Below, piece after piece: positions 1-64,000 of a DNA stretch of 64,000 nt. The first letter of the stretch is position 1. Every line of letters starts with the position of its first letter. The stretch is from the IMG/VR virus record IMGVR_UViG_3300018049_000017, positions 1-64,000 of that record; one strand, written 5' to 3'. A model generated the notes under the pieces. That model did not search any database, was not told the DNA's origin, and was given only the letters and a program-made list of their open reading frames with translations. The stretch is from a virus. Position numbers and translations under genes: made by a program.

Positions 1-554
1 AAAGAAAGTTAAACGTTTCTAAACTAGGATTTCAACCTGCTATCAACACTAGTGGGGGTATTAATAAACATAGATTTGGAGAGCATAACTTACCAGTACT
101 TAAGTCTAAATTTAAAGACAGTACTGTGTATCCTCATACCGTAAGAGATTTTGTGTTCGGTAAGCCTATTATTTCAACAGGAGACTTTATGGGGAAGTAC
201 AGACAGTTTGAAAATTTAGATTTATTTCTTGAAAAATATAAAGAAATAGATTATGTAGTTGCTATGAGAGGTCATGGTCAAATGATAACGATAGGTATGA
301 ATATACCTGGCATATATTTAAGCACGCAAGATAAAGTAAGAGACTTTTCAATTGAAAATGGATTTGAAGATTACAATGTTGATATGACAGACGAGTTCTG
401 GTTTGAAAAGCTAGAGAACTATATGGACAAACTCACAGAACATAAATCTAAGTACCTAAAAGACTGGTATGAGATTAGAGATGAGTTTATAAAAAAATGT
501 CACGATATAGATGAAAAGTGGTTTAAAGAAAAATTTAACAGATGGAGTGCATAA
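1..554 (+). CDS. Polysaccharide pyruvyl transferase-like protein (5' end outside window)
   Basis: The reading frame is open from base 3 to the stop at 554, so the true start lies upstream; the ATG-like starts inside are not needed. The visible C-terminal part contains VVAMRGHGQMITIGMNIPG followed by a segment in which a lysine precedes a short helix. This resembles the C-terminal half of the polysaccharide pyruvyl transferase family (MRxH, then small residues, then P). The family adds ketal pyruvate to exopolysaccharide sugars. It overlaps the methyltransferase gene by 13 bases, which suggests one operon for glycan decoration. Family assignment is tentative because only about 180 residues are visible. 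Confidence 0.55.
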   Translation, partial: RKLNVSKLGFQPAINTSGGINKHRFGEHNLPVLKSKFKDSTVYPHTVRDFVFGKPIISTGDFMGKYRQFENLDLFLEKYKEIDYVVAMRGHGQMITIGMNIPGIYLSTQDKVRDFSIENGFEDYNVDMTDEFWFEKLENYMDKLTEHKSKYLKDWYEIRDEFIKKCHDIDEKWFKEKFNRWSA

Positions 555-1240
555 TTTGTAACGGTAGTCTAAATAGAATTCAATATAAGGTAGATAGATG
601 TACTAACTGTCAACATACCTATATCAGATACGACGGTGACGGATTACATTATCATAAGACTCTCTATCGTTCAGAAGGTCATGACGGTACTCGAGGAGGA
701 GGCGAAGTAGTAGATGGTAAATTTACAGATACGTTTCATCAAAGGAGACATGGTATTTGCCTAAATAGAATTAAGTTCTTAGAACCTATACTTAATAATG
801 TAGACAGTATATTAGACATAGGTGCAGGTGGAGGAACTTTTCTTAATATGGTTAAAGATAGAGTTAATTTAGCTGAAGGGACTGAAATAAGCGATATATG
901 TAATAGTAATTTGTCTAGCGATGGCTATAAAATTTACCATGGAGCGTTTACTCAAATGAATATAAAAAAGACCTACGACTTAGTAACTTGCTGGCATGTG
1001 TTAGAGCATATAGAAAACCTAAAAGACTTTCCTAAAAAACTTTACGACGTTACAGGTAAGTACGCAGTATTAGAAGTGCCTATCAACAGACACTTAAGGA
1101 ATCCAGATAATAATTTTGATGGACATTTTCATTACTTTTCTGAAAAATCTCTACGATTATTATTTGAAGATTTATTTACTGTAGACTATATAAAAGACGG
1201 TGTACAGAAGCCATGTTTACAAATTAGATTAAGTAAGTAA
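542..1240 (+). CDS. SAM-dependent methyltransferase with N-terminal zinc ribbon
   Basis: The protein has 232 residues. It starts with two Cys pairs (CIIC and CTNC, residues 3-23) typical of the zinc ribbon in front of sugar-type class I methyltransferases. The SAM-binding motif I is ILDIGAGGGTFL (about residues 89-100), and the acidic strand-2 end and a CWHVLEHI motif follow, as in the Methyltransf_23-like group. The substrate is unknown. From the neighbouring cytidylyltransferase and glycosyltransferases I infer O- or N-methylation of a sugar. The stop overlaps the next ATG (TAATG), so translation is probably coupled. Confidence 0.75.
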   Translation: MECIICNGSLNRIQYKVDRCTNCQHTYIRYDGDGLHYHKTLYRSEGHDGTRGGGEVVDGKFTDTFHQRRHGICLNRIKFLEPILNNVDSILDIGAGGGTFLNMVKDRVNLAEGTEISDICNSNLSSDGYKIYHGAFTQMNIKKTYDLVTCWHVLEHIENLKDFPKKLYDVTGKYAVLEVPINRHLRNPDNNFDGHFHYFSEKSLRLLFEDLFTVDYIKDGVQKPCLQIRLSK

Positions 1241-1944
1241 TGAACTTTCAAAAAAAATATACAGGCAGAGATATCTTAATAATAGGAGGTGGAACATCTA
1301 CATTAGATAGGAACTGGGATAAGTTAGTTAATGATAAAACATATATATGGACTTGTAACGACTTTTTTATGAACGAAAAAGTTTGTAATAAAAATATAGA
1401 TCTCTTTCAATTAGGATGGACCACAGATTTAAAAGACCCAAGACTACTTAATAAGTTAAGAGAAAACAAACCTTTTACTTATTTCGAATATGATCATTAT
1501 AAGAGTAAATGGAAGGAACCTCAATTTAAAGAGTTCCAGCAGAGTATAGGATATGCTGTTCCTGGTATGAATATTCCGATGGGAGATTTATATACTAGAC
1601 CTGCACAGAAATCAGGAGCAATGTTTAGATTAATTTTACTTGCTCTACAGACATATGCAAGGAACATATACTTTGTTGGGTTTGATGGGTTCAATAAAGA
1701 CTTTAGTAATGCTCATGCATTTACTGGTCATGTAGGATTAAAAGATACTGATACGAGAAGAGATTATTCAGGAACACCGTTATCGTATGTGACAGTCTTT
1801 CTTGATGCTTATGAAGCATTAGCCAATAACGAGACATGTAAGAGATTACAAAACTTAGGAGAAGGATTAGACTATAATTTAGGATCAAGGATAAGCAAAA
1901 GATTCTTTCCATTAAGACCAGAAGTTTATGAAGCCATTAGATAG
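1240..1944 (+). CDS. DUF115/sialyltransferase-fold-like protein
   Basis: The 234-residue protein begins with a nucleotide-binding-like strand and loop, DILIIGGGTSTLDRNWDKL (residues 11-29), and has a second core motif NIYFVGFDGF near residue 145. This pair (a GGGxS/T loop, then a hydrophobic strand ending in G-D/W) is seen in the DUF115 and GT42-like families that act on surface sugars. A second member of the same type is at 4459-5256. It probably contributes to glycan assembly; the donor sugar cannot be told. The C-terminus overlaps the next gene by 17 bases. Confidence 0.5.
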   Translation: MNFQKKYTGRDILIIGGGTSTLDRNWDKLVNDKTYIWTCNDFFMNEKVCNKNIDLFQLGWTTDLKDPRLLNKLRENKPFTYFEYDHYKSKWKEPQFKEFQQSIGYAVPGMNIPMGDLYTRPAQKSGAMFRLILLALQTYARNIYFVGFDGFNKDFSNAHAFTGHVGLKDTDTRRDYSGTPLSYVTVFLDAYEALANNETCKRLQNLGEGLDYNLGSRISKRFFPLRPEVYEAIR

Positions 1945-2617
1945 TATAGCGATTGTAATCCAAGCAAGACTTAATAGTCAAAGAGTACCTAAGAAGATGA
2001 TTAGACCATTTGCTGGTACTACTTTATTTGATTTAGTATTAGATAAAGTCATAGAAGCTTTACCATCTAAACAAGAACATATTTGGGCATCAGTATATGA
2101 GCCAGAGCTGTTTGATATTGCAATGAAAAAAGGTATCAATATTTTTAACAGAAGTAGAATATCAGCCAATAATGATGACTCTCTTCAAAAGATTTACGAA
2201 TGGCATGATAAACTTCCTTCTGAGTACAAGTATGTTATGCTAGTTTCTGGTTGTAATCCATTGCTAAAGCCTGAGACTATTAGAGAGTTTTACAATCAAT
2301 TAGTTAAACAAGAAGAAGAAAATTTATTTGCTGTCATGGAAAAGAAACAATACTATTGGAACAAAGAAGGTTCATTAGTAACACCATGGCCAGCAGATCA
2401 AACTATTATGAATACAAAAGCAGTAGAACCTACATACGAAGCTGCTCATGTACTTTATGCATCCAGATTAGATATTATTAAAGATAATAGGTTCATGGGA
2501 GACTTTCAAGCTCCTGGTGGTATAAAATTATTTAAGATGGATGAGTTAGAAGCATTTGATATAGATTACGAATGGCAGTTTGAAGTAGGAGAGAAATTAT
2601 ATAATATGAATTTATGA
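1928..2617 (+). CDS. CMP-sugar (acylneuraminate/KDO-type) cytidylyltransferase
   Basis: The 229-residue protein has the signature IAIVIQARLNSQRVPKKMIR (residues 8-27), the CTP-binding loop of the CTP_transf_3 family (A-R-x-x-S-x-R-x-P-x-K). A later LVSGCNPLL takes the place of the usual D-x-P core. Such enzymes activate sialic, legionaminic or KDO-type sugars as CMP-sugars for transfer. It sits directly upstream of the APS kinase (4-base overlap). Its presence suggests the phage supplies an activated acidic sugar. The normal D in the second motif reads G-C-N, so activity is not assured. Confidence 0.7.
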   Translation: MKPLDSIAIVIQARLNSQRVPKKMIRPFAGTTLFDLVLDKVIEALPSKQEHIWASVYEPELFDIAMKKGINIFNRSRISANNDDSLQKIYEWHDKLPSEYKYVMLVSGCNPLLKPETIREFYNQLVKQEEENLFAVMEKKQYYWNKEGSLVTPWPADQTIMNTKAVEPTYEAAHVLYASRLDIIKDNRFMGDFQAPGGIKLFKMDELEAFDIDYEWQFEVGEKLYNMNL

Positions 2618-3048
2618 TATACTGGTTTACAGGACAGCCATGTGCTGGCAAGACAACTCTAGCAGATAAACTAAAAGAAAGATTACCTAATGCTTTTAGA
2701 ATAGATGGTGACGACATAAGAGAGTTACTTTCTAACAAAGATTATTCGATTAAAGGTAGAGTAGAAAACGTAAGTACTGCACAACGCATTGCCCACTATC
2801 TACATAACCAAGGACATGATGTAATCGTATCTTTAGTAGCTCCCTACATTGATCAACGAGAAGATTTCAAAAAACTTATCGGTATTGAGAATATGGTTGA
2901 ATTCTACGTTCATACTTCTGAACCTAGAGAAAGAGATCATTTTAAAGCAATTGCATATGTCCCTCCAGTTTCTAACTATATAGATATCGATACTACTCAT
3001 GATACCCCAGAACAGAGCTTTGAGATAATTAAAAAATGGATTTATTAA
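2614..3048 (+). CDS. cysC: Adenylylsulfate (APS) kinase-like protein
   Basis: The 144-residue protein opens with a P-loop FTGQPCAGKTTLADKL (residues 5-20), followed by FRIDGDDIRELL, a YS..GR..N region and VIVSLVAPYIDQR. These are in the order found in APS kinases (DGDxxR, then the SPY/APY-R loop), although the protein is shorter than the roughly 200-residue cellular enzyme. APS kinase makes PAPS, the donor for sulfotransferases. The next genes but one include a sulfotransferase-like protein and a DUF2061 protein, which supports a sulfation role. It may instead be a related small-molecule kinase. It is coupled to the next gene by TAATG. Confidence 0.7.
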   Translation: MIYWFTGQPCAGKTTLADKLKERLPNAFRIDGDDIRELLSNKDYSIKGRVENVSTAQRIAHYLHNQGHDVIVSLVAPYIDQREDFKKLIGIENMVEFYVHTSEPRERDHFKAIAYVPPVSNYIDIDTTHDTPEQSFEIIKKWIY

Positions 3049-3401
3049 TGGAAAAGAAAAACACTTACTTTGTAGATATAGACGGAACTATATTTATATA
3101 TAGAAAATTTGAAACATATACTGAGACTGATGCTCAGGTTATTAAAGAGTCAAAACAGTTCTTGCAAAAAGTTAGAGATGAAGGACATACTATAATCCTA
3201 ACTACAGCTAGACCAAAAAGTTTAAGGTTACATACTGAGTATGAACTTAATGTCAATAATATTCCTTATGATGAATTGATAATGGAGATAGGAAGAGGAC
3301 CTAGGTATTTAATCAACGACGTAGACCCTAAAAAACCAGATCAGTTAAGAGCAATCGGCTGGAATTTAGTTAGAGATGCAGGTATAAAAGGAAACAAATG
3401 A
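3048..3401 (+). CDS. Small HAD-family phosphatase-like protein
   Basis: From the ATG overlapping the previous stop (TAATG) the protein has 117 residues; an in-frame ATG 12 bases upstream is less likely. Motif I is YFVDIDGTIF (DxDGT), motif II is ILTTARP, and a late acidic motif is YLINDVDPKK, so the HAD core is complete but there is no cap domain. Such short HADs occur in sugar-nucleotide and polynucleotide kinase-phosphatase pathways. Here it is flanked by an APS kinase and a nucleotidyltransferase, which suggests that it dephosphorylates an intermediate in the same pathway; the substrate is unknown. Confidence 0.65.
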   Translation: MEKKNTYFVDIDGTIFIYRKFETYTETDAQVIKESKQFLQKVRDEGHTIILTTARPKSLRLHTEYELNVNNIPYDELIMEIGRGPRYLINDVDPKKPDQLRAIGWNLVRDAGIKGNK

Positions 3402-3754
3402 AAAAGTATAGCTTATTTATAGGACGTTGGCAACCTTGGCATGATGGTCATCGATGGTTGATTGATCAAAGATTAAAAGAAGGTAAGCATGTTTGGATAG
3501 CAATCAGAGATGTAGAGCCAGATGAAGATAATCCTTGGACAGCTCAACAAATACTTATGAATTTAGAGTATAGATTAGGTGAGCTTATTCAAGAAGGTAA
3601 GATACGTATCTCTATTATACCTGATATTGAATCTATTAACTACGGTAGAGGAGTTGGATACGAAGTTATTGAACACGTTCCCCCAGATGATATAAAAGAA
3701 ATATCAGCTACTAAGATTAGAAAACAAATGAAAAATGACGGTGAGCTAAAATGA
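3398..3754 (+). CDS. Cytidylyl/adenylyltransferase-like nucleotidyltransferase
   Basis: The 118-residue protein has the two hallmarks of the HxGH nucleotidyltransferase superfamily: FIGRWQPWHDGHRWLI (residues 7-22, HDGH) and the C-terminal EISATKIRKQ (ISxTxxR). This group includes NMN adenylyltransferase, glycerol-phosphate cytidylyltransferase and, more distantly, ATP sulfurylase. It lies between a HAD protein and a sulfotransferase-like protein (4-base overlaps on both sides). An APS-forming role would complete a sulfate activation path, but the sequence does not show this. Activation of an alcohol phosphate is equally possible. Confidence 0.7.
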   Translation: MKKYSLFIGRWQPWHDGHRWLIDQRLKEGKHVWIAIRDVEPDEDNPWTAQQILMNLEYRLGELIQEGKIRISIIPDIESINYGRGVGYEVIEHVPPDDIKEISATKIRKQMKNDGELK

Positions 3755-4269
3755 AAATTTTAATTCTACACACACCTAGAGTTGGTGCTACCTCTCTAAT
3801 GGAATCTCTTGCTAAGGAACACAATGCTGTTGCTGTTAAGAATCCAATTAGTGAAGTTTTTACTGATGAGAACATACCTTGGGAAGAAGAAAACTTAGTA
3901 GTTAAACAAGATATGTTGTATCCCTTAGGTAATAAGTACGATGTAGATAGTGATAAAGTAAATTTTTATACAGAGTTAGCTGGTAAATTTGATATAGTTA
4001 GATTAATAGTACGAAATGATTTAGTATCACAGGCAGAAAGCTTTGGGTATATGTTGGATAATCCTGAGCAGGAAGGCAAAAAGTATAACTACAGAAAAAT
4101 AAGTGAAGAACATTTATTAAATTGTTTAGTACATGTACAGCAGTTAGAAGTTGGTTTGAGAAAAGTAAGGGCTAAAATAAATGGAGAAATAGAATGTTAT
4201 GAAGATTTGTTCGATCAATTTAGTGCTGCAAGGCATAGACAAATTAAAGAAGAAGGTAGATTAATATAA
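3751..4269 (+). CDS. Sulfotransferase-like protein
   Basis: The 172-residue protein starts ILILHTPRVGATSLMESLA, which resembles the 5'-phosphosulfate-binding loop (TPRSGTTSL) of PAPS-dependent sulfotransferases. Around residues 85-98 it has IVRNDLVSQAESFGY, like the 3'-phosphate-binding RxxxxxxxS region. It is shorter than a typical sulfotransferase (about 250 residues). With the APS kinase three genes upstream and DUF2061 next to it, a role in sulfating a glycan is plausible. The family call is from short motifs only, so another P-loop transferase is possible. Confidence 0.5.
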   Translation: MKILILHTPRVGATSLMESLAKEHNAVAVKNPISEVFTDENIPWEEENLVVKQDMLYPLGNKYDVDSDKVNFYTELAGKFDIVRLIVRNDLVSQAESFGYMLDNPEQEGKKYNYRKISEEHLLNCLVHVQQLEVGLRKVRAKINGEIECYEDLFDQFSAARHRQIKEEGRLI

Positions 4270-4484
4270 TGGTAAGTAGAAAAAGACATATACTTAAAAC
4301 TATCACTTGGAGAATAATAGGTACATTAGATACTATGATTCTTTCATGGATAATTACAGGCAATTGGAAATTTGGAATTGCTATCGGGGGTGTCGAGTTA
4401 ATAACAAAAATGGTTCTTTATTATTTCCACGAAAGAGCCTGGTATAGGTTTAGTAAATATGGAGTTAAAAAAACTAATAAGTAA
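4269..4484 (+). CDS. DUF2061 membrane protein
   Basis: The 71-residue protein has the DUF2061 pattern: a basic N-terminus, K-T-I-T-W-R-I-I-G-T-L-D-T, a hydrophobic segment, ITGNWKFGIAIGGVELITKM and YYFHERAW. Two membrane helices are apparent (about residues 15-32 and 35-55). As I recall, DUF2061 genes often sit next to sulfate-activation genes (cysC, cysD, cysN) in bacteria, which agrees with the APS kinase and sulfotransferase-like genes just upstream. The biochemical function is unknown. It overlaps the next gene by 26 bases. Confidence 0.8.
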   Translation: MVSRKRHILKTITWRIIGTLDTMILSWIITGNWKFGIAIGGVELITKMVLYYFHERAWYRFSKYGVKKTNK

Positions 4485-5256
4485 AGTAGACGATAGTTAC
4501 GAAAGAATAAAGTTACTTAAAGACGCTTGTAAAGGAGAAACTATATACATTACTACTCCTGGTCCTTCCTTGACTTCTCACAATAGAGATATATTAGTAG
4601 AAAAACTAAAAGATAAGATAGTTCTTGCATGTAAGCAATCATATAATTACGTTAAAGAAGTTGCCACCTTTCATCTAATGTCAGCCTATGGATACCAACC
4701 TTATGATTACTACTCAGATGATACTATAGTTCATTGGCAGCTTACTGCTATGAATGTACCAGGTGAGTTACAAAGAATAAAACAGGAATGGAAACATAAA
4801 GCAGATATAATGATTCCATGTTACTCTACTCCTTGGGTTGATATGTATAACACTACGGCATTTAGTAGACGATTTGATCAATTCGAATCATACAGTGAAG
4901 GAAAGATTATTTGGGGACCTGGTATAATGTATGAATCAGGTATTCCTTTAGCTATGCATTTAGGAGCTAAAGAAATAGTTACTATAGGATGGGATATTGG
5001 AGACTTATCTAAATTTGAAAGTGAAAAAGGATACAAATTAGGAGATGACGATTGGAGAAAAGAGCATGCTGAGGATTTATATGCTGAAGGAGTGCATGCT
5101 GGAGCAGGACCTGATTATGAAGAATTAAAAGAGACTATCGATAGCACGAAAGAAATGTACGATTATTTCTTGGAAAAGGGAATTAAATTTCGTATATTAT
5201 CTAATACCAGCCCTGCTGATGGTAGATTTAAACGTATTACTATAGATGAGTTATAA
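4459..5256 (+). CDS. DUF115/sialyltransferase-fold-like protein
   Basis: The 265-residue protein resembles the product at 1240-1944. It has a short strand and loop, IYITTPGPSLTSHNRDIL (residues 29-46), then a central GPGIMYESGIPLAMHLGAKEIVTIGWDIGD segment, where the last part matches the GFDG-type core. This is the architecture of DUF115-like proteins that attach sugars to surface molecules. It is likely to be one of several sugar-transfer genes in this operon. A possible internal promoter (TTG-N20-TATATTAT) lies at 5170-5200 within its 3' end but lacks other conserved bases. Confidence 0.5.
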   Translation: MELKKLISKVDDSYERIKLLKDACKGETIYITTPGPSLTSHNRDILVEKLKDKIVLACKQSYNYVKEVATFHLMSAYGYQPYDYYSDDTIVHWQLTAMNVPGELQRIKQEWKHKADIMIPCYSTPWVDMYNTTAFSRRFDQFESYSEGKIIWGPGIMYESGIPLAMHLGAKEIVTIGWDIGDLSKFESEKGYKLGDDDWRKEHAEDLYAEGVHAGAGPDYEELKETIDSTKEMYDYFLEKGIKFRILSNTSPADGRFKRITIDEL

Positions 5257-6061
5257 ATTAGCAATATACATAAAAACTTATAGTGGAGATTTTTTAAGGA
5301 TTAAAAACCTTTTGAGATCAATACAAGAATTTAATATTGATGATATACCTGTATTTATATCTTGTCCTAGAGATCAATCTGGTTCTCTATTCTCAATGAT
5401 TGGTAAAGAAGGATATACTTATATACCTGATGAGTATATATTTACTCCTTCATATAGAATACCCGGATGGGAAGAACAAATGCTTGTTAAATTAAATGCT
5501 TGGAAAAACATCGATGCTGACAACCTTCTTATTATAGATTCAGATGCTGAGTTTGTTAGGGAGTTTTACTTAGATGATTTTATAGCATACGATAATGTAC
5601 CTTATACTATCATGCATGAGAATAAGCAAGTATCAGAATATGAGGCAGCTCTCAAGGGTGGTGATTATTCTAAGACTGGGTATGTTAAAGCAGTATTAGC
5701 CTACAGAGAGTTGTTTGGAGGTAAATCTAAGAAGATATACGATTATGGACCTAATCCTCACTTATGGTCTAGGAAAGTATTAGAAAGCTTCGAAGAAAAT
5801 TATCTTAAGTATAATGACTTAACTATGGAAAACTTCTGTTTTGGTATAAAGAGTCAGTATGATATACATTTTAGAGAGACGTTAACATACGGAGAGTATC
5901 TTTTAGCTGGTAGAGCAATAGATATAGTTCCTTGTGGGCCTTTCTTTAAAACGTATCATTGGAAAGAGATGTGGGACTTTGAAGAAGGTACTGGGTTAGA
6001 GTTAAAAGATAATATAAAGAAAAGTTATTTAGGTATCATTAAACAATCTAATTGGTCATGA
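5246..6061 (+). CDS. Glycosyltransferase-like protein (GT-A type)
   Basis: The 271-residue protein starts with a short hydrophobic strand IYIKTYSGDFLRIKNLLRSI and has LLIIDSDAEFV near residue 92, a DxD-like metal-binding motif of GT-A glycosyltransferases. Later PNPHLWSRKVLESF and a Tyr-rich region fit the DUF6492-type group. The overall length matches that group. It overlaps both neighbours (11 and 4 bases) in the glycan operon. The donor and acceptor sugars are unknown. Confidence 0.6.
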   Translation: MSYKLAIYIKTYSGDFLRIKNLLRSIQEFNIDDIPVFISCPRDQSGSLFSMIGKEGYTYIPDEYIFTPSYRIPGWEEQMLVKLNAWKNIDADNLLIIDSDAEFVREFYLDDFIAYDNVPYTIMHENKQVSEYEAALKGGDYSKTGYVKAVLAYRELFGGKSKKIYDYGPNPHLWSRKVLESFEENYLKYNDLTMENFCFGIKSQYDIHFRETLTYGEYLLAGRAIDIVPCGPFFKTYHWKEMWDFEEGTGLELKDNIKKSYLGIIKQSNWS

Positions 6062-6936
6062 TATTATATCAAGTACATCATATGTGGTATGAGACTAGCA
6101 TGATAGACGAATGCTGGACATCGGTAAATAATGCATTAAAAGCTGCACCTAATGTTGATGTAAAGATACAGATATGTTTTAATTTTCAAACCTATATTGA
6201 AAAACCAAAAGGTGATATTAGAGTAATGTTAGAAAAGCATCAAGGTCATCCTTTGTTTAGAGATAACGATATAGATGTTACTATAAAAGATGATAATGAT
6301 CCATTTTACAACATAGCCGATTGGAGAAGAGAAGTGTATGATCCTAAAGCTAAGTACACAGTATGGGGTGAAACAGATACTATCTTACCTAGAGATTTTT
6401 TTGCTATACTAGATATGGTCAACATAGAACAGCCTCATGTATTAACATTTGCTGGTAGGCCGATGTGGGACAATAGTTGGGATGTAGTAACGCATGAAAA
6501 ACTATTAGGATACTCTAAGCCTTGTCAATGTGGTGATGAGCATAGAGAAGATTGTATTGAATTATTAGAAGCACCTCTTAAATATAAAGACTATATAACT
6601 CAGGAGGAACTAGATAAGTTCAATGATGAGGCTGGTGATATAAAAATAGAACAGGTACCTTGGAAGATTGATGGCAGTACGGTTTGTATATCAGGAGGTT
6701 TAGAAACACCTTTTATTGCTCCTGGAATGCATTTTGTTAGAGAGGATACTTGTTTAGAATTTTATCTTAGAAAGAAAAATATACCTCAAGTATGTATTAA
6801 GTCTAGGTTAAAAGGACATAATTACAAACACCCTAACAAAAGAGTAGGGACTGATTCTACTAGAAATGATAAAGTATTTAAAAAGTATGCTGATGTAAGT
6901 ATAGAATCAATGCAAAAATTTATAAGTGAACTATGA
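6058..6936 (+). CDS. Glycosyltransferase-like protein
   Basis: The preferred start is the ATG overlapping the previous TGA (ATGA), giving 292 residues. The motif YTVWGETDTILPRDFF (about residues 100-115) puts an acidic ETD triad at the end of a strand, as in GT-A enzymes. A Cys/His group (CQCGDEHREDC, about residues 155-165) could bind zinc. I do not recognise a named family. Its position among glycosyltransferases and its strand pattern support sugar transfer. Confidence 0.5.
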   Translation: MILYQVHHMWYETSMIDECWTSVNNALKAAPNVDVKIQICFNFQTYIEKPKGDIRVMLEKHQGHPLFRDNDIDVTIKDDNDPFYNIADWRREVYDPKAKYTVWGETDTILPRDFFAILDMVNIEQPHVLTFAGRPMWDNSWDVVTHEKLLGYSKPCQCGDEHREDCIELLEAPLKYKDYITQEELDKFNDEAGDIKIEQVPWKIDGSTVCISGGLETPFIAPGMHFVREDTCLEFYLRKKNIPQVCIKSRLKGHNYKHPNKRVGTDSTRNDKVFKKYADVSIESMQKFISEL

Positions 6937-7766
6937 TAACATTTTGTATAAGTACCTATAATAATTTACCTTATTTAAAACTAGCTGTAGATTCAGTTAG
7001 AACATATTCATATTGGAAAGATGCTCCATTTATTATCCATGCAGAAAATTGTACTGATGGAACAAATGAGTGGTTAAAAGAAAATGCTTTAGATTTAAAT
7101 CTAGAGTTTTATATCGATAAAAATGATAAACCAAAAGGGATAGGAGGAGGAATGAACTTCTGTGCCGAAAAAGTCAAAACAGAATACATTAACTTTCTTC
7201 ACTCAGACTTTTATGTCACCCAGAACTGGGATTTGGAACTAATGAAAGTTCACGAACAATTCCCAGAAAAAAAACTTTGGGTCAATTCATTTCGAATTGA
7301 GCCGAATATGTTTGGTGACCAAGACAGACCAGGTACCCATTTCGTACCAAAGAATGCTTTTGGTGCTTACCATGATGATTTCAACCCTATCAGAATGTGT
7401 AAATATGCTAATGAGTTAGCGGAAAAAAATGATTTCCTTATTCCTAAAGGAGAAGGAGTATCTGGTCTGGTGAAGAAAAGTGTATGGGATGAAACTGGAG
7501 GTAATGATCCTTTATTTGCTCCTACAAGTTGGGATGACTATGATTTATTTTGGAGGATGTTACAGAATGGAGTAGAGTTTTTGATGCCTACTAAATCGGT
7601 TGTATGGCATTTTGGAGCTAGAGGCTCTCATAGATTAGAAGAAAATAATAATCAAACCTCAGATAGACAAAGAATGTCTGAACAAGCTAATGCTCAAAAG
7701 TTTTTTAATAAATGGGGAGGGTTACCAAAGTTTAACGAATATGGAATGATATGCGACATACAGTAA
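6933..7766 (+). CDS. Family 2 glycosyltransferase
   Basis: The 277-residue protein has the GT2 opening ITFCISTYNNLPYLKLAVDS, then ENCTDGTNEWL (substitute for the usual DNxSxDGT) and YINFLHSDFYVT, which holds the HSD form of the DxD metal site. The later segment PTSWDDYDLFWRMLQNG matches the ED/DxD acceptor-site helix of GT2 enzymes. It is likely a cytosolic, membrane-peripheral sugar transferase. It overlaps the next GT2 gene by 16 bases; the two share the HSD motif and may be diverged duplicates. Confidence 0.85.
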   Translation: MITFCISTYNNLPYLKLAVDSVRTYSYWKDAPFIIHAENCTDGTNEWLKENALDLNLEFYIDKNDKPKGIGGGMNFCAEKVKTEYINFLHSDFYVTQNWDLELMKVHEQFPEKKLWVNSFRIEPNMFGDQDRPGTHFVPKNAFGAYHDDFNPIRMCKYANELAEKNDFLIPKGEGVSGLVKKSVWDETGGNDPLFAPTSWDDYDLFWRMLQNGVEFLMPTKSVVWHFGARGSHRLEENNNQTSDRQRMSEQANAQKFFNKWGGLPKFNEYGMICDIQ

Positions 7767-8884
7767 TTATACCTTCATATAATACGTTACCCCATCTTAA
7801 GAATACTTATGAGAGTATCAAAAGATATGGAGGCGATGTAGATATTATAATTATAGACGATGCATCTAACGATGGAACAGCTGAATGGTTAATAAGCTTA
7901 AGCGATGAAAGACTTAATAGAGTATTAGGTACTGAACGTAAAGGACATACTTATTGGTATGATGAAGGAATGAGAATAGCTGAGACAGAAATAGTTTCTA
8001 TCTTACATTCAGATATGATTATAGGCCCTGGTTACTTTGAAAACTTACTTAAACATTTAAAGAGAGGTAAAGTAGTCTGTGCTACTAGAATTGAACCTCC
8101 TATACATCCTGCTGGTAGAGAAAAAATAGTAAGGAACTTCGGGATGGAGGCAGATGAATTTGTATGGGATACTTTTGAAAAGTTTGTTATACAAGAAAAA
8201 GCTGATAGTGTCAACCTTACTACTAAAGGTATATTTGCTCCTTGGATGTTATATAAAGAAGATCATTTATCGATAGGAGGACATGATCAAAGATTTGCAC
8301 CTTTTGGTTATGAAGACTCAGATATTTTTAACAGATGGATACTTGCTGGGTATGAAATGGTTCAAGCTAGAGATGCTCTATGTTATCATATGACTTGTAG
8401 AGGTCATAAATGGAACGCAGGAGTAGGAATAGAAAATCCTGATTACAGAGAAATAATGACTAGATGTGAAAGGGAGTATCAACGTAAATGGGGCGATTGG
8501 ATACAGAATGATCATTATCAACATCCGATTATTAATCCAAAGTATGATAGAGGTATAATAATAAAAAATTGTACTGAAGAATTAATAGGTCAGTTGGAAC
8601 CTTGGGGTGATACTTTATATGTTGATTGTCCATATAGAGACTATATCGATAAAGAAAGCAAAAGAACTGTCGTTGATCTTTGGAAAAAAATTAAACCGTA
8701 TGATAACGAAAAGAATAATGCTATTTTAGTTGAGGTAGATGCTAAGACATTCACTCAACAAGATTATATTTATATTAGACAACTAAGTCCAATACTAAAA
8801 CAAAATCAACCTGAACCAGGACAGGTTACTTTAGGAAATTTAAAACTTAATATTATTAAATATGAAGAAGAAATACCTTGTTGA
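7751..8884 (+). CDS. Family 2 glycosyltransferase
   Basis: The 377-residue protein carries a textbook GT2 start (TVIIPSYNTLPHLKNTYESI), the IIIDDASNDGTAEWL motif and VSILHSDMIIGPGYF with the HSD metal site, followed by FAPFGYEDSDIFNRWILAG (ED motif). The first about 250 residues form the catalytic domain. The last about 120 residues (from roughly position 255) are not recognised and could bind the acceptor. It overlaps the next small gene by 23 bases. Confidence 0.88.
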   Translation: MRHTVIIPSYNTLPHLKNTYESIKRYGGDVDIIIIDDASNDGTAEWLISLSDERLNRVLGTERKGHTYWYDEGMRIAETEIVSILHSDMIIGPGYFENLLKHLKRGKVVCATRIEPPIHPAGREKIVRNFGMEADEFVWDTFEKFVIQEKADSVNLTTKGIFAPWMLYKEDHLSIGGHDQRFAPFGYEDSDIFNRWILAGYEMVQARDALCYHMTCRGHKWNAGVGIENPDYREIMTRCEREYQRKWGDWIQNDHYQHPIINPKYDRGIIIKNCTEELIGQLEPWGDTLYVDCPYRDYIDKESKRTVVDLWKKIKPYDNEKNNAILVEVDAKTFTQQDYIYIRQLSPILKQNQPEPGQVTLGNLKLNIIKYEEEIPC

Positions 8885-9038
8885 GTTTACATATAACAAC
8901 GGAGAAAAAGAAGAAGTTACTTTGACCACAGATAATATAAAATGGTCTATAGAACAGTATTGTAGGAACAGACATATTATTAATCATCAAATATTAGAAG
9001 AAGGCAATAGTTCTACTAAACAAATGCTTTTTGGTTGA
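8862..9038 (+). CDS. Small hypothetical protein
   Basis: A 58-residue frame starts at an ATG inside the end of the glycosyltransferase gene and ends at TGA 9036-9038. It has a Lys-rich start (MKKKYLVEFTYNNGEKEE), alternating beta-like strands and a Trp/Tyr/Cys helix (WSIEQYCRNRH). Codon use matches the neighbours. No family is recognised. The TATTTATA motif that precedes the next gene begins at its stop codon. Confidence 0.55.
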   Translation: MKKKYLVEFTYNNGEKEEVTLTTDNIKWSIEQYCRNRHIINHQILEEGNSSTKQMLFG

Positions 9039-9046
9039 TATTTATA
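9039..9046 (+). promoter_or_regulatory. TATTTATA element, possible late promoter
   Basis: TATTTATA at 9039-9046, right after the stop of the small gene and 14 bases before the ATG at 9061. It helps decide the start of that gene. Confidence 0.45.
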
Positions 9047-9060
9047 TAAAAGACTATTCA

Positions 9061-9438
9061 ATGAATAAAATAGAAAAATACGTAAAAAACTTTATATCAG
9101 AAGCAGCAAAGATAAATTTTGCAGGACATTCTTTTATTTTAAAAGTTGACACTAACGAAGATCCTCAAAAGAAAGGAGTAAAAGTACAATTCCTTCCTAC
9201 TCAGTTTGGTGGCATTACTCCTACTGAACAAAATGATATTGCTATTGAATTAGAAACTAGATTAGAAAAAGGTTTATCTCAATTCGATATGAGAGTAGAA
9301 AGAGATAGAAACTTAAAAGATAAAACAGTTATTGGTTTCTTTATTTACATTGAGTATTTCGATAGAATTATTAGAAAGGCTCTTTCAGGACAAAATCCAG
9401 ACAGCTCTTCTATAGAAAAAGAACCAGAAGCTATTTAG
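9061..9438 (+). CDS. Hypothetical protein with capsid-targeting-like leader
   Basis: I chose the ATG at 9061, not the upstream GTG-type start, because it lies 14 bases after a TATTTATA element and gives the N-terminus MNKIEKYVKNFISEAAKI. The leader ends in ISE followed by A, like the T4 capsid-targeting peptide (MKTYQEFIAE, cut before A). The remaining about 110 residues form an alpha/beta domain with no motif I know. Inference: a candidate internal head protein processed by the prohead protease. Its neighbours are glycan genes, so it may be unrelated to them. Confidence 0.6.
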   Translation: MNKIEKYVKNFISEAAKINFAGHSFILKVDTNEDPQKKGVKVQFLPTQFGGITPTEQNDIAIELETRLEKGLSQFDMRVERDRNLKDKTVIGFFIYIEYFDRIIRKALSGQNPDSSSIEKEPEAI

Positions 9439-9467
9439 TTTCTAGTTACATAATAAGTTATAGTTAT

Positions 9468-10226
9468 ATGTTTAGAAAAATCTATACGTTTGGGTGCTCT
9501 TTCTCCGCACCGTACTGGCTTGAAGAAGAAAAAACATACACTAGCCTACTAGCTAAAAACTATAACTGTGAGGAGTTAAACAACTCTAAACCTGCTGACT
9601 GTAATGATGCTATCTTTTTAAAATTTACAGATCATCTTCCTGATTTTAAAGAGAACGATCTAATCATTTATCAATTTACTTCCTACAATAGAGAAGGATT
9701 CTATATTAATAATCATAAAAAGTATTTTTCTACTGCAGGTTTGTCTCCTGACCCAGAACATAATAGAAAACTATTAGATGAATTTGGAGGAGGAAGAGCT
9801 AAGTATAAGATTACTGATGATGAAATAATGACTCTTTTAGATTATACTACAATATGGTCTATATACTCTCTTCGTAATAAATTTTTAAGAGTATATAATA
9901 TTTTACAGTATTTAAAAGAAGAAAAAAATATAGACTACCAGGTATTATTTTTAGATAATCTATTTAGTTCTATAGTCTCTTCATATAACTTATTAAAGTT
10001 ACCAACTAGATCAAATGAATTAAATGTAGGTATAAAAGAATGGGTTACTGCTAATAAATTAAGGTTAATAGATATGCCTACTGTTTATCACAAACAAAGA
10101 GATGAACATATTTCAATTGAAGAAGCAGGAATATACAAACAAGATAAACACCCTAATGAAAAAGCTCATGAATTGATAGCTAAAGCTATTATGAATAAAC
10201 TAACTGAAAAAGCATCGTTAATATGA
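9468..10226 (+). CDS. SGNH/GDSL hydrolase-like protein
   Basis: The 252-residue protein has a block I variant IYTFGCSFSAPYWLEE (nucleophile Ser within GCSFS) and a block V DKHPNEKAHELIAKAI (Asp and His of the triad). Between them, NDLIIYQFTSYNREGFYI matches the block III strand. SGNH enzymes are esterases or acyltransferases for polysaccharides. Five other members are in the window. It overlaps the following GT25-like gene by 4 bases, which points to a coupled role in glycan modification. The Asn of block III is not obvious. Confidence 0.65.
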   Translation: MFRKIYTFGCSFSAPYWLEEEKTYTSLLAKNYNCEELNNSKPADCNDAIFLKFTDHLPDFKENDLIIYQFTSYNREGFYINNHKKYFSTAGLSPDPEHNRKLLDEFGGGRAKYKITDDEIMTLLDYTTIWSIYSLRNKFLRVYNILQYLKEEKNIDYQVLFLDNLFSSIVSSYNLLKLPTRSNELNVGIKEWVTANKLRLIDMPTVYHKQRDEHISIEEAGIYKQDKHPNEKAHELIAKAIMNKLTEKASLI

Positions 10227-10795
10227 ATTACAATGTAATAGTTTTATCGGTGAAGACAGATGTAGAGAGAAGAAAGCATATTACTAAAGTGTGTAAAACT
10301 TTGAAGCTTAATTTTGACTTCTTTAATGCTTTAACTCCAGTTGATTTAGATGATAGTTTAATAAATACATACTATAGCAACATGGATGTATATCAATATC
10401 CTGAATTAAATCATAAGGCAGTATTTGCTACATTTGAAAGTCATAAAGAAATATTAAAGACAATCTATACGAGTAAACAAAACACATTAGTTTTAGAAGA
10501 CGATTTAGTACCGATCAGGGACTATAATTTTACTGATATAGATTTCAGCTCTTTTGACCTACTTCAATTAATGTCTGAAATTAGTTGCTGTTATCACTTT
10601 GTGAATTGGATATCAGCTGGGTTCCTTTATCAGAAATTTAATTCAAAAGATTATTATCCTACACAGGCTTTTGATTGGGAGTTACATAAATTAAGAAACG
10701 AATTTAATATACAGACAGTAAACGAACCTGTCTTTGAACAAACAAATAATTTTAAATCACATTTAGCACCTTATGGTTACAAAAAAATTCATTAG
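10223..10795 (+). CDS. Family 25 glycosyltransferase-like protein
   Basis: The 190-residue protein opens NVIVLSVKTDVERRKHITKV, the GT25 (LPS-type) pattern of a V-I-x-L strand followed by R-R. FFNALTP and ATFESHKEIL (GxxxSH) follow, then TLVLEDDLVP with the LEDD metal motif. It is short for the family; the C-terminal acceptor part is reduced. A longer GT25 protein occurs at 55407-56285. It probably transfers galactose or a related sugar to a surface glycan. Confidence 0.75.
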   Translation: MNYNVIVLSVKTDVERRKHITKVCKTLKLNFDFFNALTPVDLDDSLINTYYSNMDVYQYPELNHKAVFATFESHKEILKTIYTSKQNTLVLEDDLVPIRDYNFTDIDFSSFDLLQLMSEISCCYHFVNWISAGFLYQKFNSKDYYPTQAFDWELHKLRNEFNIQTVNEPVFEQTNNFKSHLAPYGYKKIH

Positions 10796-11555
10796 AATAC
10801 TCTGGGGGAGTTTTGATAGATATAAAAATCAAATCGTTGAAGCTAGAAAAGATAACTTAAACGAAACAGTAGTGGTGTGGGGAGAAGATAATGCTAATTT
10901 ATTAGATGAATTAGGATACGATTGTCATTTAGTAAGCAACTCAGCTTATGATCCTTCTATAGCTGCTGATCATACATTTAAAGATCATAGAAGCTTGATA
11001 CACAAAATAGAAGGATTAAAAATAGCATTAGACTTACTGTATGATGAGATAGTATTTGTCGATTGGGACTGTAGAAAAGTAAAAGAGATAGATGATAACT
11101 TTTGGAATTTATTAAGACAAAAAGAATCTAAGCTTCAAGTTCCTCTTTACACATACCCTAAAAAAGCATTTAACATAATGCTAGAAGATACAAAAAGAGA
11201 ACCTCATATAAATAATTTCATCAAAAAGTTAAAAGAGTATATAGAAAAATATAGCTTTGAATATCAGACTAATCATATAATCCCTAATACTGGTTTTATG
11301 TACTGTAATGATATTACTATCATAGATAAGTTACTAGAAATTATTAAGGCTAATGATCTTCAAACTGTACCTGACGAACTATCAGTATTTTTATACGGGC
11401 AGCATTTAGGTTTAAATCAGTTTATTAAAGAAATAGATCCATTAGTTATAGGTGGTAAGGTTCATGGATACGAATGGTGGAATAATATAGAAGATTCATT
11501 TGATAAATACAAAGCATCGTTCGGTAATAAAACTAATTACTTTATACATTACTAA
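10773..11555 (+). CDS. Glycosyltransferase-like protein, paralogue of 31060-31770
   Basis: The 260-residue protein shares a run of motifs with the minus-strand product at 31060-31770: an RILWG start, VVVWGEDN...LGYDC, EIVFVDWDCRKV (the DWD acts as a DxD site), VPLYTYPKKAF and a final NYFIHY. The order and spacing agree, so the two are paralogues on opposite strands. The GT-A type DxD and the context suggest sugar transfer. No named family is certain. Confidence 0.6.
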   Translation: MVTKKFIRILWGSFDRYKNQIVEARKDNLNETVVVWGEDNANLLDELGYDCHLVSNSAYDPSIAADHTFKDHRSLIHKIEGLKIALDLLYDEIVFVDWDCRKVKEIDDNFWNLLRQKESKLQVPLYTYPKKAFNIMLEDTKREPHINNFIKKLKEYIEKYSFEYQTNHIIPNTGFMYCNDITIIDKLLEIIKANDLQTVPDELSVFLYGQHLGLNQFIKEIDPLVIGGKVHGYEWWNNIEDSFDKYKASFGNKTNYFIHY

Positions 11556-11556
11556 T

Positions 11557-12291
11557 ATGCATTTTAAAAAAGCTTTAATACAATCACAAGAAGGATCACC
11601 AATACATTATTTGGCTCCTATACCTGTTTATATGAAACAATTCGATGATGATGACCTTCATCAAAGAGTTTATGATTTAGGAATAGAAAAATTAGATGCT
11701 GTTCAAAAGCAAATGGGACAAGAACTTCCTGAGCAGTTAGATTCAGAGAGGGTAGAGTCTTATTCGGTGAACTATGATAGACAAGATGATTGGGTAGAAC
11801 CTAATGAGTTTCAACCTATAGGTAGTAGATTTTTTACTCCTCCTAATAATTTTCTTAACACTCCTGATCCAGATGTACAGGTTTTAGTTGATAGAATTAA
11901 ATCAGGATACATAGAACTTTTAGAAACATTACAACTAAAGAATAACAGGAACCCAGAAATCACAGAAAGCTGGATGCAGTACTATGATCCTTATAAAGGT
12001 AGAGGACATAATGCTCATAATCATTGTAGATGGAGCCCAGAAGAAGCTTCACCAACTTGTTTCTCTGGAGGATATTATTTGTCTGATGGTGAACCTATTT
12101 TAGATCATCCTTACAGTGGGGTGTTTACTTTTCACATAAGAGGAGCAGCTCATTTTATTAGACCTAAAAAGGGAATGTTAATTATATGGCCGTATGATAT
12201 AGTACATTCTGTTAAACCATTTTACGGTAAATCAAATAGAGTAGTTATAAACTTTAACATTGAAGATTCAGAACTTAAAGGACTTTTATGA
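11557..12291 (+). CDS. 2-oxoglutarate/Fe(II)-dependent oxygenase-like protein
   Basis: The start at 11557 lies just after the previous stop; longer upstream starts are unlikely. The 244-residue protein has ESWMQYYDPYKGRGHNAHNH (metal His near the second strand), GGYYLSDG, a PKKGMLIIWP turn, then YDIVHSVKPFYG...RVVINFN with the distal His and the Arg that binds oxoglutarate. This is the pattern of the small phage 2OG oxygenases (2OG-FeII_Oxy_5 type). It may hydroxylate a sugar, lipid or protein; the operon favours a glycan-linked substrate. It overlaps the next gene by 4 bases. Confidence 0.75.
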   Translation: MHFKKALIQSQEGSPIHYLAPIPVYMKQFDDDDLHQRVYDLGIEKLDAVQKQMGQELPEQLDSERVESYSVNYDRQDDWVEPNEFQPIGSRFFTPPNNFLNTPDPDVQVLVDRIKSGYIELLETLQLKNNRNPEITESWMQYYDPYKGRGHNAHNHCRWSPEEASPTCFSGGYYLSDGEPILDHPYSGVFTFHIRGAAHFIRPKKGMLIIWPYDIVHSVKPFYGKSNRVVINFNIEDSELKGLL

Positions 12292-13220
12292 ATAAAGATT
12301 TCAGAGTAGTTTTTGTAAATTGGACTAAGCCTTATTTTTATAAGAAACAAGCTGAAGGATACAACTTTGATAAACTTGCTGATTTAACATCAGAAGATTA
12401 TGATATGGTTGATTATGAATTAAGAATTCAACAAGCAGCTATAGACTCAGTTAGAAAATATATGCCTGGTAATAGAATTTATCTATATACAGACACTGCT
12501 GGATATAATTTTTATAAACAAAAAGGAATGCTTCAAGACTTTGATTTTGTGAATATAGAAGTTTTAGATAACTATAATAAGACTGCTACTAATCCTGGTA
12601 AATGGTGGACTAGCGGTAAGTCTGTAGTTATGGGACATGTTACAACTCCATTTTTATTTTTAGATAACGATTTCATATTGCAATCTGCAATACCAGATGA
12701 GTTTTGGGATTATGATTTAATTCATACACAATGGGAAATACAGAGAGGACATTTCTATGTCACTCAAGATATGTTTGATAAATTAGAGGTTCCTATAGAT
12801 AACTTTGAGGAAAAGATGCTAATGCCTAACACTTCTTTTGTGTGGATGAATAGCGATACAATTAAAAATAACTACTATGAAAATCATTTAAAAATAGTAA
12901 ATAAAGAGTATGAATCTATTCCGGAATGGCTATGGCTACTTTCTGATCAAGGGTTACTAGGTTACTGTGCTAGGGAACATCTTAATGCAAAAGTTGGAAC
13001 TCTGGAGAAAAATGCTTATCTTTCTTATGCAGAGCATCCTAAAAAAGAGGATGAATGTGGGTACACTCCAATGTGGGTAGATATAAATAATAAGGATCAC
13101 TTTGATCACATTAAATATCGCCACATATGGATTGATAAAAGGAGAATGAAAAACGATATACAATTCAGAAGAAAAGTACTATCGGAGATCGAATTAAGAG
13201 AGAAGAAAGATTTATTGTAA
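12288..13220 (+). CDS. Glycosyltransferase-like protein (GT-A type)
   Basis: The 310-residue protein contains FLFLDNDFILQ near residue 121 (DND metal-binding motif), preceded by WWTSGKSVVM, the helix that carries the sugar-nucleotide site in DUF6734-like proteins. The later SDQGLLGY motif takes the place of the second acidic site. It resembles the product at 16958-18148 in layout. It closes the first glycan operon, since a 23-base gap with a TATTTATT motif follows. Confidence 0.55.
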   Translation: MNKDFRVVFVNWTKPYFYKKQAEGYNFDKLADLTSEDYDMVDYELRIQQAAIDSVRKYMPGNRIYLYTDTAGYNFYKQKGMLQDFDFVNIEVLDNYNKTATNPGKWWTSGKSVVMGHVTTPFLFLDNDFILQSAIPDEFWDYDLIHTQWEIQRGHFYVTQDMFDKLEVPIDNFEEKMLMPNTSFVWMNSDTIKNNYYENHLKIVNKEYESIPEWLWLLSDQGLLGYCAREHLNAKVGTLEKNAYLSYAEHPKKEDECGYTPMWVDINNKDHFDHIKYRHIWIDKRRMKNDIQFRRKVLSEIELREKKDLL

Positions 13221-13221
13221 A

Positions 13222-13229
13222 TATTTATT
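13222..13229 (+). promoter_or_regulatory. TATTTATT element, possible late promoter
   Basis: The element TATTTATT lies just after a stop codon and 14 bases before the ATG at 13244. It matches a motif seen upstream of about a dozen genes on both strands, always as TATTTATA/T in the direction of transcription. A gp55-like sigma gene is present, so a late-promoter role is possible but unproven. Confidence 0.4.
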
Positions 13230-13243
13230 AAAAAGTAGACACC

Positions 13244-13654
13244 ATGGAATCAAAACCACCTATCAAATCATTAAGAAGGGTTCTACAAAATATACACCAG
13301 GTAGGTTTCAGAATAAGAAAAATACAACCAGATGTTGAAAGTATGAACAAAGCCGCTTTTATCAGAGTTTTAAAGAATCTAAAAAAGATAGAAGATAGAA
13401 GAGACTTTATGCAATCAGAAATCGGTATGGATGTGACTGCATATGAAGATTTATTCTTTAACGTAATAGAAGATATGTTTAAATTAATGTTCTCTAAAGA
13501 ACAATTAGCTCTTATTCAAATGTACCTTTATCAACTTCAACCAGATAAGGAATGGGATGGTACAATTATGTTAGAGAAAAATAAAAAAGAATTTAAAGTA
13601 AATTTTAAAACTCCTGAGGACGTTTGGAATGTATTGAAAGAAATAGGAAAATAG
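13244..13654 (+). CDS. Hypothetical protein
   Basis: The 136-residue protein is basic at the N-terminus (IKSLRRVLQNIHQVGFRIRKI) and mostly helical, with a Phe/Met-rich middle (FFNVIEDMFKLMFSKEQL) and a short C-terminal domain. I do not recognise it. It begins 14 bases after a TATTTATT element and ends 1 base before the next promoter region, so it forms a one-gene unit. Confidence 0.65.
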   Translation: MESKPPIKSLRRVLQNIHQVGFRIRKIQPDVESMNKAAFIRVLKNLKKIEDRRDFMQSEIGMDVTAYEDLFFNVIEDMFKLMFSKEQLALIQMYLYQLQPDKEWDGTIMLEKNKKEFKVNFKTPEDVWNVLKEIGK

Positions 13655-13685
13655 TTGTTTTTCTGCGTATTTTTTCTTATATTTA
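13655..13685 (+). promoter_or_regulatory. Bacteroidota-type promoter (TTG-N20-TATATTTA)
   Basis: TTG at 13655-13657, a 20-base spacer holding CTGC and a T tract, then TATATTTA at 13678-13685. The ATG at 13704 follows after a short leader. One of about thirteen near-identical copies. Confidence 0.8.
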
Positions 13686-13703
13686 GTAGTTAAAATTAGT
13701 TAT

Positions 13704-14057
13704 ATGAATAAAACTCTCAAAATGATTCCTTGCCCGAAATGCGGTGAGGACTTTCCAGAACTTAGACTAACTCAATACGGATACAATTACTGTGTTAATT
13801 GTTCTACTACTGAAAAAGTAGTTGGTATTACTACAGTAGAAGGTACTGGAGATCACACTTACAATGATATTATTATTATGGATGCTGCTAAGGCTAGAAG
13901 AATAGCTGCTGCTGAGGCTGAGTATACAGGTAATAAGAAAGTAGCATTAGAATTACTAAACTATGATGATGAAAACGAGAATTCAGTATCGCAATCTATG
14001 AAAGAAAGCATACAAAGGGTTCTCGATGACGAAGACGATAACGATTATATCACATAA
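13704..14057 (+). CDS. Zinc-ribbon protein (DksA/TraR-like Cys4)
   Basis: The 117-residue protein has CPKCGEDFPELRLTQYGYNYC plus a second CVNC (Cys4, residues 9-33), followed by a long helix with AKARRIAAAEAE and an acidic tail. The Cys4 and helix arrangement resembles phage DksA/TraR-type or zinc-ribbon regulators, but no DksA coiled-coil tip is evident. A smaller relative sits at 25758-25994. It may bind RNA polymerase or DNA. It has its own promoter and is coupled to the HNH-like gene by TAATG. Confidence 0.6.
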   Translation: MNKTLKMIPCPKCGEDFPELRLTQYGYNYCVNCSTTEKVVGITTVEGTGDHTYNDIIIMDAAKARRIAAAEAEYTGNKKVALELLNYDDENENSVSQSMKESIQRVLDDEDDNDYIT

Positions 14058-14689
14058 TGCCACGTCCTTCTAAAATAATTCCTAAAGAAGATATAGAAAG
14101 AGCACAGCTTAGAACTAGATCTAATATGGCTGCAGCTAGATATCTTCGTGTATCTTATGATCATTACAAAAAGTATGCAAAGATGTATAAGAACGAAGAA
14201 GGAGTTACTTTATTGGAAGCACATAAAAATCAGCAAGGTAAAGGTATTCCTAAATTTGCATTAAAAGGAAAAGATAAAATTCCATTGATGGATTTATTAG
14301 AAGGAAGAGTACCTATTGAGCATTTTGAAGCTCAAGAGATAAAACGAAGAATAATTTTCGAAGGACTTATAGAAGAAAAATGTGCTAAATGTAATTTTTC
14401 AGAGAGAAGAATAACTGATACTAAGGTTCCGGTTATACTTAACTTTATCGATGGCAATAAAAAAAATTGGCATCTTGATAACTTAGAGTTTCTCTGCTAT
14501 AATTGTTCTTTTCTATATGCAGCATCGCCTATTGAAGAGAAACAAGCAGAGGCAATGGAGAACTATGTTAAGACACGAAATGACGAACCAGACTGGGAAT
14601 TAGATCAAGCTCATATTGAGCATTTAAAGAGTTTAGGACTGTATGATGAAGAGTCAGATGACGGATCTGAGTATATTTCTAGACTGTAA
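14057..14689 (+). CDS. HNH-like protein with N-terminal helix-turn-helix
   Basis: The 210-residue protein has an N-terminal helical part with MAAARYLRVSYDHYKKY (a likely DNA-binding helix-turn-helix). Near residues 113-152 are CAKCNF...VILNFIDGNKKNWHLDNLEFLCYNC, which matches the HNH zinc-finger nuclease layout (Cys2, DG, H, N-L, Cys2). The tail is acidic. Several T4-type phages carry such proteins; it may be a homing-type nuclease or a regulator. The catalytic His cannot be assigned with certainty. Confidence 0.65.
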   Translation: MPRPSKIIPKEDIERAQLRTRSNMAAARYLRVSYDHYKKYAKMYKNEEGVTLLEAHKNQQGKGIPKFALKGKDKIPLMDLLEGRVPIEHFEAQEIKRRIIFEGLIEEKCAKCNFSERRITDTKVPVILNFIDGNKKNWHLDNLEFLCYNCSFLYAASPIEEKQAEAMENYVKTRNDEPDWELDQAHIEHLKSLGLYDEESDDGSEYISRL

Positions 14690-14692
14690 AAC

Positions 14693-14700
14693 TATTTATT
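14693..14700 (+). promoter_or_regulatory. TATTTATT element
   Basis: The element ends only 3 bases before the ATG at 14704. This is too close for a normal -10 box with an untranslated leader, so either the transcript is leaderless-like or the element serves another role. Confidence 0.3.
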
Positions 14701-14703
14701 ACC

Positions 14704-14856
14704 ATGGCCAAGAATAAAACAAATAAATTCTCCACTTGGAAAAAGAAGAAGCCCCTCGAGAGAAAAGTTGCTGACAAATTAGTCAACACACACGAACGTA
14801 ATGAAAAGTTACGTGAAAAAGAGATAGGGACTAAGTTCCTTGACATGTTTAACTAA
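14704..14856 (+). CDS. Small basic hypothetical protein
   Basis: A 50-residue frame (MAKNKTNKFSTWKKKKPLER and onward) that is Lys/Arg-rich throughout, ending in KFLDMFN. The start follows a TATTTATT element by 3 bases and the stop leaves 10 bases before the muralytic enzyme. The base composition is like the neighbours. It could bind nucleic acid; no family is known to me. Confidence 0.5.
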   Translation: MAKNKTNKFSTWKKKKPLERKVADKLVNTHERNEKLREKEIGTKFLDMFN

Positions 14857-14866
14857 ACTATAAAAT

Positions 14867-15466
14867 ATGAGAAACTTACCAATGGCGATTGGTGGGCTAG
14901 TAGTGATTTTATTGCTAATGGCTTTCACCTCAGTACAAAGAAGTTTTAACAAAGTAGAAATAATTAAATTAGAAGCAAAACCAATAGAGGTTATATTACC
15001 TGACCCATTAGAGGGTATAAAGGTAGAAATAGATTACAAAGGACATAATGACTTTTTACAAGCAATAGGTCATAGAGAGTCTGGAAATAGATACGAAGTA
15101 GTTAATAGTTTTGGATATATGGGAAAATATCAATTCGGTAAATCGACATTAAAAGGTTTAGGATTTGATGTTACAGTAGATGAATTTATCAATAGTCCAT
15201 ATATTCAAGAAAAAGCAATGAATTCATTATTGTTGCATAATCAAAAAAAACTTCGTAAATTTATAGAACAATATGAAGGACAAGTAGTACATGGAGTATT
15301 AATAACTGAGTCTGGAGTATTAGCTGCAGCACATTTAGCTGGAGCAGGTAATGTTAAAAAGTTTTTTAAAAGAGGATTTGAGTTTGAAGATGGATACGGA
15401 ACCAAAATGACATCGTACATGGCTCAATTCTCAGGATATACTTTAAGATTAAATGGCGGTAAATAA
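14867..15466 (+). CDS. Membrane-anchored lytic transglycosylase-like muralytic enzyme
   Basis: The 199-residue protein has an N-terminal signal anchor (residues 6-22) and a catalytic-like core: IGHRESGNRYEVVNSFGYMGKY (glutamate in E-S-G-N, as in goose-type or SLT lysozymes), QFGKSTLKGLGF, and the AAHLAGAGN motif near residue 163. This arrangement is common in Bacteroidota cell-wall hydrolases. It is likely to cut peptidoglycan during lysis or entry; the signal anchor suggests membrane release-type control. It overlaps the next SGNH gene by 14 bases. Confidence 0.75.
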   Translation: MRNLPMAIGGLVVILLLMAFTSVQRSFNKVEIIKLEAKPIEVILPDPLEGIKVEIDYKGHNDFLQAIGHRESGNRYEVVNSFGYMGKYQFGKSTLKGLGFDVTVDEFINSPYIQEKAMNSLLLHNQKKLRKFIEQYEGQVVHGVLITESGVLAAAHLAGAGNVKKFFKRGFEFEDGYGTKMTSYMAQFSGYTLRLNGGK

Positions 15467-16205
15467 AATAATCTTTTTAGGAGATACATTTACAAGAGGA
15501 GATGGAGCAGAATGGCCTGGGATGTTTTCCAAGCTAGGTGCTCTTCCTTTTGAATTTAAGCAAAATACTTGGCACCAAAGACTCAGAAAAGAGGTAAATG
15601 ATTTTAGTAAACTATCTCAAGACTTTAATAAGTTCTTCGGACCTCAGTTAGTTAAAAATGCTGAGTACGTAATAGAAACTAGAGAAAGTCAAGGCTGGGC
15701 AAAAAGAGTTGCCGATCATTTTAAACTCCCTTATAAGAATTATTCTAATAATTTCAAGTCAATAGGAGAGTACTTACCTTTTTTGAACTATCACAGTGAT
15801 GATGATTTAAAGAATTGCTTAGTAATAGCTGGAGTACTTCCTATAGTAAATGATTTTACATTTAATCATGCAAATCAAAAACAATTAAGAAATATTACTG
15901 TTCCTTATTTTGCTTCTCAGATACTTTTAATGAAAGAGTATGTAGAGAACAGAGGAGGTATATTTTTATATTTTCATACTACAGACTATCCTGAAGTATT
16001 ATATGATCCAAAGTTTAATGAGTTTATTTTAGAACTTAGTCCTCTGTTACTTTTAGAGGGTATTTTTGAAAATAATATTGGTCAGTCATTCAGATTTAGA
16101 AAGTTCGACGGCATTCATTATGATATAGGAGGTCAAAAAGAGATAGCAAGAATTATTATAAATCAGTTGGAATCCTCCGAATTTATTCGTATATTTAAAG
16201 AATAA
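15453..16205 (+). CDS. SGNH/GDSL hydrolase-like protein
   Basis: The 250-residue protein has block I FLGDTFTRGDG (a Thr in place of the Ser of GDS) and a C-terminal DGIHYDIGGQKEIARIII (D-x-x-H). Thr instead of Ser at the nucleophile is unusual; it may still be active or may act as a binder. A promoter for the next gene (16167-16197) lies inside its last 40 bases, so its final residues (QLESSEFIRIFKE) are coded by promoter DNA. It is one of six SGNH-type genes in the window. Confidence 0.65.
   Translation: MAVNKIIFLGDTFTRGDGAEWPGMFSKLGALPFEFKQNTWHQRLRKEVNDFSKLSQDFNKFFGPQLVKNAEYVIETRESQGWAKRVADHFKLPYKNYSNNFKSIGEYLPFLNYHSDDDLKNCLVIAGVLPIVNDFTFNHANQKQLRNITVPYFASQILLMKEYVENRGGIFLYFHTTDYPEVLYDPKFNEFILELSPLLLLEGIFENNIGQSFRFRKFDGIHYDIGGQKEIARIIINQLESSEFIRIFKE
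16167..16197 (+). promoter_or_regulatory. Bacteroidota-type promoter within a coding region
   Basis: TTG at 16167-16169, 20-base spacer, TATATTTA at 16190-16197, followed by AAATAAAGGTTATG with the start at 16215. It is embedded in the 3' end of the SGNH gene and lacks the CTGC spacer core. Confidence 0.7.
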
Positions 16206-16214
16206 ATAAAGGTT

Positions 16215-16373
16215 ATGAAATGTTCTATTTGTAGAAAAACTATCGACGGTCATGGTAATAATCCTTGGCCTTTAGAAAGTTCAGATAAAGATAGATGTTG
16301 TGATTCTTGCAACATGAATTTTGTTATTCCTGCTAGACTTAAACTTACTACCTATGGCGGAGAAACGTGGTGA
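16215..16373 (+). CDS. Small zinc-ribbon protein
   Basis: A 52-residue frame begins at the AAAGGTTATG of the promoter leader. It has CSIC (residues 3-6), NPWPL and a CCDSCN group (residues 28-33), then VIPARL. This Cys pattern and ending is found in small phage zinc-ribbon proteins of unknown role. It overlaps the next gene by 20 bases. Confidence 0.7.
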   Translation: MKCSICRKTIDGHGNNPWPLESSDKDRCCDSCNMNFVIPARLKLTTYGGETW

Positions 16374-16668
16374 AACAGAGAAGTTAGTTTATGACTTCAA
16401 TACAGCTGGTTGTTTAGAGATATTTATGAATGAGACTTGGTATCGTACAACAGCTAGAGACTTCAGATCATTTGATGGTCCTAGAAGAATAACAGAACCT
16501 ACTGATGTTAAGTTAGGTAATGTAAATGTTCCTATGAGAACATATGAGTATTGGGGACCGGTTTATATGTTTGGCACTAATAAAGAAATGGCCTACACAA
16601 ATTCTGGTTCTATGTACACAGGAAAAATATGGGAAAGAAATAGAAAAATATCAGATAGCAGAAGATGA
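16354..16668 (+). CDS. Hypothetical protein
   Basis: I prefer the ATG at 16354 over longer starts because it overlaps the end of the zinc-ribbon gene in the way usual for this operon; it gives 104 residues. The protein is beta-rich with many aromatics (ETWYRTTARDFRSFDGPRR, YEYWGPVYMFGTNKEM). The family is unknown to me. It overlaps the next gene by 4 bases. Confidence 0.65.
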   Translation: MAEKRGETEKLVYDFNTAGCLEIFMNETWYRTTARDFRSFDGPRRITEPTDVKLGNVNVPMRTYEYWGPVYMFGTNKEMAYTNSGSMYTGKIWERNRKISDSRR

Positions 16669-16961
16669 AAAAATTTCAATTTAACTCAACAGAACAATTC
16701 GAGGATTTATTCTCTACCAGAAACTTAGAAGTTACTGATGCAATAGTAGAAGGAATAGAAAATGCTATGGTTCATAGAAAAAGAACAGCAAAGATTTTTA
16801 GTGTTACTTTTGCTAACTATGAGGTCGCATATGAGATTAGCTTACCAAAAGTAGAATGGGTAGGTTCTTTAGATTCCTGTTTAGACTTTTATCACGAAAA
16901 TAATGAAACCGATAAGGCTATTGATACTTGGAAGTTGAGAGAAACAGCTAAAGTTTTATGA
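16665..16961 (+). CDS. Hypothetical protein
   Basis: The 98-residue protein has a helical start (NSTEQFEDLFSTRNLEVTDA) and a beta-type middle (KIFSVTFANYEVAYEISL), with a final helix. I do not recognise it. It overlaps the neighbouring genes by 4 bases at each end, so it is translated with them. Confidence 0.6.
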   Translation: MKKFQFNSTEQFEDLFSTRNLEVTDAIVEGIENAMVHRKRTAKIFSVTFANYEVAYEISLPKVEWVGSLDSCLDFYHENNETDKAIDTWKLRETAKVL

Positions 16962-18148
16962 GAATAGTTCAAAGTTATATTCCTTTTAACAAACATGCAC
17001 AGCCAGAAGCAATAATCGGAAAGGATTATGCTTATCTTGCTTTGCTAAGTTCCTTACAGCTTAAAAAAGTATACGGTAATGTTACTTTATATACATCTAA
17101 TAAATTAGCTGAAATGTTTGATAGTATGGACTTCCCATACGAATATAATACTTCGATTGATGATGAAAGAGCTGTTTATTTTGCAGCAGCTAAATTAAGA
17201 ACATTTATGGATCAAAAAGAACCTTTTATCCATTATGATCTTGATACTTTAGTATTTGAAAAACCTAATCTTGATGTTAAGACTTCACCATTTGTATTTT
17301 CTCATAAAGATATGCCTAATGGTGGATACTGGAAAAAAGATAGAGTTGTACCTAAACTAAAACATAAGGCAATAAATAAACTTATTCAAGATAGATGGTT
17401 TCAAAACCTAATGGATTCTTACCTATTAGCTTATTATAATACAACTTATCTCCCAAATGATTATCCTTCTCATTTGATCAACCCTAATAATATTCCTAAT
17501 ATGAATATCATTGCGGTGAAGGATCCTGAAACATTTAAGAAAGCTACAGCCATAGCAATGGATATTGCAAACAAGAACGAAAAGATATTTGCTAACAATT
17601 GGCTGGCTTCTAATTTTATAGAGCAGTTAACTATTCCTCTTTACCTAGAATTGTTCAGTGAGGATTATAGAAAAGCATTAGATGATAAAACTCCGTTAGG
17701 TTCTCCTTTTATGTTCGAAAAAGATCCTTTTACAGTTCCAAGCTTAGGAACATCAGAAGAGGATGTAAAAAGACAAGTAAATAACCTTCCGGAATATCCA
17801 TTTAAGTTCCAAAACTATTATGCTTGTGGTGAATGTTTAGAATGGCACAAGAAAGATATTCTAATCAACTCTAAAAAAGATCTTTTAAACAATCTAGATT
17901 TGTCCAAGGTTAAGTATGCACATATTGGAGGAGCAAATAAATCATTTGCATTGTGGCAAAGTATGATTATTCATACATTGATTGAAAACTACGGAGAAGA
18001 AACTTTATACAAAGTCACTAATCATTACAGAAAGATGCACGAGAGAGATAATATTCCTTATAAATTATCTACTGGTGAACAAGCATATGAAACTCTTACA
18101 GGTAACAAACTATTTAGTCAAAAATACTTATATAGTTATATAATATAG
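16958..18148 (+). CDS. Glycosyltransferase-like protein (DUF6734-like)
   Basis: The 396-residue protein starts RIVQSYIPFNKHAQPEAIIG and has FIHYDLDTLVFEKP near residue 90, where DLD is the metal site. PFVFSHKDMP, a long helical middle and YAHIGGANKSFALW follow. The layout matches DUF6734-type GT-A proteins. It is the last gene of its operon; the next promoter (18173) starts 25 bases after the stop. Confidence 0.6.
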   Translation: MRIVQSYIPFNKHAQPEAIIGKDYAYLALLSSLQLKKVYGNVTLYTSNKLAEMFDSMDFPYEYNTSIDDERAVYFAAAKLRTFMDQKEPFIHYDLDTLVFEKPNLDVKTSPFVFSHKDMPNGGYWKKDRVVPKLKHKAINKLIQDRWFQNLMDSYLLAYYNTTYLPNDYPSHLINPNNIPNMNIIAVKDPETFKKATAIAMDIANKNEKIFANNWLASNFIEQLTIPLYLELFSEDYRKALDDKTPLGSPFMFEKDPFTVPSLGTSEEDVKRQVNNLPEYPFKFQNYYACGECLEWHKKDILINSKKDLLNNLDLSKVKYAHIGGANKSFALWQSMIIHTLIENYGEETLYKVTNHYRKMHERDNIPYKLSTGEQAYETLTGNKLFSQKYLYSYII

Positions 18149-18172
18149 TTACAAAAATAACTATTAAAATAG

Positions 18173-18203
18173 TTGCCTAGGAACTTAATTTTTCGTATAT
18201 TTA
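18173..18203 (+). promoter_or_regulatory. Bacteroidota-type promoter
   Basis: TTG at 18173-18175, 20-base spacer, TATATTTA at 18196-18203, ATG at 18232. Just upstream is a perfect inverted repeat ACTATT-AA-AATAGT that runs into the TTG box. Confidence 0.8.
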
Positions 18204-18231
18204 AGTATATAAATTTTTAATCAAATAAGTT

Positions 18232-19077
18232 ATGTCAGATGTTATGTTTAGTTTCGAAGGTCAGCAAGATTATATGACTAAGGAACAATTAAAAGAAGTA
18301 TGTCCTTTAGCATTCGCTAAGGAAGCTACTAACCCAGACGTTAGTAAGAAATATCTATTCGTTAATACTGAAACGATTATAGATGATTTAGACAAATTAG
18401 GTTGGAAACCAGTTCAAGCTGCTCAAAGAAAAGGTAGATCTGGAACTTCAACTATCTTTTCAAAGCACATGGTTGCTTTCCAGAATCCAGAAATTATGAT
18501 TAAAGGAAAAGATGGCGATGATGCTTTCCCTAGAATTATTATGACGAACTCTCACGATGGTATGCAAGCGTTTAAATTTAGCGTTGGTATATTTAGATTA
18601 GTTTGTTCTAATGGTTTAGTTGTTGCTGATGAGCAGTTTAGTGATTTTAAAATTAAGCACAAAGGTTATACTTTTGGTGAACTTAGAAAAGTTGTTAAGC
18701 AAGCTGTTGCGGATCTTCCTAATAAGGTTAAGGTTCTTAACGATATGAAAAATAGAATTCTTACTCAAGATGAGAAGAATAAATTAGCTTTAGATGCTAT
18801 GTTAATTAGAGCTGGTATCGAACCAGGTTCTGAGAAAGCTGAAAAATTTAACTACGATGATGAGACTATCGAAGATATTTTAGATCCTACAAGAGATGAG
18901 GATAAAGGAGATAATCTTTGGAAAGTATTTAACGTAGTTCAAGAGAAGATTACTCAAGGAGACTTTCACGCTGCATTGAAAGGTGCTAAAGTTAGAAAGG
19001 TTAGAAAGATCAAATCATTTGAGAAAGATCTTGTAGTAAATAAAAAGCTGTTTAAGTTAGCTACAGCATTAGTTTAA
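18232..19077 (+). CDS. DUF932/DUF945-like protein
   Basis: The 281-residue protein has the central features of DUF932: a beta-rich middle with PRIIMTNSHDGMQAFKFSVGIFRLVCSNGLVV (NSHDG, then R-x-x-C-x-N-G) and a basic helical end (GAKVRKVRKIKSFEKD). Such proteins are common in plasmids and phages and their role is unknown. It has its own promoter and a strong terminator, which suggests a separately controlled, well expressed gene. Confidence 0.8.
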   Translation: MSDVMFSFEGQQDYMTKEQLKEVCPLAFAKEATNPDVSKKYLFVNTETIIDDLDKLGWKPVQAAQRKGRSGTSTIFSKHMVAFQNPEIMIKGKDGDDAFPRIIMTNSHDGMQAFKFSVGIFRLVCSNGLVVADEQFSDFKIKHKGYTFGELRKVVKQAVADLPNKVKVLNDMKNRILTQDEKNKLALDAMLIRAGIEPGSEKAEKFNYDDETIEDILDPTRDEDKGDNLWKVFNVVQEKITQGDFHAALKGAKVRKVRKIKSFEKDLVVNKKLFKLATALV

Positions 19078-19093
19078 TTAATTATTGTAAGTT

Positions 19094-19124
19094 GGGAGAG
19101 GGCTTATACCCTCTCTTTGCTTTT
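19094..19124 (+). terminator. Rho-independent terminator
   Basis: Perfect 7-base stem GAGAGGG (19096-19102) and CCCTCTC (19109-19115) with a 6-base loop, followed by TTTGCTTTT. It lies 17 bases after the DUF932 stop and before the lipoprotein ATG at 19128. Confidence 0.85.
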
Positions 19125-19127
19125 GTT

Positions 19128-20351
19128 ATGAAAAGGTTATTTAATATTATATTAATCTTTCTACTACTATTGGCTTTGTTTAGTTGTGAGAAAGAAGAGT
19201 TAGAAGGACCAGGTCCTATTTTTGATTGTGTTACTTGTTATGATCAAAATACTAACTATAAGGTTGAACATTGGAAAATAGACTTTCCGATGATACACAA
19301 CGACTATTACGAATCTAAAACGGAGAATGGTCCTAACTGGGGAGCTCCAACAGATTTTCTTATAGTAGATTACGATAATGACGGATACCTAGATGCGGTT
19401 ACAGGTGATTCTGATTATACATCTAGTTTTGCTGGAGTAGCAAACCGAAGGTACTTTAAGTTCTTTAAAGGTAGTCCTAATGGAGATTTAACTTTAGATA
19501 CTAGATCTCAGTATCAAAATATAGTTGGACCTATACATGGTGCGACATCTTTTTTAGGGGATTATAATAATGATGGCAGACCGGATATGGTTTTTATTGA
19601 TAGCGGAGTAGATGATCAGACCGGAACAGGAGCAGCTCCAGGATCTTATCCTATCATTTTGATGAGTAATGAACAAGGTTATTACGATAGGGTAGCATAT
19701 GAAAATGCTTATGGTGCATTTCATGATGGAGCATCCGCAGATATAGATAATGATGGAGATTTGGATATAGTCCTTCCTAGATGGGTCACTATGATAAATC
19801 AAGGAGATGGAACTTTTAGTATACAACCTTTTCCAATTGAGACTATAGATGATCCAACTACTTTAGTTATAGCTGATTTAGATAATGATGGAATGTTAGA
19901 ATGGATTTATGGCTCAGGAACTATGTATCAACCTCCAGGAGCATATCGTCACAGATCCTGGATTGGTAATCCTGTAGAAGGAATTAAAGATATTATTCCA
20001 CATGTTGATAACTTTGGAATATTTTTAGATGTGAAGTTTTGGGATATTGACAATGACGGAGTGCTAGAAATGGTAGTCAATAGAGCATCAGATCAAAATC
20101 ATCCTCAAGGTCATTGGATAGCATGGCATATGCAAGTGTTAGATTATACTGATGATGGTGTTATAGATATTACTAACAGTACTATCGAACAGAATACCTA
20201 TTATCCTACAACTCCTGGTTTAGGGTTTGGATGGATTAGTTCTATCAATATTAGAGAAGATAAATATGGAAATGTTTTCCTATTCTCTGATGATGGAAAT
20301 ACATATGTTAAATGGAAGTTAGAGAATGGATTTTTCAAAAGAGTTCTTTGA
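19128..20351 (+). CDS. FG-GAP/VCBS-repeat lipoprotein
   Basis: The ATG at 19128 gives a 407-residue protein with a clear lipoprotein signal (FLLLLALFSC, Cys20). Five calcium-loop motifs of the form D-x-D/N-x-D-G follow: VDYDNDGYLD, DYNNDGRPD, ADIDNDGDLD, ADLDNDGMLE and WDIDNDGVLE. This is the FG-GAP/VCBS beta-propeller type of secreted and surface proteins, which is unusual in a phage. It is probably exported and lipid-anchored in the host envelope; superinfection exclusion or receptor masking are guesses. It lies between a terminator and a promoter, so how it is transcribed is unclear. Confidence 0.85.
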   Translation: MKRLFNIILIFLLLLALFSCEKEELEGPGPIFDCVTCYDQNTNYKVEHWKIDFPMIHNDYYESKTENGPNWGAPTDFLIVDYDNDGYLDAVTGDSDYTSSFAGVANRRYFKFFKGSPNGDLTLDTRSQYQNIVGPIHGATSFLGDYNNDGRPDMVFIDSGVDDQTGTGAAPGSYPIILMSNEQGYYDRVAYENAYGAFHDGASADIDNDGDLDIVLPRWVTMINQGDGTFSIQPFPIETIDDPTTLVIADLDNDGMLEWIYGSGTMYQPPGAYRHRSWIGNPVEGIKDIIPHVDNFGIFLDVKFWDIDNDGVLEMVVNRASDQNHPQGHWIAWHMQVLDYTDDGVIDITNSTIEQNTYYPTTPGLGFGWISSINIREDKYGNVFLFSDDGNTYVKWKLENGFFKRVL

Positions 20352-20377
20352 TCCCATTATTTTTTTTCGTATATTAT
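20348..20377 (+). promoter_or_regulatory. Bacteroidota-type promoter (weaker match)
   Basis: TTG at 20348-20350 (part of TTTG), a 19-base spacer with a long T tract, then TATATTAT at 20370-20377; ATG at 20392. It overlaps the end of the lipoprotein gene and lacks the CTGC core. Confidence 0.65.
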
Positions 20378-20391
20378 AAATAAAAGAAGTT

Positions 20392-20580
20392 ATGATTGAA
20401 TATTATTACGTACCAAGTACTAGAATTACTTCTAGGATTGCTGATCTTGTAATGCAAGGATGGCAAATAGGCATTGATGGTTACCACTACGACAGGTTGT
20501 CAAGAAGACCAAAAGGTAGAGCGATTATGCAAAGGTTAGTCAATGAAGAAAAACAAGAAAGAATTATTATTTATGCTTAA
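20392..20580 (+). CDS. Small hypothetical protein
   Basis: The 62-residue protein (MIEYYYVPSTRITSRIADLV start) has a Tyr-rich N-terminus and a basic middle (YDRLSRRPKGRAIMQRL). It starts after a GAAGTTATG leader of the repeated promoter type. No family is recognised. It overlaps the membrane protein gene by 38 bases, or by 8 if that starts later. Confidence 0.55.
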   Translation: MIEYYYVPSTRITSRIADLVMQGWQIGIDGYHYDRLSRRPKGRAIMQRLVNEEKQERIIIYA

Positions 20581-20935
20581 GATTGGAGACTTAGGTTTAG
20601 GTATGCTTATGTTTTTTGTAGCACACCTATTAACCTTTTATCAACTAAATGGTCAGTTCCTTAAATCTACTGACTGGTTTAGAAACAATGAGTTTATTGT
20701 AGCATCAGCTGGAATTATTTTATCCTATTTTTATATCTGGGGTACAAAATATACAGTTTCCGGAACGGATGATCTTTTATGGCCAGCTAGATTTATCGGA
20801 TTTAGTATTGGTATGCTACTTTATGCTCTTTTAGTAAATTATCATTTTAGTGAGAGTATGAATGCTAAGACATGGGTCAGTTTATCTCTTTGCGTTCTAC
20901 TTATATGTATACAGGTATTTTGGAAAGTTAAATAG
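20543..20935 (+). CDS. Four-helix membrane protein
   Basis: The 130-residue protein has four hydrophobic segments (about residues 11-31, 50-67, 84-101 and 109-126) and a basic N-terminus (MKKNKKE), so the N-terminus is probably cytoplasmic. An alternative ATG at 20573 would remove ten residues. The function is unknown. It directly precedes an SGNH gene with no gap. Confidence 0.65.
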   Translation: MKKNKKELLFMLKIGDLGLGMLMFFVAHLLTFYQLNGQFLKSTDWFRNNEFIVASAGIILSYFYIWGTKYTVSGTDDLLWPARFIGFSIGMLLYALLVNYHFSESMNAKTWVSLSLCVLLICIQVFWKVK

Positions 20936-21640
20936 ATGGCAAAAGCATTCTTTTTTGGAGATAGTTTTACAAGAGGAGATGGGTTGTTAGATCCAGAATT
21001 GATTCCTAATATAGATAATATTCCTCATTGGACAGAATATGTTGCTACTGAGCTTGGCTATTCTGAGTATGAAAATCATGGTAGGCAGGGTAATTCTAAT
21101 GATGAAATACTGTTAGATATTATTTCTACTATGGGTGAGTTTAATGATGGTGATTTAGTTTGTATCGGACAAACGTTTATGGAAAGACAAATTTTTCCAT
21201 GTTGGAGGATAGATAAAGTAGATAGAACAGGAAGGTTAGAATATAAAGATAGACATGAATGGATTACAAGAGTAGGTAGTACGAATGCAGGTGTTGATGA
21301 TCTTTTTCATCCTGAGGTACAAAAAAAGTTTGCAATGGAATCTGGGGAGTACATGGGAGATATGGTCATAGGAACTCAGGCGTATATTTCGTTTGTTAAG
21401 ACCAGAATGCCTGCTCATTTTCAGCAATATTATAGATTTAGATTTGCAGAACTAGCCAGGTACTTAAATAAAATAGGAGTTCAGGTTTACTTATGGGACG
21501 TGCCCGATAATTGTCCTGATTATGAATCAATAAAGAAATTTACAAACGGGCAGATTATGGACGGACATTGGTCTTGGAACGGTAGTTTATTGTTTGGCAA
21601 AAAGGTTGTAAAAGATATTAAAAAAGGTAAATATATTTAA
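20936..21640 (+). CDS. SGNH/GDSL hydrolase-like protein
   Basis: The 234-residue protein starts AKAFFFGDSFTRGDGLLDPE (block I GDSF with the nucleophile Ser), has NHGRQGNSNDEILLDI (block II-III, Gly and Asn) and ends with IMDGHWSWNGSLLFGKKV (D-x-H at block V). It is a more complete SGNH set than most of the others here. It probably removes or adds acyl groups on a glycan. It lies between a membrane protein and another small membrane protein. Confidence 0.75.
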   Translation: MAKAFFFGDSFTRGDGLLDPELIPNIDNIPHWTEYVATELGYSEYENHGRQGNSNDEILLDIISTMGEFNDGDLVCIGQTFMERQIFPCWRIDKVDRTGRLEYKDRHEWITRVGSTNAGVDDLFHPEVQKKFAMESGEYMGDMVIGTQAYISFVKTRMPAHFQQYYRFRFAELARYLNKIGVQVYLWDVPDNCPDYESIKKFTNGQIMDGHWSWNGSLLFGKKVVKDIKKGKYI

Positions 21641-21641
21641 A

Positions 21642-21863
21642 ATGATTGAAATAATTCAAATATTACAAATTATAGGATTGTATTTAGCCACAGGCTTTAT
21701 ATGGTCTAAGTTTATAGAGTATTGTGTTGTAGGCAAGGTACCAGGATCTGTTGGTATGCCTTTTTCTACAAAAGATCACGTTTGGCAAATGACACTATGG
21801 CCTCTCAGTGTGATAATTTTTATTTTTCACATAATTCGAAACTTATTTAACGGAGAATATTAA
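21642..21863 (+). CDS. Small membrane protein
   Basis: The 73-residue protein has two hydrophobic segments (about residues 3-20 and 50-66) separated by a polar loop (VVGKVPGSVGMPFSTKDHVW). The function is unknown. The stop overlaps the start of the flavoprotein gene (TAATG), so it may be a membrane partner for that reductase. Confidence 0.6.
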   Translation: MIEIIQILQIIGLYLATGFIWSKFIEYCVVGKVPGSVGMPFSTKDHVWQMTLWPLSVIIFIFHIIRNLFNGEY

Positions 21864-22576
21864 TGAACGTATTAGTATTAGAGGAGATTATTAAAGTTAC
21901 CTCTACTAACTGGAGATTTATATTTTCAGATCCTTTAGTAGATAAACTTAATTTTATACCAGGTCAGTTAGTTCAGTTATTAGCAAGACCAGGAGAAGAA
22001 AATGCAGTTATTAGAAATTACTCAGTAGCCTCCTGGCCTGATGGGACTAATAGATTAGAGATTATTATCACTTATCTTGAAGGAGGACAAATGAGTGAAT
22101 ACTTATTTAAAGAAGCTAAAGTAGGAGATGAATTTGCTTATAGAGGCCCAATGGGTGTATTTACTCTTCCTGATAATTTAGAAGAAAGAGAAATATTCTT
22201 TGTAGCCACAGGTTCAGGAGTATCTCCTTTTAGATCCATGCTAGGTAACATCTACAATAAGAAGATTCCTTTCAAAGGTATTAACTTATTCTTTGGTACA
22301 AGAACAGAGAATGACCTCTTATATAGAGATGAATTTGAATTATACGAAAGAGAGTTAGTAAACTTTAACTATCATCCAGTTCTTTCTAGAGAAAAAGTAG
22401 ACGGGATTAAAAGCGGTTGGGTGCATCCTCATTATCTAGAATTTGCTAATCTTTTAGATCAAAGACCATTAGTTTATTTCTGTGGTTGGGATAGAATGAT
22501 AAGTAATGGTAGAAAGTTACTAGCAGAAAAAGGTTATGAAATGACTAAAGATATCAGAGTAGAAATATTTGGGTAG
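21863..22576 (+). CDS. Ferredoxin-NADP(+) reductase-family flavoprotein
   Basis: The 237-residue protein has the FAD-binding RNYSVAS motif (residues 51-57), a flavin GGQMSEYL segment, and the NAD(P) motif ATGSGVSPFRSML (about residues 115-127). FFGTRTENDLLY and YFCGWDRMI follow near the end, with the terminal EIFG. All are in the order of the FNR superfamily. No ferredoxin or flavodoxin gene is in the window, so it must use a host or distant phage partner. It could supply electrons to an oxygenase. This is an unusual auxiliary metabolic gene for a phage. Confidence 0.85.
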   Translation: MNVLVLEEIIKVTSTNWRFIFSDPLVDKLNFIPGQLVQLLARPGEENAVIRNYSVASWPDGTNRLEIIITYLEGGQMSEYLFKEAKVGDEFAYRGPMGVFTLPDNLEEREIFFVATGSGVSPFRSMLGNIYNKKIPFKGINLFFGTRTENDLLYRDEFELYERELVNFNYHPVLSREKVDGIKSGWVHPHYLEFANLLDQRPLVYFCGWDRMISNGRKLLAEKGYEMTKDIRVEIFG

Positions 22577-23316
22577 TGCAGTTCAAAAGACTCATAGCGT
22601 TTGGGGATAGTTTTACTTTCGGGCATGGTCTTCCTGATTGTCAATCTATGGACGGAATTGGTCCAGGCGATGAACCAAGTAAGTTAGGTTTTGTTTCTGA
22701 GTTAGCTAATAGTCTAAATATTAAAGAAGTACTTAACTTTGCATCTCCAGGAGCCTCTAATAGGTTTATTTGCACTAGTATTTTAAACTTTCCTGAATTT
22801 AAACCAGATGACTTAATCTTAACTCAATTTACTTATCACGAAAGAGATTATTATTGGAATGAAGATGGACAATCACAGTTTGTAGGTTCTTGGAATTTTG
22901 AAGAAGATCCTTTTGGTAAATACTTTGCTAGTAGAACTTATAAAGAAGCATTTCAAAGGTCCTATGAAGCTATATTGCTTTCTATTCTCTATTTAAAAAA
23001 ACAACACGGAGTTAACTTTGGATTTATAACTCCATCACCAGATGGGTTAGAATATTCTATATCTACAACGGATAAAACTATCTTAGATGAAGAAGCTGTA
23101 GTAAAGAATAGCAAACATAACAAATTTGTAGCTAACAGTATAGATACAGTTAATTCTTTTTTGAATGTTCAAGATGAGTACAAAGAAGCTAGTCTTTTTC
23201 ATTTTGGTGTTAAAGATTTTGCTCCTGATAATTTACATTGGGGGTTGAAGAGTAACAAGCACTTTGCTCAAATATTGACAAATAGATTTGGTAAAAAACG
23301 TACGATTTTACATTAA
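22576..23316 (+). CDS. SGNH/GDSL hydrolase-like protein
   Basis: The 246-residue protein starts at GTG, the only start that overlaps the previous stop region. It has LIAFGDSFTFGHGLPD (block I), FASPGASNRFICTS (block II/III with Gly and Asn), and PDNLHWGLKSNKHFAQIL (D-x-x-H). All main SGNH positions are present. It is the last gene before the promoter at 23334. Confidence 0.75.
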   Translation: MQFKRLIAFGDSFTFGHGLPDCQSMDGIGPGDEPSKLGFVSELANSLNIKEVLNFASPGASNRFICTSILNFPEFKPDDLILTQFTYHERDYYWNEDGQSQFVGSWNFEEDPFGKYFASRTYKEAFQRSYEAILLSILYLKKQHGVNFGFITPSPDGLEYSISTTDKTILDEEAVVKNSKHNKFVANSIDTVNSFLNVQDEYKEASLFHFGVKDFAPDNLHWGLKSNKHFAQILTNRFGKKRTILH

Positions 23317-23333
23317 AATAACTTGTAAAACAG

Positions 23334-23364
23334 TTGTAAGTCTGCAGTTTTTTTCTTATATTTA
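23334..23364 (+). promoter_or_regulatory. Bacteroidota-type promoter
   Basis: TTG at 23334-23336, 20-base spacer with AGTCTGC and a T tract, TATATTTA at 23357-23364; ATG at 23389 after AAAGGTT. Confidence 0.85.
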
Positions 23365-23388
23365 AGTATAAATATTTAATTAAAGGTT

Positions 23389-24174
23389 ATGACAAAAGCA
23401 CAAATTTTAGACGCTATCATAGAGAAGAAAAGAGACCTTCTTAGTGAAGCAAAAGCAAACTATTTTAAAGTCAAAAAGTCTAGAGATAGTAAGTATTTTA
23501 CTATTATTCAAGATTACTTCGGTGGTGATTCTATCTCTAATGAAGAGGTTTATATAGAAAAACCTAAACATGGAGGTACTACATATGAAGTTAGGAGACC
23601 TCATCCTGAATACTCATATGATAAAGAGTTATTTACTATTAGAGTTAATGAAGATTGGAGAGAAGGTGGTTTTTCCGATATTACCACTTCTGTGTACTCT
23701 ACTTCAGATAAATCTAGATATGAATTAGAAAGATTAGTCACTGTAGGAGAAGTTGCTTTGATTATTTTAGATCATGGTGATGATATGATAGCTGCTTTTA
23801 ACACAGTTACTGAGAAGTATAAAAAGAGATACAACAAAGCTCTAACTGAGGTTAATAGTATTGAAAAAGATATTAATTCTCTTATCAATGAGAAGAATCA
23901 AACATTCCTAGATATAGCATCTGCTAAACTTAATGGAGAAGGATTAAAGTTCGACGGTAAGAAGAAAGGTACTATTGATCTAAGATGGGATTGGACCTTG
24001 AGAGGAATTACCTCTGCAAGGATTATAAGAACAACTGCTTCTGGAAAGTCTGCTGATATTGAGATTAGTTGTTACGGAGAAACTCCTAGAATTTACGAAA
24101 AAGTGAGAACTAGTAATATTGAGGCTCTTGAATGGCAGTATAGAGATTACGTTATTAACGCAGAAACAGAATAA
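23389..24174 (+). CDS. Hypothetical coiled-coil protein
   Basis: The 261-residue protein is largely helical and polar. It begins with a lysine-rich helix, has an Asp/Glu-rich middle and a long helical segment (NKALTEVNSIEKDINSLINE, about residues 152-171) likely to form a coiled coil, and ends in a small beta-type domain (TASGKSADIEISCYGETPRI). No family is recognised. It stands alone behind its own promoter and is followed by a GC-rich hairpin. Confidence 0.65.
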   Translation: MTKAQILDAIIEKKRDLLSEAKANYFKVKKSRDSKYFTIIQDYFGGDSISNEEVYIEKPKHGGTTYEVRRPHPEYSYDKELFTIRVNEDWREGGFSDITTSVYSTSDKSRYELERLVTVGEVALIILDHGDDMIAAFNTVTEKYKKRYNKALTEVNSIEKDINSLINEKNQTFLDIASAKLNGEGLKFDGKKKGTIDLRWDWTLRGITSARIIRTTASGKSADIEISCYGETPRIYEKVRTSNIEALEWQYRDYVINAETE

Positions 24175-24193
24175 TTGTTCATAACCTGGTGAT

Positions 24194-24210
24194 GGGGGCG
24201 TCCTGCCCCC
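24194..24210 (+). terminator. GC-rich hairpin, probable terminator
   Basis: Perfect 6-base stem GGGGGC (24194-24199) and GCCCCC (24205-24210) with a GTCCT loop, 20 bases after the previous stop. No T tract follows, so it may be a transcription stop without U-run or an mRNA-stabilising hairpin. Confidence 0.5.
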
Positions 24211-24229
24211 TGATCCTAATATTAGAATT

Positions 24230-24484
24230 ATGGAATTTAAAAATTTAGGATTTATACAGCACCCAGTAGTAAAGGGTATTATTGCTCAAGTATTTACCAA
24301 TGAGGGTAAACGTATTTCAATAGTATGCGGAGAGGGTATGTATAGTTCTTCTAGAACTGGTAATAGACAGGCATGTTCTAGTGTAGAAGATGCTGCTAGT
24401 TTCGAAGTAATGATAGGAGATGCTGATCCATTAGGATGGCAATCAAGAGAGGATATAGATAAGATCTTAGCAGAGAATTTCTAA
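24230..24484 (+). CDS. Small hypothetical protein
   Basis: The 84-residue protein is beta-rich in its first half (GIIAQVFTNEGKRISIVCGE), with Ser-rich loops and a final helix. I do not recognise it. It follows a hairpin rather than a full promoter and is 9 bases upstream of a very short membrane ORF. Confidence 0.55.
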   Translation: MEFKNLGFIQHPVVKGIIAQVFTNEGKRISIVCGEGMYSSSRTGNRQACSSVEDAASFEVMIGDADPLGWQSREDIDKILAENF

Positions 24485-24493
24485 TTTATAATA

Positions 24494-24604
24494 ATGAGTA
24501 AAGATAGGCTTTTAGTAATTTTATTGATTTCGATTCCATTGTATGTTATCGCTATATCATTTGTATCGTTGCTGATAGCCTTATCTAACTCAATATGTTT
24601 TTAA
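24494..24604 (+). CDS. Single-helix membrane peptide (36 aa)
   Basis: A 36-residue frame encodes a charged start (MSKDR), one long hydrophobic helix (residues 6-31) and a polar tail ending in Cys-Phe. The stop is 1 base before the next ATG. Short phage membrane peptides of this kind can be lysis or exclusion factors, but no evidence for either is visible here. Confidence 0.45.
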   Translation: MSKDRLLVILLISIPLYVIAISFVSLLIALSNSICF

Positions 24605-24605
24605 T

Positions 24606-25133
24606 ATGCAAACATTTCTACCTTATAGAAACTTTAAAAAATCTCTCGAGAGTTTAGATGATAAACGTCTAGGCAAACAGAGAGTTGAAACATTTCAGAT
24701 TTTAAATAATCTGTTAGGACGTCCAAAGAAGGACGGTACGCCTTATAAAGGTTGGACTAATCATCCTTGTTGTGTTATGTGGAGAGGATATGAAGATGCT
24801 CTTAAATTATATTTGAACGAAAGTATCAACGTTTGGATAGCTAGAGGAAAGAACAATACAATGGAGTATGAAGAGTTTAATGTATGGAGAATTAAGATGC
24901 CTTGGTGGCTAGGATATGAGCCTTTCCATTCTTCTCATAGAGCTAATCTTTTGAGAAAGGATCCCGAATACTACAGTCAACATGGATGGACTGAAAATCC
25001 AGCTGATCCTTATGTATGGCATGATAAAGAAAACATGTGGTATAAGCAGCATGTAGGTATTCCAAAGAAAGAATATTTTACGGAAACAACTAGTGAAAAA
25101 GTTGTTAGTCTGCAGAATTATTCATATATTTAG
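24606..25133 (+). CDS. Pyrimidine-dimer DNA glycosylase-like protein (DenV/MSMEG_6728-type)
   Basis: The 175-residue protein begins MQTFLPYRNFKKSLESLDDK, then RLGKQRVETFQIL and a TNHPCCVMWRGYEDAL segment. This is the N-terminal pattern of the MSMEG_6728/DenV-like family (LDxKRLGKQRxE and HPxxxMW). In such enzymes the N-terminal region acts in UV-damage repair (glycosylase and AP lyase). The C-terminal part is family-variable. A promoter overlaps its last 30 bases (25102-25132). A repair role is likely but the catalytic residues cannot be confirmed. Confidence 0.75.
   Translation: MQTFLPYRNFKKSLESLDDKRLGKQRVETFQILNNLLGRPKKDGTPYKGWTNHPCCVMWRGYEDALKLYLNESINVWIARGKNNTMEYEEFNVWRIKMPWWLGYEPFHSSHRANLLRKDPEYYSQHGWTENPADPYVWHDKENMWYKQHVGIPKKEYFTETTSEKVVSLQNYSYI
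25102..25132 (+). promoter_or_regulatory. Bacteroidota-type promoter within a coding end
   Basis: TTG at 25102-25104, 20-base spacer with AGTCTGC, TATATTTA at 25125-25132; the leader contains AAGGTT followed by ATA instead of the usual ATG. The promoter DNA codes the last residues of the upstream gene. Confidence 0.8.
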
Positions 25134-25163
25134 GTATAAATTAAAATTAAGGTTATAAGATAT

Positions 25164-25367
25164 TTGACAAAAGATTATGTAACGCAAGAAGTATTAGATA
25201 CTATCTCGCTTAAGCAATTAAACGGTGAAACTATCGATCTATCAAATGATAGAATTGAAGCTATCGTCGAAAGTATTATTTTTGAATGGAACGAAATTGG
25301 AGACCCAGAAGAGGATTTCTCTCAACTCGTTACTTGGAATATTGATCAAAATTTAACTCACGGATAA
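25164..25367 (+). CDS. Small hypothetical protein with an unusual start
   Basis: The first clear start is TTG at 25164 (67 residues). Nine bases upstream and in frame is ATA (25155-25157), in the exact place where the other promoters of this type have ATG after AAAGGTT. So the original ATG was probably mutated, or ATA is used. The protein is acidic and helical (NDRIEAIVESIIFEWNEIGD). It is unknown. Confidence 0.5.
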   Translation: MTKDYVTQEVLDTISLKQLNGETIDLSNDRIEAIVESIIFEWNEIGDPEEDFSQLVTWNIDQNLTHG

Positions 25368-25368
25368 G

Positions 25369-25599
25369 ATGGCTAAAGATAAAAGATACGTAGTAACGAT
25401 GGACATGTACGTCTATGCTGAGAATGATTATATGGCTCGTAAAAGAGCTCATAAGATGAAAGACAGTCTTGATAAGTATGGAAGAAATCCTTCTATTACT
25501 GAGATAGGTGAGCAACCATTTGCTTCTTTCAATTACAGAAAGCTAGAAGACATTAGTGAACCGACAGATAAAAGTAACGATAAACCGTTACCATTTTAA
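25369..25599 (+). CDS. Small hypothetical protein
   Basis: The 76-residue protein (start 1 base after the previous stop) has a beta-strand opening (KRYVVTMDMYVYAENDYMA), a helix with several Lys and a Pro/Ser-rich tail. The family is unknown. It is part of a run of short genes behind the promoter at 25102. Confidence 0.55.
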   Translation: MAKDKRYVVTMDMYVYAENDYMARKRAHKMKDSLDKYGRNPSITEIGEQPFASFNYRKLEDISEPTDKSNDKPLPF

Positions 25600-25600
25600 T

Positions 25601-25771
25601 ATGATAGAATTTTTTAGACACATATTTGGTCTGTGTGGAGAGCATTTTCATCCGAATATTTGGACTGTGATGGCTTCTTCACCAATTATTGCTACTACTG
25701 TTTACTGGATAAAATGTAAATGTGGTGGGTGGTTTAATAGACATAAAGACGATTGCGATGAAGTGTTGTAA
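25601..25771 (+). CDS. Small cysteine-containing protein
   Basis: A 56-residue frame starting 1 base after the previous stop; longer starts upstream overlap another gene. It has one hydrophobic stretch (ASSPIIATTVYWI) and a short Cys group (KCKCGGWFNRHKDDC). It may bind metal or be a membrane peptide. It overlaps the zinc protein gene at 25758 by 14 bases. Confidence 0.5.
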   Translation: MIEFFRHIFGLCGEHFHPNIWTVMASSPIIATTVYWIKCKCGGWFNRHKDDCDEVL

Positions 25772-25994
25772 ATGTCTTAATGAGATAAACCCTCTTAGGT
25801 TAAAAGCATTACCAGAGACTAAAGTATGTGTAAACTGCTCCGATACCTCTAGATGGTACGTTAGAAATGTTATTTCCGGAAAGACTACTTATGCTGAAAC
25901 TGAAGTAATAAAAGACCCAGAAGCTGCTAGAACTATTGCTGCTATGGACCGTAGAACTGGTTGGGGGAGTAACTTGCATAAAGTACGAAAATAA
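25758..25994 (+). CDS. Small zinc-ribbon protein, related to 13704-14057
   Basis: The 78-residue protein starts CCKCLNEINPLRLKALPETKVCVNC (two Cys pairs, as in the larger product at 13704) and continues with PEAARTIAAMDRR, like the AKARRIAAAEAE helix of that protein. This suggests a duplicated zinc regulator. It precedes the promoter at 26028. Confidence 0.6.
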   Translation: MKCCKCLNEINPLRLKALPETKVCVNCSDTSRWYVRNVISGKTTYAETEVIKDPEAARTIAAMDRRTGWGSNLHKVRK

Positions 25995-26027
25995 TTAACC
26001 TTTTTCCGGAAATAACTATGGGGAAAG

Positions 26028-26058
26028 TTGCTAGTCTGCGTATTTTTTCCTATATTTA
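26028..26058 (+). promoter_or_regulatory. Bacteroidota-type promoter
   Basis: TTG at 26028-26030, 20-base spacer with AGTCTGC, TATATTTA at 26051-26058, ATG at 26084. A TTCCGGAA palindrome (26005-26012) and AATAACT lie upstream, as in the 27237 copy. Confidence 0.85.
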
Positions 26059-26083
26059 AGTATAAATATTAATAATAAAGGTT

Positions 26084-26824
26084 ATGAACATTCACACAGT
26101 AAAAATGCAGGATCTAACTTTTGATCCTCAATTATTCCAACCGATGAAATCAGGTCGTGTTGTTGACTCTCACTTCTCTTCTGAAGGAGGTTTAATGAAA
26201 GGTACTAATTACGCTATCGTAGGAGATCCAGGAATTGGTAAAACTACAGTAATGATGGATATGCTTGCTGATTTGCAGGCTAAAGGTCAGAAGGTTTTAT
26301 TTATCTCTGGAGAGATGAATCAGATCGATATGTACGGATACGTAAAACGTTTTCCTAAGTTTGGTCAGATCCCTATCTTGTTTATGGGTGACCATTGTAA
26401 CGATAATGCTCTTGAAGTATGTGAGAGTATATTATCAGAAGGATGGGACGTTGTTCTTATTGACTCTATGGCAGAGGTTCAAAATGCTGTTGTAGATACT
26501 CATAAAGGTTGGATGTCTTCTAAAAAAGCTGAAACTGAGTTATTGAACTTATTCGAAAAGCATAACTTAGGAGAAAATAAAACTAATACTAATACTGCTT
26601 TCCTAGTTATTCAGCAGGTTACTAAAGGTGGTGAGTTTGCTGGTAGTAACAGGTTTAAGCATATGATGACTGGTATGTGTCATATGAAGTGGACTAAAGA
26701 AGGTGATAGAACTTTCTTCTTCTCTAAAAACCGTAGAGGTGGGGATATGTCTACTAGAATATTTAACTTGAGTACTCCTAACCGAGTTGGTTGGATGGGT
26801 ACTATAGCAGCCGGTCAAGAATAA
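26084..26824 (+). CDS. RadA/DnaB-like RecA-fold ATPase
   Basis: The 246-residue protein has a Walker A GDPGIGKTTVMMDML (residues 47-61), KVLFISGEMNQIDMYGYVKR (the helicase-type segment after the sensor strand) and Walker B DVVLIDSMAE (122-131), then an NRRGG motif near position 217. This is the core of RadA/Sms or DnaB-type ATPases with no zinc finger, Lon domain or primase-binding N-terminus, so it is shorter than a replicative helicase. It may act in recombination or as a small helicase loader-like protein. It is coupled to the SWIM gene by TAATG. Confidence 0.75.
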   Translation: MNIHTVKMQDLTFDPQLFQPMKSGRVVDSHFSSEGGLMKGTNYAIVGDPGIGKTTVMMDMLADLQAKGQKVLFISGEMNQIDMYGYVKRFPKFGQIPILFMGDHCNDNALEVCESILSEGWDVVLIDSMAEVQNAVVDTHKGWMSSKKAETELLNLFEKHNLGENKTNTNTAFLVIQQVTKGGEFAGSNRFKHMMTGMCHMKWTKEGDRTFFFSKNRRGGDMSTRIFNLSTPNRVGWMGTIAAGQE

Positions 26825-27228
26825 TGGCACTGTGGGATGTTAATGGAGAGATTGTTTATTCGGAGGGAGCACTTTCGATAAGCAATCCTCCATCTAACCT
26901 CTGGGTTAAGAGGCATGTCTACGAAGTACCATATAGTAATGTTGGTAAAGGAGGATTTATAATGAGAGATGGGAAAAAGATCCATACTCCATCGTACATA
27001 GAAGTACATCCTCAGACAACACATGATGATATTGTTGTAATGAAGAAACCATTTGAAGAGTTATTTGTAGAGGAAAAGACTTGGAAGTTCAGATCTGCTT
27101 CAAGTGATAAAGAATATACTGTGAGATATAATAAAGCAGGAAACTTAAGCTGTGATTGCTGGGGTTATATTGGTCACAAGAAGTGTAAACACATAAATGA
27201 GGTTAAAAATAATTCCGGAAATAACTAG
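26824..27228 (+). CDS. SWIM zinc-finger protein
   Basis: From the ATG overlapping the previous stop the protein has 134 residues. The C-terminal part holds LSCDCWGYIGHKKCKHI, the CxCx(n)CxH pattern of SWIM zinc fingers found in DNA-recombination and transposase proteins. The first about 95 residues form a beta-rich domain I do not recognise. Coupling with a RecA-fold ATPase suggests a shared role in DNA repair or recombination (SWIM proteins partner Rad51-type proteins in eukaryotes). Confidence 0.75.
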   Translation: MALWDVNGEIVYSEGALSISNPPSNLWVKRHVYEVPYSNVGKGGFIMRDGKKIHTPSYIEVHPQTTHDDIVVMKKPFEELFVEEKTWKFRSASSDKEYTVRYNKAGNLSCDCWGYIGHKKCKHINEVKNNSGNN

Positions 27229-27236
27229 TGAAATAG

Positions 27237-27267
27237 TTGCTAGTCTGCGTATTTTTTCCTATATTTA
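27237..27267 (+). promoter_or_regulatory. Bacteroidota-type promoter
   Basis: TTG at 27237-27239, 20-base spacer with AGTCTGC, TATATTTA at 27260-27267, ATG at 27291. Upstream are TTCCGGAAATAACTA and the dyad AACTA-N6-TAGTT. Confidence 0.85.
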
Positions 27268-27290
27268 AGTATAAATTAAAATTAAAGGTT

Positions 27291-27800
27291 ATGAATTATT
27301 CTTATGCATCAAAAGAGATCAAAAACTACGAAGGATCTCTAATCGCTAAAAACGAAAAAAACGACTGTTTTGTTAGAGCTATGGCAGCTGCTACAAACTT
27401 AGATTATGATACTACTCATAATTTCGTAAAAGAAAACTTCAATCGTAAAGAGAAGAAGGGAACTCAAAATGGTGAGATTATCTCAGCTATGAAAAAGTTT
27501 GAGAGAGAAGGTCTTACTATCGGAGATAAGAAATTTGAAGTAGAGGTTTTACAGAAGCCTCTCTTAACTAACTCTTATAAGCTTCACGGTAAAGTAATAA
27601 ACAGAAAGAAAACTGTGAAGAGTTTTATCAAGAGTCTTCCTAATGGTACTTTTGTTGTACTTGTTAGTAAGCATGCATTCGTTGTTAAAGACGGAGTATT
27701 AATCGATAATAAAGGTGAGGAGTTTAGACCTACTAGAAAGGTATTAGCTGCTTACGCTATCGACTCAAAAGATATTTATAAGCAACTAAGCTTGTTTTAA
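27291..27800 (+). CDS. C39/papain-fold-like cysteine protein
   Basis: From the ATG in AAAGGTTATG the protein has 169 residues. It shows NDCFVRAMAAATNLDYDTTH (Cys26 at a helix start) and GTFVVLVSKHAFVVKDGVLIDN (His, then Asp), the Cys-His-Asp order of C39-like papain-fold proteins widespread in phages. It may be a protease or a deamidase-like enzyme acting on a host protein. It is coupled to the next small gene by TAATG. Confidence 0.7.
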   Translation: MNYSYASKEIKNYEGSLIAKNEKNDCFVRAMAAATNLDYDTTHNFVKENFNRKEKKGTQNGEIISAMKKFEREGLTIGDKKFEVEVLQKPLLTNSYKLHGKVINRKKTVKSFIKSLPNGTFVVLVSKHAFVVKDGVLIDNKGEEFRPTRKVLAAYAIDSKDIYKQLSLF

Positions 27801-28036
27801 TGAAAGAAATTAGACAGCAGTTTACAAAAGCGCTCAAGGTCATTGACTCGTGCAATAGGCCTGAGCACTTTATGTCTGCTAAAACCTATATCAATCTATT
27901 CTTCAAAGTTAATAGCACTAAAGCTAAATATGGTACTTATGAAGTAGATCCTGTTATAGTCAATTATTATGAAACGCTCAAGAATAAATTAAAAAGAGCA
28001 AAAAGAAAGTTTTATATTACAAAAGAGGACTCCTGA
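27800..28036 (+). CDS. Small basic hypothetical protein
   Basis: The 78-residue protein is helical and basic, ending in LKRAKRKFYITKEDS. I do not recognise it. Its stop codon region overlaps the 3' end of the convergent minus-strand SGNH gene by 20 bases. Confidence 0.55.
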   Translation: MKEIRQQFTKALKVIDSCNRPEHFMSAKTYINLFFKVNSTKAKYGTYEVDPVIVNYYETLKNKLKRAKRKFYITKEDS

Positions 28037-28724
28037 ACCTCTGGACGTGTTTATAAAACAGATGAGAAGCCCATGCTTCATGTCCTTCAGCAGAAGGATG
28101 TCCGCATGGAAGATCTGAAGTGAAGTTATTATGCTCTAAAAATTGAGCCATCACATCAGAAGTCCAAGATGGACGATCAGGGATGTCTTCATAGAAGTTA
28201 TGAGACATAAATTGGATTAGGTTAAGGTTATTTAAGTTAGCCCAGCCTTCTAAAAGTTCTTTGAATACTTGGTTGTTGAATTGATAATGAGCATCAGCAT
28301 TGATAAAGCCTACATAGTTTTGTAGGAAGTATTTTTGATCTCTATTCAATTTGTTAAGATTATGCATCTGAAGAAAAGGATAACGGTATAAAGTATCTGT
28401 GGTATTGAACTCATTACCTCCATCTTCTCCAAACTCTTGCTTTTCAGTTGCTATAGGAATAGGATGTCTATGAGGTTGAGTCCATTGAAACACTACTAGA
28501 TCTTCATCTGTTATGTAGCCGCTTCTTTGTAACCTCAATAGTGAGTATAATGATAAGTAATCATTTCCTCCTGGCACAGCGTAGTTACGCTCTGGAGTGT
28601 TGAACATCTTTGATAAGTGAAAGGAGTATCTCTCTTTGAATCTATCTTTTAAACCTGCTCCGTAAGTGTAGGAACAACCGAAGTAATGAGCTTTGCGAAA
28701 GACATCGCGAAATGGATATGACAT
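28017..28724 (-). CDS. SGNH/GDSL hydrolase-like protein (minus strand)
   Basis: The ATG at 28724 (minus) lies 17 bases after a TATTTATA element in the same direction and gives 235 residues. Block I is AHYFGCSYTYGAGLKDR (Ser in GCSY), a block III-like VPGGNDYLSLYSLL follows (Gly and Asn), and block V is CGHPSAEGHEAWASHLF (His). A leading FRDVFRKA helix is unusual for the family. It is one of two isolated minus-strand islands; convergent overlap with the previous gene and divergence from a small plus-strand ORF suggest a transferred insert. Confidence 0.7.
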   Translation of the reverse strand: MSYPFRDVFRKAHYFGCSYTYGAGLKDRFKERYSFHLSKMFNTPERNYAVPGGNDYLSLYSLLRLQRSGYITDEDLVVFQWTQPHRHPIPIATEKQEFGEDGGNEFNTTDTLYRYPFLQMHNLNKLNRDQKYFLQNYVGFINADAHYQFNNQVFKELLEGWANLNNLNLIQFMSHNFYEDIPDRPSWTSDVMAQFLEHNNFTSDLPCGHPSAEGHEAWASHLFYKHVQRFRSPLL

Positions 28725-28741
28725 ATTAATTAAAACTTTAT

Positions 28742-28749
28742 TATAAATA
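28742..28749 (-). promoter_or_regulatory. TATTTATA element on the minus strand
   Basis: Read on the minus strand the sequence is ACTATTTATAATAAAG, with the element ending 17 bases before the ATG at 28724. Its orientation matches the plus-strand copies relative to their genes. Confidence 0.45.
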
Positions 28750-28751
28750 GT

Positions 28752-28895
28752 ATGAAAAAGCACAGACAATATAGATCGAATCAAGGAAGATCTCCTAGAC
28801 AGCAAGCTAGTAATGAGAAGATTACTATCTTAGCAGTACTTGGTCTTTTAATTACACTTATATTTACAGTTATTGATAACTTCATTAGAGGTTAA
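28752..28895 (+). CDS. Small membrane peptide with basic N-terminus
   Basis: A 47-residue frame starts with many Lys/Arg/Gln (MKKHRQYRSNQGRSPRQQ) and has one hydrophobic helix (ITILAVLGLLITLIFTVI). The stop overlaps the ATG of the glycosyltransferase (TAATG), so they are probably co-translated. It could anchor a partner at the membrane. Its start is close to the divergent promoter of the minus-strand gene. Confidence 0.55.
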   Translation: MKKHRQYRSNQGRSPRQQASNEKITILAVLGLLITLIFTVIDNFIRG

Positions 28896-29575
28896 TGGTT
28901 ACAGCTGTACTTACAAAATATAGAAGAGAGTGGTTATTTGATCAACAATTAGCTGCTGTTAAGGATCAGGAATTAGATGTTTCTGAAGTCCTTGTTTGTG
29001 ATAATACAGAGGATAATAAAGGAGTATGGGAAAGGTTTAGATTAGCTCAAGAGGCTAGTAATGACTTTGTTTGGATATTAGATGATGATATCATACCCGG
29101 CCCTAAATACCTCAGTAATGTTTGGAATGAGTTTGAGAAGCAAGAAGGATTGTATGGTACTAGAGGACTTCTATTCAACTCTCCAGATAGATATCAATTC
29201 AATTATAGAGAAGCAGGATGGACTAAACCTGTACCAGTTGTAACAGAAGTAGATTATGTGACTCACAGTTGGTTCTTTAGAAAAGAGTGGTTGGACATTT
29301 ATTGGAGAGCTACTAACGTACCATTTGACAATGGAGAGGATATGAACTTCTCTTTTCAATTGCAGAAGGAAGGAATAAGAACATTTGTGCCTCCGCACCC
29401 TAGAGGTAAAAAAGAAGTATGGGGTAATACAGTAGGCATTATAAACGACATGCAAGGATTGTGGGATAGTAATCCTAAAAGAGATGGAGAGCACTTCAGA
29501 GATAGAATGTTTGTTTACTTTGATTATCTAATAGAACAAGGATGGGACTTAATAAATAAAAACAATTTAATATAA
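28895..29575 (+). CDS. Family 2-like glycosyltransferase
   Basis: The 226-residue protein has VTAVLTKYRREWLFDQQLAA, EVLVCDNTEDN, and FVWILDDDIIPGPKYL (DDD metal motif), followed by FFRKEWLDIYW and FDNGEDMNFSFQLQKEG (ED acceptor helix). This is a compact GT2-like enzyme. It is likely to add a sugar to a host or phage glycan. It is isolated from the main operon by the minus-strand SGNH gene. Confidence 0.8.
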   Translation: MVTAVLTKYRREWLFDQQLAAVKDQELDVSEVLVCDNTEDNKGVWERFRLAQEASNDFVWILDDDIIPGPKYLSNVWNEFEKQEGLYGTRGLLFNSPDRYQFNYREAGWTKPVPVVTEVDYVTHSWFFRKEWLDIYWRATNVPFDNGEDMNFSFQLQKEGIRTFVPPHPRGKKEVWGNTVGIINDMQGLWDSNPKRDGEHFRDRMFVYFDYLIEQGWDLINKNNLI

Positions 29576-29674
29576 ATGGAACATATTAAGAAGATGATAA
29601 AGGACATATGGAGAGGTCTTACAATAGCTTCTAAGAACTATTTAGAAGGAAGAACAGGCTGGGGTAAGTTTTAA
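29576..29674 (+). CDS. Very small hypothetical protein (32 aa)
   Basis: A 32-residue frame starts at the end of the glycosyltransferase gene and has a basic amphipathic helix (MEHIKKMIKDIWRGLTIASK). Its reality is uncertain because of length, but it fits the gap exactly and shares codon use. Confidence 0.35.
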   Translation: MEHIKKMIKDIWRGLTIASKNYLEGRTGWGKF

Positions 29675-29679
29675 ATTGC

Positions 29680-29687
29680 TATTTATA
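29680..29687 (+). promoter_or_regulatory. TATTTATA element, possible late promoter
   Basis: TATTTATA at 29680-29687, 33 bases upstream of the ATG at 29721. The gene is followed by a strong terminator, so this looks like a one-gene transcription unit. Confidence 0.45.
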
Positions 29688-29720
29688 AGAGTAATTACAT
29701 AACCTAAAATTCGAATTATT

Positions 29721-29921
29721 ATGGCAAATTTTAAATTATTATTTGAGCTTGGAGATGGATCATTCGTAAAGAAGACTATCTCTTGTGAGAAAGCAGACAA
29801 GGATGCTGCTGTTGCTAGCTTTGCTGATACATTAGCAGGTGATGGACATACTGTAATAGCAAGTGCTGTACATGAGGACTGGCCTGCGGAGTATGAAGCA
29901 CAAGCAGAGTACGGAGCATAA
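29721..29921 (+). CDS. Small Ala-rich hypothetical protein
   Basis: The 66-residue protein has a short beta-type start (FKLLFELGDGSFVKKTI) and an Ala/Asp-rich helix (KADKDAAVASFADTLAGDG). The family is unknown to me. It has its own possible late promoter and terminator and may be highly expressed. Confidence 0.6.
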   Translation: MANFKLLFELGDGSFVKKTISCEKADKDAAVASFADTLAGDGHTVIASAVHEDWPAEYEAQAEYGA

Positions 29922-29937
29922 ACTCACATTAGTTTTG

Positions 29938-29980
29938 AACGTTTCTTAAAACGTTACATGGAAGAAACAAAAGCATGTAA
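29938..29980 (+). other. Tandem hairpins after 29921
   Basis: AACGTTT (29938-29944) pairs with AAACGTT (29949-29955) over a 4-base loop. TTACATG (29954-29960) pairs with CATGTAA (29974-29980) over a 13-base loop. The two share two bases, so they are mutually exclusive at the edge. They precede the terminator and may form a small RNA or protect the mRNA 3' end. Confidence 0.5.
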
Positions 29981-29987
29981 AAAGATT

Positions 29988-30010
29988 AGCCCCCTCAAGG
30001 GGCTTTTTTC
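29988..30010 (+). terminator. Strong rho-independent terminator
   Basis: AGCCCC (29988-29993) and GGGGCT (29999-30004) with a CTCAA loop, followed by TTTTTC. It ends the small gene at 29721. Confidence 0.92.
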
Positions 30011-30019
30011 TTGTGCGGA

Positions 30020-30043
30020 GGGGGCGTTTTCTCTCTCGCCCCC
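30020..30043 (+). other. GC-rich hairpin pair
   Basis: GGGGGCG (30020-30026) pairs with CGCCCCC (30037-30043). The second arm also can pair as CCCC (30040-30043) with GGGG (30047-30050) over GAA. The two folds exclude each other. It is very GC-rich compared with its surroundings. Confidence 0.5.
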
Positions 30044-30050
30044 GAAGGGG

Positions 30051-30421
30051 CCACGCGCATTTTCTCCGACCTTTCCACCCTCTCTACCATAAAAAGAGGT
30101 AAAGGACAATAAAGGAGATAGTCTGGGAATATACGTATCTAAGAGGGTACGGCTTTGACAAATACTCTATATCATAACCAATAAGAACTAACGGTAGATA
30201 AAGGCTATCATATGGAGATAAACGTATACACTCCTACTTATCCACTAACGACTACCATATATGGCTAGTGTATATATTCATATAAAGCTATATAGATATA
30301 AACATATATAATGTGTAGGAGAAACCGTAGGTAATGTGTTAGAAATCATAGAGAGTTATCAGGGCTGTCTGTCTCCCTCTTCGTTTTTTCTCTATATAGA
30401 CAAAAATAATTGTGTAAATAG
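30051..30421. other. Non-coding region with no gene recognised
   Basis: About 370 bases between the hairpin cluster and the promoter at 30422. No frame is convincing. It has AT-rich stretches with TATATA and ACGTAT-type repeats (for example around 30130 and 30220) and little else. It could hold an origin, a non-coding RNA or remnants of a deleted gene. Confidence 0.4.
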
Positions 30422-30452
30422 TTGCCTCCCTGCCATATTTTTCGTATATTTA
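30422..30452 (+). promoter_or_regulatory. Bacteroidota-type promoter
   Basis: TTG at 30422-30424, 20-base spacer (CTGCC), TATATTTA at 30445-30452; ATG at 30471 after AAAGGTT. Confidence 0.85.
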
Positions 30453-30470
30453 AGTATTAAAATAAAGGTT

Positions 30471-30785
30471 ATGACATATCAGGACAAGGTAAAGGCTAGT
30501 AAGACCATACTAGATCTAATTAAATCATTAAAGAAAGACGAGTCAGTAGAGCTATCTTACGGTAAGGACCGCAATGGTAAGCCTAAGATATTCAAGATAA
30601 GAGCCTATAGTGACTATAAGGATGAGATGTCCTATAGTATATGGAATAGCTTTAGTGGTATGAATATAGATAAGATAGGTAAGACTACCATGAGAGGATA
30701 TACATATGATATGATGTCCCAGAAGACTACATATACCTTTAACCTATATCAATTTAATAAAGTAGACCAATATGAAGTTGTTTAA
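30471..30785 (+). CDS. Hypothetical protein
   Basis: From the ATG in AAAGGTTATG the protein has 104 residues; the longer frame upstream is non-coding. It starts with a Lys-rich helix (YQDKVKASKTILDLIKSLKK) and continues with a Tyr-rich beta region (SYSIWNSFSGMNIDKIGKTT). Codon use (many ATA, CTA and AGG-type codons) differs a little from its neighbours, which hints at a recent origin. It overlaps the next small ORF by 14 bases. Confidence 0.65.
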   Translation: MTYQDKVKASKTILDLIKSLKKDESVELSYGKDRNGKPKIFKIRAYSDYKDEMSYSIWNSFSGMNIDKIGKTTMRGYTYDMMSQKTTYTFNLYQFNKVDQYEVV

Positions 30786-30900
30786 ATCTATTATAAGGCC
30801 TATAAGGCGTAACTGGGAGCTTATTACATCATTCTTATTTATAGCTCTAGTGTTCTACCTTCTATACTTTTCTCTTTGGATATTTTGTCCTTGTGGCTAG
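30772..30900 (+). CDS. Small membrane peptide
   Basis: A 42-residue frame with a basic start (MKLFKSIIRPIRRNW), a single hydrophobic helix (LITSFLFIALVFYLLYF) and a Cys-Pro-Cys end. The N-terminal overlap with the previous gene suggests coupled translation. The function is unknown. Confidence 0.5.
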   Translation: MKLFKSIIRPIRRNWELITSFLFIALVFYLLYFSLWIFCPCG

Positions 30901-30926
30901 ACTTCCGGAATTCTGACCAAACCTAG

Positions 30927-31036
30927 ACCGTACGGTGATATAACCTTGCCATAACACTGCCAGTAAAGTTCCCTTACGGGTTGGTTATATGCGTGAAAAT
31001 TCCATACCTATCAGCATCGAGATGCTAGATCTCTAG
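30927..31036. other. Cluster of inverted repeats between convergent genes
   Basis: Perfect inverted repeats follow one another: ACCGTACGGT (30927-30936), ATATAACC (30938-30945) with GGTTATAT (30983-30990), AGCATC-GA-GATGCT (31013-31026) and CTAGA-TC-TCTAG (31025-31036). The region lies between a plus-strand gene ending at 30900 and a minus-strand gene ending at 31060. It could stop transcription from both sides, encode a structured RNA, or be a recombination site. Confidence 0.5.
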
Positions 31037-31059
31037 ATATAGTAATATATATTTATATA

Positions 31060-31770
31060 TTAATAGTGTATGAACTTAGATTCTTTAGGACCTATATAGT
31101 TATTTAGCTTTTCTATAATCTTCTGTTTTATATTAACAGGCTTACCGTCTACTATAGTCCATTTAGGAAATGTTTGATCACTCTCTCTTCCGTACATATA
31201 TGGGCAATCGTACTTATCTATATATTCATCTAATGTACTGTTAGTCCAGACATAAAATGCAAACTCTTCTATAAGTGTACTGAAGTTATATTTGTTATGT
31301 ATATCAATTAATTCTTTACCTAAGTTAAAATCTCTGAAGTATATAAGACAGGCATTTGGTAAAACATCTGTATCTCTTAGGTTCCAGCTATATTTCACAA
31401 TATCTTCTTTTACTTTCTCTTCCATTCCAGGAAAAGTATAGTTTTTAGGGTATGAATATAGGGGCATACACGGGTTAGGAAATTTTAATTGTAAAATCTC
31501 ATCTAACAAAAGGGGGGTTTTTATATCCCAATCCAAAAATAAAATTTCGCCAAATTCTCTATGAGCTAAATCTAAAGCTTGTAGTTTATAGACAAAGGTT
31601 TGTTCGAGACTATCATTTTGGTACCTACAATTATAACCTAATTTAGTTAAATATTCATAATTTACCCGTCCCCATACGTAAACAACTTCATCAAACATGG
31701 GTTTTGAGGGTATTTCTTTACTATAATGGAATTCTAAACGTCTTCCCCAAAGTGCTCTTACAATTTTCAT
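31060..31770 (-). CDS. Glycosyltransferase-like protein, paralogue of 10773-11555
   Basis: The 236-residue minus-strand protein has VRALWGRRLEFHY, VVYVWGRVNYEYLTKLGYNC, EILFLDWDIKTPLLLDE (DWD metal site) and CMPLYSYPKNYTFPG, ending in KFIHY. Each motif matches the same place in the product at 10773. The pair are therefore paralogues, although this one is shorter. It is the last gene of a minus-strand operon with an SGNH protein and an oxygenase. Confidence 0.6.
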   Translation of the reverse strand: MKIVRALWGRRLEFHYSKEIPSKPMFDEVVYVWGRVNYEYLTKLGYNCRYQNDSLEQTFVYKLQALDLAHREFGEILFLDWDIKTPLLLDEILQLKFPNPCMPLYSYPKNYTFPGMEEKVKEDIVKYSWNLRDTDVLPNACLIYFRDFNLGKELIDIHNKYNFSTLIEEFAFYVWTNSTLDEYIDKYDCPYMYGRESDQTFPKWTIVDGKPVNIKQKIIEKLNNYIGPKESKFIHY

Positions 31771-32519
31771 AGAGAATTATACCATTTTTCAAATGTACCA
31801 CTTAAATATTCGTTACAAAGCCTCAAATGTGCTTCAGAATCATAGTGTCCATCACCGGGAACGGGTGAAATGTTGTTTTCTTCAAAAAATCCTCCTTCAT
31901 TCATGCAATTTTGCTCTATATAGGTAACATCGTCAAGTATCCATCGGTATTGAGGTAGTAGATAACTGCTTTTCAACGGTTCATTCCATGAGAAAGCTAA
32001 AAGTTTCTTGTTGAACTTGTTGCAAATAGTGATAAAGTTCATAAGATTTTGGTTTGAATAGTTTTTCATCCAATTCGACAGAGCAATTTCCCTAAAAATA
32101 AACTTGTGTATGTTTTGAGTCGGGTAGTTTGGCTTAAAGTGGTCCATAAATGGGGTTCCGAACTTCTTATCGCTTTGAATATTATGCCAAGTATACATTC
32201 CTATGTGTTTGACCCTTGCTCCATTGTGTTCTTTATCCTCTTCCCACTGCCATTCCTTGTTATCCCAGTGTCTAAACCCAAGAGTTAACCTTGTCGCACC
32301 AGAAATTTGACATATTACACCGTCGATTTCGTGTTCTTCCAGGTCATATAGCAGTTTATCGATGTACATTCCTACATTTGCTCCGGGAGACGCTCGTTGT
32401 ATTAGTTTGAAGTCGAATTTTTCCGCTAAATGTTTACACCAAGGCTTACCTTTAGTGTTTCCTACTGCTCCAAAATCATCAGATGAGTGGGAGCATCCAT
32501 AAACCGCTATAGTTTTCAT
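31767..32519 (-). CDS. SGNH/GDSL hydrolase-like protein (minus strand)
   Basis: The 250-residue protein starts TIAVYGCSHSSDDFG (Ser in block I GCSH), has QRASPGANVGMYIDKLLYDL (block II/III Gly and Asn), IDGVICQISGATRLTLGF (block III strand) and ends with PGDGHYDSEAHLRLCNEYL (D-x-x-H). It overlaps both neighbours by 4 bases in a minus-strand operon with a glycosyltransferase-like gene and a 2OG oxygenase, mirroring the plus-strand arrangement at 9468-12291. Confidence 0.7.
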   Translation of the reverse strand: MKTIAVYGCSHSSDDFGAVGNTKGKPWCKHLAEKFDFKLIQRASPGANVGMYIDKLLYDLEEHEIDGVICQISGATRLTLGFRHWDNKEWQWEEDKEHNGARVKHIGMYTWHNIQSDKKFGTPFMDHFKPNYPTQNIHKFIFREIALSNWMKNYSNQNLMNFITICNKFNKKLLAFSWNEPLKSSYLLPQYRWILDDVTYIEQNCMNEGGFFEENNISPVPGDGHYDSEAHLRLCNEYLSGTFEKWYNSL

Positions 32520-32995
32520 AATAATTGTGGGTTTTTAGGGACAGTCCACATGTTTAAAGAGAATCTCCTTCCTTTTGTAATGGTTTCTACACTATGATAC
32601 ACAGAGTTGCCGTTAAAAGTTAGTAGGTCTCCTTGATTTAGGGTAATTTTTTCCTTGCTAGTGCTCACAACAAACCTTCCTCCTTCGTAATTTTCGTTCA
32701 AACTAGCTACAAAAGTGAAAGAGCTATCAGTATCTATATGCTTAGGTAGTTTGCTCCCTTCTTCATATACGGTTATATTGATCCAAGTAATGGTGTGTTC
32801 ATACCCAACTAGGGGGGAAAATTTTGCGGAAATTTCTTTATATAGGGGGGTTTCTGGTGGAAGTGTAAATACATTAGTTCCGTATCTGGACTGTCTTTGG
32901 TCTAATCTATTATTACTGGTAAAATGTTCTTTATAATTCTCAATAAGATCACTACACCAGTCATAATCTAAAAATTTTCTATGTACTTGTACCAT
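32516..32995 (-). CDS. 2OG/Fe(II) oxygenase-like protein (prolyl-hydroxylase type)
   Basis: The 159-residue protein has KLPKHIDTDSSFTFVASLNE (HxD metal site), GGRFVV, LNQGDLLTFNG, then VYHSVETITKGRRFSLNMW (distal His and Arg). This is the core of P4Hc-type 2OG oxygenases. It is likely to hydroxylate a sugar, lipid or protein. It differs from the plus-strand oxygenase at 11557 and comes from a separate branch. Confidence 0.78.
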   Translation of the reverse strand: MVQVHRKFLDYDWCSDLIENYKEHFTSNNRLDQRQSRYGTNVFTLPPETPLYKEISAKFSPLVGYEHTITWINITVYEEGSKLPKHIDTDSSFTFVASLNENYEGGRFVVSTSKEKITLNQGDLLTFNGNSVYHSVETITKGRRFSLNMWTVPKNPQLL

Positions 32996-33149
32996 TTATC
33001 TTTTCCTTAACTTTAGATAAAGCAAGATCATACGCCAGTTGCAACTCTATATTAGGTTTTTCTTCCCTAATTGCTGTAACGTGTTTGAAAAGCTCGGTCC
33101 TCACTCCAAGCTCGTGTGCTTCCCATACTATATCTTCAATAGCTGACAT
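32979..33149 (-). CDS. Small hypothetical protein heading a minus-strand operon
   Basis: A 56-residue frame (MSAIEDIVWEAHELGVRTEL and onward) overlaps the oxygenase gene by 17 bases on the minus strand. It is helical and moderately charged. Upstream on the minus strand are AAGGAG, a good Shine-Dalgarno match 5 bases before the ATG, and TATTTATA, so this is a likely start of the operon. The function is unknown. Confidence 0.55.
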   Translation of the reverse strand: MSAIEDIVWEAHELGVRTELFKHVTAIREEKPNIELQLAYDLALSKVKEKINGTST

Positions 33150-33161
33150 AAAAACTCCTTA

Positions 33162-33169
33162 TATAAATA
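33162..33169 (-). promoter_or_regulatory. TATTTATA element on the minus strand
   Basis: On the minus strand it reads TTATTTATATAAGGAG, with the element ending 12 bases before the ATG at 33149. The AAGGAG directly after it is one of the few clear Shine-Dalgarno sequences in the window. Confidence 0.5.
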
Positions 33170-33202
33170 AATATAAGAAATAACAAGTTTAGAACCAACT
33201 AC

Positions 33203-33210
33203 TATTTATC
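33203..33210 (+). promoter_or_regulatory. TATTTATC element
   Basis: A plus-strand copy (CTATTTATC) ends 4 bases before the ATG at 33215 and is divergent from the minus-strand copy at 33162. Confidence 0.3.
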
Positions 33211-33214
33211 AAAT

Positions 33215-33673
33215 ATGAAGCAGATGGACCCACATACACTATTCTCCATCTTTGAGGCTGGGGATGAGGAGATCTACAAAGAAAATAACGTTGAAGAGTT
33301 ATTAGAAAATCCGTATGTGCTAATGGGAATGGTTCTAAGAGGTGTAGAGAATTGGTATATAATGGATGGTATGTATATAAGAACATACCCAGAAGATTAT
33401 AAACGTGTAAGAAAGCTAATAAAGTATAAATACTATAATAAGCTTTTTGGTTATTTAAATAGAATACCTAATGATAAGTTTGATACTATATACAAAATAG
33501 GTGAAGCTTTTGAATCTGTTAATATACAAAAAGGTTTAAGTGACTTATTATACTTCTATCAAGATTTAGAAGAGTATGAGAAGTGTTCTGTTATAAAGAA
33601 TTATATAGATTTACTTTCACATGAGATAATAACTCAAGGCTTACTAAAAAGCACCGGTATAGAAATACCATAA
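33215..33673 (+). CDS. Hypothetical protein
   Basis: The 152-residue protein is helical with many Tyr (KLIKYKYYNKLFGYLNRIP) and acidic residues and no recognised domain. It is a single gene between a divergent minus operon and the promoter at 33679. The overall helical-repeat look could fit a protein-binding adaptor, but nothing specific is visible. Confidence 0.6.
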   Translation: MKQMDPHTLFSIFEAGDEEIYKENNVEELLENPYVLMGMVLRGVENWYIMDGMYIRTYPEDYKRVRKLIKYKYYNKLFGYLNRIPNDKFDTIYKIGEAFESVNIQKGLSDLLYFYQDLEEYEKCSVIKNYIDLLSHEIITQGLLKSTGIEIP

Positions 33674-33678
33674 AAAAG

Positions 33679-33709
33679 TTGTTAGTCTGCATTTTTTTTC
33701 GTATATTTA
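33679..33709 (+). promoter_or_regulatory. Bacteroidota-type promoter
   Basis: TTG at 33679-33681, 20-base spacer with AGTCTGC, TATATTTA at 33702-33709; ATG at 33727 after AAAGGTT. Confidence 0.85.
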
Positions 33710-33726
33710 AGTATTAAATAAAGGTT

Positions 33727-33942
33727 ATGATTATAGATAAATTAAAATCTAAAGTACTTACCTACCTGTTCAAGGATTGGGTTGCAAACGAATACGATTT
33801 AGAAACATTAGAACTTACTAAAGGAATGATCAATAATAGAGAGGTTATGCTTAAAACTATTATAGATAAAGTTCAACATAAACCTGTACTAGGGTTTAGA
33901 CAACATATTAAACCTAAGAGACGTGGGAGTAAAAAGAATTAG
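33727..33942 (+). CDS. Small basic hypothetical protein
   Basis: The 71-residue protein has a hydrophobic helical start (IIDKLKSKVLTYLFKDWVAN) and a basic end (KPKRRGSKKN). No family is recognised. It overlaps the T5orf172-like gene by 20 bases and shares its promoter. Confidence 0.55.
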   Translation: MIIDKLKSKVLTYLFKDWVANEYDLETLELTKGMINNREVMLKTIIDKVQHKPVLGFRQHIKPKRRGSKKN

Positions 33943-34432
33943 TATAAAAGAAGCTCAAGAGTTAATCAAAGTCTCTGATGATCAAACCGGCGCAGAGGCC
34001 GTATATTTTACGCTTACACCTTCTACTGATCCTCAGAAGTCAGCCGAAGGCTGGGAAGATGTGACTTACTACACTAATAGAAAGCGTAAGTTATCTATCC
34101 CGAAGGGTATGGCTGGAAGTCAATGGATATATGTATTAACTAATGAAACGATGCCAGGCTTGGTAAAGATAGGTTATACAAAGAATAAACCGTCTGAAAG
34201 GGTTAAACAAATTAATAGTGCTACTGGAGTAGCTCAAGACTTCGTAGTAGAATGGGCTTATCCTTGTTTTAATGCTCACGATTTAGAGAAAGAAATACAC
34301 AATTACCTACAAATAGAAGGATTTAGAGTAAATAATAGAAAAGAGTTCTTTACCTTATCTGTAGAAGAAGCTAAGTCTGTTGTAGAAAGAATAGGCCAAC
34401 CTTATAAAATGGAATCTGATGAAATCATTTAG
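33923..34432 (+). CDS. T5orf172/GIY-YIG-like nuclease-domain protein
   Basis: The 169-residue protein starts at GTG. Its second half has QWIYVLTNETMPGLVKIGYT (GIY-YIG-like YVL..VKIGYT), KPSERVKQINSATGV and a DLEKEIHNYLQ helix with the Glu, the order of the T5orf172 (MUG113) branch of GIY-YIG nucleases. The N-terminal 60 residues are unfamiliar. It may be a selfish nuclease or a host-DNA cutter. It overlaps the lipoprotein gene by 14 bases. Confidence 0.75.
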   Translation: MGVKRISIKEAQELIKVSDDQTGAEAVYFTLTPSTDPQKSAEGWEDVTYYTNRKRKLSIPKGMAGSQWIYVLTNETMPGLVKIGYTKNKPSERVKQINSATGVAQDFVVEWAYPCFNAHDLEKEIHNYLQIEGFRVNNRKEFFTLSVEEAKSVVERIGQPYKMESDEII

Positions 34433-35129
34433 TAGAGATACAAAAGCTAAACTATCTCATAACCCTACTGGAGAACTAATTAAGATATTAACTCCATGTA
34501 TTAAGAAGAAAATCGCGGGAAAACTTGCGCGTTTGCGCGCGACGCTCGCCTTTGTCCTTATACTCACCTCATGCTCCATCGACCCCCTCGATCAACCCCC
34601 TTGCGAAACAGGAGATTGTGATGCAGTTGTTTTAGCTCCTTTTCAAAAAGATGAAAATGGTTATTATCATGCAACTTTAGATTGGACAAGAGAGTATTAT
34701 CCTTATTTTAATATGGATATTGAAGCTACACGTACTTCAAGACAGTATTGGTATAACGATGAACCAGTAGTACAGGCGGAGTTCGACACAGATACGTATT
34801 TCGTATTAAGTGACTCTGTTGCTTTTACTATCCCTCTCTATAGACCCTACTTAGGTTTATGGACTTATGACGGTACTCCTATACCTTATGAAAATACAAC
34901 AATATATTTAAGTCAGTTTGAAGGCACTATTGTACCCGTTGTACAGAATGATACTAGAATTTACTTTAGTGATGATGAAGTTGGAAGGTTTACTACTCGA
35001 AGAGTTGTTGGGCCTTTTCCTCCTACAGTGATTGGAGATACCATTACTATATTCATGAAGGTAAAATGGGATTTAGGAAGTGAAATTTTAAGTAGAGAGA
35101 ACTTTGTTGAAAAATTTATTATAAAATAG
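34419..35129 (+). CDS. Predicted lipoprotein of unknown function
   Basis: The 236-residue frame contains a lipoprotein signal (ATLAFVLILTSC, Cys52). The N-terminal 38 residues are unusually long before the hydrophobic part. An in-frame TTG codon at residue 39 would give the neat signal MRATLAFVLILTSC. The region coding the signal (about 34509-34600) is much richer in G and C than its surroundings. The rest is beta-rich with many Tyr and Thr. It is likely to sit in the host envelope. The role is unknown. Confidence 0.65.
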   Translation: MKSFSRDTKAKLSHNPTGELIKILTPCIKKKIAGKLARLRATLAFVLILTSCSIDPLDQPPCETGDCDAVVLAPFQKDENGYYHATLDWTREYYPYFNMDIEATRTSRQYWYNDEPVVQAEFDTDTYFVLSDSVAFTIPLYRPYLGLWTYDGTPIPYENTTIYLSQFEGTIVPVVQNDTRIYFSDDEVGRFTTRRVVGPFPPTVIGDTITIFMKVKWDLGSEILSRENFVEKFIIK

Positions 35130-35160
35130 TTGCCTTTCTGCAAAATTTTATATATCTTCA
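35130..35160 (+). promoter_or_regulatory. Bacteroidota-type promoter (diverged -10)
   Basis: TTG at 35130-35132, exactly 20 bases, then TATCTTCA at 35153-35160 (TAnnTT present). The CTGC spacer core is kept. The downstream ATG at 35285 is far away, across an AT-only tract. Confidence 0.55.
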
Positions 35161-35265
35161 ATATATAGATTATATAAAGATATATTATTTATAAGATATT
35201 AAAATATATAGATATATAAATATATAAAAATATATAAGATATATGTATATTAAAAAAGGCGTATC
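35161..35265. other. AT-only tract with ATATAT repeats
   Basis: About 100 bases consist almost only of A and T with repeated ATATATAGAT and ATATATAA units, then a GGCG. There is no gene. Such tracts are typical of replication origins (unwinding) or very strong promoter regions, so it may separate early from late transcription. Confidence 0.45.
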
Positions 35266-35284
35266 ATATTAAACACCTAGCTAA

Positions 35285-36016
35285 ATGTTACAAGCAGAAC
35301 AAATACAAAAAAATTACGATAAACACTTAAAAATAGTCGAACACTATATCACCGAACGAAAACAAGCAGTTCTTGATATGATATCTCACATAGGAGACGA
35401 ATATGTTATAGCACCCGCCAGTTCTAAAAGTTGGTTTCATAGTGCATACGCAGGTGGGTATGTGGATCATGTCAATAGAGTAGTGGAATATGCAGTGAAG
35501 CAAATGAAGTTGTACGCCGAAATGGGAGGAGAAGTAGATTTTACCGAAGAGGAGTTAGTCTTTGCTGCATTATTCCATGATCTAGGTAAACTAGGTAATG
35601 GAGACATACCTAACTATATACCTCAGACGGATAAATGGAGACAAGATAAGCTTTCAGAGATGTATACCTACAATCCAGAATTAGACTTTATGCTTATCCC
35701 AGACAGATCTTTATTTATCTTACAGAAATTCGGTATAAAAGTTAATCAAAAAGAGTGGTTAGGTATTAGACTACATGATGGTGTGTTTGATAAAGCTAAT
35801 GAAGCGTACTTTTTCAGTAACGTTGAAAGCTCTAGACAAAAAACATCAATAGTATCGGTTCTTCACTCCGCAGACTTTCTAGCTTCTAAGGTAGAGTATG
35901 ATATGTGGAAGAGAGCAGGCGGTACTACTATACCTAAAGCTAAAAAATCGCAATCCTCTACGGGTAAGAGAGTAAATTCTTCTCCAGGATTAGCTAATAT
36001 GTTAAAAAATATTTAA
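35285..36016 (+). CDS. HD-domain phosphohydrolase-like protein
   Basis: The 243-residue protein has the HD pattern: SWFHSAYAGGYVDHVNRVVEYA (first His), VFAALFHDLGKLG (HD dyad), a helical middle and SVLHSADFLASKVE (later His and Asp). HD proteins hydrolyse phosphate bonds in nucleotides or nucleic acids. Position just upstream of the late sigma gene is common in T4-type marine phages. It is followed by a Lys/Ser-rich tail of about 30 residues. Confidence 0.8.
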   Translation: MLQAEQIQKNYDKHLKIVEHYITERKQAVLDMISHIGDEYVIAPASSKSWFHSAYAGGYVDHVNRVVEYAVKQMKLYAEMGGEVDFTEEELVFAALFHDLGKLGNGDIPNYIPQTDKWRQDKLSEMYTYNPELDFMLIPDRSLFILQKFGIKVNQKEWLGIRLHDGVFDKANEAYFFSNVESSRQKTSIVSVLHSADFLASKVEYDMWKRAGGTTIPKAKKSQSSTGKRVNSSPGLANMLKNI

Positions 36017-36019
36017 AAA

Positions 36020-36328
36020 ATGTTGGTAACAGAAATTATAATTACTATATTATCTATTGTATTATTAATTTTAATATACATAATTCGCAATCTCATGATT
36101 AAAGTAGAGAAATATGAAGATGTAACAGTTGATCAAACAACTTACCTTCAGAATATCTCAGACATAATTGGGGATTCAAAAAAGCACCTTAAAAGTCTCG
36201 ACGAGAGTGGGGTATTCCAGGCAGATGATGAGGTCGGTTATTTCTTTGAACAAATGAAACTAGTACAAGAAGAGCTAGACCGATACATGCTCCCGGAAAA
36301 TTATGGCGAGAAAGAAAAGCAGCAATAA
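36020..36328 (+). CDS. Membrane-anchored coiled-coil protein
   Basis: The 102-residue protein has an N-terminal membrane helix (residues 3-25, very Ile/Leu-rich) and a charged helical rest (QNISDIIGDSKKHLKSLDES; QMKLVQEELDRYM). It overlaps the sigma factor gene by 26 bases, which suggests translational coupling. Similar small membrane proteins next to the late sigma gene occur in T4-type cyanophages, as I recall. Its role is unknown. Confidence 0.65.
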   Translation: MLVTEIIITILSIVLLILIYIIRNLMIKVEKYEDVTVDQTTYLQNISDIIGDSKKHLKSLDESGVFQADDEVGYFFEQMKLVQEELDRYMLPENYGEKEKQQ

Positions 36329-37010
36329 CTACTTTACTAAAGAGACAGAAGACTACATTGTAAAATATAATAACTCAACCGATTCAGATTATCGAGCTAA
36401 AATATTTACAGAACACATTTACTTTCCTTTTTATAAGTTAGCAGAGAACATTATACACACCTTTAAGTTCTACTATACAGACGTAGAACAGATAGAAGAC
36501 TTAAAGCATGAAGTTGTAACAGTCCTTTTAGAGGAGAAAATAGATAAATTCGATCCTACAAATGGTGCAAAAGCGTATTCTTATTTTGGCACTATAGTAA
36601 AGAGGTGGTTAATAAACTACAACAATAAGAATTATAAGAAGCTTAAACAGATAGGCTCCTTCGACGATATTCAAGAATCATATGATCCATCTGAAGAAAG
36701 AAAAGAAGGGTATGAGCAGGTACTAAGTAATTTTATAGACGAGTGGGTAGATGAGCAATACCTAGTTATAGATGAACATTTTACAAGACAGAACGAAAAA
36801 AAGATAGCAGACGCAGTTTTAACTATTTTTAAAACCCGACACGATTTAGAAATATTTAAGAAAAAAGCTCTTTATATCTATATAAGAGAAATGACAGACT
36901 GCGAAACCCCTCATCTTACTAGAGTTATATCCAAACTCAAACAAACGTTTTATACAAAATATCAAAAAGCCTACGATGAAGGTCATTTTGAAGAATATAC
37001 TGCCAACTAA
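36303..37010 (+). CDS. gp55: Late sigma factor, gp55-like
   Basis: The 235-residue protein is helical with the features of the T4 gp55 type: LAENIIHTFKFYYTDVEQIE, DLKHEVVTVLLEEKIDKFDP, then YSYFGTIVKRWLINYNNKNYK (a region 2-like helix with aromatic residues and basic end), and a C-terminal helical part. T4 gp55 directs host RNA polymerase to late promoters. It is longer than T4 gp55 (185). It is followed by a TATTTATA element and the baseplate genes, as expected if it switches on late genes. The match is by pattern only. Confidence 0.75.
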   Translation: MARKKSSNNYFTKETEDYIVKYNNSTDSDYRAKIFTEHIYFPFYKLAENIIHTFKFYYTDVEQIEDLKHEVVTVLLEEKIDKFDPTNGAKAYSYFGTIVKRWLINYNNKNYKKLKQIGSFDDIQESYDPSEERKEGYEQVLSNFIDEWVDEQYLVIDEHFTRQNEKKIADAVLTIFKTRHDLEIFKKKALYIYIREMTDCETPHLTRVISKLKQTFYTKYQKAYDEGHFEEYTAN

Positions 37011-37012
37011 GA

Positions 37013-37020
37013 TATTTATA
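37013..37020 (+). promoter_or_regulatory. TATTTATA element before the baseplate operon
   Basis: The element at 37013-37020 lies 11 bases before the ATG at 37032. TATAAATA, the T4 late consensus, can also be read at 37016-37023, overlapping it. It is well placed to drive the tail operon. Confidence 0.5.
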
Positions 37021-37031
37021 AATAAAATATT

Positions 37032-37403
37032 ATGGCACTAGATAAGACAATTTTTGGCGACAAGAAACTATCTGACCTTTTCCAAGAGATACACGACAAC
37101 TCTACTAAAACAAGAACTCAGGTTTCTGCTTTAATATCTGAGCTAAAACCTCTTATAGAAAATATAGGAGACGCTACTCTCATAGTACCTATGATTAAAG
37201 AGTATATGGAAATAGGTGTAAAGAACGATGAACACCTAATTAAAATGGCTGCAATTATACAGAGAATAGAAGCTGTCCAAGCTAAAGGAGGAGACGGAGA
37301 TATGTTCGATCCATCAGAATTAGCAGACCTTCTTGCAGATATGGAAGAAAATGAAGAGAGATTAGAAGAAGTTAAAGGAGAAGATACAGAAAGTGAAGAT
37401 TAA
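37032..37403 (+). CDS. Hypothetical protein, first gene of the late operon
   Basis: The 123-residue protein is helical, starting ALDKTIFGDKKLSDLFQEIH, with a very acidic end (EENEERLEEVKGEDTESED). It precedes the gp5-like gene with an 11-base overlap. It may be a small chaperone-like or accessory protein for baseplate assembly; no family was recognised. Confidence 0.6.
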   Translation: MALDKTIFGDKKLSDLFQEIHDNSTKTRTQVSALISELKPLIENIGDATLIVPMIKEYMEIGVKNDEHLIKMAAIIQRIEAVQAKGGDGDMFDPSELADLLADMEENEERLEEVKGEDTESED

Positions 37404-38544
37404 CAGCTTAGGACTTAGTAATATAGTAAAGGATAAATCAACCTCTACAGCTCAGGAACTTATACAGTTTCCTGCAAGAGTTGTTGATATAATACTTAAC
37501 GACCAACACCCTGAAGTGTCTGATGGTTCATTAGAAGCGTCTGAAGCTCTTGGAGCAATTAAATTTAGACCCTTACACCTAAAGGTAGATGAATCAGATC
37601 CTACTATATTAGAAGTTGCTTACCCTATTGATAGTAATTTTAAAAACTACCCACTGTTAAACGAAATAGTATTCGTAACGCCTGCTCCATCTTTAGATAG
37701 AGGAGAGGATGGACAAGTACGAAATACAAGGTACTATTACAAAACTGTAATAAACCTTTGGAACAACCCACATCATAACGCATGGCCAGATCAACTACAA
37801 AACCCAGGCGAACCTGATTTAGGGTATAACTTTGAAGATAAATCTAATGTAGCCCCACTATTGCCATCTCAAGGAGATGTTATTATAGAAGGTAGACAAG
37901 GACAAACTTTAAGATTTACTGGAACTGATTTTGAGAAAAAATTTGTAGAAGTAAATGATCAAAAACCAATTACCATAATCAGTAACGGAAAACCTGGAGG
38001 TGACCCAAGCACACCGGTGATTGAAAACATAGACGATGACCCGGCATCTATATACATGGTTGAAGATCATACAGTAAAGCTAACACAAGCTAATGAAAAA
38101 AGAGATGCATGGGATAGCGAACCAGATAAAGCAGACGCATATCAAGGTGCTCAAGTTCTTATTAACTCAGGGAGACTATTCTTTAACGCAAAAGAAGAAA
38201 GTATACTACTATCGGGAACTGAAGCGATTGGAGGAAACGCCAAGACAGTTTCTTGGGACGGTGAAGAGTATGTAGCTCTTGATGCTACTAAGGTTTATCT
38301 TGGAACAGAAGCATTTAATGAAAGAGAACCAGTACTACTTGGGGCAACAACTCAAGACTGGATGAAACAATTATTATCTGAATTAGAAAGGTTAGGTAAA
38401 GCATTAGCAGCAGTAGCACCGGCAGGATCCTCTGCAGCAGGATTAACACAAATCAAGACACATGGAGCTTCTATGGCTGCTCCACTAGCACAGATTAAAA
38501 AAGCTATAGACGACTTAGATTCATTAAAAGTATTTACAGAGTAG
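37393..38544 (+). CDS. gp5: Baseplate hub/spike protein, gp5-like (OB-fold)
   Basis: The 383-residue protein has RYYYKTVINLWNNPHHN, then QGDVIIEGRQGQTLRFTG (about residues 158-175), a motif of gp5-like spike proteins in T4-type phages that lack lysozyme. Later sequence is beta-rich (GRLFFNAKEESILLSG, NEREPVLLG), and the C-terminus has a helical pair. No lysozyme domain is present, unlike T4. It would sit at the tip of the tail tube and pierce the outer membrane. Confidence 0.75.
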   Translation: MKINSLGLSNIVKDKSTSTAQELIQFPARVVDIILNDQHPEVSDGSLEASEALGAIKFRPLHLKVDESDPTILEVAYPIDSNFKNYPLLNEIVFVTPAPSLDRGEDGQVRNTRYYYKTVINLWNNPHHNAWPDQLQNPGEPDLGYNFEDKSNVAPLLPSQGDVIIEGRQGQTLRFTGTDFEKKFVEVNDQKPITIISNGKPGGDPSTPVIENIDDDPASIYMVEDHTVKLTQANEKRDAWDSEPDKADAYQGAQVLINSGRLFFNAKEESILLSGTEAIGGNAKTVSWDGEEYVALDATKVYLGTEAFNEREPVLLGATTQDWMKQLLSELERLGKALAAVAPAGSSAAGLTQIKTHGASMAAPLAQIKKAIDDLDSLKVFTE

Positions 38545-38545
38545 T

Positions 38546-39838
38546 ATGCCGTTTGAAAAGTTTAAACCACCTAAATTACATGGAGCTATCGGTAATCAAA
38601 TCGGTAAAGCTCAAGGTGTGATTATTGCTAAGGCTTACAAGACCGTAACTCAAGCTACTAACAAAATGAGAGCTAAAGGGTGTCCACCACCTGATGAGCT
38701 TAAAAAAGTAGAATCACAGCTTAAAGGATTAAGCTCACTATCCGGAACTTTAGTTAGTAATGTAGCAAAGTTTAAATCTATACCGCCTTCAATAAAAGCA
38801 CCGGTATCTGGATTGAAAGCAGCTCTTAAAATTATACTTACACTACCTATACCACAAGCTATCGGTATTCCCCCAGGCCCTCCTGGTGGTTTAATATTTG
38901 CACAACCAGCTAAATTTACAACCAAGTTTGCCGATACTATGAACCTACTAAAAGAGTTTATTGCATCAGCAGAAATAACCGTTGATGCTATAGAACTATC
39001 CCTTAAACAAATTGACATAGCATCAGCTACAGTAGCTTCTAGAATTAAAGACTTAGAAACCCCAGTTAAAGCTTGTAAAATAAATCAAGTACTAGAAGAG
39101 AAGTTAACAAAAGAACAAGCCGGTAAACTAGGGCTTTTAGATAAAGACGGAAATTTAATTACCTCTACATTAGGCTCATTAACACTGGAAAAGGATAGTA
39201 GTAGGCCTGCATCAGAACAACTTAAACTAGACCTTAGTAATAAACTAGGGATCGATGTGAACCTTAAAGGGTCTATCAACATAGATGATATAAAAATAGA
39301 AAATTTAGACGAAGGTGATGCATTTAGGTTAACTCCTCCCGGTACCTATAAAACCGATTTAGGTGAAACAAAAGAAATTACAGGTAAAGAAATAGGAGTT
39401 TTTGATGGCAACAAGATAACTATTAATGAAAACGAATCACTTAAACCAGGAGGTTTAACTGGTAAAGCAGTAGCTTTAGCTCAGTTTGAAAACGCTCTTA
39501 ATAACATTTCAGACAGACTTAACGCTATTTCTGACGGACTAGCTCAATCTACAGATTTATCTGTTGAGGAACTAGAAGACTTAAAGGAAGCACTATCAGA
39601 CATTAACGAAGACTTAGTAACTACTGAATCTGAAGCAACATCTGTAGGCGACTTCACCTATAAGGGATACACGTTGAGAATCGTTAGAGATTCCAACTCA
39701 CCTGCTTTAGCTCCTAAGCATTTTGCTATAGCAATTAAAGACGGTAAAACAAGATTAAAAGGACCTTCTTCTTTTAGTTCATCAAAAGATGTACTATTAG
39801 ACGAAATAAAATTTAGAATAGACAATCAACTTTCTTAA
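38546..39838 (+). CDS. Large structural baseplate-associated protein
   Basis: The 430-residue protein has a Pro-rich segment PQAIGIPPGPPGGLIF (about residues 101-116), long helices and a Gly-poor C-terminal part that ends with a small domain (YTLRIVRDSNSPALAPKHFA). It lies between the gp5-like and gp25-like genes, where cyanophages carry a poorly known hub component. I infer a baseplate hub role. The sequence family is not clear. Confidence 0.55.
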   Translation: MPFEKFKPPKLHGAIGNQIGKAQGVIIAKAYKTVTQATNKMRAKGCPPPDELKKVESQLKGLSSLSGTLVSNVAKFKSIPPSIKAPVSGLKAALKIILTLPIPQAIGIPPGPPGGLIFAQPAKFTTKFADTMNLLKEFIASAEITVDAIELSLKQIDIASATVASRIKDLETPVKACKINQVLEEKLTKEQAGKLGLLDKDGNLITSTLGSLTLEKDSSRPASEQLKLDLSNKLGIDVNLKGSINIDDIKIENLDEGDAFRLTPPGTYKTDLGETKEITGKEIGVFDGNKITINENESLKPGGLTGKAVALAQFENALNNISDRLNAISDGLAQSTDLSVEELEDLKEALSDINEDLVTTESEATSVGDFTYKGYTLRIVRDSNSPALAPKHFAIAIKDGKTRLKGPSSFSSSKDVLLDEIKFRIDNQLS

Positions 39839-39844
39839 CTTAAC

Positions 39845-39852
39845 TATTTATA
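39845..39852 (+). promoter_or_regulatory. TATTTATA element
   Basis: CTATTTATA ends 3 bases before the ATG at 39856, inside an operon. At this distance it could not leave a normal leader, so its role as a promoter is doubtful here. Confidence 0.3.
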
Positions 39853-39855
39853 TAT

Positions 39856-40311
39856 ATGAAACTCGATCAATTACGTAAAATTATTAGAGAAGAAGTGCGT
39901 ACTGCTGTTAAGGAGGAGTTACAAGACATGTTAAACGAAGCTGTCGAATACGCCTCTAAACCAGATAAGAACGTAAACCTATACAAAGCAGACAAGATAG
40001 GCGGGTATACTGCTGTTAAACAAAAAGATTTGAAAAGATCTTGGTCTGTAGGTAAAATGAACACTGGAACGGTTCCATTAGAAGAAATGCTAGCTGCTAC
40101 TAAACAGAGTATGACCAGAGAAGATTACGGTAATGTTATGGGGACTCAACCACCGACTGCACCTAACTTTGCATCTCAAACAGCTACTAAAATGGGACTA
40201 ACAGAAGCTCCATTACCAGGTATAGATATTACTAAGCTACCTTTCATGAATAAAGCTAAAGCAATATTAGACGCTGCAATGGAAAAAGATAAAACTAGAA
40301 TTAAAGGATAA
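39856..40311 (+). CDS. Hypothetical protein with MKLxxLRKIIREE leader
   Basis: The 151-residue protein starts MKLDQLRKIIREEVRTAV, like the leader shared by other proteins in this window. The following sequence has helices rich in Lys, Ala and Glu (AVKEELQDMLNEAVEYASK) and a variable tail ending in IDITKLPFMNKAKAILDAAM. It lies in the middle of the baseplate operon. The leader is longer and less like the T4 capsid-targeting peptide than the others. It could be a structural or scaffolding-type protein. Confidence 0.5.
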   Translation: MKLDQLRKIIREEVRTAVKEELQDMLNEAVEYASKPDKNVNLYKADKIGGYTAVKQKDLKRSWSVGKMNTGTVPLEEMLAATKQSMTREDYGNVMGTQPPTAPNFASQTATKMGLTEAPLPGIDITKLPFMNKAKAILDAAMEKDKTRIKG

Positions 40312-40721
40312 TGGCATTTGAAGTTAAAAGAATAGACCCATTAGATTTACAGCCAAGAAAAGCTGTAGGTGTAGAGATACCTTTCTCTGCTAAAAACGTC
40401 TTTGCTTCTAACTATCAAACTAAAGATGCTATAAAAAATAATTTAATTAACTTTTTTTTAACTAATAGAGGCGAAAGATACCTTAATCCAACTTTCGGTA
40501 GCTCATTAAGAGAAAAGTTGTTTGAACAGATAAACAGTAATACTGAGTCTGATATTGAAGGAGTAGTAGATACTGCATTAGAAGTTTATTTCCCTAGAGT
40601 AGAAAAAATAGATATGCAAGTAAACTCAAATCCGGATAATAATTTAATTTCGTTTTATTTATCATATAGAATAAGCGATACAAATATAGAAGACGAACTT
40701 CTTATTAATATAGAAGCATAA
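40311..40721 (+). CDS. gp25: Baseplate wedge protein, gp25-like
   Basis: The 136-residue protein has the gp25/gpW lysozyme-like fold pattern: AIKNNLINFFLTNRGERYLN (helix and turn), PTFGSSLREKLFEQ (FG..L motif) and later LISFYLSYRI, a strand. The length fits gp25 (about 130). It forms part of the baseplate wedge with gp6. It is coupled to the gp6-like gene by TAATG. Confidence 0.88.
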   Translation: MAFEVKRIDPLDLQPRKAVGVEIPFSAKNVFASNYQTKDAIKNNLINFFLTNRGERYLNPTFGSSLREKLFEQINSNTESDIEGVVDTALEVYFPRVEKIDMQVNSNPDNNLISFYLSYRISDTNIEDELLINIEA

Positions 40722-42532
40722 TGGCAGAAACTAGAGACATAAGATACATTAACAGAAACTTTGACGACTTTAAGTCACAGCTGATTGAGTATGCAAAAGC
40801 ATACTTCCCTGATGCATATAACGACTTTGGCCCTTCGTCTCCTGGACTTATGTTTATAGAAATGGCCGCATATGTTGGGGATGTACTATCTTTTTATCAA
40901 GACAATCAGTTACAAGAAACATTCTTACAACATGCAAAAAATCCTGGCAACCTATATGCGTTAGCATATATGATGGGATATAGACCTAAAGTAACAACAG
41001 TAGCAAAAGCTAACTTAGAAATAACTCAAAAGGTAGACGCAGTAGGAACTGATAATAAACCTAACTTAGACCAAGCTCTTATAATTTCAGAAAACAGTAC
41101 AATTAAATCTACGGCTAAAGGTCAGCAAGTGTTTGTATTAGATGATAAAGTAGACTTTACTTTTTCTAGTTCATATGACCCAACAGAGATAACAGTAGCT
41201 ACATTAACTAATAATGAACCATCAGAGTTTCTTCTAAAAAAATATGCTACAGCAACCTCAGGTAAAATTAAGACCAAAAGTGTTTCTTACACAACATCAC
41301 AAAAATTTGCAACAGTAGACATTTCTGATGACAATATAATAGGTATAGTTGATATTACAGACAGTGACGGTAACATTTGGTACGAAGTACCTTTCTTAGG
41401 ACAGGATACAGTTTTTGTTAGTGAAACTAATACTGCATTAGATAAATCACAAGCACCTAATTTATTAAAACTTAAAAAAGTATCTAGAAGATTTGTAACT
41501 AGATTTACATCTCAAGGAGTACTACAAGTACAGTTTGGATCAGGTATAAGTACTGAAGATGATAATGAGTTCTTACCTAACCCTACAGCTATTGGATACG
41601 GTACTCAACAAGGAGTAAAAAGAATAGACTGGGCTTATGACCCATCGAACTTCTTATTTACTAAATCATACGGATTAGCTCCTAGTAATACAACACTAAC
41701 TATAAGATACTTAACTGGAGGCGGTGTACAAGCTAACGCACCTGCCAACACGATAACAAGTATTGATGCAGTAACCACCTCTGGAGTAGATACATCTAAA
41801 CTTTCATCTCTTGCATTTAATAATCCAAAACCTGCACAAGGTGGTAGAGATGGTGATACTGTACAAGAATTGAGAGAAAACTCTTTAAGATCTTTTGCAG
41901 AACAACAACGTACAGTTACTCTTCAGGATTATACAGTAAGAACACTAGCACTTCCTCCTAAATATGGAAGTATAGCAAAAGCATACGTAACTCAAGACTC
42001 GTCTACTAGAAGTACCGAAACAGTATTAAGTGATAACAGACTAGCTCTTTCTCTTTATGTCCTTGCATATAATAACTTAGGACATCTAGTACCAGCAACC
42101 AACTCACTTAAAACCAACCTAAAAACGTATCTATCCCAGTTTATGATTATGACTGATGCGGTTGATATAAAAGATGCGTTTATTGTTAATATAGGAGTTA
42201 AATTTGAAATAGTAACGCTTCCTAATTACCAATCAAGAGACGTGCTACTTGCATGTACAGAAAAAATGAAAAGTGAGTTTGATAGAGATAAACTGACAAT
42301 TAATCAACCTATCAATATTTCAAACTTATATACTTTACTTGACAAAGTAAAAGGAGTACAGACAGTAAAATCTGTAATCATAACTAATAAAGCCGGAGGT
42401 AGGTATTCTGAATATGGATACGATATCAACGGAGCAACAAAAAATAACGTACTTTACCCTTCATTTGACCCTTGTTGTTTTGAAGTTAAGTACCCTAATC
42501 AAGATATAGAAGGAAGAGTAACAACTTTATAA
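40721..42532 (+). CDS. gp6: Baseplate wedge protein, gp6-like (J-type)
   Basis: The 603-residue protein starts ETRDIRYINRNFDDFKSQLI and has YGSIAKAYV followed by a middle with SVSYTTSQKFATVD. GGRDGDTVQELRENSLRSFA (near residue 370) and YQSRDVLLACTEKM are typical of the gp6/baseplate-J group, where the RDGDT...LR..A motif is conserved. The length is near that of gp6 in marine T4-type phages. It is the central wedge protein that rearranges upon infection. Confidence 0.9.
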   Translation: MAETRDIRYINRNFDDFKSQLIEYAKAYFPDAYNDFGPSSPGLMFIEMAAYVGDVLSFYQDNQLQETFLQHAKNPGNLYALAYMMGYRPKVTTVAKANLEITQKVDAVGTDNKPNLDQALIISENSTIKSTAKGQQVFVLDDKVDFTFSSSYDPTEITVATLTNNEPSEFLLKKYATATSGKIKTKSVSYTTSQKFATVDISDDNIIGIVDITDSDGNIWYEVPFLGQDTVFVSETNTALDKSQAPNLLKLKKVSRRFVTRFTSQGVLQVQFGSGISTEDDNEFLPNPTAIGYGTQQGVKRIDWAYDPSNFLFTKSYGLAPSNTTLTIRYLTGGGVQANAPANTITSIDAVTTSGVDTSKLSSLAFNNPKPAQGGRDGDTVQELRENSLRSFAEQQRTVTLQDYTVRTLALPPKYGSIAKAYVTQDSSTRSTETVLSDNRLALSLYVLAYNNLGHLVPATNSLKTNLKTYLSQFMIMTDAVDIKDAFIVNIGVKFEIVTLPNYQSRDVLLACTEKMKSEFDRDKLTINQPINISNLYTLLDKVKGVQTVKSVIITNKAGGRYSEYGYDINGATKNNVLYPSFDPCCFEVKYPNQDIEGRVTTL

Positions 42533-42533
42533 T

Positions 42534-43589
42534 ATGGCAGTATATAGAATATATCCTGAAAAAGACACTACAATCTGGTCTAAACCTAACACAGCCGGGC
42601 AATACGGTAATGCTGGTTTAGATGAGATAATAGAGATTCGTTCATACCCTGATGACGATGGAATAGGACGCTCAAGCCGGATACTAACTAAATTCAAAGA
42701 TCGAGACATAACTAGTGCTATCAACACTAAAGTATCCGGCCCCTATTCCGCTTCTTTACACTTTACTCTAGCTAACGTAAGTGAACTACCGACGGATTAC
42801 CTACTACAATGTCACCCTATCTCATCCTCATGGGATAACGGTACAGGTAGAGTTGCGGATAATCCTATCAATACAACAGGTGCTACCTGGAAGCATAGAC
42901 TAGCAGGAGCTACAGGTCAATGGACTTCTCTAGGAGGTGACTATATTTCTGGTTCATACTCTAGTGAGCAAAGACATTTGATGGACTCTGACCATGAACT
43001 GAACATAAACGTTACACCATTCATAGATGCAGTATACTCTGGATCTATTACTAATCATGGTCAATTAATAAAGTTACAAGACAGTCAAGAAAATGAAACT
43101 ACATCGTCAATAAAACTACAATACTTCGGGGTTGATACAAATACAATTTTCCCACCGTACTTAGAATTTAAGTGGGATGACTCTTCTTATAGTAGTAGTC
43201 TAACTGAACTGAGCACAGATATAGCTACTATCTCAATTAAGAATCATAAGGGTAAATATGTAGATTCTGATAAAGTAAGATTTAGATTATCAGCAAGACC
43301 TAAATACCCTACAAGATCATTTACAACAGGTTCTATATACCTTACAGAGTATAAACTACCTCAAAATACGTATTGGGCTATTAAAGACGAATATAGTGAA
43401 GAAATGATAATCGATTTCGACACTTCTTATACTAAAGTTAGTGCTGATAATACTAGTAGCTATTTTGATGTCTATATGGATGTACTACAACCAGAAAGAT
43501 ATTATAGATTACTTTTAAAAACAACACTTGCAGATAGTAATGTCGTAATAGATAATAATAACGTATTTAAGGTGGTTAGAAATGGCTAA
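42534..43589 (+). CDS. Tail/baseplate protein with DNRLRE-like beta domain
   Basis: The 351-residue protein is beta-rich from VYRIYPEKDTTIWSKPNTAG, where the opening (D-T-x-I/V..., then small residues) matches the DNRLRE-type domain used in phage and bacterial surface structures. Later strands contain GSYSSEQRHLMDSD and FDTSYTKVSADNTSS. It lies between the gp6-like gene and a large tail protein. The likely role is structural. Confidence 0.6.
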   Translation: MAVYRIYPEKDTTIWSKPNTAGQYGNAGLDEIIEIRSYPDDDGIGRSSRILTKFKDRDITSAINTKVSGPYSASLHFTLANVSELPTDYLLQCHPISSSWDNGTGRVADNPINTTGATWKHRLAGATGQWTSLGGDYISGSYSSEQRHLMDSDHELNINVTPFIDAVYSGSITNHGQLIKLQDSQENETTSSIKLQYFGVDTNTIFPPYLEFKWDDSSYSSSLTELSTDIATISIKNHKGKYVDSDKVRFRLSARPKYPTRSFTTGSIYLTEYKLPQNTYWAIKDEYSEEMIIDFDTSYTKVSADNTSSYFDVYMDVLQPERYYRLLLKTTLADSNVVIDNNNVFKVVRNG

Positions 43590-43944
43590 GGATATAAAAA
43601 TTCAAAAAACCGTATATAAGAAAGACGCTTTCGGGAAAGTAGTAGACAGCTCGTTTAGTACATTTAAGCAACCTGAACCCGTCGCTATATCTAAAACTAT
43701 AGATGAGTTTTTCAAAGACTATGAAGATCTATATTTAGAAATTGCTATAAACGGGGATGAAAAATCACACGAATACTTAGTTGAAAGAAGCAGTGAGCTA
43801 TTAAACATTCAAGATGCTTTAGTAGACATACAACCACTATTAGATGAAATAGCTGATTTAAGACAACAGCTTTTAGAGGCTAATCAAGAAAATATAGATT
43901 TAACAATAGAAAACGCAACATTACAAGGCGGTGGTGGAGAATAG
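43582..43944 (+). CDS. Coiled-coil tail protein
   Basis: The 120-residue protein has a flexible Lys-rich start, an acidic middle (SKTIDEFFKDYEDLYLEIAI) and a long coiled coil at the end (IADLRQQLLEANQENIDLTI), closing with GGGGE. It overlaps both neighbours. It may link baseplate components; the family is unknown. Confidence 0.6.
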   Translation: MAKDIKIQKTVYKKDAFGKVVDSSFSTFKQPEPVAISKTIDEFFKDYEDLYLEIAINGDEKSHEYLVERSSELLNIQDALVDIQPLLDEIADLRQQLLEANQENIDLTIENATLQGGGGE

Positions 43945-46900
43945 TAAATATATAGTAACCCAATTAAATATTGAGAATACATCTTTGGAAGAAAAAGATG
44001 AAATTCTTGTTGGGCCTTACTCTATATCAAATACTTTTGATTCATCCAAAGACTTTATAGACCTACATATCTATACAGTTGAAGAAGAACTATTAAAATC
44101 TCAGCTAAATTATAAAGGATCTGCTCAGTCATTATTAGCAGCAGGTGCAGGACAAGAAGGAGCATCTAATATACAGCTTTCACCAGAACTAGATGCTGTT
44201 CAGAACGGCTTCTCAAACGGTGATGTAATTTTAAAATATAACTTTTTTTCAGATCTATTAAATAAAAAAAATGTACCGACAAGGTATTTTATAGAAAATA
44301 TATCTGCTGATAGAACAGAATTACAGCTTCTTACACTTGAAATACCTGACGTCAATATACCGAACCTTGTCAAGTCAGCTAAAAATAGATTACAAAACAA
44401 TCCCTACTTTCAGGAGTTTAAACTTAATTTTGGTAATAATACTGTACTTACTGCATTAAATGTAGATTCATTAGAATATGAAGACGGACAATCTATTGTA
44501 GTAAAGCTTTATGAACCTCTACCACAAACATTAGGAGTAAAGGATATATGTACAGTTTTAGAAATAGTAGCTGATTCAGTACAGTTTCAAGTTGAACTAA
44601 AAGAAATAGTAGAAGAAATAAAAGTACCCTACCTTAAAGGTCCAAACTTTGATATAGAAGTACTTAAAGATGATGAAAACCCTACTGAGTTTTTTAACTA
44701 TGATCAGCTTTTTAGCTACCCTGTCACCGGCTCTTACTATCAACTATATTCTCTATTTAATGAAAAAGGTGCTCAAATAAGTGTAGATCACTCTAACTAC
44801 TCTGACTTTATACACTTTTCTAGTGCTGAGGAAAGATTACGTAACTTTAAATATAAATTAGACCTAATTCACAGTTACGAAGACAGTAAAGCATCTATTA
44901 AAAGCACAGGATACAATAAGCTAGGTATATCAGGTAGTACAGAATACTACGATGGGTTAGTAGAAGGCATAGTTAAAAACTTTGACCACTACGACAGATA
45001 CCTTTACTACGAAAGCAGCTCTTACTCATGGCCTAAATCTAATAGTAAAGCACCGTATTATAATCAGAGAAGCAGTACTAACGAGTCAATTAGTTGGTTT
45101 AATAATCAGCTAACATCTGCATCTAATTTTGACGTTACTAACTACGATGTACTAACTAATGCAGTTCCTACTTACCTAAGAGAAGATTCTGCTAACGAAC
45201 CTTTATTAATGTTTGTCCATATGCTAGGACAACATTTTGATAACTTATGGATATACTTTAAATCCGTTTCAAATAAATACGATGCTGATAACAGATTAAA
45301 TTTTGGTATATCTAAAGACATAGTTAGAACAGCAGTAGAAAGCTTTGGTGTTAAGTTATACAATAGTAATAAGAACTTAGAAAACCTATTTTCAGCCTAT
45401 ACTGGACAGAACTACGACTCAGGAAGTATTAATGAAGTTATTTCTACATACCAACAGATTACCTCTGGTAGTGGTTTAGAACACTTACAACCAATGCCTC
45501 TTGATAATTACCAAAAAGAGGTATACAAAAGAATTTATCACAATATACCATTTATTACTAAAGGAAAAGGTACCCATAGAGGATTAAGAGCATTAATAAA
45601 CTGTTTTGGTATACCTGATAATATTCTTACTATAAAGCAGTTTGGTGGAACAGCAATTGACAGTAATAGACATTTCTCTAGTCAACAAGCAGTAACAAGT
45701 TCTTTCGATAAAGTAAGACTTGATAATACAGGAAGTTTAGTTAGCGGAAGCACTCTGTCTCTCTACAGTTCTATTGTAGATAAGACATATGTTTATTCTG
45801 ATGATGTTCATACAGTAGAGGTAGGATTTGATATATCAGATACTACAAACGATATAATTCAAACAAGACTTAGTGCGAGCTTTGATTACGATCAATATAT
45901 TGGAGACCCTAGAGATAATTACGAAACAAAATACCTAACGCTCAATAGATTAGCACAAGCAGTAATACAAGGAGAAGAAGACGGAAGTGTCCTTAACTAT
46001 TGGAACAACGTTACTCAAAACTGGGAAAATGCAAACTGGAATTGGAATGATGCTCCATTCACTGCATTTAGAACTGTAGCAGATTTTATTAGATTAGTTA
46101 AATTTTTTGATAATTCTATTTTTAGAACGATAAAAGAATTTATTCCTGCTAGATCTAATATTAACACAGGTGTTGTAGTAAAGTCTCACCTACTACATAG
46201 AAGTAAAATCAAACAAGTACAAGTTAGTTACGAAAACACCATATATACTGGTAGCTTAACTATCGACCCTATAACAGGATCTTCAGCAGGAGCATTTGAT
46301 ATGACTCCTAAAGTACCGTTTACAACTAACTACTCTGCTAGTTTCATGTCACCTATAGGATTAGTACCAAGAGATACTATAGACGAAAGCCCAAGGTATA
46401 CCGGAGAGTTTAGCGGTTCTTTATTGGTTGCCTCTGACGGTGAGTTGAATAAAGCAAACAATTTTAAAAACCAAGCTCAACCTATCGCTCAGTTCTCTTT
46501 AAGAGCTTTTAACTTCTCACTACCTATACCACTTGCGTGTGATATCATATTAGAGGTAACTAAGGTTGGAGAGTTTTTCCAATTCTCTCCTGTTGGTCCT
46601 GGAACAGTATCTTCTACTTACCCAAGCACTATAGCAGCATCACAAAACACTATATCTGCATCAGTAGATTTCGATACATATCAATTTATAAACGCAGTTG
46701 GGGCTCCTACATACCCTTACTACTTTGAAGGATGGTACGACGGACCAAGCGATATAACAGACACACTTATACAAACTGGTAGTACGTTAACTATTTATAG
46801 TGATACGAACATAACTATTGATCACTACTATGCTCATTTTAGTACTGAACCAGCAAATAGAATAAACTATAGAATAGCTACATTGATAGATGGAGTTGAC

Positions 46901-47176
46901 GGAGCAACTAACACAGGTACATACGGAACAGTTGATGCTGTGTCGATGGTATACCCAACTGTAGTAGCGGCAACAGGTAGCTTTGTACATAGTCAAAACT
47001 GGAATCAATACGGACAGTTTATTGTAGAGGCTATAGACGGATATCCTGATCATTTTGTCGGGTGGTATGATGCAAATGGAACTGAGTTACAACCAGCATC
47101 ATCCGGTAATACCCTATCAGTAACCTCAGGATCGTTTGCAGGAGTTACAACATTTTATGCAAAATTTGAAGCATGA
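43931..47176 (+). CDS. Large tail/baseplate protein with C-terminal repeat domains
   Basis: The 1081-residue protein begins at GTG. It has long beta and helical regions, with a recognisable KGKGTHRGLRALINCFGIP (about residue 540), as in large baseplate-wedge-type tail proteins of other phages. The last about 200 residues contain two related modules ending in YYFEGWYDG and HFVGWYDAN, similar to the repeat domains of bacterial surface proteins (InlB B-repeat-like). The last could bind receptors. It overlaps the next gene by 4 bases. Confidence 0.65.
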   Translation: MVENSKYIVTQLNIENTSLEEKDEILVGPYSISNTFDSSKDFIDLHIYTVEEELLKSQLNYKGSAQSLLAAGAGQEGASNIQLSPELDAVQNGFSNGDVILKYNFFSDLLNKKNVPTRYFIENISADRTELQLLTLEIPDVNIPNLVKSAKNRLQNNPYFQEFKLNFGNNTVLTALNVDSLEYEDGQSIVVKLYEPLPQTLGVKDICTVLEIVADSVQFQVELKEIVEEIKVPYLKGPNFDIEVLKDDENPTEFFNYDQLFSYPVTGSYYQLYSLFNEKGAQISVDHSNYSDFIHFSSAEERLRNFKYKLDLIHSYEDSKASIKSTGYNKLGISGSTEYYDGLVEGIVKNFDHYDRYLYYESSSYSWPKSNSKAPYYNQRSSTNESISWFNNQLTSASNFDVTNYDVLTNAVPTYLREDSANEPLLMFVHMLGQHFDNLWIYFKSVSNKYDADNRLNFGISKDIVRTAVESFGVKLYNSNKNLENLFSAYTGQNYDSGSINEVISTYQQITSGSGLEHLQPMPLDNYQKEVYKRIYHNIPFITKGKGTHRGLRALINCFGIPDNILTIKQFGGTAIDSNRHFSSQQAVTSSFDKVRLDNTGSLVSGSTLSLYSSIVDKTYVYSDDVHTVEVGFDISDTTNDIIQTRLSASFDYDQYIGDPRDNYETKYLTLNRLAQAVIQGEEDGSVLNYWNNVTQNWENANWNWNDAPFTAFRTVADFIRLVKFFDNSIFRTIKEFIPARSNINTGVVVKSHLLHRSKIKQVQVSYENTIYTGSLTIDPITGSSAGAFDMTPKVPFTTNYSASFMSPIGLVPRDTIDESPRYTGEFSGSLLVASDGELNKANNFKNQAQPIAQFSLRAFNFSLPIPLACDIILEVTKVGEFFQFSPVGPGTVSSTYPSTIAASQNTISASVDFDTYQFINAVGAPTYPYYFEGWYDGPSDITDTLIQTGSTLTIYSDTNITIDHYYAHFSTEPANRINYRIATLIDGVDGATNTGTYGTVDAVSMVYPTVVAATGSFVHSQNWNQYGQFIVEAIDGYPDHFVGWYDANGTELQPASSGNTLSVTSGSFAGVTTFYAKFEA

Positions 47177-48246
47177 CAGAGTTAGAATTTAAAAATACAA
47201 ACCCAGTCTCCTACGGAGAAGGAAATGTAAACTTACTCTACAGTAGTAGTATAAGTACAGGATCGTATGAGCTGCCTTCTAACAAGTATGGAGCTTCAGG
47301 TTCTTTTTCTTATGATAAAGAGCTAAGCGGAGTAGGTACAGGACCTAATTTTAAAGAATACTATTTAGCTGACGGTTTATTTCCGCCATACAGAATTTTA
47401 GGACTTACTATACCTTTCCAAAGTGCTAATGCAGTACAATTAGAACAAACACTTTCTGCTGTTACAAAAATAAGATTTGACTTTGGAGGTTCAGAAGCTG
47501 TATGTAATGTAGACCAGGTTACTAAAAGAGCAGGATATTATCATATTAGAGTATTCCCTGTAGACATACTTACGTTTTTAGAAGGAGTAGATAATTCAGG
47601 AACACCTTATATACAGACCGTAGAGTTTATTTTTGAACCATATCTCGCTGCTAAATTTAATAATAGTGACTTCAACGCACTGATAGGTAATGCTGATATC
47701 ACAATGTTGAACTCAATAGCAGTTGAATTAGATAAAAATACAAACCAACTCTACCCTAGTAATTTAGATGCTGTAATAAACGGAACAGCAACAGCTGCTG
47801 CTATTCAAGATAGTAATTATCAAATAGCAGGATGGACTAATGCAAGATATTACGGAAGTAAAAATACTAGTAACATAGGTGGTGATTATACATCCAACAC
47901 GTATGCTAGCTTTAAAGGAGTAATATACCCTAAAGATGCTAACGTATCGACCATCCTAGCATCTACTTCAGGAGATACAGCTACTATCTACTTTGACGAA
48001 ACTAGACTACCTACTTCTGTAGCTAGAAGTGGATCAACTTCAGCTGAACCATTCGTTACAGCTAGTGCATTCCCTATACCACAATCAGGCACAGGAGCAG
48101 TAACTAATTTTGACGGTAACTATGTATACGAGGAACAAGGTAATAAACTAATTAAAATTACTGAAAAAAGAATACACGCAGTAGATAAAGGTTTGGTTTA
48201 TGAAACCGATAGAAACGGGCGAGTACTAAAACAAAGAAGTTCATAA
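47173..48246 (+). CDS. Tail structural protein
   Basis: The 357-residue protein starts at the ATGA overlap. It is Ser/Thr/Gly-rich and beta-like, with FPPYRILGLTIPF and VEFIFEPYLAAKF and a C-terminal region of short strands. The sequence is similar in style to other tail fibre proteins but no family is clear. It ends 43 bases before the next gene, which has its own TATTTATA element. Confidence 0.5.
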   Translation: MTELEFKNTNPVSYGEGNVNLLYSSSISTGSYELPSNKYGASGSFSYDKELSGVGTGPNFKEYYLADGLFPPYRILGLTIPFQSANAVQLEQTLSAVTKIRFDFGGSEAVCNVDQVTKRAGYYHIRVFPVDILTFLEGVDNSGTPYIQTVEFIFEPYLAAKFNNSDFNALIGNADITMLNSIAVELDKNTNQLYPSNLDAVINGTATAAAIQDSNYQIAGWTNARYYGSKNTSNIGGDYTSNTYASFKGVIYPKDANVSTILASTSGDTATIYFDETRLPTSVARSGSTSAEPFVTASAFPIPQSGTGAVTNFDGNYVYEEQGNKLIKITEKRIHAVDKGLVYETDRNGRVLKQRSS

Positions 48247-48261
48247 AACATTAATAACATA

Positions 48262-48269
48262 TATTTATA
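48262..48269 (+). promoter_or_regulatory. TATTTATA element, possible late promoter
   Basis: TATTTATA at 48262-48269 in a 42-base gap, 19 bases before the ATG at 48289. The sequence between is A-rich (AACACAATAACACAAA). Confidence 0.5.
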
Positions 48270-48288
48270 TAAAACACAATAACACAAA

Positions 48289-48945
48289 ATGGGATACTTA
48301 GATAATTCGATCGTGACGGTGGATGCGATCTTAACGAAAAAAGGTAGAGAGCTGTTAGCTAGAGGGGATGGCTCTTTCAAAATCACTCAATTTGCTTTGT
48401 CAGATGATGAGATCGATTACACCCTATACAATCCATCACATCCCTCTGGTTCTGCACTCTACGGAGAAGCTATCGAAAACATGCCGTTATTAGAAGCATT
48501 TCCTGATGAGACAACTATAATGAAGTATAAACTTACAACCCTACCTAGAGGTACATCAAAACTACCTGTACTTGGTTTAGGTTATTCTTCAATTACTTTA
48601 AAACAAGGAGAAGCATTAGCAATTACCCCTCAAACACTTAACTTTGGTGGTGCAACTTCTACATTTGAAGCGGGTGGATATACTGCTACAATTGCAGACA
48701 CAAGAGTACTAAACACGTTCAACGGTGTTGGTATTAACACAGAAGAGGCTGAAGCACTAAATACAACAACAACTATAGGAACTAACGTTTCTAAAACTGT
48801 TATTGGTACTTCTATCAACTTAACTGCAACTACAGTAAACACTTTATTTGGTTCTAGAGTTAGATTACAAACTACATTAACAGTAGTAGGTAGAGATTCT
48901 GGAGCAAGATTAACTATTCCTGTAACCATAACTAAAACTAACTAA
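48289..48945 (+). CDS. Tail protein
   Basis: The 218-residue protein opens with GYLDNSIVTVDAILTKKGRE and LLARGDGSFKITQFALSDDE, a pattern seen at the start of many tail/baseplate proteins in phages of Bacteroidota and cyanobacteria. The rest is beta-rich (Thr/Val/Leu repeats). It probably forms part of the tail tip or fibre base. Confidence 0.6.
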   Translation: MGYLDNSIVTVDAILTKKGRELLARGDGSFKITQFALSDDEIDYTLYNPSHPSGSALYGEAIENMPLLEAFPDETTIMKYKLTTLPRGTSKLPVLGLGYSSITLKQGEALAITPQTLNFGGATSTFEAGGYTATIADTRVLNTFNGVGINTEEAEALNTTTTIGTNVSKTVIGTSINLTATTVNTLFGSRVRLQTTLTVVGRDSGARLTIPVTITKTN

Positions 48946-48947
48946 TT

Positions 48948-49994
48948 ATGTCATTTAAAAGATTTGATCAAGAAGACGTAGTAGTAAGTTCAGAGTCAAT
49001 CTCTACACCAGTATGGTCAGGTAATGCAACCACCCTTACTGGTTTTTATACCTCATCTACTCAAGTAGGTGGAGCATCTGGTGACTATTACTACGATGTA
49101 AACCAAACTACTGCATCATTAGATGAGTCTAGAGTACAATTCTCACTTGCTTACGGACACAAAAAAGGGTCTGGTAGCTTATATTTTAACCCTAACGTAC
49201 CTGGTAAAACTCCATCCTCAACTATCTACGGACAATATAGATCGTTGGTATTAGGTGATGAAGATTCAGATTTCGTATTTGGAGGAGTAGCATCGGATCA
49301 TTTTTACGCTATAAGTGTTGAAAGAGCAACATTTAAAGAAAAATTATTACCTGGAACTTTATCATTAGTATTACACAACTCAGCTAGTAACGGACAGACC
49401 TATACTAAAACACTTACTGATAACAGTAAAGTAACTAGTACTGTGACCTTTACAGATGCAGGAAGAGTGTACGAACTAGTATCAGGTTCTTTAGGTAACG
49501 TAAATACTTCAGTAAATAACAATGGGTACACAGTATCTAACGGGTCATACGGTAAACTATTACCCGATGTTGGAGTAATATTATTAAACGCAAAAGCACT
49601 TGGTTCTACACCGGTAAGTGGAGGACTTCTATTAGAACTTAATGAAAATCCAAACAGTATTATTTTCTCCGGTAGTAAAAGTAACCTACAACAAGGATAT
49701 GATTTATTGAGAAGAGGAAGCAGTTTTAGAATACAGTCTGAAGAAACTATTTCTTCTAACTTTGTATTTGTTAGAGCTAGAAACGGAGAGTTTAACTATT
49801 CAAGTAACCCTTCATTGATTACAGGGTCTGGAGAACTTAGACATTCTGTTATGATAGATTCTCCTCAATCATATATTACCGCAGTTGGATTATATAATGA
49901 TAATAACGACCTACTTGCTGTTGCTAAGCTATCTAGACCATTATTGAAAGATTTTACAAAAGAGGCATTAGTAAGAGTTAAGCTTGACTATTAA
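48948..49994 (+). CDS. Tail protein, paralogue of 49998-51035
   Basis: The 348-residue protein and the following one share their start (K-x-x-D/N-x-Q/E-D-V-x-V-S) and end (a VGLYNDNNDLLAVAKLSRP block matched by IGLYNDANELIAMAKTNRP). The middle is beta-rich and different. They are adjacent duplicates. They probably form a collar or fibre-linker at the baseplate. Confidence 0.55.
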   Translation: MSFKRFDQEDVVVSSESISTPVWSGNATTLTGFYTSSTQVGGASGDYYYDVNQTTASLDESRVQFSLAYGHKKGSGSLYFNPNVPGKTPSSTIYGQYRSLVLGDEDSDFVFGGVASDHFYAISVERATFKEKLLPGTLSLVLHNSASNGQTYTKTLTDNSKVTSTVTFTDAGRVYELVSGSLGNVNTSVNNNGYTVSNGSYGKLLPDVGVILLNAKALGSTPVSGGLLLELNENPNSIIFSGSKSNLQQGYDLLRRGSSFRIQSEETISSNFVFVRARNGEFNYSSNPSLITGSGELRHSVMIDSPQSYITAVGLYNDNNDLLAVAKLSRPLLKDFTKEALVRVKLDY

Positions 49995-49997
49995 TGA

Positions 49998-51035
49998 ATG
50001 AGCGCCTACAAAAAACTGAATCGGCAAGACGTATACGTATCTGATTACTCTGCACGTAAACAGTGGGTTGCTAGTGGTAGCTTATTAACTACCTATAATA
50101 TAGAAACGCTCCGAGGGTTTTCTGGTTCAACACCCGGCTATCCTTACCCTGCTGACTTACGTAATAATCGATATGAAAAATTAGTATACGATAGTATAAA
50201 TCATAATTTTTATGCTGATGGTATAGGTAGTGGCCTATTTAGCGGTTCAAGAGATCTTTCATTACAGACTTCATTAACAATTAGCGGTGCAAGAGATATT
50301 AAATCAGAAGTAGGAGTTATATCTATACCAAAAGACGTATTCGGTACTTTTGTAGTACCAAACACTTTTGAGTTTAAACCACTATTCTCTTCTTCATATG
50401 ATGAATATATTTTAGATGGATACGTACAAGATAAAATGTCAGGTGAGGATCAGTTTATAGAGCATATAAATTATTGGTATAGCTCTAACCCTATAGATAC
50501 AGCAGACTATGTAGTAGATGAATCAACCTATGTAACCGAGTCTGTAGCACCTGGAGCTGACTATCAATATACAGATATAGATAAAGGACAGCAAAGAATT
50601 GAAATAATAGATGACGGGAATGGAGCATTAATATTCTCCGGATCGGAATTTAATTACACAGAACCTAGAAAAGTTGTAGGCGATATTATTTATAATAAAG
50701 GACTGGCTGTGATTACAGATACAGACGTGGCTAGATATTTAAGTACTTATTCTAGACATATCCTGCGATGGAAATCAAACCAACCTATTTATACATATAA
50801 TGTTCATTGTAAGGTAAAAGATTCTGAAATGAATTTTACATATAACCCTACTGCTCAATCAGGATCAGAGGGAGTGATAGCAAGTAATGTTAGTAGCAGC
50901 TTGTTTTCACCTTATGTAACATCGATAGGTTTATATAATGATGCTAATGAATTAATAGCGATGGCAAAAACAAATAGACCTATACAGAAAACCCAAAACA
51001 GTGATATGACTTTTGTTGTAAAATTAGACTTATAA
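49998..51035 (+). CDS. Tail protein, paralogue of 48948-49994
   Basis: The 345-residue protein begins SAYKKLNRQDVYVSDYSARK and ends IGLYNDANELIAMAKTNRP...KLDL. Ends match the neighbour above, while the middle differs, including a distinctive acidic EDQFIEHINYWYSS. It is coupled to the first fibre gene by TAATG. Confidence 0.55.
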   Translation: MSAYKKLNRQDVYVSDYSARKQWVASGSLLTTYNIETLRGFSGSTPGYPYPADLRNNRYEKLVYDSINHNFYADGIGSGLFSGSRDLSLQTSLTISGARDIKSEVGVISIPKDVFGTFVVPNTFEFKPLFSSSYDEYILDGYVQDKMSGEDQFIEHINYWYSSNPIDTADYVVDESTYVTESVAPGADYQYTDIDKGQQRIEIIDDGNGALIFSGSEFNYTEPRKVVGDIIYNKGLAVITDTDVARYLSTYSRHILRWKSNQPIYTYNVHCKVKDSEMNFTYNPTAQSGSEGVIASNVSSSLFSPYVTSIGLYNDANELIAMAKTNRPIQKTQNSDMTFVVKLDL

Positions 51036-51670
51036 TGATAAAATTTAGAGCAAATAAAGGAACTGCATTAACCTACGCTGAAATGGATACGAACTTAGGT
51101 TCTTATTTTTATTCCAGCTCACTAGTAGGTAGCGATTTATACCTACACTACACTAGTAGCTTAAACGTTCCTATCAATCAATCATCTCACAGAATTCCTT
51201 TAACTGCCGGTACTGTAGCAGGTACTGTATGGAATGTACAATATAACAACAACGGTAACCTAGCCGGAGCACCAGACTTTATTTATAGCGGCTCAAAAGT
51301 AGGTATCAACAATACAGTTAATGATTTAACATACAACCTTGAAGTTTCGGGTAGTATAAGAGCATCATCTGCTTTACTATCTAACTCTGACGAAAGGTTA
51401 AAAGAAAATATTTATCCAATAGATAATGCACTCTCTAGGGTAGGTCAAATAGAAGGAGTATACTTTAATTGGAAAGATAAGAGTGAAAAGCAAGTTGGGG
51501 TAATAGCTCAACAAGTTGAAAAAGTTCTTCCGGAAGTTGTTTCTGAAGATAAAAATTCGTATCTTTCTGTAGACTATTCTAAGATTGTTCCTCTTCTTAT
51601 AGAAGCTATTAACGAACAAAACAGCATTATAATGGATTTAGAAGAAAGAATATCTAAATTAGAAAAGTAA
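51035..51670 (+). CDS. Short tail fibre with S74 intramolecular chaperone
   Basis: The 211-residue protein starts IKFRANKGTALTYAEMDTNL (as in the next gene) and has a beta-rich middle. The C-terminal peptidase S74 domain (about residues 117-205) has SNSDERLKENIYPIDNALSR (Ser-Asp pair used for self-cleavage), FNWKDKSEKQVGVIAQQVEK and a final coiled coil (IMDLEERISKLEK). The domain folds the fibre trimer and then cuts itself off. It is unusually short for a fibre. Confidence 0.85.
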   Translation: MIKFRANKGTALTYAEMDTNLGSYFYSSSLVGSDLYLHYTSSLNVPINQSSHRIPLTAGTVAGTVWNVQYNNNGNLAGAPDFIYSGSKVGINNTVNDLTYNLEVSGSIRASSALLSNSDERLKENIYPIDNALSRVGQIEGVYFNWKDKSEKQVGVIAQQVEKVLPEVVSEDKNSYLSVDYSKIVPLLIEAINEQNSIIMDLEERISKLEK

Positions 51671-51671
51671 G

Positions 51672-53456
51672 ATGGCAATTACATTAAGAGGAGATAAAGG
51701 TACATCATTAACGCATCTAGAGCTAGACAATAACTTTAGATCGTTTTTTTATTCTGCATCATATAGCGGAACATCAATATACCTATACACTTCTGCATCT
51801 CTAAATAATGAAATACAACTTCCGATGACTCCTCCTGCTGGGTATGATTATCATATTCAGTTTAAAGAAGGAAACGAACCATCGGGTGCAAATGCTAATT
51901 TTACTTCATCTGCTAACTTTAAATATGATTTTAGACAATCATCATTTAAAAACACAGGTTCATTCTACAACGTAGGATCTTTTACTAACACTGGAAATGC
52001 AACTATTGATGGGGACTTGACCGTAACAGGAACAGTTACTGCTCAAGAAATGAGAACAGAGTTTAACAACTCATCTGTTGTATTTGAATCAGGGTCAACT
52101 AAATTTGGAGATACATTAGATGATCAACATAGTTTTACAGGTAGTTTAGAAATAGAAGGCAGCCTAACTAGTTCTGCTGACATTTCTATAAAAGACTGGG
52201 GTAGTATTTCTAGTTCACTTCAAGTACTTACATCTAGTATAGCTGATCTATCTGGATCGGTATCTGCTAACTATCTACTGAATACCACTGATACCTTTAC
52301 AGGAGATTTAACAGTAACCGGTAGAGTTAACGCAACTGAGATTAATACTACATATGTAACATCTTCTATACTTTATAACTCAGGTTCAAATATATTCGGT
52401 GACTCAACAACCGATGTACATATATTTACAGGTAGTATATTAACCGAACAGTCTATAACAGGCTCAGACGTAAGAATCAACCAATGGGGTAGCGTATCGG
52501 CTTCACTATCAAGTTTAGACACTACTATATCAGGATTATCAACAGACTATCCAGATCTAACTAACATACCAAGCGGTATAGTTTCTGCATCTTCTATCGC
52601 ATCATCAGCACAAGGGGAAGTAGCACTTACTACTAACGGTGTTGCAGCAGCAGCAGTTGATACAGGACTTCAAACTACAGACAGCCCTACATTTGCTGAC
52701 TTAGCTCTTACAGACTTTACTTCTGTATCTGCCTCTTTAGCATCTTTAACTGCTGGTACAATTACTATTAACAATGATGCTGATAATAGAGTACTAACTG
52801 CTAATGGGAACAGTACTTTAAACGGAGAGTCTAATTTACTGTTTGACGGGGATACTCTAACTATCAACGGAACAACTATAAGTGAGTTCGGACCATCTGA
52901 TACCGATATAGCTGGATTAGTAGGAAGCTCATCAGGTAGTTTAATACAGGGGGATGAACAAGGACATGTAGTAGTAGGTATTAGAGGAAACAGCAACACA
53001 GATTCTTTTGCTGTCATCTCTGGTAACGGTGATTACTACAGTGATACTACGTACGATAAATTAGCATTTAAAGTTCAAGCTGACGGAGCTACCACAATAG
53101 GTGGTAACTTAACCGTGAGCGGTTCTGTGAATGTAACTGGAGATATAACAGCATACCATACTTCGGATGCTAGATTAAAAGATAATGTTACACCAATTGA
53201 AAATGCACTATCTAAAGTAAAACAAATTGGAGGATATGAATTTGACTGGAATAATAATTCTGAGCATAGCGGTCACGATGTTGGTGTTATCGCTCAAGAA
53301 ATCGAAAAAGTGCTGCCAGAAGTAGTAGCTGAAAGAGACAATGGCTACAAAGCAGTACGTTATGAGAAAATCGTCGCGTTATTAATTGAAGCTGTTAAAC
53401 AACAGCAGTCTCAAATTGATGAGCTAAAATTAGACATTCTAAGAACTAGAACATAG
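51672..53456 (+). CDS. Tail fibre with S74 intramolecular chaperone
   Basis: The 594-residue protein has an N-terminal copy of the same start as its neighbour (TLRGDKGTSLTHLELDNNFR), many Ser/Thr/Gly-rich beta repeats (for example TGSLEIEGSLTSSADISIKD) and a C-terminal S74 domain with HTSDARLKDNVTPIENALSK, VGVIAQEIEKVLPE and a helical tail. Probably the main receptor-binding fibre. It is a paralogue of the upstream short fibre, with long repeat insertions. Confidence 0.85.
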   Translation: MAITLRGDKGTSLTHLELDNNFRSFFYSASYSGTSIYLYTSASLNNEIQLPMTPPAGYDYHIQFKEGNEPSGANANFTSSANFKYDFRQSSFKNTGSFYNVGSFTNTGNATIDGDLTVTGTVTAQEMRTEFNNSSVVFESGSTKFGDTLDDQHSFTGSLEIEGSLTSSADISIKDWGSISSSLQVLTSSIADLSGSVSANYLLNTTDTFTGDLTVTGRVNATEINTTYVTSSILYNSGSNIFGDSTTDVHIFTGSILTEQSITGSDVRINQWGSVSASLSSLDTTISGLSTDYPDLTNIPSGIVSASSIASSAQGEVALTTNGVAAAAVDTGLQTTDSPTFADLALTDFTSVSASLASLTAGTITINNDADNRVLTANGNSTLNGESNLLFDGDTLTINGTTISEFGPSDTDIAGLVGSSSGSLIQGDEQGHVVVGIRGNSNTDSFAVISGNGDYYSDTTYDKLAFKVQADGATTIGGNLTVSGSVNVTGDITAYHTSDARLKDNVTPIENALSKVKQIGGYEFDWNNNSEHSGHDVGVIAQEIEKVLPEVVAERDNGYKAVRYEKIVALLIEAVKQQQSQIDELKLDILRTRT

Positions 53457-53479
53457 CTCAGCGGCAAAACTAAATTAAT

Positions 53480-53980
53480 ATGGATATGACACAACCTTCC
53501 TGGACTTTCCAGGGTAGGATCTTCAACGACATATCAGACTTCCCAGAAGATACTTATGGGTTCATTTATGAAGTGAGCCATAAACCTACAGGCCTAAAAT
53601 ATATTGGCAAGAAAGTCCTATACTTTGAGAGAAATAAAAGACTCGGTAAACGAGCATTAGAAGCTTTGAGAGAAGAAAGGAAAGCAAAAGGAATTGGAGG
53701 AAGAGTACCTTTAAAGCAAAAAATAAGAACTGAATCTGATTGGAAAGACTACTACGGGTCTCATCCTCAGATTATTAAGTTAGTTAAGGAGTCAACTGAT
53801 TTAAGAGAGAACTTTGAACGTAAGATTTTAGATTTAGTACCTAATAAGAAGCTTCTTACATATTTCGAGTGTAAGCACCTATTTATTAATGACGTACTAG
53901 AAACATTTAGTCATCAATATATAAATGACAATATTCTAGGAAAATTTTACAGAAAAGACTTTAACAATGAAGCTAACTGA
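53480..53980 (+). CDS. GIY-YIG-type endonuclease-like protein
   Basis: The 166-residue protein has YGFIYEVSHKPTGLKYIGKK (GIY-YIG pair: GFIY and KYIGKK), followed by KKVLYFERNKR, and later WKDYYGSHPQIIKLVKE and NFERKIL (Glu in helix). This fits the GIY-YIG family, as in phage Seg and DenA-type enzymes. It could be a homing or restriction-type nuclease; the gene sits directly after the fibre gene. The last 14 bases overlap a short CTS-leader gene. Confidence 0.7.
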   Translation: MDMTQPSWTFQGRIFNDISDFPEDTYGFIYEVSHKPTGLKYIGKKVLYFERNKRLGKRALEALREERKAKGIGGRVPLKQKIRTESDWKDYYGSHPQIIKLVKESTDLRENFERKILDLVPNKKLLTYFECKHLFINDVLETFSHQYINDNILGKFYRKDFNNEAN

Positions 53981-54218
53981 TATTTTACTTAACGAAGAAA
54001 AAAACTGCGGGTGTGGTCAAACACCTTGTAAGACTTATGGAGTTAACGAAGAGCTAGGAGTAGCTAAAAGAGGACTACAGGCAATCTTACATAAAGTAGG
54101 ACCAGAAGTTTTCGCTAAAATTATCATTAATGGTATAGAAGACGAAAATGATCAAGATGCTATTTTAGATGCTATTAGAAAAGTTAACATGGATCAGTTT
54201 GTACCAGATATATTTTAA
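53967..54218 (+). CDS. Small protein with capsid-targeting-like leader
   Basis: The 83-residue protein starts MKLTDILLNEEKNCGCG; the leader ends in LNE before E, similar to the T4 capsid-targeting type. It has a Cys group (NCGCGQTPC, residues 13-21) that might bind metal. The rest is helical and acidic. It may be an internal head protein. It is 3 bases from the next gene. Confidence 0.55.
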   Translation: MKLTDILLNEEKNCGCGQTPCKTYGVNEELGVAKRGLQAILHKVGPEVFAKIIINGIEDENDQDAILDAIRKVNMDQFVPDIF

Positions 54219-54220
54219 TC

Positions 54221-55006
54221 ATGATACAGTTAAAAGAAGTCATAGGACTACCATCATTACAATACCATTTAGATAATGGTCTCACTTTATCAGAGAATGT
54301 CTACCGTTATTCTTCTGATGCGTTTATACAATTATTTGCTGAGGCAAGAGAAGCGCTTAGAGACGGTTCTATCACATTAAGTGAAGAAGATACTCATTTA
54401 CTTGAAAATACCGATATAGGTGAATACGGTGATTATAACGGTATGAAAGTTCCTTTAGATCTTCCTATGGTCTCTCCTAAATATAATGCATTGTTTGAAA
54501 TTGGCTGTATGATTGATGAAATGATCGAAAATGAAGATACAATAGATGAAGCAGCTTCAATCGATGAAATGATTGATTATGAGCTTATAAAAGAGTTAGT
54601 AGAGTCTATTGGAGGTACTATTAACATGGATAAGTTTAGAAAAGCTGTTAATATACATAACGAATCTTTCGACTACTCAGGATTCGATATGCTTAAAGCA
54701 TCGGTTGATTATATTCCTGAAGCTGAATATAGAGGTAAAAAAGTACAACTTAACAAACCTAAAAGAGGTGGAAGTAAAAAATTCTACGTCTATGTTAAGT
54801 CTAAAAAAGGTAATGTTAAAAAAGTATCTTTCGGTGATACAGGTCTTTCAGTTAAGATCAAAAAGAAAGGAGCAAGAGCTTCTTTTGCTGCAAGACATAA
54901 ATGTGCTCAAAAGAAAGATAAAACTAAAGCAGGTTATTGGTCATGTAATATTGGCCGTTACTGGAAATCATTAGGCGGTGGATCGAACTTCTCAGGTTAC
55001 TGGTAG
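54221..55006 (+). CDS. DUF5872-like basic protein
   Basis: The 261-residue protein has an acidic N-terminal half (EAREALRDGSITLSEEDTHL, then DYNGMKVPLDLPM) and a basic C-terminal half with KKFYVYVKSKKGNVKKVSFG, FAARHKCAQKKDKTKAG and YWSCNIGRYWK. This C-terminal pattern (Arg-His-x-Cys, Tyr-Trp-Ser-Cys) is the DUF5872 type, common in marine phages and possibly DNA- or RNA-binding. The start MIQLKEVIGLP is a weak match to the shared leader. Confidence 0.7.
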   Translation: MIQLKEVIGLPSLQYHLDNGLTLSENVYRYSSDAFIQLFAEAREALRDGSITLSEEDTHLLENTDIGEYGDYNGMKVPLDLPMVSPKYNALFEIGCMIDEMIENEDTIDEAASIDEMIDYELIKELVESIGGTINMDKFRKAVNIHNESFDYSGFDMLKASVDYIPEAEYRGKKVQLNKPKRGGSKKFYVYVKSKKGNVKKVSFGDTGLSVKIKKKGARASFAARHKCAQKKDKTKAGYWSCNIGRYWKSLGGGSNFSGYW

Positions 55007-55256
55007 ACCATACTCTGAAATAAGAGAAGATGGTTTTATTATAAGAGAATTCTCTCAGAATATTTCTCCATTTGAATTAGTATGGCATAGAGATAAAGCA
55101 GACAGAATAGTCGAAGCTATGCATGAAACTGATTGGCTGTTCCAATTGGATAACGAACTACCTATACCTATAGATAAAATATTTATTCCAAAAGAGACCT
55201 ATCATCGTCTTATAAAAGGAAAGGGTAAGTTAAAAGTTAAAATAAAAGAGTTATAA
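54978..55256 (+). CDS. Conserved phage protein (cupin-like)
   Basis: The 92-residue frame starts at GTG (MDRTSQVTGRPYSEI) and overlaps the end of the previous gene by 29 bases. It has FSQNISPFELVWHRDKADRI, WLFQLDNELPIPIDKIFIP and YHRLIKGKGKLKVKIKE, with the His residues of a cupin-like fold. Similar proteins are common in T4-type marine phages and of unknown role. It is coupled by TAATG to the small basic protein. Confidence 0.7.
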   Translation: MDRTSQVTGRPYSEIREDGFIIREFSQNISPFELVWHRDKADRIVEAMHETDWLFQLDNELPIPIDKIFIPKETYHRLIKGKGKLKVKIKEL

Positions 55257-55396
55257 TGGCTAAACAATTTGGAGGCATTAGCTCTATATGGAGATCATCA
55301 AAAAAAAAGAGACCTGGGGTACATGCTAAAAGTAAAATGTCCCGTTCTAAAGGATCTAAAAACTACGTGAAGCCATATAGAGGTCAAGGCAGATAA
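55256..55396 (+). CDS. Small highly basic conserved phage protein
   Basis: A 46-residue frame with KKKRPGVHAKSKMSRSKGSK and NYVKPYRGQGR at the end. This exact type of tail (RPGVHAK...NYxKPYRGQG) recurs in many phage genomes. It carries mostly Lys, Arg, Ser and Gly and could bind DNA or RNA inside the virion. The function is unknown. Confidence 0.75.
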   Translation: MAKQFGGISSIWRSSKKKRPGVHAKSKMSRSKGSKNYVKPYRGQGR

Positions 55397-55406
55397 AGTT
55401 ATTAAT

Positions 55407-56285
55407 ATGAAACCAAGCGTACATCAATTCGGCGCTAGCGGTATATTCGTTATTAGCGATTCAAACAATATAGAAAGAAGACAAAGGTTTGTTGAAGACT
55501 GGAGTAATGTATCTAATTTTGATTATGAGTTTGTAGATGCTACTATGGGTAGCAGTATAGATGTTTCTAGTTTAATTAATGAAGGAAGACTTACTAAATT
55601 TTGGTGTGGTGAAGGAGGAGTAAGTAAAAACGTTATAGCTTGTTTTTTATCTCATAGAAAAGTGTGGAAAAGCATAAAAGATTTACCTCACGAAAACTAC
55701 TACTTAATTTTAGAAGATGATGTTAGGTTAACTCCCTATTTTTTAAACACAGCATTTAGCAACGGAGAATTTAAAAAAGTACTCAACAATATTCACAAAG
55801 AAGATATAAACTGTTTTTGGTGGGGTAGAGCTGACAATAAAGTAATAGGTAAACAGTATAACAAACACTTGAAAGTACCTGATGCTTTTATTGCACTAGG
55901 TGCTCATAGTTATATGATTACACCAGGGTTTGCAAACTACCTATACAATGAAAGTTTCAACATAAGCTGTCCAGCAGATGTTTTTATAGATTTACTGCTC
56001 TTAGGAATAAAAAGACATTACACACCAAACTTTTCATATATGAGACAAATGCAACATATGATTAAGGATAGATTTTTTCCTTTAGATCACAAATATAGAG
56101 TCTGGGGCAGTACTACTCAACCTGATTGGACTGACCATACCACTAGGGTTTATGAAGGGTTGTACAAGAACGTATCACCAGATATTAGAAAATTTATTAC
56201 TGATGCTTCTCAAGAATTCATTGCTGAATTTAAAAAAGGTATTTCTTTTAAGTTTGAGATATTTGAAGAGAAAGAGCTTTTATAA
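55407..56285 (+). CDS. Family 25 glycosyltransferase-like protein
   Basis: The 292-residue protein has the GT25 pattern: GIFVISDSNNIERRQRFVED (strand then R-R), VIACFLSHRKVWKSI (xxSHxxxW) and YLILEDDVRLTP (LEDD metal site), a middle with CFWWGRAD and later YMITPGFANYLY. It is longer than the GT25 protein at 10223. Its place after virion-associated genes rather than in the glycan operon suggests it may modify a virion protein or the host surface. Confidence 0.8.
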   Translation: MKPSVHQFGASGIFVISDSNNIERRQRFVEDWSNVSNFDYEFVDATMGSSIDVSSLINEGRLTKFWCGEGGVSKNVIACFLSHRKVWKSIKDLPHENYYLILEDDVRLTPYFLNTAFSNGEFKKVLNNIHKEDINCFWWGRADNKVIGKQYNKHLKVPDAFIALGAHSYMITPGFANYLYNESFNISCPADVFIDLLLLGIKRHYTPNFSYMRQMQHMIKDRFFPLDHKYRVWGSTTQPDWTDHTTRVYEGLYKNVSPDIRKFITDASQEFIAEFKKGISFKFEIFEEKELL

Positions 56286-56287
56286 AC

Positions 56288-56295
56288 TATTTATA
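56288..56295 (+). promoter_or_regulatory. TATTTATA element, possible late promoter
   Basis: CTATTTATA at 56287-56295 begins 2 bases after the stop of the GT25 gene and ends 17 bases before the ATG at 56313. The spacing to ATG matches that on the minus strand at 28742. Confidence 0.5.
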
Positions 56296-56312
56296 AGTGT
56301 AAAAGCAGTAAA

Positions 56313-56612
56313 ATGAAATTGACAAAAATTATATTATCTGAAAGTGTAAAAGCTAAGCTATCTAGTTTAAACTATAACGAGGTACATAAGCACCTTGGAG
56401 ATGGATTTTCTGCTCCTAATCCTGACGATAGTTCAAGACGTATTAATTCTGAAAATGATTGGGAGTCTTGGAAACAAAGAACTATAGAGCAATTTGGAGA
56501 TGTCGATATTGAAATAGACGATACTGCTGTTTGGTACGATAAAATAAAAATTATCGATCCTAAGTTTACAAAACAAAAAGATGACTACACCGCAGAAAAG
56601 CAGCTTGGTTAG
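56313..56612 (+). CDS. Protein with capsid-targeting-like leader, possible frameshifted end
   Basis: The 99-residue protein starts MKLTKIILSESVKAKLSSLN (leader ending LSE before S). The frame ends at TAG 56610-56612 (AEKQLG), but the -1 frame from about 56590 continues as AAWLDRERAAGRTSGLD to TAA at 56651-56653, which reads like a true C-terminus. A slip at GAAAAG (around 56594-56600) would join them. This could be programmed or a mutation. The middle (DWESWKQRTIEQFG) is helical and unrecognised. Confidence 0.5.
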   Translation: MKLTKIILSESVKAKLSSLNYNEVHKHLGDGFSAPNPDDSSRRINSENDWESWKQRTIEQFGDVDIEIDDTAVWYDKIKIIDPKFTKQKDDYTAEKQLG

Positions 56613-56659
56613 ATAGAGAGAGAGCTGCAGGTAGAACATCAGGATTAGACTAATGAGAT

Positions 56660-57088
56660 ATGAGACTATCACATGTTATATTAGGAGAGATTCTTTATTA
56701 CGATCCAGACTTTGAAAGAGAAGTAGATAAAATAAAAGATCTAGGAGGTAAATACCTCGGGTCAGGAGATTACGGGGCTGCATACTTATTAAATGGACGA
56801 GTCTACAAAGTCACTACTGACGAAATCGAATTAGAACACGCACATAAACTTAAAGGTAAAAAAACTAATAACTTTGCTCACATTTATGATGCAGAGTCAA
56901 TCACACCTAAACTTGGTATAATTCAAATGGAAGTACTAGGAGAATTTAAAGGTGAGATTCCGGAAGAATGGGTTGAAGCTGTAGAAGCAGAAGCAAAAAG
57001 AATGGGCATTAAACCAGATGAATTAGATATAAGACCTTCTAATATAATGGTGAATCAAAAAAATCACTTAAAATTAGTTGATATTTAA
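56660..57088 (+). CDS. Minimal protein-kinase-like protein with capsid-targeting-like leader
   Basis: The 142-residue protein starts MRLSHVILGE (leader, LGE). It then has a glycine loop GSGDYGAAY (residues 34-42), RVYKVTT with the phosphate-binding Lys50, a hinge IIQMEVLGE (88-95), a catalytic-loop-like DIRPSNIMV (D123, N128) and KLVDI with D141 (as in DFG) at the very end. So the N-lobe and the main catalytic residues of the protein-kinase fold are present in about half the usual length; the activation loop and C-lobe helices are missing. Its own promoter is not obvious. I infer that it may be injected to phosphorylate a host protein; it could also be inactive. Confidence 0.65.
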   Translation: MRLSHVILGEILYYDPDFEREVDKIKDLGGKYLGSGDYGAAYLLNGRVYKVTTDEIELEHAHKLKGKKTNNFAHIYDAESITPKLGIIQMEVLGEFKGEIPEEWVEAVEAEAKRMGIKPDELDIRPSNIMVNQKNHLKLVDI

Positions 57089-57108
57089 AAATATTCTTCT
57101 TATATTAT
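57078..57108 (+). promoter_or_regulatory. Bacteroidota-type promoter (TATATTAT)
   Basis: TTG at 57078-57080 (in the end of the kinase-like gene), 20-base spacer, TATATTAT at 57101-57108; ATG at 57133. The CTGC core is absent. It is placed to drive the primase gene. Confidence 0.65.
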
Positions 57109-57132
57109 ATAGTAATAGTTACGGACTAATTA

Positions 57133-58056
57133 ATGGATTATACTTTTCTACTAAGCTCTATCGAGGGTATTCTCGGTAAAAGTCATAAGAGAGCGAGGGA
57201 CAATCATGCCTTTCACTGTCCTTTTTGTAATCATAGGAAGCCAAAGCTTGAAATAAATATGGCTACTAATGAACAAGGACAGAACCCTTGGGAATGTTGG
57301 GTATGTCAAACTCGAGGTAGAACTATACGCTCTTTACTTAAACAACTTAAGACTCCTAGAGATCAAGCTCAAGAAATTTTAAAGTACTTACCTAAAGGAG
57401 CAGAAGTAGAGTATAAGCAGCTATCTATAATAGAGCTACCGAAGGAATATCAACCCTTACATAATGCCTCACAAACATCTGTTGTAGCTAATCTAGTAAA
57501 AAAATACCTATATGAGAGAGGACTTACCGATATCGATTTTATTAAATATGGGATTGGATACTGCACGACTGGAGAATATGGAGGAAGAGTTATTATCCCA
57601 AGTTTTTCTGAATCCGGTGCACTCAACTTCTTTATTGCACGAACTTATGATGGCAATTACTTTAAATACAAAAATCCTGAAGCTTCCAAGGACATAATAT
57701 TTTTCGAAAACTTAATTAATTGGAATGCTCCTATAATTTTGTGTGAAGGAGTATTTGATGCCTTAGCTATTAGAAGAAACGCTATTCCTCTGCTGGGTAA
57801 AAGCGTCTCTAATGCATTGTATAAAAAAATATTAACAAGTAATGTACATGACATATACATTGCGTTAGATACAGATGCTCGAGTTAGAGCTTTAGAAATT
57901 GCAGAGAAATTTTTAAATCAAGGTAAGAGAGTGTTTTTAATTAACCTTCCAGATAAGGATCCTTCTGATATGGGATTTAAAGCATTTACTAACCATGTAC
58001 AAACCGCTGAGGAATTTGATGTTACATCACTTCTTAAGCACAAACTAGAATTATGA
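57133..58056 (+). CDS. gp61: DnaG-type primase, gp61-like
   Basis: The 307-residue protein has an N-terminal zinc finger, HCPFC with CWVC (Cys29, 32, 55, 58), and a TOPRIM core with ILCEGVFDALAIRR (Glu) and IYIALDTDARVRALEIAEKF (DxD), then KDPSDMGF. The zinc finger plus TOPRIM layout is that of a DNA primase like gp61 or a short DnaG. It should make RNA primers on the lagging strand. It overlaps the next nuclease gene by 4 bases, as in other T4-type replication clusters. Confidence 0.88.
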   Translation: MDYTFLLSSIEGILGKSHKRARDNHAFHCPFCNHRKPKLEINMATNEQGQNPWECWVCQTRGRTIRSLLKQLKTPRDQAQEILKYLPKGAEVEYKQLSIIELPKEYQPLHNASQTSVVANLVKKYLYERGLTDIDFIKYGIGYCTTGEYGGRVIIPSFSESGALNFFIARTYDGNYFKYKNPEASKDIIFFENLINWNAPIILCEGVFDALAIRRNAIPLLGKSVSNALYKKILTSNVHDIYIALDTDARVRALEIAEKFLNQGKRVFLINLPDKDPSDMGFKAFTNHVQTAEEFDVTSLLKHKLEL

Positions 58057-58835
58057 TTAAACAAGGAATGAATATTCTCAAACAAAATGAGAAAAAAAGA
58101 CTTGAGTTTAACCCAGATTTACAACAAATTAACTTTCTAGATAGGAGAGTTTATAAAAGGTCGGAAGGAGTATACTACCCGTCCGTAACTACTATACTCC
58201 AGTATATGCCCAAGAATAAGTTTTTTGAGTCTTGGCTCAAAGACGTTGGGCATAACGCCGACTATATAATGAGAAAAGCCGGTAAAGAAGGAACTCAAGT
58301 TCATGAAGCAGCCGAAGCATTAGTAAAAGGAGAGGAAGTTTCTTGGATGGACGATTACGGTAATGCAAAATATTCACAACTTGTATGGGAGATGATATTA
58401 AAGTTCCATAACTTCTGGTCAACACATAAACCAGAATTAATTTCTACCGAAGACTTCGTATGGTCTGATGAATATAAGTATGCAGGTACTGCTGACTTAG
58501 TTGTTAAGATGAACAACGAAACTTGGTTATTAGATATAAAAACTTCAAATAGTATACACAAGTCTTATGACCTTCAATTAGCCTCTTATGCAAAAGCATT
58601 AGAAGAATCTAAAAATATCAAAATTGAAAGAACAGGTATAATATGGCTTAAAGCGCATTCAAGAGGTCCAAGTAAGCAGAAAAATGTAATACAGGGTAAA
58701 GGTTGGAAACTATTACAGATAGACGAAATTGATAAGAATTTTGAACTATTCAAAATGATATACGAATTATACAAACTAGAGAATCCAGTTACTGAACCTA
58801 TTTATAATAGTTACCCAACAACTCTAAAACTATGA
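58053..58835 (+). CDS. PD-(D/E)XK nuclease-like protein (RecB/Cas4-type)
   Basis: The 260-residue protein has YPSVTTILQYMPKNKFFESW, GTQVHEAAEALVKGE (helix His), YAGTADLVVKM (Asp) and WLLDIKTSNSIHKSY (DxK), then LQLASYAKALEE. This is the pattern of the PD-(D/E)XK family of RecB or Cas4-like nucleases. It may act in recombination or DNA processing, next to the primase. Its last codons overlap the lipoprotein start by 4 bases. Confidence 0.8.
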   Translation: MIKQGMNILKQNEKKRLEFNPDLQQINFLDRRVYKRSEGVYYPSVTTILQYMPKNKFFESWLKDVGHNADYIMRKAGKEGTQVHEAAEALVKGEEVSWMDDYGNAKYSQLVWEMILKFHNFWSTHKPELISTEDFVWSDEYKYAGTADLVVKMNNETWLLDIKTSNSIHKSYDLQLASYAKALEESKNIKIERTGIIWLKAHSRGPSKQKNVIQGKGWKLLQIDEIDKNFELFKMIYELYKLENPVTEPIYNSYPTTLKL

Positions 58836-59491
58836 GATATTTTATATTATTCTTCTTTGTTTCTCTTTTTACTAGCTGTGGTGTATATCAAATAAATACT
58901 ACACCTAAAGTAAAAATAAGCAAAGTACTAACTATAACCTCTACAGGAGATACTTTAGCAGTTCCTCTAAGAGATTTTCAAAAATTTAATTACAATAATG
59001 TTTTCGACAATTACAGATGGAATTTTAACTACGGCTTTAACTACTACAGTTGGGGAAACCCATACTTTGGATACAGTCCAAATTGGTATCGTCCAAACAG
59101 CTGGTATTTTAGAGATTGGTATTATACTCCTCCTATTTATAACTATAGTTTGGAGGTACCTCAAAATAACAAACCTAGAGTTTACGTAAAAGGAAGAAGA
59201 GGAAGTAATACAGACAGTAACAGGATAATTATAAAACCAAATAATAATAACAATGATCAAATTAGTGGACCTAATTTTAGAACGCCAAGATCGACCGAAG
59301 GCAGTAATAATGGCAGGAGGAGCTGGAGCGGGGAAGACATATTTGTTAAACCAATTGTCCCTAGACAGCCTCCCATTATTCAACCCGGACAAGTACGTAG
59401 AGGATCCCAACCACCCGTACTACAACAACCTAGGAGCAGCATCAAACCAGGTAGCCAAGGACGTAGCAAAGCAGGCAGAATCCAAGAGTAG
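58832..59491 (+). CDS. Predicted lipoprotein with overprinted C-terminal tail
   Basis: The 219-residue protein has a lipoprotein signal (YFILFFFVSLFTSC, Cys16), a Tyr/Trp/Asn-rich middle (residues 50-110, for example NYYSWGNPYFGYSPNWYRPN) and a low-complexity Arg/Ser/Pro/Gln tail. The final 80 residues (from about 59253) overlap the P-loop protein gene in another frame for 239 bases. The second frame is a functional Walker A protein, so the lipoprotein tail looks like an extension that arose by loss of a stop. Probably exported to the host envelope; role unknown. Confidence 0.65.
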   Translation: MRYFILFFFVSLFTSCGVYQINTTPKVKISKVLTITSTGDTLAVPLRDFQKFNYNNVFDNYRWNFNYGFNYYSWGNPYFGYSPNWYRPNSWYFRDWYYTPPIYNYSLEVPQNNKPRVYVKGRRGSNTDSNRIIIKPNNNNNDQISGPNFRTPRSTEGSNNGRRSWSGEDIFVKPIVPRQPPIIQPGQVRRGSQPPVLQQPRSSIKPGSQGRSKAGRIQE

Positions 59492-60191
59492 TTTTGTTTG
59501 GGATACAACTGCTTCTGGTAAAAGATTCCAAAAACAGCTAGACGATATCCTGGCTTTAGGATATGATGTCTACATGGTCATGGTGTACACACACCCAATG
59601 ATTTCTTACATTTCCAACTTTAAACTTAGAGGACGTAACACTCCATCATCAGCAGTATTTTCTACCTGGAGAAATGTTTATGAAAAAATAGACGATTACA
59701 ACAAAATACTAAATGGTAATTTATCTATATTCATAAACGATCACAATGGTAGGTTTAAAAAAGAAGTAGAAGGATTTGATACTGCTGCTAAAAACGGCAT
59801 AACAGGTATAAAAGACTACCTAAAAAGATACAATGAAGAAAACGGAGTAGAAGGATCTAGTTTTTTCAAACCTGTAGAATGGTCAGATGAGGAAGAGCAA
59901 GAATTCAATAAAGAGGTGGGTAGTGTTGATTGGGATAAGAATAACAGATCAGAAGATAAGGCTATAAAACAAGCTTTTTTAAAAGCATACAGGAAGAATG
60001 GAGTAGGACCTGGTCAGGATAAGCTCAGAGATGCAGTAAAAAAATATAGAGACAAAAAAGTAAAAGATGATGCAGATGCAGATGCAGTATTAGATAATAT
60101 TGCTGATATGATCTATAGTCCTAAGTTTCAAGCGAAATTAGAACATAGTACTCCGGCTGAAATAGATTCAAAAGTACAAGCATTTTTATGA
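59253..60191 (+). CDS. Zeta-toxin-like P-loop kinase with capsid-targeting-like leader
   Basis: The 312-residue protein starts MIKLVDLILERQDRPKAVIM (leader ending ILE), then the P-loop MAGGAGAGKTYLLN (residues 20-33), FNPDKYVED (Asp), SSFVWDTTASGKRFQ (DTT, the zeta-toxin-like second motif) and a middle YDVYMVMVYTHP. This is the layout of zeta-toxin and related small P-loop kinases. The C-terminal 130 residues are acidic and helical. The start lies inside the previous gene; no later in-frame ATG precedes the P-loop except Met20. I infer a host-targeting kinase delivered with the phage; not proven. Confidence 0.65.
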   Translation: MIKLVDLILERQDRPKAVIMAGGAGAGKTYLLNQLSLDSLPLFNPDKYVEDPNHPYYNNLGAASNQVAKDVAKQAESKSSFVWDTTASGKRFQKQLDDILALGYDVYMVMVYTHPMISYISNFKLRGRNTPSSAVFSTWRNVYEKIDDYNKILNGNLSIFINDHNGRFKKEVEGFDTAAKNGITGIKDYLKRYNEENGVEGSSFFKPVEWSDEEEQEFNKEVGSVDWDKNNRSEDKAIKQAFLKAYRKNGVGPGQDKLRDAVKKYRDKKVKDDADADAVLDNIADMIYSPKFQAKLEHSTPAEIDSKVQAFL

Positions 60192-61258
60192 TAGCATTAT
60201 ACCCAGGAGCATTTAAACCACCTCATAGAGGTCATTTTAACGTAGTAAAGTCTTTACTCGACGGCTCTTATGATGGATCAGTTTATACTAAAGATGATTA
60301 TGCAGACAAAGCATTAGCATTAACACAAGGAGATCAACCCACAGATACTCCTAAAATCAGTAAAGTAATTGTTTTTGTAGGTGCTGGAGAAAGGAACGGT
60401 ATAGATAAAGATGAAGCACTACATATATGGGAAATCTATTCTAAACATTTAGGAGATGTAGAAATAAGAGATGGAGGACATAATCCTATGTTTGCAGCAA
60501 AAGATTATGCTCAAGAAAACAGTTCTGAACAATTTGTTGCTGTTACAGGAATTAGAGGAGAAAAAGATTTTGTAGATTTAAGAAGAGTTACTACTTTTAA
60601 AAATGCACCTAACGTTCAAGGTTTAGCATTAATGGCAAAACCAGGTTCTGGAGTTACAGCAACAGATTTTAGAAATAGTATACTTGCAGGAAATTTAGAT
60701 AAAATTATAGATTTTTTTCCTGAGGAATTAAAAAGAGAAGAAATATTAGCTATTATGACAGATTTAAAAGATAAAATTGTTGCTGAAATAATAGGGACTA
60801 ATATAGATGGATTTATAAATGAATATTTTGTTTCTGAGACTGCCAACCCTCAAGACGGGAAAGCAGCACCTTACGGCTCAGGCTATAAAAAAATAGGAAT
60901 AAAAGAATATATAGCTTCGCTGCTAGAATATATGTTAGATCAAAAAATGAAAATAACTCCTTTACCGGAAATTAAATTAAGAGAAGATGAACAAAATGCT
61001 TCTAATTTCTTTGGTAGAACCGCTTATTATGATCCAACAGATAAAGAAATCGTATTGTTTACCACAGGTAGACACCCTAAAGATATAGTTAGATCATTTT
61101 CTCATGAAATGATTCATCATATGCAAAACCTACAAGGTAACTTAGGAAACATACAGACTTCTAACACTAATGAAGATGATAACCTATTAGAATTAGAAAA
61201 AGAAGCATATCTTTTAGGTAATATTACTTTTAGAAACTGGGAAGATTCTTTAAGATAA
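60188..61258 (+). CDS. Nucleotidyltransferase-metalloprotease-like fusion
   Basis: The 356-residue protein has two parts. Residues 1-190 form a cytidylyltransferase/adenylyltransferase-like domain with PGAFKPPHRGHFNVV (HRGH) and GVTATDFRNSI (the ISxTxxR-like motif). Residues 250-356 hold SFSHEMIHHMQ (HExxH, residues 306-310) and LELEKEAYLLGN (third Glu ligand), the zinc-metallopeptidase pattern. The pair in one chain is unusual; one domain might modify, the other cut, the same target. It follows the P-loop gene with a 4-base overlap. Confidence 0.75.
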   Translation: MIALYPGAFKPPHRGHFNVVKSLLDGSYDGSVYTKDDYADKALALTQGDQPTDTPKISKVIVFVGAGERNGIDKDEALHIWEIYSKHLGDVEIRDGGHNPMFAAKDYAQENSSEQFVAVTGIRGEKDFVDLRRVTTFKNAPNVQGLALMAKPGSGVTATDFRNSILAGNLDKIIDFFPEELKREEILAIMTDLKDKIVAEIIGTNIDGFINEYFVSETANPQDGKAAPYGSGYKKIGIKEYIASLLEYMLDQKMKITPLPEIKLREDEQNASNFFGRTAYYDPTDKEIVLFTTGRHPKDIVRSFSHEMIHHMQNLQGNLGNIQTSNTNEDDNLLELEKEAYLLGNITFRNWEDSLR

Positions 61259-61260
61259 AG

Positions 61261-61291
61261 TTGGAAGTCTGCGTTTTTTTTCGTATATTTA
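61261..61291 (+). promoter_or_regulatory. Bacteroidota-type promoter
   Basis: TTG at 61261-61263, 20-base spacer with AGTCTGC and a T tract, TATATTTA at 61284-61291, ATG at 61308 after AAAGGTT. Confidence 0.85.
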
Positions 61292-61307
61292 AGTAAGTTT
61301 AAAGGTT

Positions 61308-61700
61308 ATGAATAAAGAAAAAGTACAAAAAATAGTCAATGAGGTATATCCCCTTGTTGAAAAAAAATACGGATTTAGTAAGTTTTTTGAGTGTACTCCT
61401 TATATTGAGTACCATACCTCTATTTACGGAAGATTAGCTGGTGAAGAAGATGATGGAGAATTAGGAGAGGAAAATCCTGATGCTGAATTCGATAGTATTG
61501 ATAACAGCATTGTAATCTATTTTAAAAAAATGAAAAATAGAGAACACGTTATCAGAACATTAGTACATGAATACCAACATTATCTTCAATCACCATTATG
61601 GATGAAGAGATATTATAGTATGGGGTATAATTATAATGATCACCCCTATGAGGTAGCAGCTTATGCTGAAGAAGATAATTGGAAAAATATATTTGCATGA
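61308..61700 (+). CDS. Zinc-metallopeptidase-like protein
   Basis: The 130-residue protein has RTLVHEYQHYLQSP (HEYQH at residues 87-91) and HPYEVAAYA (Glu115), the two zinc-binding elements of small gluzincin-type peptidases. There is no signal peptide, so it should act in the cytoplasm. It is the second HExxH protein in a row, after the fusion at 60188, and may be a duplicate. It overlaps the HAD gene by 4 bases (ATGA). Confidence 0.75.
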   Translation: MNKEKVQKIVNEVYPLVEKKYGFSKFFECTPYIEYHTSIYGRLAGEEDDGELGEENPDAEFDSIDNSIVIYFKKMKNREHVIRTLVHEYQHYLQSPLWMKRYYSMGYNYNDHPYEVAAYAEEDNWKNIFA

Positions 61701-62242
61701 AAAATAGTATAGTAGATTTATTAGAAGCTTACCCTCTTGCAGAAAAGAAAGAACTACCGCCGTATAAGATATACTGCGATATGGATGGAGTATTGACTGA
61801 TTTCGAAAGTAGATTCGAACACTTCAGTGGAATGAACCCTCAAGAGTACGAAAAAAAATATGGAGATGCTGCCTTTTGGGAGTTGATAGATTTTAAGATT
61901 GGAGTTAGATTTTGGGTAGGTATGGGGTGGATGCCTCAAGGACAAGAGTTATGGAATTTTATAAAACCCTATAAACCTGACTTATTAACTTCTCCTTCTA
62001 GAAATAATGAATCTAGGTTAGGAAAAAACCTATGGGTTAGAAATAACTTAAACCCTAAACCTAAAGTTAATTTTGCTTTTTCAAAAGATAAACAGCAATA
62101 CGCTCAACCTAATGCTATTCTTATAGACGATAAAAAATCAAACATTAACGAATGGGCTGCTAAAGGAGGCATTGCCATTAGGTGTAAAAATGGGGACGTT
62201 AACCATGTTATAGAAAAATTAAAAGAGCTAGGATATGAGTGA
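61697..62242 (+). CDS. HAD-family nucleotidase-like protein with capsid-targeting-like leader
   Basis: The ATG at 61697 overlaps the previous stop; a longer start at 61679 is unlikely. The 181-residue protein starts MKNSIVDLLEAYPLAEKKEL, so the leader ends in LLE before A, the best match in the window to the T4 prohead protease site. The HAD core has KIYCDMDGVLTDFES (D28, D30), LLTSPS and AILIDDKKSN. The family is that of 5'(3')-nucleotidases. It may be packaged and then act on nucleotides in the new host. Confidence 0.75.
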   Translation: MKNSIVDLLEAYPLAEKKELPPYKIYCDMDGVLTDFESRFEHFSGMNPQEYEKKYGDAAFWELIDFKIGVRFWVGMGWMPQGQELWNFIKPYKPDLLTSPSRNNESRLGKNLWVRNNLNPKPKVNFAFSKDKQQYAQPNAILIDDKKSNINEWAAKGGIAIRCKNGDVNHVIEKLKELGYE

Positions 62243-62810
62243 TAATGTTCTTAAAAAAGAATTTAAACAATCAGATGTACAAAGAGTTAGAAATATAGTA
62301 AATAAAAACTATACTGCTAAAACTAAACTGCAATCAGGATATTCTAAAAAAACCAATAAACATAAAGAAGGTGATGTGTGGCAAGAATCAGGCAAAACCT
62401 GGACCATTAAAAACGGTATCAAACAAAACATTACTAAGCTTGATGCAGCTAAGAAACTTACTCAACTACCTCTAGCTTGCCCTAAGTGTAAAAATAGAAT
62501 GAAGAAACGTTTAGATAAAAAAATGTACTTTATTCATGGTTTTTGTTTCGATTGTACTATCTTATATGAAGATAGCCTAAAAACAGCCGGTCTATATGAG
62601 GAGTATGAGAAAAAAATGGTCTCTGGTAATATAGAAGGGTTTATAGTTGACATGGAAAATTGGGTTAGAGAATCTTTAGAAGACCGTATCACAATGGTTA
62701 CAGAACAAGGTGATAAGGAGGATTGGGGGAGTTTGTCTTCTGATTACAAAGAAAAGATTCTTAGCGATATGAACCAATATATTAAACACCTACGTGAACA
62801 TGTAATTTAG
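62235..62810 (+). CDS. Zinc-ribbon phage protein
   Basis: The 191-residue protein has GDVWQESGKTWTIKNGIKQN, then CPKC (about residue 80) and CFDC (about residue 100), so a zinc ribbon in the middle, and a helical acidic end. This combination (WxxxGKxWxIKNGIKQ, Cys4) recurs in large marine phages. It may be a structural or assembly protein. Its stop is followed at once by a TATTTATT element. Confidence 0.65.
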   Translation: MSDNVLKKEFKQSDVQRVRNIVNKNYTAKTKLQSGYSKKTNKHKEGDVWQESGKTWTIKNGIKQNITKLDAAKKLTQLPLACPKCKNRMKKRLDKKMYFIHGFCFDCTILYEDSLKTAGLYEEYEKKMVSGNIEGFIVDMENWVRESLEDRITMVTEQGDKEDWGSLSSDYKEKILSDMNQYIKHLREHVI

Positions 62811-62812
62811 TC

Positions 62813-62820
62813 TATTTATT
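62813..62820 (+). promoter_or_regulatory. TATTTATT element, possible late promoter
   Basis: CTATTTATT at 62812-62820, 28 bases before the ATG at 62849, in a 38-base gap. Confidence 0.4.
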
Positions 62821-62848
62821 AGTAACACTCTATTAATTAAATTAGACG

Positions 62849-63205
62849 ATGACACAGAAAGAGCTTTTAGATTCTTTACTTCAAGAGATTAGACATATTA
62901 AACAACATATGCCCAACGGTGAGTTGAAGCAAATAGTTAAAGATATGGAAGATATGAAGGACGATCTTTCCGACCTTAAGTATACACTATTAAACCCAGA
63001 AAACGGAGTAATAGTTAATACAAATAAAAACACAGAATATAGAAGAGAACTTCAAAACAATGAAGATGATTTTAGAGCAAAATTAGCTGAAATAGAATCT
63101 TTAAAGACCTGGAAAGAAAATGTTAGTAGAGCGTTGTGGATCATATTTGGAGTTCTAGCAACTATCATCATCCGTATGATAATGATGCATTCAGATAAAA
63201 TTTAA
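62849..63205 (+). CDS. Coiled-coil protein with C-terminal membrane anchor (XhlA-like)
   Basis: The 118-residue protein has a long helical N-terminal part (ELLDSLLQEIRHIKQHMP; FRAKLAEIESLKTWKENVSR) and one hydrophobic segment near the end (ALWIIFGVLATIIIRMIM). This is like haemolysin XhlA and other holin-associated proteins. It could help lysis. The identification is from topology only. Confidence 0.5.
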   Translation: MTQKELLDSLLQEIRHIKQHMPNGELKQIVKDMEDMKDDLSDLKYTLLNPENGVIVNTNKNTEYRRELQNNEDDFRAKLAEIESLKTWKENVSRALWIIFGVLATIIIRMIMMHSDKI

Positions 63206-63207
63206 AC

Positions 63208-63381
63208 ATGAAAAGATCAGAAATTATTCAAGCAATCAGAGAAGTCTTGGCGGAAGAAAAACCAGGACTTTGGGCAAATATTAGAGCTAAAAGAGCAAGA
63301 GGTGAAAAACCTGCACATAAAAATTCTAATGCTCATAAAGATGCTGTTAAGGCAGGTAAAAAAATTAACAAAGAAAGTTAA
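63208..63381 (+). CDS. Small basic phage protein (GLWANI-type) with targeting-like leader
   Basis: A 57-residue frame (MKRSEIIQAIREVLAEEKPG and onward) with KPGLWANIRAKRARGEKP and AHKDAVKAGKKINKES. The GLWANI..KR.RGEKP part is a widely found small phage motif. The start resembles the leader type (AIREVLAE before E). It is likely to be a basic nucleic-acid-binding internal protein. It is coupled to the next gene by TAATG. Confidence 0.7.
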   Translation: MKRSEIIQAIREVLAEEKPGLWANIRAKRARGEKPAHKNSNAHKDAVKAGKKINKES

Positions 63382-63584
63382 TGGCAAGCAATAAAATAAA
63401 ACCTAGTACCAAAGAATATAAAAAAGATAAAAATGGTAAAATGACCAATAACTGGTCATGGAAACACTATACAGTAAGTAATACTAAAACTGAAGAATTA
63501 AAATCGTTATACACTAATTCAAATTATAGTAAGAAAAAGAAAATGATTCTTAAAGAACTTACTAAGAGGAATGTAGCAGTATGA
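63381..63584 (+). CDS. Small basic hypothetical protein
   Basis: The 67-residue protein is very Lys-rich (TKEYKKDKNGKMTNNWSWKH; NYSKKKKMILKELTKRNVAV) with a short aromatic motif. The stop overlaps the next start (ATGA). It is unknown; charge suggests nucleic-acid binding. Confidence 0.55.
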   Translation: MASNKIKPSTKEYKKDKNGKMTNNWSWKHYTVSNTKTEELKSLYTNSNYSKKKKMILKELTKRNVAV

Positions 63585-64000
63585 AACTAACACAGCTTAT
63601 ACTTGAAGGTTTATCCTATAAAGTACCTAACTTCGATTACGAATGGGAAGAAGCTGTACGTTATCCTGAATTTAAAAAATTAGGTAAACACGATTGGATA
63701 GATCTAGCTACTAAAGGTAGAGAGGTAACTATCACATCTGCAAAAGGTATTAACAATACTGATGCTAATAATCCTAAAGCTTTTAACTCTTTAAACAAAG
63801 ATAAGCGAGAAAGAACTTTAGCACAAATACAATCAGGCACAGTTGAAATGCCTATCGTTGCCAAATACCCAGATGGATATAAAGAATTATTAGGAGGTAA
63901 TACTAGACTTACTGCTTTAATGGCAAAGAATGGTAAAGCTACTATCTGGATGTTTGATGTACCGGAAGATATATTAGATGAAAACTACGCCGACGATAAA
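63581..64000 (+). CDS. ParB/sulfiredoxin-fold-like protein with capsid-targeting-like leader (3' end outside window)
   Basis: The frame is open to the window end (140 residues visible). It starts MKLTQLILEGLSYKVPNFDY (leader ending ILE before G). Later GTVEMPIVAKYPDGYKELLG and GGNTRLTALMAKNGKATIWM match the ParB nuclease-like domain (GxxRxxA and VxxMPIV). The 3' part is missing. ParB-like proteins of this kind are common in marine T4-type phages. The leader suggests a packaged protein. Confidence 0.7.
   Translation, partial: MKLTQLILEGLSYKVPNFDYEWEEAVRYPEFKKLGKHDWIDLATKGREVTITSAKGINNTDANNPKAFNSLNKDKRERTLAQIQSGTVEMPIVAKYPDGYKELLGGNTRLTALMAKNGKATIWMFDVPEDILDENYADDK

Follow-up and report, generated by a model that had tools for sequence, protein, structure and literature searches.

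A conserved miniature kinase-fold protein with a candidate head-targeting leader in T4-like phages of Flavobacteria-type bacteria

The DNA analyzed here, referred to as the window, is a 64,000-nucleotide stretch of a virus contig of 67,997 bases. The open reading frame at positions 56660–57088 encodes a protein of 142 residues, hereafter the mini-kinase, whose translation (residues 1–142) reads MRLSHVILGE followed by ILYYDPDFEREVDKIKDLGGKYLGSGDYGAAYLLNGRVYKV...LDIRPSNIMVNQKNHLKLVDI, with the stop codon directly after I142. These limits and this length, given in a preliminary description of the locus, proved exact on re-reading. Structural (tail-region) genes lie on the 5′ side of the mini-kinase gene, and genes for a primase (Toprim) and a PD-(D/E)XK nuclease lie on its 3′ side. 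A glycosyltransferase family 25 gene (window 55407–56285, Pfam E 4.8e-17) sits beside the tail genes, in a slot occupied by different genes in other relatives. The features considered below are the following.

56313–56612, plus strand: gene 5′ of the mini-kinase that carries a leader (MKLTKIILSE...), a "cargo" slot of varying content, frameshifted in the window
56660–57088, plus strand: mini-kinase gene, ATG to TAA, 142 residues, with homologues and a dN/dS of about 0.1
56660–56689, plus strand: leader MRLSHVILGE, residues 1–10, a putative capsid-targeting sequence with predicted cleavage after E10
56759–56776, plus strand: glycine-rich loop G34-S-G-D-Y-G39, with strands at residues 31–35 and 39–44
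56807–56809, plus strand: K50, the β3 lysine, VAIK-type
56828–56830, plus strand: E57, in an αC-like helix (residues 55–64), candidate ion-pair partner of K50
57026–57043, plus strand: catalytic loop D123-I-R-P-S-N128
57080–57082, plus strand: D141, the DFG-like metal-binding Asp
57097–57108, plus strand: TTCTTATATTAT, a promoter-like element between the kinase stop and the primase start, proposed from position and conservation
5189, 13674, 18192, 20366, 23353, 33698 and 61280: further window copies of TTN[GT]TATATT, lying, together with the copy at 57097–57108, 26–57 nt 5′ of open reading frames

Six scans of viral contigs recovered more than 200 loci encoding homologues of the mini-kinase. 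Family members come from marine contigs (the marine clade, which includes the protein of the window), from a freshwater clade and from Flavobacterium phage immuto, and the phages that carry them are T4-like and have Flavobacteria-type hosts of marine and fresh waters. Clear relatives in named phages are confined to four records of immuto (44% identity, labelled "hypothetical protein"). Beyond immuto, named phages gave only weak T7-type and chance-level matches; no cellular relative was found in genome contigs, an NCBIfam search returned no match of note, and PADLOC gave nothing beyond a weak match to mad6 (E 0.024) in the region of the catalytic loop.

All closed homologous open reading frames (230/230) stop exactly one residue past the DFG-like Asp. 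Because overlapping fetches of the same contig were counted repeatedly in this number, we also give the number of distinct C-terminal 120-mers among them, which is 97. The first 90 distinct sequences are 142–147 residues long, with the exception of one cut by a contig end, and the median dN/dS of 0.099 (336 pairs) indicates purifying selection. The DNA 3′ of the mini-kinase stop is non-coding in most loci, and in some immuto-type loci the stop reaches into the following gene or adjoins it without a gap. The size, described at the outset as far below that of a normal kinase, is a conserved minimal length, and no homologue running on past the position of residue 142 was found. A length so short for a kinase might suggest the remnant of a full-length enzyme truncated by mutation, frameshift or assembly error, an explanation rendered extremely improbable by the shared end residue, the strength of purifying selection and the nature of the 3′ DNA. 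Truncation, frameshift and read-through were ruled out as origins of the common end, as no coding continuation was found. A split kinase with its C-lobe encoded in an adjoining gene was likewise rejected: no constant C-lobe partner was seen among the neighbours in 19 loci, where the upstream gene varies between several unrelated families of leader-bearing proteins and a primase or further leader genes follow downstream.

The glycine-rich loop, K50, the D-x4-N catalytic loop and D141 are all present in the order first reported, and these positions recur in 90 distinct homologues. Residues G36, D37, Y38, G39, K50, E57, N128, M130 and D141 are invariant in this set, with C-terminal positions counted over 89 sequences since one of the 90 is cut. 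K50 falls within a segment aligned with the glycine loop and K93 of T7 gp0.7. Position 123 separates the clades, being D in all 70 covered marine-type sequences and S, L or R in all 19 freshwater-type sequences. At position 125, which corresponds to PKA Lys168, the freshwater-type sequences devoid of D123 keep K or R, and R125 is replaced by I, V or T in part of the marine-type sequences. In one subclade (L222, L225 and L226, at 5001–5438), the loop has lost its first glycine to another residue and contains a 3-residue insert ahead of SGDYG.

An AlphaFold2 model of the mini-kinase, computed from a 50-sequence alignment, has a pLDDT of 88.9 and a pTM of 0.81. It comprises a helix (residues 16–27), strands β1–β3 (31–35, 39–44 and 47–52), the αC-like helix, strands β4–β5 (75–82 and 85–90), an αE-like helix (102–114), the catalytic loop and strands β7–β8 (129–131 and 137–139), the kinase names of these elements being our own assignment. 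At E ≤ 0.001, a Foldseek comparison of the window protein with the PDB gave 291 matches. The best 50 of these are all protein kinases, pseudokinases or complexes with one. Query-normalized TM-scores of about 0.42–0.59 are consistent with a preserved core and a changed arrangement of the lobes in the model. A model of a freshwater-clade member (pLDDT 87.4) gives the same kinase-like picture, with PDB matches likewise. The structure prediction and fold comparison called for by the preliminary description thus support a confident kinase fold. Compared with PDB sequences, the family profile places kinases on top, collinear over residues 32–142 and individually weak (E about 0.07). The Pfam Pkinase model (PF00069) matches weakly over residues 123–141 with 12.9 bits, below its curated cut-off of 31.7, and the individual family-model matches are all under curated cut-offs. 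The N-lobe, glycine loop, β3 Lys, D-x4-N and metal Asp on β8 expected of the protein kinase superfamily are present, and D123 is lacking from the freshwater clade. The initial view that the C-lobe is missing stands for αD, the activation segment and αF–αI, but not for the αE-like helix, the catalytic loop and β7/β8, which are retained.

Profile comparisons connect this core to the kinases of T7-type phages. The T7 kinase PHROG, phrog_15752, is matched by 42 of 50 family members (best E 4.5e-5), and hhalign against ten T7-type kinases gives a probability of 96.5% (P about 1e-9) with an alignment collinear up to the last Asp; its score of 64.5 compares with a maximum of 23.4 in twenty column-shuffled controls. 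The gp0.7 protein of T7, a cytoplasmic kinase made early, has an active Ser/Thr kinase domain of ~30 kDa at its N-terminus (PMC4858673). Two of the ten T7-type relatives compared end soon after the Asp of the TDP motif, namely those of Caulobacter phage Cd1 (12 residues) and Citrobacter phage CR8 (21 residues). Because of these early ends, a phage kinase core lacking the activation segment and lower C-lobe appears in principle to have a precedent. Given the missing D-x-H and TDP signatures and the further reduction, we regard the mini-kinase, on the basis of these alignments, as a homologue of the T7-type gp0.7 catalytic core and not as a member in the strict sense. The family is the shortest form of the T7-type kinase core found in this comparison. 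The novelty first claimed for a minimal kinase has to be narrowed: a kinase without activation segment and lower C-lobe has T7-type precedent (Cd1 and CR8, the T7 kinase itself being active), whereas the extreme shortness, the fixed end point and their combination with a head-targeting-type leader in T4-like phages are the new features.

Binding of ATP and Mg is what selection seems to preserve in all clades. Catalysis is probably not conserved family-wide, because the freshwater clade lacks the catalytic Asp and keeps the ATP/Mg positions; phosphotransfer is plausible in the marine clade represented by the window. The family could also be composed of pseudokinases or ATP sensors that bind ATP-Mg and act by binding a partner, without phosphoryl transfer. 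This is a possible reading that we take seriously while not favouring it; the candidate partner would be a host kinase, RNA polymerase, a nuclease or a phage core protein. It would account for an all-clade invariant set (glycine loop, K50, E57, N128 and D141) devoted to nucleotide and metal binding, for the replacement of D123 in the freshwater-type sequences and for the absence of a substrate platform and activation segment from every member, and the freshwater model matches, within the PDB, the pseudokinase domains of TYK2 and JAK1 among others. Strict retention of D123 in the marine-type sequences would, however, be needless for a pure pseudokinase, and a related core supports activity in T7 gp0.7 (PMC4858673).

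The leader of the mini-kinase closes with [L/I]-x-E in 90/90 homologues, its last residue being number 9 or 10, and is disordered in the models, with pLDDT <50 at residues 1–11 for the window protein and 1–10 for the freshwater clade. The capsid-targeting sequences of T4 internal proteins are 10–19 residues long and are cut by gp21, with residues 8 and 10 mattering for processing (PMC9026906). The earlier suggestion that the leader may target the protein to the head finds support in this resemblance and in the constancy of its end. An S77 (gp21-type) prohead protease and a gp23-type capsid protein are encoded in 6/6 long relatives, the record of the window being a fragment. Of the 204 predicted genes of a 169,750-base relative (G003), 9 show the leader pattern. 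Eight of the nine are among the 30 genes of a 7.5–36 kb stretch with head genes (P 7e-7, an optimistic value because this region was picked after the leader matches were known); one leader gene is directly 3′ of the protease gene and another is 3′ of a head-completion gene. Genome-wide, the count of nine compares with a mean of 2.2 and a maximum of 7 after shuffling, which is a moderate excess.

The leader is also present on the gene just 5′ of the mini-kinase in 67 of 90 distinct versions. These upstream genes fall into three families, between whose mature parts BLAST shows no relationship, and one leader on three unrelated mature families is as expected for a modular tag. In the window, the upstream gene encodes 99 residues, versus 113 in the near-identical contigs L002–L004, and is without one base near 56595, either through a real frameshift or through an assembly error. 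Some immuto-type genomes have tandem leader-type paralogues 3′ of the mini-kinase. In the freshwater relative L151, three tandem paralogues starting MENTFDLKKFLVEN follow directly 3′ of the kinase from about base 5441 and resemble head internal proteins. Elsewhere in the window, the leader MIKLVDLILE precedes a Zeta-toxin-family P-loop kinase (59253–60191, Pfam E 1.6e-11; also at 10487–11422 in G003), which is a second candidate head-packaged enzyme. The leader MKLTDILLNE starts an 83-residue open reading frame at 53967–54218 with the cysteine-rich stretch NCGCGQTPC, and MKLTQLILEG starts one at 63581–64000 that runs off the end, its C-terminal part lying past the window.

A TTN[GT]TATATT element is found at most 150 nt 3′ of the mini-kinase in 175 of 205 loci, and similar elements also occur 15–60 nt upstream of other genes. 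Copies lie at most 60 nt upstream of 8 open reading frames in the window and of 15 in G003. The ORF-proximal copies of G003 are located at 8.4, 13.1 and 92–164 kb, with none in 13–92 kb, leaving the structural gene stretch free. Counts of the 12-mer with two mismatches in the window are not above chance, so the promoter reading draws only on position and conservation. We infer that the element may serve replication and accessory genes as their promoter, in which case the mini-kinase would close the preceding transcription unit.

These observations bear on where the mini-kinase might act. Synthesis and action of the kinase could both be confined to the cell, the leader being no packaging signal; we consider this unlikely but still of some weight. 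It would be in line with T7 gp0.7, which is early and cytoplasmic (PMC4858673) and is not packaged, and with a gene that adjoins primase and exonuclease genes. Virion detection of the mini-kinase is absent from the literature checked: no virion proteomics containing it was found, the flavophage study PMC7077304 contains neither proteomics nor a mention of immuto, and a search for minimal kinases or kinases inside phage heads returned nothing specific. A leader common to unrelated neighbours and to genes within the head cluster argues against an exclusively cellular role, as do its disordered stretch ending at [L/I]-x-E in every homologue and the promoter-like element that separates kinase from primase in most loci. 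Improbably, the protein could also be a head-core or internal structural protein with a merely inherited kinase fold, consistent with its leader, its gene position and the loss of D123 in one clade; strictly invariant ATP-site residues would be unexpected for a purely structural role. From its leader and that of its neighbours, the mini-kinase is likely packaged in the phage head.

Our preferred reading, to which we assign a probability of about 0.5, is that of a conserved miniature kinase-fold protein, homologous to the gp0.7 core, that would be packaged, injected and ATP-binding, with a marine form that phosphorylates. Its fold, homology, conserved end point, purifying selection and leader conservation are computed. 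Packaging, cleavage, injection, catalysis and targets are what we infer in the following course of events. The mini-kinase would be made late and drawn by its 10-residue N-terminal leader into the prohead core, where the gp21-type (S77) protease would trim it after E10 to about 132 residues. The trimmed protein would be packaged, then ejected together with the phage DNA, and in the host its glycine loop, K50, N128 and D141 would hold ATP-Mg. Members of the D123-bearing marine clade would most likely phosphorylate proteins of the host or the phage soon after infection begins, as T7 gp0.7 does, binding their substrate by a surface other than the absent activation segment and lower C-lobe. Taken to its full extent, such a course could make this the smallest natural active protein kinase, a mature enzyme of ~132 residues injected from a T4-like capsid and phosphorylating host proteins before phage gene expression, a proposal that we regard as doubtful and put forward tentatively.

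The activation segment and the αF helix are usually seen as organizers of the kinase domain. A strongly selected family that always stops at the metal-binding Asp provides a direct test of the minimal fold for ATP binding and phosphotransfer, and with the catalytic Asp missing from one clade and present in the other, kinase and pseudokinase can be compared within one natural family. Should the leader function in capsid targeting, kinases would join the enzymes delivered with DNA by T4-like phages, and the leader would aid in predicting other injected proteins of flavobacterial phages.

Among known systems, the T4 internal head proteins with capsid-targeting sequences (IPI–IPIII and Alt) share with the mini-kinase an N-terminal leader of ~10 residues and a hydrophobic-x-Glu cleavage-type end, and the mini-kinase phages are themselves T4-like with an S77 prohead protease. 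The T4 cargo is an ADP-ribosyltransferase or an internal protein, whereas the putative cargo of the mini-kinase phages would be a kinase fold. Canonical Hanks-type Ser/Thr kinases (PF00069) have the N-lobe strands, glycine loop, β3 Lys, catalytic loop and DFG-like Asp in the same order (Foldseek E about 2e-5), but the mini-kinase is without αD, the Phe-Gly of DFG, the activation segment, APE and αF–αI. BFVD structural neighbours include T7-type kinases and unannotated small phage proteins of unnamed function. One of the latter, A0A6J5KT55 (146 residues), aligns along almost the entire chain (TM 0.82, 39% identity) and very probably belongs to the family. The other small matches are longer (159–220 residues) and much more distant; the kinase-like folds predicted for several of them suggest a wider, unrecognized class of mini-kinases. 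T7-type gp0.7 is phage-encoded like the mini-kinase and has a core that is collinear from the glycine loop, by way of D-x4-N, up to the metal Asp, and the Cd1 and CR8 proteins likewise have no canonical activation segment or αF–αI. The gp0.7-type proteins compared are nevertheless 242–405 residues long, with N- and often C-terminal extensions, and most have a larger insertion separating β5 from the catalytic loop, a stretch mostly removed in the mini-kinase. D-x-H-x-x-N and I-T-D-P are invariant in all ten, whereas the mini-kinase has D-x4-N without the His, has no TDP and ends D-[I/V]. Finally, T7 gp0.7 is expressed early, whereas the mini-kinase bears a head-type leader.
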